From Candidatus Poriferisocius aerobius (GTDB taxonomy: Bacteria > Actinomycetota > Acidimicrobiia > Acidimicrobiales > Bin134): 32,963 nt of DNA. Under the pieces are notes generated by a model. That model saw only the letters and a program-made list of their open reading frames with translations. It had not been told where the DNA came from and ran no database searches. Both the position numbers and the translations under genes were made by a program. The stretch lies in contig JAPYOC010000118.1 of NCBI GenBank assembly GCA_028278955.1, positions 1-32,963 on the forward strand, read 5' to 3'. Shown piece by piece: positions 1 to 32,963 of the stretch; within the stretch, counting starts at the first letter, position 1; each line of letters opens with the position of its first letter.

Positions 1-621
1 GAGGTGCTGGACGCCGACTTGACCGATCCGGCCGGGTTGGCCGCAGTCGAGAAGCGGGTGGCGGCCCCCGACGCGCCGATTGACTTGCTGGTGAACAACG
101 CCGGACTGGGCTACGAGGGGCTGTTCTGCGCCCAGGACGCCTCTGAGGTGTCGGAGACCATCAAGGTGAATGTGGTGGCGCTGGTGCGGTTGACCCACGC
201 CGCCCTCGGGGCCATGGTCGCCCGCGGCGGCGGCCAAGTGGTCCTCGTCTCGTCGATGGCCTCGCTTCAGGGGCTGCCCATGACCGCGGTCTACTCCGCC
301 ACCAAAGCGTTCATCACCAGTCTGGGCGAGGCGCTGCATGAGGAGCACAAGGGCACCGGAGTGGCGGTTACCACAGTGCTTCCCGGACTCACCCGCACCG
401 AGTTCCATCAAAGGGGGCGCTGGGACCTCGGCAAGTGGCCGTCGGTCGGCTGGCAGGACGCCGAGGCTGTAGCCCGTGAGGCGCTGAGAGCCGCAGCCCG
501 TCGCCGGCCCGAGGCCGTGACCGGTCGGCTCAACCGGCTGTTCGCGACGCTGTCCACCAAAGCCCCCCGCGGCGCTCGCCGGTCGATCTTGGGCTGGGCG
601 GCCCGCCGCCGCTGGCGGTGA
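1..621 (+). CDS. SDR-family NAD(P)-dependent oxidoreductase, 5'-partial
   Basis: C-terminal part of a short-chain dehydrogenase/reductase; the reading frame is open to base 1, so the true start and the N-terminal glycine-rich cofactor motif lie outside the window. Visible family features are the NNAG structural motif (in LLVNNAGLGYEG), the catalytic serine region VLVSSMAS, and the YSATK catalytic Tyr-x3-Lys. These give a classical Rossmann-fold oxidoreductase, probably cytoplasmic. The substrate cannot be read from sequence. The C-terminus is rich in arginine (end ARRRWR). The stop codon overlaps the first unit of a 14-bp triplicate repeat. Certain as SDR, unknown in specific function. Confidence 0.9.
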   Translation, partial: EVLDADLTDPAGLAAVEKRVAAPDAPIDLLVNNAGLGYEGLFCAQDASEVSETIKVNVVALVRLTHAALGAMVARGGGQVVLVSSMASLQGLPMTAVYSATKAFITSLGEALHEEHKGTGVAVTTVLPGLTRTEFHQRGRWDLGKWPSVGWQDAEAVAREALRAAARRRPEAVTGRLNRLFATLSTKAPRGARRSILGWAARRRWR

Positions 622-661
622 ATTCCCAGGGTCGAATTCCCAGGGTCGAATTTGCAGGGTT
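620..661. repeat. Three tandem copies of a 14-bp unit
   Basis: GAATTCCCAGGGTC occurs at 620-633 and exactly again at 634-647, followed by a diverged copy at 648-661 (GAATTTGCAGGGTT). It starts on the last bases of the SDR gene and lies in the gap before the convergent glpX end. No function is evident; it may be replication slippage. Confidence 0.85.
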
Positions 662-706
662 CGGCTACCTTGCCGACGGTGGCTGTGCCCACTCGGCGGC
701 CGGCCG

Positions 707-1705
707 CTAGCCGAACTCCACCGAGGAGAAGCTGGTCAGCTTTTCCATCTGGTGGTTGGCGTTTACCAGCCGCACTGTGCCCGACTTCGACCTCATCACC
801 AGGGACTGCGTGCTGGCGTGGTTCTTGTGGTAGTGAACGCCCTTGAGCAGTTCGCCGTCGGTGATGCCGGTGGCGGCGAAGAAGCAGTTGTCGCTCTGCA
901 CCAAGTCGTCGGTGGTGAGCACTTTGGTTGTGTCGCGGCCCAGCTTCTCTGCTCCTTTTCGCTCCATCTCGTTGCGGGGCCAGAGCCGCCCGAGCAGTTC
1001 TCCGCCCATGCACTTGAGGGCGGCGGCGGCGATGACGCCCTCCGGGGTGCCGCCGATGCCGAACAGGATGTCGGCGCCCGAGTCGGGCCACGCGGTGGAG
1101 ATGGCGCCGGCCACGTCGCCGTCGGGGATGAGGCGGATGCGAGCCCCGGTATCGCGCACCTCGGCGATGAGCTCGGAGTGGCGGTCGCGGTCGAGGATCA
1201 CCGCGGTCACATCCCGCACCGACTCGCTCTTGGCCTCGGCTACCAGCTCGAGGTTTTGAGCGGGGGAGTTGTCCAATGAGATGCCGTGCCCGGCGCATTC
1301 GGGGCCGAAGGCGATCTTCTCCATGTAGACACACGGTCCCGGGTTGAACATGCTGCCCCGGTCGGCGACCGCGATCACCGAAAGGGCGTTGCTCCGGCCC
1401 AGCGAGGTAAGCGTGGTGCCGTCGATCGGATCCACGGCGATGTCGCATTCTGGGGGCGTGCCGTCGCCGAGCAACTCTCCGTTGTAGAGCATGGGGGCCT
1501 CGTCTTTCTCGCCTTCGCCGATCACCACGGCCCCATCCATCGGCACAGTGCGAAGCAGCACCCGCATGGCCTCCACCGCGGCGGCGTCGGCCCCTTCTTT
1601 GTCGCCCCGGCCCATCCACCGGGAAGCGGCCAGTGCCGCGACCTCGGTCACTCTGACCAACTCCATCGCCAAGTTGCGGTCGGGGGCTTCAGGTGACGCG
1701 TTCAC
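707..1705 (-). CDS. glpX: Class II fructose-1,6-bisphosphatase (GlpX)
   Basis: Hydrolyses fructose 1,6-bisphosphate to fructose 6-phosphate in gluconeogenesis; cytoplasmic and metal dependent. The lithium-sensitive phosphatase fold is shown by the acidic [11 protein letters not shown] segment (about residues 63-72), the DPIDGTT metal-binding motif (Asp92, Asp95) and [20 protein letters not shown] near the middle. The GTG start at 1705 is chosen because the GlpX family is about 330 residues long, the upstream extension is low-complexity, and GGAG lies just before it; this gives 332 residues. A TACGGT hexamer lies 8 nt upstream. Convergent with the SDR gene and divergent from the zinc-ribbon gene at 1852. 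Identity is certain; the start is likely. Confidence 0.93.
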
Positions 1706-1809
1706 GCTGCTCCACCGTAGCGTCGTTGTGCCGCCTGCTTCATCCCCTGTGCGCAAATCGCCGGGGTTTCTGTCTCGCGTGACGGGCGCCTGGGGCTGCG
1801 ACCTTGCCG

Positions 1810-1840
1810 CTGCGATCTGAAACCCCTCTGCGATCTGAAA
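1810..1840. repeat. Two direct 13-bp repeats upstream of the zinc-ribbon gene
   Basis: CTGCGATCTGAAA is present at 1810-1822 and 1828-1840, an 18-bp period, with a degenerate CTGCGA copy starting at 1796. The second copy runs into the AACAAT -10-like hexamer of the gene at 1852. The pair could be an operator or a small duplication; which is not known. Confidence 0.6.
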
Positions 1841-1844
1841 CAAT
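1839..1844 (+). promoter_or_regulatory. Candidate -10 hexamer, leaderless, for the gene at 1852
   Basis: AACAAT lies 7 nt before the ATG at 1852. The spacing would put transcription start at or next to the start codon. No convincing -35 is seen. Confidence 0.4.
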
Positions 1845-1851
1845 TGTCAGC

Positions 1852-2658
1852 ATGGCTTGGTGCTTTCAGTGCGGCGCTGACTGCGGCGGCGAGGCTTTGG
1901 AGTGCGCGGAGTGCGGGGTAGCCGCGTTCCCCACGCCGCCGCAGTCAGCCGAAGAGGTAGGCGATCCCGACGATGAGCAGATGGCCTATGAGTTCCACGA
2001 GTGGGTCTACGACGCCCGCAGCGGTTTGGAGGCCGAGCTGCGGGCCCGGGAGCTGGAGCACGCCTGGCTGGGCCCGACGCTGATCGTGCGGGAGGCCGAC
2101 GAAGAAGCGGTGGACGAGGCGGTTGAGAGCGTGTTGCGAGCCCGGCTCCCCACGCTCGACAAGGACGAGCCTGCGGTGGTGTACGAGTGGGGAGACTACG
2201 CCGACGATGACCGGGCCGAGGTGCTGAGCGAGCTGTTGAGCGAGGGGATCGCCCACAACCTAGACAACGACGGCAACCTGGAGGTGGCCGAAACCGACGA
2301 GGGGGCGGTGGACGCGTTGTTCGACCGGCTTTCTGCGGCTGCGTCCCAGCGCGAGTTCGGGCCGGGACTGCCGGGAGTGGAGCCCTATCAGGTGCTGGAG
2401 GCGTTGTTCTTCTCGGCCGACCGGCTCCGCCGCAACCCTGCCGATGTCAAGGGGGTGGAGGACTTCGCCATCGCCTGCGAGCAGGTGGTGCAGCTGCGCC
2501 TGCCGTGGGGTTACGACGCCGAGTTCTGGCGGGCCATGCTGGATGCCGCCGAGGGGCTGCGGGAGGCCATCGTGGCCGGCCCCGATCCGACCGAGGGTGA
2601 GACTGTCGTCGAGCAGGCCGCCCTGGCCCTGCGAGATTTGCTGCGGCGATACCTGTGA
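1852..2658 (+). CDS. Zinc-ribbon-like hypothetical protein
   Basis: Protein of 268 residues that I do not recognise as a named family. The N-terminus carries paired cysteines (Cys4, Cys7, Cys18, Cys21, plus Cys11) typical of a small zinc ribbon. An acidic alpha/beta region follows (LIVREADEEAVDEAVESVLRARLP, about 80-103), which looks like the fold of putative signal-transducing DUF2007-like proteins, and then a helical acidic C-terminus. No signal peptide or membrane segment. The ATG at 1852 is chosen because the cysteine motif starts at residue 4 and a -10-like hexamer sits 7 nt upstream. The stop TGA overlaps the ATG of the downstream hydrolase by one base, so the two are probably translationally coupled. 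Confidence 0.75.
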   Translation: MAWCFQCGADCGGEALECAECGVAAFPTPPQSAEEVGDPDDEQMAYEFHEWVYDARSGLEAELRARELEHAWLGPTLIVREADEEAVDEAVESVLRARLPTLDKDEPAVVYEWGDYADDDRAEVLSELLSEGIAHNLDNDGNLEVAETDEGAVDALFDRLSAAASQREFGPGLPGVEPYQVLEALFFSADRLRRNPADVKGVEDFAIACEQVVQLRLPWGYDAEFWRAMLDAAEGLREAIVAGPDPTEGETVVEQAALALRDLLRRYL

Positions 2659-3227
2659 TGGGGGCGCGGGTCGTTCGGGGAATGGTTTTGACCCACGGCG
2701 CGGGCGGCGACCGCGACCAGCACACGCTGGCGGCCATCGCCGAGGGACTGGCCCCCCTGCCGGTGGAGCGCGTCAACTTCCCCTATCGGAACCAGGGCCG
2801 CCGCCCCCCCGACCGGGCTGCCAAGCTGCTGGCCTTTCTGCACGAGGAGGTGCCGGCCATCGCCGCCCGCCTGGGGGCCGATCCCGGCTGCTTGGTGCTG
2901 GGCGGCCGGTCTATGGGCGGCCGGATGTGCTCGATGGCGGTGGCCGACGGACTGCCCGCCGCCGGGCTGGTGCTGTTGAGCTACCCCCTGCACCCGCCGA
3001 AAAAGCCCGAGAACCTCCGGACCGGGCATTTCGCCGCCCTGAGGGTGCCCTGCCTGTTCATCTCCGGCGACCGCGACCCTTTCGGCACTCCCGAGGAGTT
3101 CGGCGCCCACCTGCCGGACATCAAGGGCCCGGTGACCACGGTGTGGCTCCGAGGCGAGGGGCACGACCCCAAGAGGGCGGACGGGCCGATCGTCGCCGCC
3201 GTGGGCAGTTGGCTGGAATCCCTGTAG
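2658..3227 (+). CDS. Small alpha/beta hydrolase (TEX30/KANL3-like)
   Basis: Serine hydrolase of 189 residues. The nucleophile elbow is GGRSMGGR (Ser85), a candidate acid is in SGDRDPF (Asp140), and the histidine is in GEGHDP (His169). The oxyanion-side strand reads LTHGAGGDRD near the N-terminus. The short length and the GGRSMGGR/RDPFG motifs resemble the dienelactone-hydrolase-like TEX30/KANL3 group; the substrate is unknown. Its ATG overlaps the TGA of the zinc-ribbon gene (TGATG), so the two share a transcript. A GTG three bases earlier is an alternative start. Confidence 0.85.
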   Translation: MGARVVRGMVLTHGAGGDRDQHTLAAIAEGLAPLPVERVNFPYRNQGRRPPDRAAKLLAFLHEEVPAIAARLGADPGCLVLGGRSMGGRMCSMAVADGLPAAGLVLLSYPLHPPKKPENLRTGHFAALRVPCLFISGDRDPFGTPEEFGAHLPDIKGPVTTVWLRGEGHDPKRADGPIVAAVGSWLESL

Positions 3228-3260
3228 CGCACGTTCCCGCCGCCCTCTTTTCGCTCCTGC

Positions 3261-4772
3261 TCATCTATCCTCGGGGTTCAACTCCTCCAGGGATCTTCTA
3301 GTGGTCTCGGGGTAGAACAGGAGCACGAGGACGGCGACGAGGATGGGGCCGGCAACCAAGACGCTGAACGCGGTCCCGTAGCCCCAGGCGTCGGCCATCA
3401 CCCCGGCGGCGGCGAGCCCGGTGGCGCTTCCGGCCACACCGGCCATGCCGAGGAGCCCATTGGACTCCGACCGGCGGGCGGTGCCGAACATCTCTGCTCG
3501 GTACACGCCCAGCGTGGGCACCGTGGTGGCGGTCATCAGCGTTCCGGCGGCGATGAGAACCCACATGGGCCAGCCCGCCAAGGTGAAGTGCCACAGGGTG
3601 AGCAGCGCACCGCCGCTCGCGCCGATCGAGGCCAGGATGCGCCGGCCCCGCAGGTCGGCCAGCTTACCCGCGACGAGCATGGCCGGTCCGGCGGTCCAGG
3701 CGGTGAGCAGGGTGAATACCGTGATCTTGGTGGCGCTGAAGCCCCGTTCATCCCGCAAGAAGTCGTTTTGCAGCTGAGAGGCCGGGGCGGCGAACGCCAG
3801 TACGGCGAACGATGTCACGGCCAAGAGCAGCAGCCTGAAGGGGTACTCCGTTGGTGATTTGGTCCGAGGCTGTCGGCGGGCCGCTTCGAACCGCTGCGAT
3901 TCGGGGAGCCGGCGGGCGGCGAACAGCACCAGGGGCAGTCCGGCCAGGGCCAACAGGAAGCTGAACCGCCAGGCGGCAACCCCGAGGTCGGCGAGGGGTA
4001 CGGACCCGACGGCCATTCCTGAGCCCAGCCCGGCGGCCAACCCCAGCATGGAGGACACAAAGGCCCGGGAGCCCGCAGGGGCCTCTTCGAGGGCGAACAC
4101 GAAGATGAGCAGTGCCATGGCGTGGGACAGGCCTCGGGAGGTCGCCTGGACGGCGGTCAGCGAGGCCAAGTCGGCGACCAGCGACGTTGCCGCCGAGGCC
4201 AAGATCGCGCCGGTTGCGGCAGAGAGCAGGATGCGCCGGCGGCCCTTCCGGTCGGCCAGCGCGGCCACAGCCACCGTGATCAGGATGCTGAGTCGGATCA
4301 GCGACAGGGCAAAGCCCGCTGCTGCTTTGCTCTCGCCGAACTCGTCCCGGGCAAAGGTGATCGTCTGGCCCAGCAACGTGCCCAAGAACCCGGCGATGAC
4401 GGCCAGCGTGGCCAGCACGGCCACGATCTGAGCTTGCCGGGCGGTGAAGCGGTCGGGAGGGTGCCACCAGGGAAAGTCCCGCCCCCGGCGCAAGGCGCGG
4501 CCGAACGGGATGGTGAACAGCACCCGCCAAACCGGGACGGCCAGCTGGTAGTCGAACTGCTCGGTGATCTCGACGCGGCCGGCGCCGATGGGCTCGACGG
4601 TGACCGTGCGGCGGTAGCGACGAACCGGCCCTTGTTCGGCTGAGAAGGCGCCGCCGCTCTCGGCGCGCTCCAAAACGATGTCGCAGCGGGGGGTCAGCAG
4701 GCCCCGGGGGCCATGCAGCACGCCATCGGCGGCATCGGCGCTCAGGGCGAGACGAGAAATCACTCGGGGCAT
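3261..4772 (-). CDS. MFS transporter with a soluble N-terminal extension
   Basis: 503-residue major facilitator protein with about twelve hydrophobic segments from residue 115 to the C-terminus. Motif A-like loops occur twice, ADRKGRRR after TM2 and ADLRGRR after TM8, as expected from the internal MFS duplication. Loop PESQRFEAARR follows TM6, and PETTRRSLEEL at the C-terminus recalls the sugar/metabolite porter group. Residues 1-113 are not membrane-like: an alpha/beta stretch (YRRTVTVEPIGAGRVEITEQF) ends in a tryptophan-rich WWHPPDRF motif just before TM1, possibly an SRPBCC-like ligand-binding module. Substrate unknown. Divergent from murA, 98 bases apart. Confidence 0.88.
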   Translation of the reverse strand: MPRVISRLALSADAADGVLHGPRGLLTPRCDIVLERAESGGAFSAEQGPVRRYRRTVTVEPIGAGRVEITEQFDYQLAVPVWRVLFTIPFGRALRRGRDFPWWHPPDRFTARQAQIVAVLATLAVIAGFLGTLLGQTITFARDEFGESKAAAGFALSLIRLSILITVAVAALADRKGRRRILLSAATGAILASAATSLVADLASLTAVQATSRGLSHAMALLIFVFALEEAPAGSRAFVSSMLGLAAGLGSGMAVGSVPLADLGVAAWRFSFLLALAGLPLVLFAARRLPESQRFEAARRQPRTKSPTEYPFRLLLLAVTSFAVLAFAAPASQLQNDFLRDERGFSATKITVFTLLTAWTAGPAMLVAGKLADLRGRRILASIGASGGALLTLWHFTLAGWPMWVLIAAGTLMTATTVPTLGVYRAEMFGTARRSESNGLLGMAGVAGSATGLAAAGVMADAWGYGTAFSVLVAGPILVAVLVLLFYPETTRRSLEELNPEDR

Positions 4773-4858
4773 GGGCGGGAGGGACTTTACTCCCAGATGG
4801 CGGCCGAGCTGCGGGGCGGTGTTCTCGGCTCTGACATCGGCGACGCGGGCGCAGGCAC

Positions 4859-4864
4859 AATACT
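4859..4864 (+). promoter_or_regulatory. Candidate -10 hexamer for murA
   Basis: AATACT sits exactly 6 nt before the GTG start of murA at 4871, consistent with a leaderless transcript. CTGACA at 4831 is too far away (22-nt spacer) to be a standard -35. Confidence 0.45.
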
Positions 4865-4870
4865 GGTGGG

Positions 4871-6163
4871 GTGCAGCGCGTCCATCCAGAGGACTCTGAG
4901 CGGCAGGACCGCATCGAGGTGCGGGGCGGCGGTCCCCTCGAGGGGCCGGTGGCTATCAGCGGGGCCAAGAACTCGGTGCTGAAGCTCATGGCCGCCAGCC
5001 TGCTCACCGAGGGCACGTTCACGCTCCGCAATGTGCCTGACATCGACGATGTGGCAGTGATGGCCGACGTGTTGCGGGCCATGGGAGTCGCGGTCCGCCG
5101 AATCGGCGACGCTCTGGTCATCGAGCGCCCCGCGGCCATCACGCCCGAGGCGCCCTATGCGCTGACCGAGCGGCTGCGGGCTTCCACAGCGGTGCTCGGG
5201 CCCCTTCTGGCCGGGACCGGGCACGCTCGGGTGGCCCTGCCCGGCGGCGACGATTTCGGTCCCCGGCCCATCGACATGCACATCGCCGGGCTAGAGGCCA
5301 TCGGCTGCCGGTTCGAGATCGCCGGCGGCGATGTCCATGCCACCGCAGACAACCTGGTGGGCGATTCGGTGCTGTTGGAGTTCCCCAGCGTGGGAGCGAC
5401 TGAGAACGTGATGATGGCCGCCGTCCGGGCCAAGGGCACCACCGTGATCGACAACGCCGCCCGAGAGCCCGAGATCGCAGATCTGGCCGGGTTCTTGAAC
5501 CGCATGGGCGGCCAGGTGACCGGGGCGGGAACCTCCACCATCACCGTAGAGGGGGTGGAGGAGCTGTGCCCGGTGGACCACGCCGTGGTGAGCGACCGGA
5601 TCGAGGCGGCCACGTTCTTGGCTGCGGTGGGGATGGCCGGCGGTGAGATCACCCTGGTGGGCGCCCGGCCCGATCACATGGCGATGCTGTGCCGCAAGCT
5701 GGGAGAGATGGGAGTGCGCACGTCGCCCGACCCCGACGGGATATGGGCGATGTGTACCGGACGGCTCCGGTCGGTTGACGTCTCGACGCTGCCGTATCCC
5801 GGCTTGCCCACCGACTGCAAGCCGCTGCTGGTGGCCATGCTGTCGGTGGCCGAGGGAGTGGGGATCGTGACCGAGAACCTGTTCTCGGGCCGGTTCCGCT
5901 ACGTGGACGAGTTGATGCGCATGGGCGCCGATATCCGCACCGAAAGCCACCATGCGGTGATCCGAGGGGTGGAGAGCCTCAGCGGTGCGCCGGTGCGGGC
6001 ATCCGACATCCGGGCGGGCGCCGCGTTGGTGGTGGCCGGATTGGCGGCTGACGGGGTGACCGCAGTAGCCGACCCCCACCACATTGACCGGGGCTACGAG
6101 GATTTCGCCGGCAAGCTCAGCGCTTTGGGCGGCGATGTCCGAAGGCTGCGGCCGGTTGGTTAG
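4871..6163 (+). CDS. murA: UDP-N-acetylglucosamine 1-carboxyvinyltransferase (MurA)
   Basis: First committed step of peptidoglycan synthesis: transfers enolpyruvate from PEP to UDP-GlcNAc in the cytoplasm. 430 residues, normal for the family. Recognised by SGAKNSVLKLMAASLL (substrate-binding Lys33-Asn34), the RASTAVLGPLLAG helix and the PEP loop LPGGDDFGPRPIDMH. In that loop the usual catalytic cysteine (Cys115 of E. coli) is Asp127, codon GAC at 5249-5251. This Cys-to-Asp change is known from Mycobacterium and Chlamydia MurA and makes the enzyme insensitive to fosfomycin. The GTG start is placed by a -10-like hexamer 6 nt upstream. A strong GC hairpin follows the stop directly. Confidence 0.95.
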   Translation: MQRVHPEDSERQDRIEVRGGGPLEGPVAISGAKNSVLKLMAASLLTEGTFTLRNVPDIDDVAVMADVLRAMGVAVRRIGDALVIERPAAITPEAPYALTERLRASTAVLGPLLAGTGHARVALPGGDDFGPRPIDMHIAGLEAIGCRFEIAGGDVHATADNLVGDSVLLEFPSVGATENVMMAAVRAKGTTVIDNAAREPEIADLAGFLNRMGGQVTGAGTSTITVEGVEELCPVDHAVVSDRIEAATFLAAVGMAGGEITLVGARPDHMAMLCRKLGEMGVRTSPDPDGIWAMCTGRLRSVDVSTLPYPGLPTDCKPLLVAMLSVAEGVGIVTENLFSGRFRYVDELMRMGADIRTESHHAVIRGVESLSGAPVRASDIRAGAALVVAGLAADGVTAVADPHHIDRGYEDFAGKLSALGGDVRRLRPVG

Positions 6164-6182
6164 CCCGGGGCCGCCCCCGGGC
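6163..6182. terminator. Perfect 8-bp GC hairpin after murA
   Basis: GCCCGGGG at 6163-6170 pairs perfectly with CCCCGGGC at 6175-6182 around a 4-nt loop. The stem begins on the last base of the murA stop codon. No T-tract follows, so it would be a U-less terminator or mRNA 3'-end stabiliser. It lies between the convergent murA and the small minus-strand gene, so it could serve both. Confidence 0.55.
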
Positions 6183-6222
6183 CGGTGCTGCCGGGCCGAT
6201 GGCTGCGGAGATGCCCCGGCGA

Positions 6223-6390
6223 CTAGCCGTCTCGGCTCTGCGGGCTTTTCGGGGCTTGCCGCCGGTTGCGCTGCGCCGCCCGCCGATTTGCCAGCAACAG
6301 CAAGCCGGCGAGCAGGGCCAGGGGCGCGGCCACTAAGAGGATCTCGTCCCAGCCCCCCTGGTGGGCCAACAAGGCTGCCAGTGCTCTCAC
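6223..6390 (-). CDS. Small single-pass membrane protein
   Basis: Predicted protein of 55 residues from GTG at 6390. It has a short N-terminal helix, a Trp-Asp-Glu turn (GGWDEILL), one hydrophobic span (about residues 15-31, ILLVAAPLALLAGLLLL), and then a basic tail rich in Arg, Gln and Lys, which implies a cytoplasmic C-terminus. CAGACT lies 7 nt upstream of the GTG, matching the spacing seen for other genes here and supporting the start. Convergent with murA and divergent from nfuA. No function can be assigned; it could be spurious, but composition and promoter signal favour a real gene. Confidence 0.55.
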   Translation of the reverse strand: MRALAALLAHQGGWDEILLVAAPLALLAGLLLLANRRAAQRNRRQAPKSPQSRDG

Positions 6391-6485
6391 GGGGTTGAGT
6401 CTGCCAGAAGAGCAAGGACGCAAGGAGATGGGATAGGCGGAGAGATGGGATGGGCGGGTAGGTTGGCGAACCGGGTTCCGGCTGA

Positions 6486-6491
6486 GACAAT
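6486..6491 (+). promoter_or_regulatory. Candidate -10 hexamer for the Nfu-type gene
   Basis: GACAAT lies 6 nt before the GTG at 6498. The purine-rich spacer AAAGGG is too close to the start to act as a normal Shine-Dalgarno site. Confidence 0.4.
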
Positions 6492-6497
6492 AAAGGG

Positions 6498-6761
6498 GTG
6501 AAAGATGCCGTTGCCCAGGTGATCGAGGCCATCCGCCCTGCGGTGCAGGCCGACGACGGGGACATCTTCCTGCGGGGAGTGGACGAGGAGACCGGCGTGG
6601 TCAGCGTGGAGCTGGTGGGGGCCTGCGTGAGCTGTCCGGCCTCGACCGTGACCTTGAAGGCCGGGGTGGAGCGGATACTCAAAGACCGGGTGCCAGGGGT
6701 CACCGAGGTGGTGAACGTGGGCCAGAGCCTGCTGAGCGACGGCTCGCCGGTGGGCCTGTAG
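6498..6761 (+). CDS. NifU-family (Nfu) Fe-S scaffold/carrier domain protein
   Basis: A stand-alone Nfu domain of 87 residues. The defining CxxC motif is Cys43-Cys46 in GACVSCPAST; two such pairs in a dimer hold a [4Fe-4S] cluster for delivery to apoproteins. The sequence before it (VIEAIRPAVQADDGDIFLRGV) is the conserved start of the domain, and the end (VPGVTEVVNV) is also typical. Cytoplasmic. Started at GTG 6498 because the domain begins immediately and a -10-like hexamer is 6 nt upstream. Two Fe-S client genes, ilvD and the Rieske remnant, lie elsewhere in the window, as does a cysteine desulfurase at 7995. No physical linkage to a SUF operon is seen. Confidence 0.93.
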   Translation: MKDAVAQVIEAIRPAVQADDGDIFLRGVDEETGVVSVELVGACVSCPASTVTLKAGVERILKDRVPGVTEVVNVGQSLLSDGSPVGL

Positions 6762-6782
6762 CCAACCTGCTTTCGCCTCCGC

Positions 6783-7469
6783 ATGGTCCCGCAGCGAGCC
6801 GACGGCTGGTACGTCAGCTATGGGCTGATCGCCGCCAACGTGGTTGTGTTCATCGTGGGCACAGCCATGGGCGACAGCATCTATGGCCGCAATGCCGGCG
6901 ACGGCCTGATCGTCGAGGCCGCCACCTGGGGGCCGGCCATCGACGCGCTCGACGAGTGGTGGCGGGTGCTCACCGGCGGTTTCCTGCACCATGGCCTGTT
7001 CCATTTGGCGGTGAACATGTTCTCGCTCTACGTGCTCGGGCTGGTTGTGGAGCGATCGATAGGCCGGGTGCCGTTTGCCGCGGTCTATCTCTCCTCATTG
7101 GTGAGCGGGTCGTTCGGGGCGCTGATCGAGACGCCCAACTCGCTGGTCGCCGGGGCCTCGGGCGCCATTTTCGGGCTGATGGGCGCCTTGGCCGCCCTGT
7201 CGCTGGCCCAGGGGGTGGGTTTGTTCCAGACCCCGATCGGGCCGATTCTGGCCATCAACCTGGTGATCAGCCTCACGGTGAGCTCGGTGTCGCTGGGCGG
7301 CCACGTCGGCGGGTTCGTCGGCGGCTTTCTCGTGGGCGCCGCAGCCGCTCAGGCCATCCGCCGACAGCAACACACCGCCACGGCCCCCCTGCTGGCGGCC
7401 CTGGCGGTGGCCGCGGTGTCCTTTGCCGGGTCGCTTTGGGCCGCTTCGCGCTGGGTGGAGGGGTATTAG
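6783..7469 (+). CDS. Rhomboid-family intramembrane serine protease
   Basis: 228-residue polytopic membrane protease with about six hydrophobic segments and no N-terminal zinc finger. Catalytic dyad: Ser126 in GASGAIFG and His174 in GGHVGGFVGG. The family's HxxxHxxxN signature is present as His70-x3-His74-x3-Asn78 (HHGLFHLAVN). It cleaves transmembrane substrates within the bilayer; the substrate is unknown. Starts 21 nt after the Nfu gene on the same strand, so probably cotranscribed. Its stop is one base from the stop of the convergent SRPBCC gene. Confidence 0.93.
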   Translation: MVPQRADGWYVSYGLIAANVVVFIVGTAMGDSIYGRNAGDGLIVEAATWGPAIDALDEWWRVLTGGFLHHGLFHLAVNMFSLYVLGLVVERSIGRVPFAAVYLSSLVSGSFGALIETPNSLVAGASGAIFGLMGALAALSLAQGVGLFQTPIGPILAINLVISLTVSSVSLGGHVGGFVGGFLVGAAAAQAIRRQQHTATAPLLAALAVAAVSFAGSLWAASRWVEGY

Positions 7470-7470
7470 T

Positions 7471-7911
7471 CTAGCCCGCCGCGAACTGGGCTCGCAGCGC
7501 CCTGAGGTTGCGGCGCCACACCCACTCGAGGATGCGGGCCCCGAAGACGTCGCCCAAACGGCCCCCCATCCACCAGGGGAATTGCAGCTCTTCGGTCCAG
7601 CAGAACTCGGTGCGGTCGGTGCCCGCCGGCGCAAGGGCGAACCGCCCCTCGCCGGTGACCAGCCCGGCGTGGCGCACTCCAATGGCCTCCCGGTCGGCCC
7701 ATTCGGTGACCACCATGGCATCGTTGAGGCGAAGGGGGCCGATCTTGGTACGGCAGTCGAAGGCGGTGCCCACTCCCTCGGTCTGCTCGCCGTGGAAGGA
7801 TATCGATTCGGCGTCGGCCATCCACTCGGTGTGGCAGTCGATGCGGCGCACGTACTCCCACACCGCGTCTATGGGCGCCTCGATGGTGGTGGAAACCCTG
7901 ATCTTGGCCAT
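7471..7911 (-). CDS. SRPBCC-family protein (polyketide cyclase/dehydrase-like)
   Basis: 146 residues with the START/Bet-v1-like pattern: an N-terminal beta strand (KIRVSTTIEAPIDAVWEYV), the motif CHTEWMADAESISF, alternating strands with repeated Trp/Glu, and a long C-terminal helix (ILEWVWRRNLRALRAQF). This fold binds hydrophobic ligands in a cytoplasmic cavity; no ligand can be named. The ATG at 7911 is preferred to a GTG at 7917 because a TAAGAT hexamer (7920-7925 on the complement) sits 8 nt upstream of the ATG, too close to the GTG. Divergent from the cysteine desulfurase. Confidence 0.88.
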   Translation of the reverse strand: MAKIRVSTTIEAPIDAVWEYVRRIDCHTEWMADAESISFHGEQTEGVGTAFDCRTKIGPLRLNDAMVVTEWADREAIGVRHAGLVTGEGRFALAPAGTDRTEFCWTEELQFPWWMGGRLGDVFGARILEWVWRRNLRALRAQFAAG

Positions 7912-7981
7912 TGGCACCGATCTTAGAGGGGGTCCTGCCGCCTCGAGGCAAACGGTGGGGGCGGCACAAGCGGCGGCACCG

Positions 7982-7987
7982 TAGAAT
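7982..7987 (+). promoter_or_regulatory. Candidate -10 hexamer for cysteine desulfurase
   Basis: TAGAAT (5 of 6 match to TATAAT) lies 7 nt before the ATG at 7995, implying a leaderless or near-leaderless mRNA. No clear -35 element. Confidence 0.5.
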
Positions 7988-7994
7988 CCGTGCC

Positions 7995-9134
7995 ATGCCG
8001 GACACCGGGGCGTACTTGGACCACGCAGCGTCGACCCCGCTGTGCGCCGAGGCTTCGGACGCCATGGTCCCGATGCACCGGGAGCTGTATGCCAACCCGA
8101 CCGGCGCCCATCGGATGGCCCGGGACACCCGTCGCCGGATCGACGACGCCCGCGACGTGATGGCCGAAGCGCTGGGCGCGGCGCCGGGGGAGATCGTGTT
8201 CACCAGCGGGGGGACCGAGGGCGACAACCTGGCGGTGGCCGGCCGGCATTTGGCGGCGGGCGGGGTGGCGGTGTGCTCGGCCGTCGAGCACCACGCGGTG
8301 CTGGCACCGGTGGAGCACCTGGGCGGCCGGGTGGTGGCGGTGCATGCGTCCGGGGTGATCGACATGGACGCGCTGGCCGCGGCCCTCGACGACGAGGTGA
8401 CCGTGGTGTCGGTGATGCTGGCCAACAATGAGACCGGCATGGTCCAGCCCCTGGAACAGGTGGCCGAAGCGGCGCGCTCGCGTGCGCCTCGGGCCGTGCT
8501 CCACACCGATGCCGTGCAGGCCTTTGCCTGGCTGGACGTGGCTTCTCAAGCGGCATGCGCCGATCTGGTCTCGGTGAGCGCCCACAAGTTCGGCGGTCCC
8601 AAGGGCACCGGCGCGCTGGCGGTACGCGAGGGCGTGGCTCTGTCGCCGCTGCTGCTGGGCGGCGGTCAGGAGCGGGGGCTGCGCTCGGGCACCCACAACG
8701 CCGCGGGCATTGTGGGCATGGCCGCGGCCGCCGAGGTGGTGCTGAAGAGCCGGGCCAAGCAGGTCGTGCGGCTGGCCGAGCTGCGGGATCGGCTGGCGGA
8801 CGGCCTGCTCGGCGCCGTCGAAGGCGCGGTGGAGACCGGGGAGCGTTCCGGCAAGGTGGCCGGGTCAGCCCACCTGTGCTTCGAGGGCGTCGAGTCCGAA
8901 GCGCTGTTGTTCTTGCTGGAAGACGCCGGGGTGTACGCGTCGGCGGCCTCGTCGTGCGCCAGCGGGGCGCAGGATCCGTCCCATGTGCTGGCCGCCATGG
9001 GGTACGACCGGGGGCTGGCAGGGGGATCGCTGCGGCTTTCGCTGGGCTATCAGACCGAGGCCGCCGATATCGATCGGGCGCTAGCGGTGATTCCCGGCGC
9101 GGTGGCCCGGCTTCGGGCCTACGGCACCGGCTAG
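7995..9134 (+). CDS. Cysteine desulfurase (NifS/IscS class)
   Basis: PLP enzyme that converts cysteine to alanine and holds the sulfur as a persulfide for tRNA thiolation and Fe-S assembly. 379 residues. The PLP Schiff-base lysine is Lys198 in SVSAHKFGGPKGTGAL, the stacking His is in AVEHHAV (about His99-His100), and the persulfide cysteine is Cys321 in AASSCASGAQDPSHVL. TSGGTEGDN is the phosphate-binding segment. The ATG at 7995 starts directly at the conserved YLDHAASTP; the longer upstream reading is unsupported. Its stop overlaps a GTG in the mnmA frame, so the sulfur donor and the tRNA thiolase are an operon, the usual pairing. Confidence 0.95.
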   Translation: MPDTGAYLDHAASTPLCAEASDAMVPMHRELYANPTGAHRMARDTRRRIDDARDVMAEALGAAPGEIVFTSGGTEGDNLAVAGRHLAAGGVAVCSAVEHHAVLAPVEHLGGRVVAVHASGVIDMDALAAALDDEVTVVSVMLANNETGMVQPLEQVAEAARSRAPRAVLHTDAVQAFAWLDVASQAACADLVSVSAHKFGGPKGTGALAVREGVALSPLLLGGGQERGLRSGTHNAAGIVGMAAAAEVVLKSRAKQVVRLAELRDRLADGLLGAVEGAVETGERSGKVAGSAHLCFEGVESEALLFLLEDAGVYASAASSCASGAQDPSHVLAAMGYDRGLAGGSLRLSLGYQTEAADIDRALAVIPGAVARLRAYGTG

Positions 9135-9148
9135 TGAGCAGCCGGGCG

Positions 9149-10027
9149 ATGCGGGTGTTGGCGGCCATGTCGGGGGGCGTGGACTCGTCGGTGGCGGCCG
9201 CGCTGCTGGCCGAGCAAGGCCACGATGTGGTGGGGGTGACCCTCAAGCTGTGGGGTGGGGAGTCCGACACCGGGTGCTGTTCGGTGTCGGATGTGGAGGA
9301 TGCCCGCCGGGTGGCCGACCGCTTGGGTTTGCAGCACCACGTGTTCAATTTCGGCGATGCCTTCGATGAGCGGGTGGTGGGCCCCTATGTCGATCATCAC
9401 GCCGTCGGCCTCACCCCCAACCCCTGTATCGAGTGCAATCGCCACATCAAGTTCGACAAACTGATGGTGCGGGCCGAGGCGCTGGGATTCGATGCCGTGG
9501 CCACCGGCCACCACGCCCGCCTGGCGGCCGCCGAGAGCGGGTTCCGGGTGCGGCGGGGGGTGGACGCGGCCAAGGACCAGTCATATGTGCTGTACATGCT
9601 GGACCAGCAGCAGATGGCCCGACTGATGCTGCCCATCGGCCACCTGACCAAGGACCAGGTTCGGAGGCGGGCCGCCGCCCTCGGCCTGCGGAACTCGGCC
9701 AAGCCCGACAGCCAGGACGTGTGCTTCATAGCCAACCGGGCCGGAGGCCGGAAGGGGTTCCTGTCCCGTCGCTTGGGCGAGTCGCCCGCCACCGTGGTGG
9801 ACGCCGACGGTGCGGAACTGGGCTCAGTCGAGGCGGTGCAGGCGGTGACCATCGGCCAGCGCCGCGGCCTCAACCTCGGCGGCGCCGACGAGCCCCGGTA
9901 TGTGACCAAAGTGGATATTGACGCGGGCCGGATCACCGTGGGTCGCCGAGAAGACCTCTACACCTCGACTCAGGACGTGATCAACATCTGTTGGGCCGGG
10001 ATGCTTCCATTGTTCGCGGTGAGCTGA
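9149..10027 (+). CDS. mnmA: tRNA-uridine 2-sulfurtransferase MnmA, 3'-truncated
   Basis: Thiolates U34 of Lys, Glu and Gln tRNAs using sulfur from cysteine desulfurase. Present: the PP-loop MSGGVDSS (residues 7-14), the first cysteine motif PNPCIECN (Cys96), the ATGHHAR segment, and the second catalytic cysteine Cys192 in SQDVCF. The family is about 360 residues; here only 292 exist. Recognisable MnmA sequence ends near QDVINICWAG (about 9975-10003), then runs into LPLFAVS and a stop inside lower-GC DNA. The C-terminal beta-barrel domain is therefore gone. A GTG at 9134 overlapping the desulfurase stop is an alternative start. Probably inactivated, though both catalytic cysteines remain. Whether another copy exists is not visible. 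Confidence 0.88.
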   Translation: MRVLAAMSGGVDSSVAAALLAEQGHDVVGVTLKLWGGESDTGCCSVSDVEDARRVADRLGLQHHVFNFGDAFDERVVGPYVDHHAVGLTPNPCIECNRHIKFDKLMVRAEALGFDAVATGHHARLAAAESGFRVRRGVDAAKDQSYVLYMLDQQQMARLMLPIGHLTKDQVRRRAAALGLRNSAKPDSQDVCFIANRAGGRKGFLSRRLGESPATVVDADGAELGSVEAVQAVTIGQRRGLNLGGADEPRYVTKVDIDAGRITVGRREDLYTSTQDVINICWAGMLPLFAVS

Positions 10028-10734
10028 TAGCTCGTGAGGGGCGCGACGATAAAGAGTTCCACTTTCAGCGTTGGGTTCAGGCTCGTCTCGGCGAGGCTGG
10101 TATCAATCACGACGATCCCGGTCGGAACAGCTACCCAGATTTGACTTTGGTAAACACCCCCGAAGGCATCGAAGTGAAGGGACTGGCGACACCGGGGCGC
10201 GATGCTTCGTTTGATGGGAACAGCCAGGTAGCCCGACCGAAACACAACGGGCGGACAATCTACTACGCGTTCGGCAGGTACCCGGCATCCCCCGAGGGCA
10301 ATACCTTTCCAGTTGTGGACCTCGTAGTCGTCCCTGGCTCCTTCCTCAACGCCGACGACGCCTACGAGCATAAGAACACAAGCACCCGGGGGTTCGGCAG
10401 CTATGGCGATATCTTGCTCCGCGACCGCAAGATGTATGTGATGCCTACCCCGGTGGCTTTGCTTGAAGGAGTTGAGGGTACTCGCACCTTGCTGCTCCCT
10501 GCTGACGATGATCCAGGTGACGGATTTATCCAAGTCGGGAATATCACTCGGGTTGAGGTTGAAGACGTGATGACCGGCTATTCGTTTGATTTCGCCACAA
10601 ACCAGCTGAGTGCCACATACGGCAAGAACCCTACGGCTGGACGACGGCACCACTTTCGGGCATGGCGGATTGCTCGGCCTGAAGGCCCGGGCGCCGAGGT
10701 GACCATGAGCAAAGATGTCACTCCAAGTGCCTAG
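9991..10734 (+). CDS. Probable type II restriction endonuclease (PD-(D/E)XK)
   Basis: 247-codon frame next to a C5-cytosine methyltransferase. A PD-(D/E)XK nuclease core is visible: Pro49-Asp50, then Glu61-x-Lys63 (YPDLTLVNTPEGIEVKG), preceded by an N-terminal helix (EFHFQRWVQARLGEAG). Nothing later is diagnostic, and I do not recognise the subfamily or recognition site. The frame has no ATG before the nuclease core. The first possible start is TTG at 9991, inside mnmA, with CTG at 10024 as another option, so the natural 5' end may have been lost or translation may depend on mnmA. Base composition is lower in GC than the neighbours. Its stop lies within the -10-like hexamer of the methyltransferase. 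Confidence 0.72.
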   Translation: MGRDASIVRGELIAREGRDDKEFHFQRWVQARLGEAGINHDDPGRNSYPDLTLVNTPEGIEVKGLATPGRDASFDGNSQVARPKHNGRTIYYAFGRYPASPEGNTFPVVDLVVVPGSFLNADDAYEHKNTSTRGFGSYGDILLRDRKMYVMPTPVALLEGVEGTRTLLLPADDDPGDGFIQVGNITRVEVEDVMTGYSFDFATNQLSATYGKNPTAGRRHHFRAWRIARPEGPGAEVTMSKDVTPSA

Positions 10735-10737
10735 AGT
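10732..10737 (+). promoter_or_regulatory. Candidate -10 hexamer for the methyltransferase
   Basis: TAGAGT lies 6 nt before the GTG at 10744. Its TAG is also the stop codon of the restriction gene. The methyltransferase could thus be expressed independently of the nuclease, which is needed when an R-M system establishes. Confidence 0.45.
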
Positions 10738-10743
10738 GGTCTC

Positions 10744-11868
10744 GTGGGCGATCTGACCGCACTCAGCATGTTCTCCGGTGCAGGGGGGCTTGACCTTGGA
10801 TTCGAGGCTGCGGGCTTCACCACTGTTGCTGCGGTCGACCATGATCCGAACGCTGTCGACACGCTCCGCAAGAACCGGCCCGAATGGAATCCAGTCGAAG
10901 CTGATGTACGGGATTGGGCGCCTGAAGGTCTACCCGACATCCCAGATGTGCTGATAGCCGGACCGCCATGCCAAGGGTTCAGCCTCGGCGGGAACCGCCA
11001 GGCAGCGGACGATAGGAACGGGCTGTTCCGCGAAGTGTGTCGTGTTGCTCGACAGGTGCGTCCTCGCGTTGTCATCATTGAGAACGTCTTGAATTTGCGC
11101 ACGATGCTGCATCCCGGCAGCGGACGGCCATTCGTCAAAGAGATCGCTGTGTCGCTGGTTGAAGCTGGATATGGGGATATTGCCTGGGACGTGTTCAAGA
11201 TGGATGGTCACGGAGTTCCGCAGACTCGACGGCGGTTCATGTTTGTGGCATTTCGAAACAATGCACCTGACAGTTGGCACCTTCCAGCCCCTTCAGGCTA
11301 TGAACCAATCCGCCCATGGCTATGGGATCTCGCTCATGACGACGAGATTTCTTTGCCTAACCATGATCCCTCTTGGGGATTCAAGTCGCAGGTGCATGTT
11401 GACCGAGGAGAGGATCCCGGCGTAGAGGCCCCAATAAGCGTTGTACGGTTTTCCCGCACAGCTTCCGATGGCAACCCGATTCGGGATTGGGACCGCTCCT
11501 TCCCCGCAGTAGACACCGCGACGGTATGGGGTCTTGCTCAAGGGCACGTCTGTGCCCGTCGCGAACCAAGGGATCGAGGTAAAGGAGCAAAGTTCGTGCG
11601 GAATCCAGATACTGATGTCACCCTGTGGCGCATCCAGGCTGACCGCCTCCGTTCGCTCACGCACCGAGAATATGCTCGTCTCCAAACTTTCCCAGACTCG
11701 TGGGAGTTCATCGGCGGTAACAAACGTGATGTGCATCTCCAAATTGGTAACGCTGTTCCTGTCCAGTTTGCCAAAAAGTTGGGCCGCAACATCCAGAAGG
11801 CAATCCGAGCCCTCGACACCGGCCAAGTATTTCCGCAGTTAGAAGATGCCCCCCTTCGGCTTTTTTGA
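10744..11868 (+). CDS. DNA (cytosine-5-)-methyltransferase
   Basis: 374-residue C5-cytosine methyltransferase, the modification half of the R-M pair. Conserved motifs appear in the family order: I LSMFSGAGGLDLGF (SAM binding), IV GPPCQGFS (catalytic Cys76), VI IIENV (Glu113), VIII GVPQTRRRFMFV, IX REYARLQTFPDSW, and X QIGNAVP. The target-recognition region lies between about residues 190 and 310 and does not reveal the site. The gene appears complete and ends in a short T-run (11861-11866). GTG start, with a TAGAGT hexamer 6 nt upstream. Protects the host from the partner nuclease encoded just upstream. Composition is lower in GC than the flanking genes. Confidence 0.94.
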   Translation: MGDLTALSMFSGAGGLDLGFEAAGFTTVAAVDHDPNAVDTLRKNRPEWNPVEADVRDWAPEGLPDIPDVLIAGPPCQGFSLGGNRQAADDRNGLFREVCRVARQVRPRVVIIENVLNLRTMLHPGSGRPFVKEIAVSLVEAGYGDIAWDVFKMDGHGVPQTRRRFMFVAFRNNAPDSWHLPAPSGYEPIRPWLWDLAHDDEISLPNHDPSWGFKSQVHVDRGEDPGVEAPISVVRFSRTASDGNPIRDWDRSFPAVDTATVWGLAQGHVCARREPRDRGKGAKFVRNPDTDVTLWRIQADRLRSLTHREYARLQTFPDSWEFIGGNKRDVHLQIGNAVPVQFAKKLGRNIQKAIRALDTGQVFPQLEDAPLRLF

Positions 11869-11922
11869 TTGTCGCTGCGCTGAAATCAAACTTATTGAGT
11901 CTTCGTGAAAACGTGGGGAAGC

Positions 11923-12776
11923 TCAGCCGTCGGCTTCAGGCTGTAAGTTCGAGATCACTCGGCCGTTGCAGATCTCCACCGGGTACAGGGTTATGGGGTT
12001 GGTGGCCGGACGCCGCACCGCCGCTCCGGTCCGTAGGTCGAAGCGGCCGTTGTGCTTGGGGCACTCCACCAGGCAGTCGAGCACCACGCCTTCGGCCAGA
12101 TGCGCTTGGCCGTGGGTGCAGAGACCTTCGGTGCAGGCCAAGGTGCCGTCGTCTAGTCGAAAAAGGGCATAGGTTTCGTCGCCCACGTCCACCCGAAGGG
12201 CCAAGCCAGGGGCCAGCGCGCTGGCCGGGCCGAGGTCGAACCAGCCGTCGTGGCGGTCGCCAGCCCACACGGTGTGGCCGGTGTCGCCTGAGCCGCGGTC
12301 CGCATTAGTCACTGCTGGCAGGGCGGTGCGGGGCTCGTCGTAGGCCGGGTCGCGCCATTGGCGGCGCAGGGTGGAGAGTATCTGGCGATAGGCCGACCAG
12401 GTATTGGGCGATGCCGGAGCCAGGTAGCCCTTCACTTCTCGGTGAAGGGCGGGAAGGGAGTAGTAGGGCACGGTGGGGAACATGTGGTGCTCTGTGTGGT
12501 AGTTCATGTTGGAGTACAAGAACCGCAGGACCGGGTTCATGTAAATGGTGCGGGTGTTGAGGCGGTGGTCCAGCACATCCTCTCGCAGGCCCGTGTGCTG
12601 GCTGACGGCAAAGAATGCCATCAGCGGGCCCCGTAGACGGTGGGCAAGCCGATGTAGAGCAAGGGCACGATGGTCCACGAGGCCAGGTAGTACACCGCGT
12701 CGTTGAGCTGCTTGGTCTTGAAGGCGGTGCCGTGGCCGCATTCGTGCCAGCGGGAGTCGCCGGCCCCGCCGTAGAT
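11923..12776 (-). pseudogene. Membrane fatty-acid desaturase with Rieske domain, degraded
   Basis: Remnant of a desaturase fused to a C-terminal Rieske [2Fe-2S] ferredoxin. One frame (12776 to about 12630) reads IYGGAGDSRWHECGHGTAF, carrying histidine box 1 (HECGH). After a frameshift within GGGGCCC near 12625-12632 it continues as LMAFFAVSQHTGLREDVLDH, NMNYHTEHHMFP (box 3), and then the Rieske module with CTH and CPKH cluster ligands, ending at 11923. The part before box 1 is missing. The expected HxxHH box 2 is also absent: YYLASW runs directly into TIVPLLYIGLP, an internal loss of perhaps over 100 residues. It could not work as a desaturase; the Rieske domain alone looks intact. Confidence 0.85.
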
Positions 12777-12781
12777 CTAAG

Positions 12782-13260
12782 GCGAGCCGGTAGATCCTCG
12801 GATCGGGCTTTCGCAAGCCCACCGCACTGGAGTCGATCACCGCTTCAAACAGCTCATCGACCGGGATGAGCCGGCGCCACATATCGCCGAACTCTTTGGC
12901 ATTATTGGTGATAATCGCCTGTCTGATTCCTGCTTGGTTCAGCTCCCGCACCTTGGCCACGGCTGTCTCACGCCGCTCGTCGCTGCTCGTGCTGCCCATG
13001 GCTTTGAAGAAGCCGTCGGCGTCGAACCCTTCGATGCCGTCAGCTCGACACGCCTCGGCTGCGGCCTCCAGCGCCTCGGCCAGGGTCCCCTCGCCCCGCT
13101 CCAGTCGGTGCCAGGGATGATCGCCGTCGGTTTCATACCGGCCGAACACATGCTCCAAGAGCCGGTCGTTGGTGGTGCCCAGCGAGCGAGCGTAGTCGTC
13201 GAGATGGAACGGCGATCCGGTGAACACCCCGCCGAAATCCCAGAACACCGTGCTGATCAT
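12782..13260 (-). pseudogene. HAD-like hydrolase, C-terminally truncated and fused to desaturase remnant
   Basis: N-terminal two-thirds of a HAD-superfamily hydrolase (about 160 residues from ATG at 13260). Motif I is TVFWDFGGVF (Asp8), motif II AIITNN (Thr118), and motif III GLRKPDPRIY (Lys151). The acidic motif IV expected about 25 residues later is missing: sequence switches at about 12780 to desaturase DNA read out of frame. The frame then stays open to 11923, giving a 445-codon chimeric ORF, which I consider accidental. It starts 19 nt after the ligA stop on the same strand, so the intact ancestor was probably cotranscribed with ligA. The short sequence GATCTAC occurs on both sides of the junction. 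Confidence 0.8.
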
Positions 13261-13279
13261 GGCGACACTGAACCACGGC

Positions 13280-17207
<3,928 letters not shown>

Positions 17208-17213
17208 GCCATC

Positions 17214-17219
17214 AGTATA
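17214..17219 (-). promoter_or_regulatory. Candidate -10 hexamer for the HNH gene
   Basis: TATACT on the minus strand (5 of 6 match) is 6 nt upstream of the ATG at 17207. It is the best -10 match in the window and fits a leaderless transcript. Confidence 0.55.
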
Positions 17220-17360
17220 TCGGTGCCAGTGACAGTTCGACTTTGCGATCTCACCGGGGATGCAGGTGACAGCGCATCGAATTGTTGCGCCTTGGTCAGG
17301 AGAAAGCAGCAGGATCGACCATTCGCAGGAAGTCGTGTTCGCGCAAGATGGGGTTGGGCG

Positions 17361-18263
17361 GTGAGAAGTGCTGTAGTGGGGAAGGTGAAGGGGCTCCGGG
17401 GGGATCGGCTGTGGGTGTGGGCGGTGCGGGCGTGGTGGGCGGCGTTGCCGTTCACGGCCGGACCGGTGCTGGCTGATGGATTGCACGAGACCTCGGCGGC
17501 ATGGCGGACGACTGCCTCGGGAGGGCTTTGGGCCATTTGGGGCCTCGTCCTCGCCGGCGCCCTTTTGGCCCTTCCGGCCACGCTGGTTCTGGTCCGGCTG
17601 GCAATGACGGCAGCCGTGGCTGCCGTTTTGTGGGCAGGATGGGGTGCCGCCGACTGGGGCGAGGTTGCGCTCATGGCGGCCGTCAGCGGAGCACTGGCCG
17701 CGGTGGCGCTGAGCGCGCCGGTGGGCCAGGTGTTCGTGAACGGCATCTCGTACGGCGATGAGATAAGGCTTCTCTTGCGACCGCCGGCTGTGTTGTTGGC
17801 CGGACCGCTGCCGGCGGCGGCGGTCATCAGCGTGGGCGGGGCAATCAGCGGGCCGCTGCTTTTGGCCGCCGAGCACTGGATTGCCGGAGGGGTGATCACG
17901 GCGGTGGGCGCGCCCTTGGCGGTTCTCGCCGTTCGATCGCTCTATTCGCTTACCCGCCGGTGGATTGTGTTCGTGCCTGCGGGCCTGGTGCTCCACGATC
18001 ACCTGGCGGTGCAAGACCCGGTTCTGCTCCGCCGCCGATCGGTGGACGGCTTCGGTCCCGCCAAGCAGGGATCCGATGCTCTGGACCTGAGCCAGGGGGC
18101 GGCTGGGCTGCTATTGCAGCTGTCCCTGCACCAGCCGGCCGAGCTGTCGGCCCCGGCCAAGCGCAAGCACAACGACCGAGAAACGCTCGCCAGGGCCATT
18201 CTGATTGCCCCCTCCCGCCCCGGTCAGGCCATCGCCATCGCCCGCCGGCGGCAACTGTGGTGA
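17361..18263 (+). CDS. Polytopic membrane protein of unknown function
   Basis: About 300 residues with roughly six hydrophobic segments in the first two-thirds, including LWAIWGLVLAGALLALPATLVLV, AAVAAVLWAGWGAADW, AVLLAGPLPAAAVISVGGAI and WIAGGVITAVGAPLAVLAV. A soluble C-terminal region follows (WIVFVPAGLVLHDHLAVQDPVLLRRRSVDGFG) that looks like a beta-rich, PH-like conserved tail. I do not recognise a named family. GTG codons at 17361, 17376 and 17385 are all possible starts; 17361 gives the longest frame without running into the divergent HNH promoter. A longer in-frame start at 17157 would overlap the HNH gene and looks false. Convergent with the anchored protein at 18296. Confidence 0.75.
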   Translation: MRSAVVGKVKGLRGDRLWVWAVRAWWAALPFTAGPVLADGLHETSAAWRTTASGGLWAIWGLVLAGALLALPATLVLVRLAMTAAVAAVLWAGWGAADWGEVALMAAVSGALAAVALSAPVGQVFVNGISYGDEIRLLLRPPAVLLAGPLPAAAVISVGGAISGPLLLAAEHWIAGGVITAVGAPLAVLAVRSLYSLTRRWIVFVPAGLVLHDHLAVQDPVLLRRRSVDGFGPAKQGSDALDLSQGAAGLLLQLSLHQPAELSAPAKRKHNDRETLARAILIAPSRPGQAIAIARRRQLW

Positions 18264-18295
18264 TCGCCGAGTTCCTCCGCCCCTACGGCTTTGCC

Positions 18296-18715
18296 TCAGG
18301 ACGCCGTAAAGCACCAGGAGATGGTGTCGGCTTCGCCGGAGCCGATCTCTTGGCGCCAGTAGGTCACCAGAGCGCAGTTCTGCTCGGCTCGGAGGCTTTC
18401 GAGCGCCTTGCCCTGGTCGGGTCGGAAAGTGAATCGATTGAGGCCGGGGAGATGCCGTGTCTGGCCGGGGGGGATGTCCACGCCGTTGATGGTCAGGCGG
18501 GCGTCGTAACCGGCCGCTAGATCAATCCCGACGGTGTCCTGGGACAGAACCTCTGCGTTGCGAGGGGGGATGAGCTCGTCCACCGCGGCATTTCCGGTCA
18601 CGGTCACGTCATTGTCGTCGGTGTCGGCAACAAGCAGGGCCAAAAGCAGGGCCAGCGCTCCCAGCAAGGCGGCGAGGCCCAAGAGCCCCCGGCGCAAAGC
18701 GACCGATTCCAGCAC
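18296..18715 (-). CDS. Membrane-anchored extracytoplasmic protein
   Basis: 139 residues. One N-terminal hydrophobic span (about residues 9-30, GLLGLAALLGALALLLALLV) follows a short basic start, so this is probably an uncleaved anchor with the rest outside. The external part has conserved-looking segments: DELIPPRNAEVLSQDTVGIDLAAGYDARLTINGV, then a CALVTYWR strand and a C-terminal ISWCFTAS, giving two cysteines (about 113 and 136) that could form a disulfide. The pattern recalls a lone Ig-like or beta-sandwich domain. No function is known to me. GTG start with CACACT 6 nt upstream (18722-18727 on the complement). Divergent from the kinase gene, about 80 bases apart. Confidence 0.75.
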   Translation of the reverse strand: MLESVALRRGLLGLAALLGALALLLALLVADTDDNDVTVTGNAAVDELIPPRNAEVLSQDTVGIDLAAGYDARLTINGVDIPPGQTRHLPGLNRFTFRPDQGKALESLRAEQNCALVTYWRQEIGSGEADTISWCFTAS

Positions 18716-18796
18716 TCACCCAGTGTGCCCGCTGGCCGAAGTCGGCGACACCCTGAGTGGCGTAGAACCACCGGAAACAGCAGGTACCCTCAAAGC

Positions 18797-20719
18797 GTGT
18801 CCAAAGAAGGCGGTGAGATCGGCCGAGTTCTGAACGGGCGCTACCGGCTCATCACCCGCATAGGCGCCGGCCGGTTCAGCAGCGTGTACCTGGCCTACGA
18901 CCTGTCTCAGTCGCGCCGAGTGGCGGTCAAGCTGCTGTCTGAGGAGGTCATGCCTGACGGCTGGGCACAGAAAGCGGCCCTGGTGGGCCGTTTTCTGGAG
19001 GCGGCGGAGAAAGCCGCCGCCGTCTCAAGCCATCCTCATGTGGTGGCTGTCCGCAGCTGGGGGGACTCCGATCTCGGTCTCTACGTGGTGAGCGACTGCA
19101 TGGAGGGCGGGAGTTTGCTGGGGATGCTGGAGGCCGGGCACCTGCTGTCTCCATCGCAGACCCTCATGGTTGGCTTAGACGCTGCCCGGGGACTAGAGCA
19201 CATCCACCGTCAGGGAATGATCCACGGGGACATCCGACCCTCCAACATCCTGTTCTCCCGCCGAGGCCGAGCCCGACTGGCCGATCTCGCCACATCATGG
19301 GCTCTGGCCTCGGCGGAGATCGGGATTGCTCGGTCGGTCTTCTCGTCCGTCGACGCGGTGCGCTACGCCTCCCCGGAGCAGGCCCAGGGTCTGACCCTCG
19401 ACCACAAGAGCGACGTCTATTCCCTGGTCTTGGCGCTGACCGAGGCGCTGTCGGGCCGGGTGCCATTCGAGTCCGACGACCCTGAGCACACCCAGATGGC
19501 CAAGATGAGCCGAGAGCTTGACCTCGCGGGCCAGTTCGGCCATCTCGGCCGGCTATTGGAGCGGGCCGGGCGACCGGAGAGGGACGACCGCCCGACCGCT
19601 CGCGGCCTCGGCCTCGGGTTGTTGGCCGCGGCCGAGACACTGCCCCGTCCGGTGCCGCTTCCGCTGACAGGGCCAGGGCTGGGGATTCCCGACACCGGTG
19701 AGTCCGCGGCGGCCGCGGCGGCCGGCGAACACCCAGACGAGATGGCAGCGAAGGCCGGGGGCCAGCGGGCTTTTCGGCGGGATCGGGCGGCATCGGGGGA
19801 AGGCCGCCCGGGGTTTCGGAGGCTGCTGGCCGCCGCGGCGCTTGTTCTGCTGGGGGCGGCGGGATTCGGGGCATTTGCCCTTTGGAACAGCGGGTTCGGC
19901 GCCGACACCCCGCCGGTGCCCGATCTGGCTGAGGCCGGCGAAGCCGACCTGCTCGCTCTCGCAAGCGAATCCGGCTGGGTGCTGGAACGGCTCGAACAAC
20001 GCCAAGACGGCACCGTGGCAGGCCAGATACTCGGCCAGACGCCGCGGGCGGGGACTGGGCTCAAGCGGGGGGAGACCATCACCGTGTGGGTGTCTTTGGG
20101 CCCGGAGCTGGTTGTCATTCCCGCCGATCTTGCTGGTCTCGCCCTGGAAGACGCCGAAGCATCGCTGGCCGCGGTGGGGCTATCAGTGGGAGAGGTCGCC
20201 GAGCGCTTCGACCCGACGGCGATCCAAGGGGTGGTCGTCGAGGTGGACGAGCTGTTCTTCGAGGTCGAGCCCCGAAGCAGCGTGGATTTGGTGGTCTCGC
20301 TCGGCCCTGAACCCCGGGTGGTTCCCGACATCGACACGGGCTCGTCTCTTGCCGTAGCCCGGGAGCAGCTGGAGGCCCTCGGCCTGGCCGTGCTCGAGTG
20401 GCAGCTGCCGGACAATGCGTTGGAAGCAGGCCGCGTGGTGAGGGTGGAGCCCCTGCCGGGAAGCGAGGTGGCCGCCGGTTCGGCGATCACGGTGGTGGTC
20501 TCAGCCGGGCCTGAGCAAGTCCGAGTGCCGCCCCTCGCCACCCTTGGGGTGGAGGATGCCTCGAGCGCTCTCGAGCAGGTGGGCCTGTGCTTAGGCGAGG
20601 TGGAAGGGCCGCTTGACTCCGAGATCTTGGCCTCCAACCCGCCCGCCGACACCGCCGTGGACTTCGCGACGTGCGTGGACTTGATCACCCGGCCCCAAGA
20701 GGGGCAGGAAGGCGGCTAG
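18797..20719 (+). CDS. Serine/threonine protein kinase with PASTA domains (PknB-like)
   Basis: 640-residue receptor-type kinase. Kinase domain about 14-275: glycine loop RIGAGRFSSVYLAYD, catalytic Lys45 (VAVKLL), catalytic loop HGDIRPSNILF (Asp145, Asn150), metal Asp163 in ADLATSW in place of DFG, and SPEQ. One transmembrane helix (about 343-363) follows an acidic/Ala-rich juxtamembrane part. Four PASTA repeats then run from about 373 to 633 outside the cell, each ending in an ITVWVSLGPE-like strand; such repeats bind peptidoglycan fragments or lipid II. HGD replaces the usual HRD, so it is a non-RD kinase. Start GTG, with TACCCT 6 nt upstream. It shares CTAG with the stop of the convergent SCP2-like gene. 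Probable cell-wall or growth signalling. Confidence 0.93.
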   Translation: MSKEGGEIGRVLNGRYRLITRIGAGRFSSVYLAYDLSQSRRVAVKLLSEEVMPDGWAQKAALVGRFLEAAEKAAAVSSHPHVVAVRSWGDSDLGLYVVSDCMEGGSLLGMLEAGHLLSPSQTLMVGLDAARGLEHIHRQGMIHGDIRPSNILFSRRGRARLADLATSWALASAEIGIARSVFSSVDAVRYASPEQAQGLTLDHKSDVYSLVLALTEALSGRVPFESDDPEHTQMAKMSRELDLAGQFGHLGRLLERAGRPERDDRPTARGLGLGLLAAAETLPRPVPLPLTGPGLGIPDTGESAAAAAAGEHPDEMAAKAGGQRAFRRDRAASGEGRPGFRRLLAAAALVLLGAAGFGAFALWNSGFGADTPPVPDLAEAGEADLLALASESGWVLERLEQRQDGTVAGQILGQTPRAGTGLKRGETITVWVSLGPELVVIPADLAGLALEDAEASLAAVGLSVGEVAERFDPTAIQGVVVEVDELFFEVEPRSSVDLVVSLGPEPRVVPDIDTGSSLAVAREQLEALGLAVLEWQLPDNALEAGRVVRVEPLPGSEVAAGSAITVVVSAGPEQVRVPPLATLGVEDASSALEQVGLCLGEVEGPLDSEILASNPPADTAVDFATCVDLITRPQEGQEGG

Positions 20720-21153
20720 CCGTCACGCTCCTCGAGCGCGGTGAGGGCTCGGAGCTGGGATTGGGCATGGCGGGCGAAACCAGCCTGCTCGTCGGTCATG
20801 CCCTCCCCGAACATGATGAGAACCAGGGCCAGGTCGCCGTCCACCCGCAGGGCACCGGTCAAAAAGCCGTGGGCCACGACGTCGGGGTTGTCGGTGACGA
20901 AGGCGGCCAGGGCTGCGGGATAGTCGAGGATGACGGTGGCATCGGGGTCGTCGAGGCTTCCCGGCACCGGCAGCGGCCCCCCCGCTTCGGTGTCGATGCA
21001 GGCCCGGAACCGTCCGTCGCCGAATGGGGTGTCAGTGACCACCAGGTTGACTCTGGCGGGCTGCAAGGGGCCGGGCGCCGCCGCGGCCAGCTCTTCTCGC
21101 AGCGTGAGCGCCGCCTCGATCCACTCTGGGCTGAGAAATGGGTGAGACCCCAT
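20716..21153 (-). CDS. SCP2 sterol-binding-like domain protein
   Basis: 145 residues, with a start resembling small SCP2-like lipid-carrier proteins: LSPEWIEAALTLREEL, then VNLVVTDTPFGDGRFRACIDTEAGGPL (strands), DATVILDYPAALAAFVTDNPDVV (helix) and FLTGALRVDGDLALVLIM, which is the familiar G-x-L-x-V/I-x-GD motif. Probably cytoplasmic and possibly lipid or acyl binding; the ligand is unknown. The ATG at 21153 has TACGTT 6 nt upstream (21160-21165 on the complement). Its stop codon and the kinase stop share the palindrome CTAG. Divergent from gatC. Confidence 0.82.
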   Translation of the reverse strand: MGSHPFLSPEWIEAALTLREELAAAAPGPLQPARVNLVVTDTPFGDGRFRACIDTEAGGPLPVPGSLDDPDATVILDYPAALAAFVTDNPDVVAHGFLTGALRVDGDLALVLIMFGEGMTDEQAGFARHAQSQLRALTALEERDG

Positions 21154-21226
21154 GGGGGCAACGTAGGCCACCGAGCGACTCCGGCGCGAGACACCGGCCA
21201 TTGGGGCGGTACGATGTCGCTTCGGT

Positions 21227-21532
21227 ATGGGGCAGCAACGCATCACCCGGGCTGAGTGCGCCCATGTGGCCGCCTTGGCCCGTTTGGAGCTGACCGACGA
21301 GGAACTGGAGCGGTTCACGGGCCAGCTCGATGAGCTGCTGGACCATGTGGCCGAGGTGGAGGCGCTCGACGTGGAAGGGCTGTCGGCGACGATGCACCCT
21401 CTTGCGATTGCCAACGTGCTCCGCCCTGATGTCCCCGGCGCGGTGCTCGACCGCGAGGAGGTGCTGGCCGCGGCGCCTCTGGTCGAAGACGGCCAGTTCC
21501 GGGTTCCGCCGGTGCTGGGGGAAGCCCCATGA
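21227..21532 (+). CDS. gatC: Asp/Glu-tRNA amidotransferase subunit C (GatC)
   Basis: 101 residues, complete. Wraps around GatA and holds it to GatB. The conserved [29 protein letters not shown] and the later [13 protein letters not shown] and LRPDVPG segments identify it. ATG at 21227 with a TACGAT hexamer 11 nt upstream. Its TGA overlaps the first gatA ATG (ATGA), so the two are translationally coupled. First gene of the gatCAB operon, which transamidates misacylated Glu-tRNA(Gln) and/or Asp-tRNA(Asn) to make Gln-tRNA and Asn-tRNA. Confidence 0.95.
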
Positions 21533-21561
21533 CCGCAGTCGAGCCCATGACCGCAGTCGAG
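21526..21561 (+). repeat. Perfect 18-bp tandem duplication covering the gatA start
   Basis: The 18-base unit CCCATGACCGCAGTCGAG is present exactly at 21526-21543 and 21544-21561. It duplicates the start codon, so GatA could start at either ATG (21529 or 21547); the protein begins [12 protein letters not shown]. Only the first ATG overlaps the gatC stop. Confidence 0.9.
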
Positions 21562-22962
21562 ATCGCGGTTGCGGTGAAATCGGGGCGCCGCTCGGCCCGC
21601 TCGGTGGTCGACGAGCACTTGAGCGCCATCCAAGCAGGTGACCCCGAGGTCCATGCCTTCAACCTGGTGGCCGCGGCGCAGGCCCGGGCTCGGGCCGATG
21701 AGATCGATGCAGCTGTGGCTTCGGGCCGCGATCCCGGCCCGATGGCCGGCGTCCCGGTGGCGCTGAAAGACAACCTGTGTACCCGGGGGATGGCCACCAC
21801 CTGCTCCTCGCGCATCCTGGAGGGCTGGGTTCCGCCCTACGACGCCGCCGTCGTGGAGCGGCTCCGCGACGCGGGCGCGGTGGTGGTGGGCAAGACCAAC
21901 ATGGACGAGTTCGCCATGGGCAGCTCCACCGAGAACTCGGCGTTCGGCCCCACCCGGAATCCCTGCGACCACAGCCGAGTGCCGGGAGGTTCGTCGGGGG
22001 GCAGCGCCGCCGCGGTGGCGGCCGGGTTCGCCCCGGTGGGGCTGGGCAGCGACACCGGCGGGTCGATCCGCCAGCCTGCCGCCCTTTGCGGGGTGGTCGG
22101 CGTCAAGCCCACCTACGGCCTGGTGTCCCGCTATGGCCTGGTGGCCTTCGCATCGTCTTTGGACCAGATCGGCCCGTTCACCACCACGGTGGCCGACTCC
22201 GCCGCGGTTCTCGACGTGATCAGCGGCCCCGACGGCCGCGACTCGACCAGCATCGGAGCGCCTCAGCCCCGGGTAGCCGACACGCTCGACGACGGGGTGG
22301 AGGGGCTGCGGATCGGGGTTCTGGCCGAGTTGAGCGGCGACGGGGTCGCCCCGGATGTGGCCGCCCGCCTGCGGGCCGCAGTGGGCGCCCTCGAGTCCGC
22401 GGGGGCGCGGGTGGCCGAGGCCAGCGTTCCAGCCGCAGTCTACGGCCTTTCGGCCTACTACCTGATCGCCCCGGCCGAGGCGTCCAGCAACCTGGCCCGC
22501 TATGACGGAGTGCGCTACGGGCTGCGGGTGGATGCCTCCAGCACCCCCGGCATGAACACCGCCACCCGGTCGTCCGGCTTCGGGGACGAGGTCAAGCGCC
22601 GCATCATGCTCGGCACCTACGCCCTGTCGGCCGGGTACTACGACGCCTACTACGGCAAGGCCCAGAAGGTCCGAACGCTCATCGTCAACGACTTCGCCTC
22701 GGTGTGGGAGCAGTTCGACCTGCTGGTGAGCCCCACCTCGCCCACCACCGCCTTCCCACTAGGCGAGCGCACCGCCGACCCCCTGGCCATGTACATGAGC
22801 GACGTGTGTACGGTGCCGGTCAACCTCACCGGGCAGGCAGCCATGTCGGTGCCCTACGGGGTGGGCCACGACGGGCTGCCGGTGGGCGTGCAGATCCTGG
22901 CGCCCGCTCTAGGGGAGCCGGTCATGTTCCGGGCCGCGGCGGTGCTGGAGGCGAGCTTGTGA
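21529..22962 (+). CDS. gatA: Glutamyl-tRNA(Gln) amidotransferase subunit A (GatA)
   Basis: Amidase subunit that releases ammonia from glutamine for delivery to GatB. 477 residues, normal. The amidase-signature Ser-cisSer-Lys triad is visible: Lys80 (PVALKDN), Ser155 (PGGSSGGS) and Ser179 ([12 protein letters not shown]), the same pattern as Lys79-Ser154-Ser178 in Staphylococcus aureus Gat[16 protein letters not shown] and [26 protein letters not shown] are further family hallmarks. The first start overlaps the gatC stop (ATGA); an 18-bp duplication provides a second ATG at 21547. The stop overlaps the gatB ATG (TGATG). Member of the gatCAB operon. Confidence 0.97.
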
Positions 22963-24425
22963 TGAGCGCCGATGCCCTCGGCGTCCCCGGCGGCGTTCCC
23001 GGACTTGGCGCTGGGGGCGGCACCGAGTGGGAGACGGTGGTGGGGTTGGAGGTCCATGCCGAGCTGGCCACTGAGACCAAGCTGTTCAGCGCCAGTCGCA
23101 ACCGCTTCGGCGGCGAGCCCAACACCCACATCGACCCGGTGTCGCTCGGATTGCCGGGCTCGCTTCCCGTCCTCAACCAAAAGGCGGTGGAGCTGGCCAT
23201 ACGGGTGGGCTTGGCCCTCAACTGCCGGATACAGCGCTCGGTGTTCGCTCGGAAGAACTACTTCTATCCCGACATGCCCAAGGACTTTCAGATCAGCCAG
23301 TACGACCAGCCGATCAACGTCGAGGGCTGGCTGGAGCTGCCCACGGGCAAGCGCGTCGGCATCGAGCGGGCCCATCTGGAGGAGGACACGGGCAAGACCG
23401 TCCACGTCGGCGGCGCAGGGCGCATCCACGAGGCCGGTTATTCGCTGGTGGACTACAACCGGGCCGGGGTTCCGCTCGTCGAGATAGTGGGCCGCCCCGA
23501 ACTGCGGTCAGCGGAGGAAGCTCGCCAGTACGTGGCCGAGTTGCGGGCCATCTTGGTGGCGGTGGGGGCCTCGGACGGCAAGATGGAGGAGGGGTCGCTG
23601 CGGGTGGACTGCAACGTGTCGGTGCGGCCGATGGGGAGCGATCGCCTCGGCACCCGGTGCGAGATAAAGAACGTGAACTCGCTGCGCTCGCTGGGCCGGG
23701 CCATCGAGTACGAGGCCCGCCGCCAGATCGACCAGTTGACCACCGGCCGGCCGGTGGAGCAGCAGACGCGGCATTGGGACGAGCACGCCGGGCGCACCCA
23801 CGCCCTGCGCTCCAAGGAGGAGGACTACGACTACCGCTATTTCCCCGAGCCCGACCTGCTCCCCCTCGACCCCAGCCCAGCGTGGGTGGAGGAGATCCGC
23901 CAAGGGCTGCCCCCGCTGCCCCGGGACCGCCGGCTTCGCCTGGCGAAGGCGGTCCCGTCAGCCGACGCCGGCCACATCGCGCTGGCTGTCGAGCGCTCGT
24001 TGGATGACCTGGCGCTGGCGGCCATCGGCGGCGGCGGGGCGCCTGAGCGGGTGATGACCCATGTCGTCCACAACCTGGCCGATGGCGCGGGCATGCTGGC
24101 CGCCGAGGCGCTGGCCGGGCTGGTCCAGATGGAAGAGGCTCAAAAGCTGACCGCAACCCAGGCCAAGAAGGTGCTGGCTGTGCTGGCGGGCAAGGGGGGA
24201 TCGCCCGAGCAAGCGGCCCAGCAGCTGGGGTTCGAGGCCATGGACGCTGGAGAGCTCGAAGCCCTGGTGGACAGCCTCACCGCTGAGCACGCCGAGGAGT
24301 GGTCCCGCTTCTGCGAGGGCGATGCCAAGCTCACCGGCTTTTTCGTGGGCCAAGTGATGAAGGCCACCCGGGGCCGAGCCGACGGCAAAGCGGTCACCGA
24401 GCTGTTGAACGCCCGACGCCGGTAG
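22962..24425 (+). CDS. gatB: Asp/Glu-tRNA amidotransferase subunit B (GatB)
   Basis: 487-residue subunit that phosphorylates the Glu or Asp on the tRNA and transfers ammonia to it. Identified by WETVVGLEVHAELATETKLFS (N-terminal signature), CNVSVRP, GTRCEIKNVNSLRS and YDYRYFPEPDLLPL, and a C-terminal YqeY-like helical tail ending in GFFVGQVMKATRGRADGKAV, the tRNA-contact part. A Gly-rich, Ala-rich stretch of about 20 residues precedes the conserved core. ATG at 22962 overlaps the gatA stop. Last gene of gatCAB. Confidence 0.97.
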   Translation: MSADALGVPGGVPGLGAGGGTEWETVVGLEVHAELATETKLFSASRNRFGGEPNTHIDPVSLGLPGSLPVLNQKAVELAIRVGLALNCRIQRSVFARKNYFYPDMPKDFQISQYDQPINVEGWLELPTGKRVGIERAHLEEDTGKTVHVGGAGRIHEAGYSLVDYNRAGVPLVEIVGRPELRSAEEARQYVAELRAILVAVGASDGKMEEGSLRVDCNVSVRPMGSDRLGTRCEIKNVNSLRSLGRAIEYEARRQIDQLTTGRPVEQQTRHWDEHAGRTHALRSKEEDYDYRYFPEPDLLPLDPSPAWVEEIRQGLPPLPRDRRLRLAKAVPSADAGHIALAVERSLDDLALAAIGGGGAPERVMTHVVHNLADGAGMLAAEALAGLVQMEEAQKLTATQAKKVLAVLAGKGGSPEQAAQQLGFEAMDAGELEALVDSLTAEHAEEWSRFCEGDAKLTGFFVGQVMKATRGRADGKAVTELLNARRR

Positions 24426-24433
24426 TGGTGTGT

Positions 24434-24889
24434 CTAGCGAACCGCGCCGGGGACCAGCCAGCCGGTTCCGGTGAAGCGCCACACCAGGGCGACCAGTCGG
24501 GCGGCCATGAGCGCCCAGATGGCGCCCCACAGCCAGCCGATGCCCGCGTCGGCGGCCAGCACCCACAGGGCCAGGGGGATGAACACCGCCGCCGCGCCGG
24601 ACATGGCCACGGCCAGGAACCGAATGTCCCCGGCGCCGATCAGCCGCCCCACCGCGGCGGTGGTCCCGTAGGCCAAGAAGATGAACAGCGACAGCGCTCC
24701 CAACAGCACCTGCGAGGCCACCGCCAGTCCGCCCAGATGGGGCGTGCCCAGATGCCCCACCACTGCGGTATCGGCCAGGGTGTAGAGCGGCTCGGCCACC
24801 AGCGCGCCCAGCGCGGGAACCGCCAACCGGGCGATCTCCCGGTCATAGGGCGAACGGTGCAATCCCAACGGCCCCCTCATCTGCCTCAT
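24434..24889 (-). pseudogene. MATE-family efflux protein with large internal deletion
   Basis: 151-residue frame that looks like the two ends of a MATE/DinF-type exporter (usually about 440 residues). The beginning is typical: REIARLAVPALGALVAEPLYTLADTAVVGHLGT, through FLAYGTTAAVGRL, the first three helices. It then passes at IGAGD into IRFLAVAMSGAAAVFIPLALWV and IGWLWGAIWALMAARLVALV, which matches the last two or three helices. I infer an in-frame loss of nearly 300 residues between two IGAGD-like coding sites. The remaining product has about five helices and cannot form the 12-helix transporter; residual expression is possible. Divergent from ilvD, 21 nt apart. Confidence 0.75.
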
Positions 24890-24898
24890 CCCGCTCGG

Positions 24899-24904
24899 TA
24901 GCCT
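24899..24904 (+). promoter_or_regulatory. Candidate -10 hexamer for ilvD
   Basis: TAGCCT sits 6 nt before the ATG at 24911. It matches only 3 of 6 consensus bases but has the same spacing as the other genes listed here. Confidence 0.35.
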
Positions 24905-24910
24905 GTCGCC

Positions 24911-26587
24911 ATGAGCGACATGAAGCCACGTTCACACGAGGTCACCTCCGGGGCGGGGCGGGCGCCGGCGAGGGCGATGCTTCGGGCGGTGGGCATGACC
25001 GACGACGACTGGGACAAGCCCCAGGTGGGGGTGGCGTCGTCGTGGAACGAGGTCACCCCGTGCAATCTGCCGCTGGACCGGCTGGCCAAGCGGGCCAAGC
25101 AGGGCGTGCGCGACGCCGGCGGCTTTCCCATCGAGTTCAACACCATCGCGGTGTCCGACGGCATCTCCATGGGCCACGAGGGGATGCGGGCATCCCTGGT
25201 GAGCCGGGAGATCATCGCCGACTCGGTGGAGGCAGTGATGCACGCCGAGCGCTTGGACGCCTTCGTCAGCTTCGCGGGCTGCGACAAGTCGCTTCCCGGC
25301 ATGCTGATGGCTGCGGCCCGGCTCAACCTGCCGTCGGTGTTCGTGTACGGCGGCTCCATACTCCCCGGGCGCCACAACGGCCGGGTGCTCGACATCGTCA
25401 GCGTGTTCGAGGCAGTCGGGGCCCACGCGGTGGGCGACATCGACGATGAGGAACTCGACGCCATCGAGCGCAACGCCTGCCCCACTGAGGGGTCCTGCGC
25501 TGGGATGTTCACCGCCAACACCATGGCCTCGATCGGGGAGGCGCTGGGCATGTCCCTGCCGGGCAGCGCCTCGGCGGCGGCGGTGGACCGCCGCCGGGAC
25601 GACTACAGCTACGCCAGCGGCACCGCGGTGATCGGGCTGTTGCGAGACGACATCCGGCCCCGAGCCATCATGTCCAAGGGGGCGTTCGAGAACGCCATCG
25701 CGGTGACCATGGCCCTGGGAGGGTCGACCAACGCGGTGCTGCACCTGCTGGCCATCGCCTGGGAGGCCGGGGTGGAGTTGGAGCTCGACGATTTCAACAG
25801 GGTCGCGGCCCGGGTCCCCCACCTGGCCGACACCAAGCCCCACGGGCGGTACCACATGGCCGACATCGACCGCATCGGCGGGGTCCCGGTGGTGATGAAG
25901 ACGCTGCTGGACGAGGGGCTGCTCCACGGTGACGAGATCACCGTTACCGGCAAGACCATGGCCGAGAACCTGGCCCTGCTGGACCCGCCCGGCCCGGATG
26001 GGGAGGTGATCCACCCGCTGGACGACCCGCTCCACGACATCGGCGGCATCGCGGTGCTCACCGGCTCGCTGGCCCCCAACGGGGCGGTGGTGAAGGTGGC
26101 CGGCATCGACTTCGACCACTTCGAGGGCCGGGCCCGGGTTTTCGATGGAGAGGACGCGGCCATGGAAGCGGTGCTGGGCGGGCGCATCGAAGCAGGCGAC
26201 ATCGTGGTCATCCGCTACGAGGGGCCCAAAGGCGGCCCCGGCATGCGGGAGATGCTGGCCATCACCGGAGCGATGAAAGGCGCAGGCCGCGGGGGCGACG
26301 CCGCTCTGGTGACCGACGGCCGCTTCTCAGGGGGCACCCATGGGTTCTGCATCGGCCACGTCGCGCCCGAGGCCGCCGAGGGAGGGCCCGTCGCGCTGGT
26401 AGCCGAGGGCGACGCCATCCGGATCGATGTGCGAGACCACTCCATCGACCTGTTGGTGGACGAGGAGCAGTTGGCCGAGCGGCGGGCCGGCTGGAAGCCG
26501 CCCGAGCCCCGCTACACCAAAGGCGTGCTGGCCAAATATGCCCGCTTGGCCCAAGGCGCCGAGAAGGGCGCCATCACCGAGGCTTAG
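24911..26587 (+). CDS. ilvD: Dihydroxy-acid dehydratase (IlvD)
   Basis: Third common step of valine and isoleucine synthesis: dehydrates dihydroxy acids to 2-keto acids, using an Fe-S cluster. 558 residues. Three cysteine ligands of the [2Fe-2S] type are visible: Cys51 (TPCNLPL), Cys124 (AGCDKSLPG) and Cys196 ([12 protein letters not shown]). [27 protein letters not shown] and [19 protein letters not shown] complete the family signature. Start at ATG 24911. An intergenic gap of about 95 bases with a promoter-like signal separates it from ilvB. It depends on Fe-S assembly, so the nfu-type gene in this window may serve it. Confidence 0.97.
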
Positions 26588-26636
26588 CGGCGTGGCCATC
26601 GTCACATCGGGTCCGACCAGGCCCCCGGCAATCGCC

Positions 26637-26666
26637 TTGTCACACACGGTCCCGAGCGTTCATACT
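26637..26666 (+). promoter_or_regulatory. Promoter candidate upstream of ilvB
   Basis: TTGTCA (26637-26642, 5 of 6 to TTGACA), an 18-nt spacer, and CATACT (26661-26666, 4 of 6). Transcription would begin about 10 nt before the ilvB ATG. TAGCAT at 26669-26674 is a second possible -10, 8 nt before the ATG. An out-of-frame ATG-ACA-TGA at 26678-26686 overlaps the ilvB start. Confidence 0.45.
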
Positions 26667-26682
26667 GGTAGCATCTTATGAC

Positions 26683-28416
26683 ATGAACGGCGGCCAGGCC
26701 CTGATGAAAGCCCTCGAGAACGAGGGGGTGGACATCATGTTTGGGCTGCCCGGCGGGGCCATCCTGCCGGTGTACGACCCGTTGATCGACTCCTCCATCC
26801 GCCACGTGCTGGTGCGCCACGAGCAGGGCGCCGGCCACATGGCCGAGGGGTACGCCCACGCCACCGGCCGCCCCGGCGTGGCCATGGTCACCTCGGGTCC
26901 GGCGGCCACCAACATCGTCACTCCGCTGTGCGATGCCTACATGGACTCCATCCCCCTGGTGGTGGTCACCGGCCAGGTTCCCTATGCGGCCATCGGCACC
27001 GACGCCTTCCAGGAGTGCGACACCACCGGAATCACCATGGCGGTCACCAAGCACAACTACCTGGTGACCGAGGCGGCCGACATACCCCAGGTGATTCACG
27101 ACGCCTTCCACATCGCCACCACCGGCCGGCCCGGCCCGGTGCTGGTGGACATCCCCAAAGACATCGTCGATCCCAAAAACCCCCGCTCGGCCATGGAGTG
27201 GTACACCCCCGACAGCCACGACCTGCCCGGCTATCGCCCCAACGTCGCGGGCGACGCCGAGCTGGTCCGCCAGGCGGCCAAGCTCATCTGCGAGGCCGAG
27301 CGCCCGGTGCTCTACACCGGGGGCGGCATCTTGAAGTCCCGGGGGGCGAAAGCCCTGCTGGAGCTGGCCGAGCTCACCGGCATCCATGTGGTGACCACGC
27401 TGATGAACCGGGGAGGCTTTCCCGACGACCACCCGCTGTGTTTGGGCATGCCCGGCATGCACGGCAACTACACCGCGGTCACCGCCATGCAGGAGGCCGA
27501 CCTGCTCGTTGCGCTGGGGGCCCGCTTCGACGACCGGGTCACCGGCAAAGTGGGCGAGTTCGCCCCCTTGGCCAAGATCATCCACGTGGACATCGACAGC
27601 GCCGAGCTGGGCAAGGTGCGCCGAGCCGACGTGGCCATTCAGGGTGACTGCCGGGCCGTCATCGAGGATCTGGTCCGGGCGCTGAGGGAGATGGGGGGCA
27701 GCGAGGCCCAGCCCGACCGCAGCCAGTGGAGGTCGCGTATCAGCGGCTGGCAGGAGCGGTTCCCGCTGACATATGAGCAATCGCGAAACGACGAGCTGCT
27801 GAAGCCCCAGTTCGTGCTGGAGCAGCTGCGCGACTCAACCCCCGACGACACCATTGTGGCCTCGGGGGTGGGCCAGCACCAGATGTGGACCAGCCAGTAC
27901 TGGAAGTTCAACCACCCCTACACCTGGGTCAACTCGGGGGGCTTGGGCACCATGGGGTTCTCCATCCCCGCGGCCATCGGCGCCAAGGCGGGGCGACCCG
28001 ACCGCATGGTGTGGGCGGTGGACGGCGACGGCTGCTTCCAGATGACGGCCCAGGAGCTGGTCACCGCGGCCACCGAGGGGTTCCCCATCAAGGTAGCCCT
28101 CATCAACAACTCCTATCTGGGAATGGTCCGCCAGTGGCAGGAGATGTTCTACGCCGAGCGCTACTCCGAGGTGTACCTGACCCGCAACGTGCCCGACTAC
28201 AAGCTGTGGGCCGAGGCTTTGGGCTGCGCGGGGCTTCGGGTGGAGTCGCCCGAGGAGGTCGCCCCAGCCATCGCCCGGGCCAACGAGATCGACGACCGGC
28301 CGGTGGTGGTGGAGTTCCGCTGCGAGGCGGGCGAGAACGTGTTTCCCATGGTCCCGGCGGGCATGTCCAACAGCGATGTGGTGGTCGACCCCTCCCAGCG
28401 GGACCGCCCTCGATGA
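26683..28416 (+). CDS. ilvB: Acetolactate synthase large (catalytic) subunit
   Basis: TPP- and FAD-dependent enzyme making acetolactate or acetohydroxybutyrate, the first committed step for branched-chain amino acids. 577 residues. Catalytic Glu47 lies in LVRHEQGAGHMAEGYA; SGPAATNIVTPL and the TPP/Mg site (VDGDGCFQMTAQELVTA through INNSYLGMVRQWQ) are conserved. The N-terminus is short but starts at the conserved GGQALMKALENEGV. ATG at 26683 is used. The stop overlaps the ilvN ATG (ATGA), so the two subunits are translationally coupled. Confidence 0.97.
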   Translation: MNGGQALMKALENEGVDIMFGLPGGAILPVYDPLIDSSIRHVLVRHEQGAGHMAEGYAHATGRPGVAMVTSGPAATNIVTPLCDAYMDSIPLVVVTGQVPYAAIGTDAFQECDTTGITMAVTKHNYLVTEAADIPQVIHDAFHIATTGRPGPVLVDIPKDIVDPKNPRSAMEWYTPDSHDLPGYRPNVAGDAELVRQAAKLICEAERPVLYTGGGILKSRGAKALLELAELTGIHVVTTLMNRGGFPDDHPLCLGMPGMHGNYTAVTAMQEADLLVALGARFDDRVTGKVGEFAPLAKIIHVDIDSAELGKVRRADVAIQGDCRAVIEDLVRALREMGGSEAQPDRSQWRSRISGWQERFPLTYEQSRNDELLKPQFVLEQLRDSTPDDTIVASGVGQHQMWTSQYWKFNHPYTWVNSGGLGTMGFSIPAAIGAKAGRPDRMVWAVDGDGCFQMTAQELVTAATEGFPIKVALINNSYLGMVRQWQEMFYAERYSEVYLTRNVPDYKLWAEALGCAGLRVESPEEVAPAIARANEIDDRPVVVEFRCEAGENVFPMVPAGMSNSDVVVDPSQRDRPR

Positions 28417-28964
28417 ACCCGGTCCCGACGGGCTCGGCGCCGGGGCGCGGCGGCGACGGGGGCACCACCACGCTGGTGGTGCACGTGGAGAACAAAGCCG
28501 GCGTGCTGGCCCGGGTGGCCGGGTTGTTCGCCCGCCGGGGCTTCAACATCGAGTCGCTGGCCGTGGCCCCCACCGCCGACGGGCGGTTCAGCCGCCTGAC
28601 CATCGTGGTGGGGGTGGACGCCGCCCCCATGGAGCAGGTGGTGAAGCAGCTCGACAAGCTGGTGAACGTGGTGGACATCGAGGAGTTGAATCCCGCCGCC
28701 AGCGTTGAGCGGGAGCTCATGATGGTCACCGTTCGAGCTGATCCGTCGATCCGGGGCCAGATACTGGATCTGGTTCGGATATTCCAGGCCACCGTGTTGA
28801 ATGTGGGCTACGACGAGATGATGGTGTCGCTGACCGGATCGCCCGGCCGAGTGGATGACTTCGAAGAACTTCTGCGACCCTACGGGATCGCGGACGTGCA
28901 GCGCACCGGCAAAGTGGCCCTGTCCAAGCTGGCCAAGACCGCCCCCGACCCCCTTGCCCCCTGA
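28413..28964 (+). CDS. ilvN: Acetolactate synthase small (regulatory) subunit
   Basis: 183-residue ACT-domain subunit that activates IlvB and gives feedback inhibition by valine. The N-terminal ACT domain is evident: LVVHVENKAGVLARVAGLFARRGFNIESLAV, with the Gly-Val pair that contacts valine. The second half (ERELMMVTVRAD through VSLTGSPGRVDDFEELLRPYGI) is the conserved C-terminal domain. A Gly/Pro-rich leader of about 18 residues precedes the ACT domain. ATG at 28413 overlaps the ilvB stop. ilvC follows about 41 bases later. Confidence 0.96.
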   Translation: MNPVPTGSAPGRGGDGGTTTLVVHVENKAGVLARVAGLFARRGFNIESLAVAPTADGRFSRLTIVVGVDAAPMEQVVKQLDKLVNVVDIEELNPAASVERELMMVTVRADPSIRGQILDLVRIFQATVLNVGYDEMMVSLTGSPGRVDDFEELLRPYGIADVQRTGKVALSKLAKTAPDPLAP

Positions 28965-29005
28965 TCGCGATCAATTGTCAATACCACCGACTGTGAGGAC
29001 AGCCA

Positions 29006-30043
29006 ATGGCAACCGTGTTGTATGAGAATGACGCCGACCGCTCCCACATCGCCGATCGGAAGGTGGCGATCCTCGGGTACGGGTCGCAGGGCCACGCCCA
29101 CGCCCTGAACCTGAAGGAGTCGGGGGTCGACGTGCGGGTCGGCCTGCGGGATGGGTCGTCGTCGGCCGCCAAAGCCGCCGAGGCCGGCCTGCGGGTGATG
29201 TCGATGGCCGAGGCGTCGGCCGAGGCGGATGTCATCATGCTGCTTCTGCCCGACACCGAGCAGTCCGACATCTACCAGGCCCACATCGAACCCCACCTCC
29301 AGCCCGGTGACGCCTTGCTCTTCGCCCACGGCTTCAATGTGCGATTCAACCTGATCTCCGCTCCCGAGGGCGCAGATGTGGCCATGGTCGCCCCCAAAGG
29401 CCCCGGCCACCTTGTGCGGCGTACCTACGTGGAGGGCGGGGGAGTGCCCTGTTTGATCGCAGTGGACCAAAACGCCACCGGCCGGGCCCGGGAGCTGGCC
29501 CTGGCCTATGCCGATGCCATTGGCGGCGCCCGGGCCGGGGTGATCGAGACCACGTTCGCCGAGGAATGCGAGACCGACCTGTTCGGCGAGCAAGTGGTGC
29601 TGTGCGGCGGGCTCACCTCGCTGGTCACCGCAGCGTTCGAGACGCTGTGCGAGGCCGGCTACCAGCCCGAGGTGGCCTATTTCGAGTGCCTCCACGAGCT
29701 GAAGCTGATCGTCGACCTCATGTACGAGGAGGGAATCGGGGGGATGCGCTATTCCATCTCCGACACTGCCGAGTACGGCGACCTCAGCCGGGGCGACCGC
29801 ATCATCAACGAAGCCACCCGAGCCGAGATGAAGGCCATCCTGAGCGAGATCCAGAGCGGTTCGTTCGCCCAAGAGTGGATGAGCGAGAGCCGCGGCGGTC
29901 GGCCCAACTTCTTGCGCTTGGAAGCCGAGGGCCAAGAGCACCCCATCGAGCAGGTGGGAGCTGAGCTGCGAGCCATGATGCCCTGGATCTCAGAAGGCCG
30001 CCAGAGCGTCCAAGCGGTGTCCGGGGGCCAGGGGAAGCAATAG
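29006..30043 (+). CDS. ilvC: Ketol-acid reductoisomerase (IlvC), class I
   Basis: Isomerises and reduces acetolactate to the dihydroxy acid, the second step of the pathway, needing Mg2+ and NAD(P)H. 345 residues, class I length. The Rossmann motif [13 protein letters not shown] is followed by VGLRDGSSS, where the two serines are typical of NADPH-preferring enzymes but the Asp is less usual, so cofactor preference is uncertain. Metal-binding segments [16 protein letters not shown] and [16 protein letters not shown] (key Asp and Glu) and the C-terminal [13 protein letters not shown] are all present. GAGG lies 8 nt before the ATG, an ordinary Shine-Dalgarno site. Downstream of ilvN, probably cotranscribed. 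Confidence 0.97.
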
Positions 30044-30063
30044 TTTCGGTCCAGCCTCCGGTA

Positions 30064-30079
30064 GCCGCACTTCGGCGGC
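30064..30079 (+). terminator. Hairpin between ilvC and the sulfhydrylase gene
   Basis: GCCGC (30064-30068) pairs with GCGGC (30075-30079) around a 6-nt loop, about 20 nt after the ilvC stop. No T-run follows. It could end the ilv transcript weakly or lie in the next gene's 5' leader. Confidence 0.3.
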
Positions 30080-30127
30080 AATCCGTTAGCATCTCCCCGG
30101 TGACTCCGAGAGGAAGAGAGAAGAGCC

Positions 30128-31441
30128 GTGAGCGAAAACTGGGGCTTTGAGACCAAGCAGATCCATGCCGGGCAGGATCCCGATCCGGCCACCGGATCGC
30201 GGGCCGTGCCCATCTACCAGACCACCTCGTATGTGTTCCGAGACACCGAGCACGCTGCCGCGCTGTTCGGACTGGCCGAGGTGGGCAACATCTACACCCG
30301 CATCATGAACCCCACCCAGATGGTGCTGGAAGCCCGGCTCGCCGCGCTGGAGGGAGGGACTGAGACCGCCATCGGGATCCCCGGGGCGCTGGCCCTGGCC
30401 TCGGGCCAGGCAGCCGAGACGCTGGCCATCTTGAACCTGGCCGAGTCGGGAGACCATGTGGTTTCGTCCTCGTCGCTGTACGGCGGTACCTACAACCTCT
30501 TGCACTACACCTTGCCCAAGATGGGCATAGAGGTGTCGTTCATCGAGGATCCCGACGACCTGGGCGCGTGGAAGAGCGCCATTCAGGAGAACACCAAGGT
30601 GCTCTACGCCGAGACCATCGGCAACCCCAAGAACGACTGCCTCGACATCGAGGGCGTCGCGGCGGCGGGCCACGCCGAGGGCATCCCGCTGATGGTGGAC
30701 AACACGGTGCCGTCCCCCTATCTGATCCGCCCGCTGGAACACGGGGCCGACATCGTGGTCCACTCCATGACCAAGTTCATCGGCGGCCACGGCAATTCCA
30801 TCGGCGGGGCCATCATCGACGGCGGCACCTTCGACTACGGGGCCAGCGGCCGCTTCCCCAACTTCACCGAACCCGATCCCAGCTACCACGGCCTCGCCTT
30901 CTGGCCCGCGCTGGGCCACGGCTCGTACATCATCAAGGCCCGAGTGCAGCTGCTCCGCGACATCGGCGCAGCCATCTCGCCACAGAATGCCTTCTACATG
31001 CTCCAAGGGCTGGAGACGCTCAGCCTGCGCATGGAGCGGCACTTCTCCAACGCCCAAACAGTGGCCGACTATCTGGACGGTCACGACCAGGTGGAATCGG
31101 TGCAGTTCGGCGGGCTGTCCTCGAGCCCCTGGCACGAGCGGATGGACCGCTACGCAGGCGGGAACGGCTACGGATCGGTGCCCGCCTTCCACATCAAGGG
31201 CGGGCGCGAAGCCGGTGAGAAGTTCGTGAACGCGCTCACCCTCCACAGCCATGTGGCCAACATCGGCGATGTGCGCAGCCTGGTGATCCACCCGGCGTCC
31301 ACCACCCACTCGCAGCTCACCGAGCAGGAGCAGCTCACCGCGGGCGTGTATCCCGGACTCGTGCGGTTGTCGGTCGGCCTCGAGTCGGTGGACGACATCA
31401 TTGCCGACTTGGAGCTGGGCTTCGCCGCGGCCCGCGCCTGA
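30128..31441 (+). CDS. O-acetylhomoserine aminocarboxypropyltransferase (MetY type)
   Basis: PLP-dependent Cys/Met-metabolism enzyme of 437 residues, most like O-acetylhomoserine sulfhydrylases, which make homocysteine from O-acetylhomoserine and sulfide. The PLP lysine is Lys216 in [12 protein letters not shown]. Other hallmarks: [29 protein letters not shown] at the N-terminus, [21 protein letters not shown] and the C-terminal [17 protein letters not shown], which is typical of this subgroup rather than of cystathionine gamma-synthase. The GTG at 30128 is preceded by a purine-rich AGAGGAAGAGAGAAG Shine-Dalgarno region, unlike the leaderless genes. Substrate is inferred from family only. Confidence 0.92.
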
Positions 31442-31484
31442 CCCCGCGGCCCGCGCCCCCTCTGCTTCATGCCACGATAAGGGC

Positions 31485-32963
31485 GTGGCGCCCTTCCGCT
31501 TCGCCCGGCCTGCAGCCGCGTCGCTCGTGGCGACGGTGGCCTTGGCCGTGATGGCCGCAGGCTGCCAGACCCCCGATTTTCAGGGGCCAGTGGTGTCGTC
31601 GCCCGAACTGGCCACCCCCACTCCCACCTCTGAGCCCGAAGACACGGTGGTGCCCGGCCCGACGGCCGCTCCCATTCGGCCCGGGTTCAGCGACGAAGCG
31701 ATCCGCATCGGGGTGATCGCCGACAGCGGCGCCGGCGACGCGGTGACCGGGGGCAGCGAGGCGGCTTGGCTGGCCATGCGGGCCTGGGCTCAAGCCGCGA
31801 ACAGCGGCGGCGGCCTTGCCGGCCGCAACGTCGAGGTCGTCCTCTTCGACGCCAACGTGTTCGACCACCGGGCCGCCGTGCGGGAGGCCTGCGACAGCGA
31901 CATCTTCGCCCTGGTGGGCTCCTATGCGCTCTTCGACGGCGATGGGGTGGACGTCTTGAACGATGAATCCTGCCGCCTGCCCGACTTCCCGGCCGCCGCG
32001 CTGAGCCCCGCACGGCGGTCATCGCCGGTGACCTTCGTCTCCAACCCAGCCTCCAACGCCGTCTGGCAGGCAGGCCCGGCCCGATACTTGAGCGAGCGCT
32101 TCCCCGAGGCCGCGGCCTCGGTGGGCACGGTGGTGCTGGATCTGCCGGTGGCGTTTTACCGGGCCCAGCGGGACATCGAGGCGGCGACCGCAGGAGGCTT
32201 CGATTTCGCCTTCGAGGCCACCGCCGAGGTGATCGACGAGGATTACGGCGCCCTGGCCTCGGCCATGTCGGAAGCCGGGGTTCTGGGTGTCGCCTGGTCG
32301 GCCGACAGCGGGCGGCTGACGCAGCTCCTTGAAGCACAGGCCGGTCTGTTCGCTCAGGATCCCGCCGCTTCGCCCGAGGGCGCGCCGGATGAAGCGGCCG
32401 AAGCGGGCTCGGGACAGGCGGTCGGTCCGACCTTTGTCCTCTGCGGTGCAGACTGCTACTCGCCGAGCTGGGCGGCCGAAGTCGCCGAGCTGGGACTCGA
32501 CCTCTGGGTGAGCATCGGGATGTTTCCCTTTGAAGAGCCGGGCGACAACGTCGAGTTGGTGCGCTATGTGCTCTTTTTGAGAGAAACAGTGGACGAAGAG
32601 GCCGAGGTGGACTTGGTCGGCCTATCGAGCTGGGCATCGGCGCTGCTGTTCGAGGAGGCAGTCAACCGGGCGATGTTCGCCAGCGGCGGGGGGCTGAGCC
32701 GGGATTTAGTGATCGATGCCGCTCGCACCATCACCGAATGGGACGGCCGGGGCTTGCACGGTCCGACCAACCCCGCCGAGGGAACCCCGTCGCCGTGCTT
32801 TATGCTGATGAGCCCCACCCCCAGCGGGTGGATCCGCCGCCACCCCGCCACTCAGGGCACCATGGACTGCGACCCCGACAACTTGGTCGACCTCGTCGAC
32901 TCGGCCACCTTGGGCGTCGATCCCACCCGACTCCATTCGGCAGAGACAGCGGCAAGCGGCTAG
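31485..32963 (+). CDS. Lipoprotein substrate-binding protein, branched-chain amino acid type
   Basis: 492 residues. A lipoprotein signal (basic start FRFARP, hydrophobic core SLVATVALAVMAAGC) gives lipidated Cys27, followed by a Thr/Pro/Glu-rich spacer. From about residue 72 it shows the periplasmic type-1 binding fold of the LivJ/Peripla_BP_6 group: IRIGVIADSGAGDAVTGGSEAAWLAMRAWAQAAN, then LAGRNVEVVLFDANV. Low-complexity Ala/Glu-rich residues interrupt it near 290-310. No permease or ATPase gene is in the window, so transport of amino acids or similar solutes, or sensing, is inferred only. GTG start with CACGAT 6 nt upstream. The gene ends at the last base of the window. Confidence 0.85.
   Translation: MAPFRFARPAAASLVATVALAVMAAGCQTPDFQGPVVSSPELATPTPTSEPEDTVVPGPTAAPIRPGFSDEAIRIGVIADSGAGDAVTGGSEAAWLAMRAWAQAANSGGGLAGRNVEVVLFDANVFDHRAAVREACDSDIFALVGSYALFDGDGVDVLNDESCRLPDFPAAALSPARRSSPVTFVSNPASNAVWQAGPARYLSERFPEAAASVGTVVLDLPVAFYRAQRDIEAATAGGFDFAFEATAEVIDEDYGALASAMSEAGVLGVAWSADSGRLTQLLEAQAGLFAQDPAASPEGAPDEAAEAGSGQAVGPTFVLCGADCYSPSWAAEVAELGLDLWVSIGMFPFEEPGDNVELVRYVLFLRETVDEEAEVDLVGLSSWASALLFEEAVNRAMFASGGGLSRDLVIDAARTITEWDGRGLHGPTNPAEGTPSPCFMLMSPTPSGWIRRHPATQGTMDCDPDNLVDLVDSATLGVDPTRLHSAETAASG

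Follow-up and report, generated by a model that had tools for sequence, protein, structure and literature searches.

Can the arrival of a restriction-modification (R-M) pair destroy a conserved tRNA-modification gene? The question is raised by a locus at which mnmA, the gene of the tRNA 2-thiouridine(34) synthase MnmA (TrmU), lacks its 3' end and is directly followed by genes for a restriction endonuclease (REase) and a DNA methyltransferase (MTase). The first-pass annotation of this DNA proposed that an insertion accompanied by DNA loss, and more specifically an addiction-type module, had truncated mnmA. The window analysed here is the whole contig C22 (32,963 bp) of a 2.48-Mb draft assembly with 225 contigs and 92.85% completeness, which is probably a MAG. 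Its genome (G000) was compared across 22 genomes of its genus. The relatives in the genus include the MAGs CAR2_bin_19 (G001) and Acidimicrobiia SB0675_bin_2 (G016). G014 is the single-contig genome of an uncultured Acidimicrobiales (chromosome OX638350).

A truncated mnmA behind an intact desulfurase gene

The features around the junction are:
7995-9134, + strand: intact gene of a cysteine desulfurase (NifS/IscS/YrvO-like) that immediately precedes mnmA (PF00266, TIGR03402)
9149-10027, + strand: mnmA, 3'-truncated, with 283 native codons (9149-9997), nine foreign codons and TGA (PF03054 and PF20259 present)
9991-10734, + strand: type II REase-like gene (PD-X10-EVK), 5'-truncated (homologue comparison)
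9998/9999: deletion junction, at which REase residue 13 follows on mnmA codon 283 (comparison with relatives)
10744-11868, + strand: C5-cytosine DNA methyltransferase, intact, 374 aa (PF00145, TIGR00675; PADLOC MTase_II)
11869-11918: right-hand tail of the R-M cassette, common to G001 (sequence comparison)

The gene at 9149 is a truncated mnmA by descent and not a complete one. Its product shares with MnmA the N-terminal PP-loop catalytic domain (PF03054, E 1.8e-70, residues 1-195), the central domain (PF20259, E 2.8e-14), and the catalytic Cys motifs NPCIECN and SQDVCFI. It differs in that nearly the whole C-terminal β-barrel is gone: Pfam gave no match to PF20258 in the window protein, whereas the intact MnmA of G014 has this domain at 277-340. 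Complete MnmA comprises 342 residues in the genus members and 352 in G004 (17 loci with complete mnmA among those fetched), and the window protein is homologous through A283. Therefore, 59 residues have been lost, fewer than the 70-80 first estimated, and nine unrelated residues have been gained at the terminus. The C-terminal domain of Escherichia coli MnmA spans residues 278-368 (PMC5372745). A desulfurase dedicated to mnmA and encoded directly upstream of it is the Gram-positive arrangement (PMC5372745), and with its intact upstream desulfurase gene the window resembles the YrvO-type desulfurase-mnmA pair of these bacteria.

The lost mnmA sequence does not reappear beyond the island, as had been noted from the start, and the search of the 2.48-Mb assembly for another mnmA copy or a relocated 3' end gave nothing beyond a weak match (E 0.3). 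Concerning a substitute for MnmA, a single match to a PF01171-type PP-loop enzyme was found, which may simply be TilS. The truncation is as unusual as the first-pass annotation had supposed, because MnmA is full-length in nearly all 148 genomes of the order according to profile comparison. No comparable truncation was confirmed among these 148 members, in a survey of short MnmA proteins that left out G092, G102, and G107. Two candidates for naturally short proteins (G059 and G096), picked out by the profile, turned out to have a long insertion followed by the C-terminal part, and two others (G024 and G089) are genes cut at contig ends. In G003, a 91% complete member of the genus, neither mnmA nor a close desulfurase was found, which is most simply explained by an assembly gap.

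The endonuclease and its methyltransferase partners

The REase gene has been cut as well. Its native GTG start and residues 1-12, which are complete in the relatives, are absent: an N-terminal stretch common to relatives and distant homologues (VSSLIPAAFRSM in the genus) is lacking in the window. The only in-frame candidate start before the nuclease motif is the TTG at 9991, which lies inside mnmA-derived sequence. A model of the intact REase has a helix at residues 5-17 that is mostly lost in the window form. Residues P58-D59, E70, and K72 are invariant in eight homologues. The fold model reached a pLDDT of 72 and its best PDB match was EcoRV, although this match is weak (E 0.045, match probability 0.85), followed at a lower score by HincII. 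At the sequence level the REase matched nothing in Pfam, NCBIfam, PADLOC, PHROGs, or PDB. A phage origin was considered and rejected, since neither phages nor viral contigs gave a match.

The MTase is matched by PF00145 over residues 5-352 and by TIGR00675 above cut-off, and its nearest solved structure by sequence is M.HaeIII. Compared to type II R-M systems consisting of an m5C MTase of the M.HaeIII/M.HhaI class and a PD-(D/E)XK nuclease, the window pair is alike in the adjacency of the two genes, the intact MTase, the PD...EVK motif of the REase, and its horizontal mobility; any likeness to the EcoRV/HincII-like fold comes from the weak model match. It differs in that the start codon of the REase is lost and the frame incomplete, and in that homologues of this REase are elsewhere paired with an amino-type MTase of about 700 aa. 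Such homologues (49-52%) are found on mobilizable or conjugative plasmids beside proteins of about 700 aa, three of which were checked and all matched N6_N4_Mtase. The same kind of MTase is present at both loci from Planctomycetales and at one from an actinomycete, while the partner is an m5C MTase in Acidimicrobiia and at locus L062. By locus, the amino-type partner was seen at L061, L063, L064, and L110 to L113, and the m5C partner at L058 to L060 and L062. An MTase gene stands beside the REase gene at the genome-contig and plasmid loci examined. Because one REase family thus occurs with two MTase types according to lineage, these sequences suggest that the methyltransferase partner has been exchanged. 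The family, in combination with either type, may merit specialist attention.

Comparison of the copies indicates that the R-M cassette is mobile. In G008 and G016 it is located on contigs away from mnmA, at unrelated sites. Between G000 and G001, dS is 0.06 for the REase and 0.08 for the MTase, whereas mnmA reaches 0.48 and other genes lie at 0.35-0.65, and the R-M segment is 97% identical to that of G001 while the adjoining DNA is 79-89% identical. The pair also has a lower GC content than its surroundings (0.55-0.62 versus 0.66-0.73), so that the description of a low-GC REase and m5C MTase pair abutting a 3'-truncated mnmA holds, with the junction at 9998/9999.

Insertion and truncation are separate events

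Across the 22 genus genomes, matches to the mnmA side end by 9998 and matches to the R-M side, which come from four R-M carriers, begin at 9999. Relative to G001 about 269 bp are missing at this junction, and relative to G014 about 328 bp. In both of these genomes the same REase and MTase genes (85-97% DNA identity) are found immediately downstream of an intact mnmA; the contig piece of G001 begins inside mnmA, but the 3' end is whole and the gene is essentially full-length. Therefore, the insertion of the R-M pair and the truncation of mnmA are separate events. DNA is indeed missing, as the first-pass annotation had it, but the island is not the cause, and the comparison of close relatives speaks against a truncation on arrival. 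That the R-M insertion itself brought the loss of the mnmA 3' end is in our view highly improbable. It would fit the coincidence of the junction with the mnmA/R-M boundary in the window genome, and an independent second insertion together with a deletion is conceivable given the recent divergence between the R-M copies in G000 and G001. However, a clean insertion is not expected to also remove the start codon and 12 residues of the REase, and in G001, whose R-M copy is almost the same and ends in the same right-hand tail, the cassette directly follows an essentially full-length mnmA. The island does lie in the interval between mnmA and ligA, as first described, but the 5' truncation of its REase had been missed.

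In G001, the cassette lies between mnmA and a convergent DeoC/LacD-type aldolase gene, and its tail ends beside the stop of that gene. Aldolase sequence, whose end was recognised by eye, adjoins mnmA in many relatives free of R-M genes. Several different gene sets border the 3' end of mnmA among the relatives. Genes for an IrrE-like peptidase and a SMODS nucleotidyltransferase were observed downstream of the R-M genes of G014 (L060, 7987-11865); because they follow the cassette there, the 3' side of mnmA may be a hotspot for defence genes.

The junction as one of many probable deletions in the contig

The ligA side of the island has also been rearranged, and what adjoins it there is a fusion gene generated by further deletions:
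11918-11930: second deletion junction, with about 3.75 kb of G001 absent (comparison with G001)
11923-13347, - strand: open frame in which the N-terminal portion of a HAD hydrolase is fused to a fatty-acid desaturase with an internal deletion and to a Rieske domain (alignment with relatives)

The missing 3.75 kb contain the genes for the aldolase, an IolB-like protein, an epimerase, and a GFO/IDH/MocA protein. The HAD-desaturase-Rieske frame has been kept open across two deletions: at 12677-12685 exactly 309 bp have been lost inside the desaturase, and at 12775/12781 about 10.8 kb between the desaturase and the HAD gene, in both cases compared to every relative aligning there. About 14.5 kb are missing near 18277, and a MATE transporter gene (about 24430-24830, - strand) has been cut to about 150 aa by a loss of 881 bp, which has the same size against five relatives and is bounded by imperfect 23-bp repeats. 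In total, lineage-specific loss affects about nine sites along the contig, that at 12.7 kb holding two deletions, and the mnmA-REase deletion belongs to a set of about ten. The density is 3.2 sites per 10 kb aligned, compared to a range of 0.17 to 1.03 among the relatives G014, G007, G012, G015, G018, and G006. The same alignment rules were applied to the window and the six relatives, but the ratio is approximate because we chose the thresholds ourselves and the controls cover only 48-90 kb each. The disruption of mnmA by an addiction module is not the explanation, because the deletion has about nine companions in the contig and damaged the REase too.

Two further observations concern neighbouring genes. 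LigA (13280-16228, - strand) has 982 aa with two HHH_2 blocks, and G014 and G001 align across this region, of which about 0.7-0.8 kb are absent from G007, G006, and G015. The adjacent DUF222/HNH protein gene (16245-18014, - strand) belongs to a repeated gene family: its segment at about 16380-16780 has numerous matches scattered over the relatives searched.

So many breaks could also come from the assembly or the binning, for example by a misjoin of mnmA to the R-M segment of a co-sampled strain similar to G001, with DNA skipped at the other junctions. The source is a draft in 225 contigs, the R-M segment is far more similar to G001 than the neighbouring DNA, and contigs of G001, G011, and G021 break at mnmA as well. 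In addition, the window junction is carried by no other genome compared, and the truncated genes do not show sequence decay beyond the cut, which would equally fit a protein that still functions. However, only 5-6 bp are common to both sides of the junction, far under any assembler k-mer, and a misjoin is disfavoured because it would require a shared k-mer. Furthermore, every join is direct and preserves collinearity with the relatives, none being inverted, the skipped segments are absent from the other contigs of the bin, and the 14.5-kb deletion is shared with the independently assembled G001. A small genome at equal marker completeness also fits real loss. We thus regard an artefact as unlikely and take the deletion to be real in the organism.

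The genome has about 2.5 Mb, compared to 3.1-3.8 Mb in most relatives at similar completeness. In this, and in its many lineage-specific deletions, it resembles reduced genomes of host-associated bacteria. Also as in such genomes, accessory genes have been struck while the core genes murA, ligA, gatA, gatB, ilvD, ilvB, ilvC, and glpX of the contig are still open. The genus group is largely sponge-associated, and for the window organism a sponge association may be presumed from the related MAGs.

Timing and selection

The remaining mnmA fragment has no stops and a dN/dS of about 0.11-0.12. Its branch dN is 0.030 in G000, the same as in its sister G001 (0.030), whose mnmA is intact, and the REase accumulated two nonsynonymous and six synonymous changes along the G000 branch. 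Because the branch dN values are equal and the REase changes are few, the cut is either recent or an artefact; from these substitutions the truncation looks recent. A relaxed selection on the fragment was considered, given a dN/dS of 0.11 against 0.06 for five relatives, and rejected: the raised value is no sign of decay because G001 shows the same branch dN.

The same data would also fit a truncated MnmA that still functions, in which case a real deletion would have been nearly neutral for tRNA thiolation. The catalytic and central domains are intact, and the fragment evolves like that of the intact sister. On the other hand, recognition of the tRNA anticodon is assigned to the C-terminal domain in a review (PMC8584467), and no similar truncation was confirmed in the order. 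We therefore judge a functional truncated enzyme to be quite unlikely. Because of the role of this domain in anticodon recognition, described in the same review, a loss of MnmA function in the window organism is the likelier outcome of the truncation.

Proposed history and consequences

It is quite probable that the R-M cassette landed beside an intact mnmA and that a later deletion truncated mnmA and the REase gene together. A mobile type II cassette, REase followed by m5C MTase, would have integrated just downstream of mnmA, at a place where gene content varies widely in the genus. Later, in the lineage of the window, a deletion of about 0.27-0.33 kb would have taken the mnmA 3' end, the DNA between the two genes, and the beginning of the REase gene, as one among many in a shrinking genome and thus as ordinary gene erosion. 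Without the C-terminal barrel of MnmA, the thiolation of U34 would be lost. The REase would be silenced or, if the possible weak TTG start is used, weakened, and the MTase would remain active. A silenced or weakened REase with a still active MTase is a common first step in the decay of R-M systems, and because the MTase is intact the pattern resembles such ordinary decay. Judged from the sequences, the most likely state is therefore an MnmA that is lost or crippled, an REase that is silenced or weakened, and an intact MTase.

The tempting story is thus corrected: no R-M addiction module broke a conserved tRNA-modification gene. Instead, the locus is a clear case in which the comparison of relatives separates insertion from truncation, and it provides a natural setting in which to ask if MnmA requires its C-terminal domain. 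It seems improbable to us that either the barrel-less MnmA of 283 residues is active or s2U34 has only just been lost while the desulfurase persists. If the former were true, the C-terminal domain would be dispensable; if the latter were true, the locus would be a natural snapshot of a near-universal tRNA modification disappearing.
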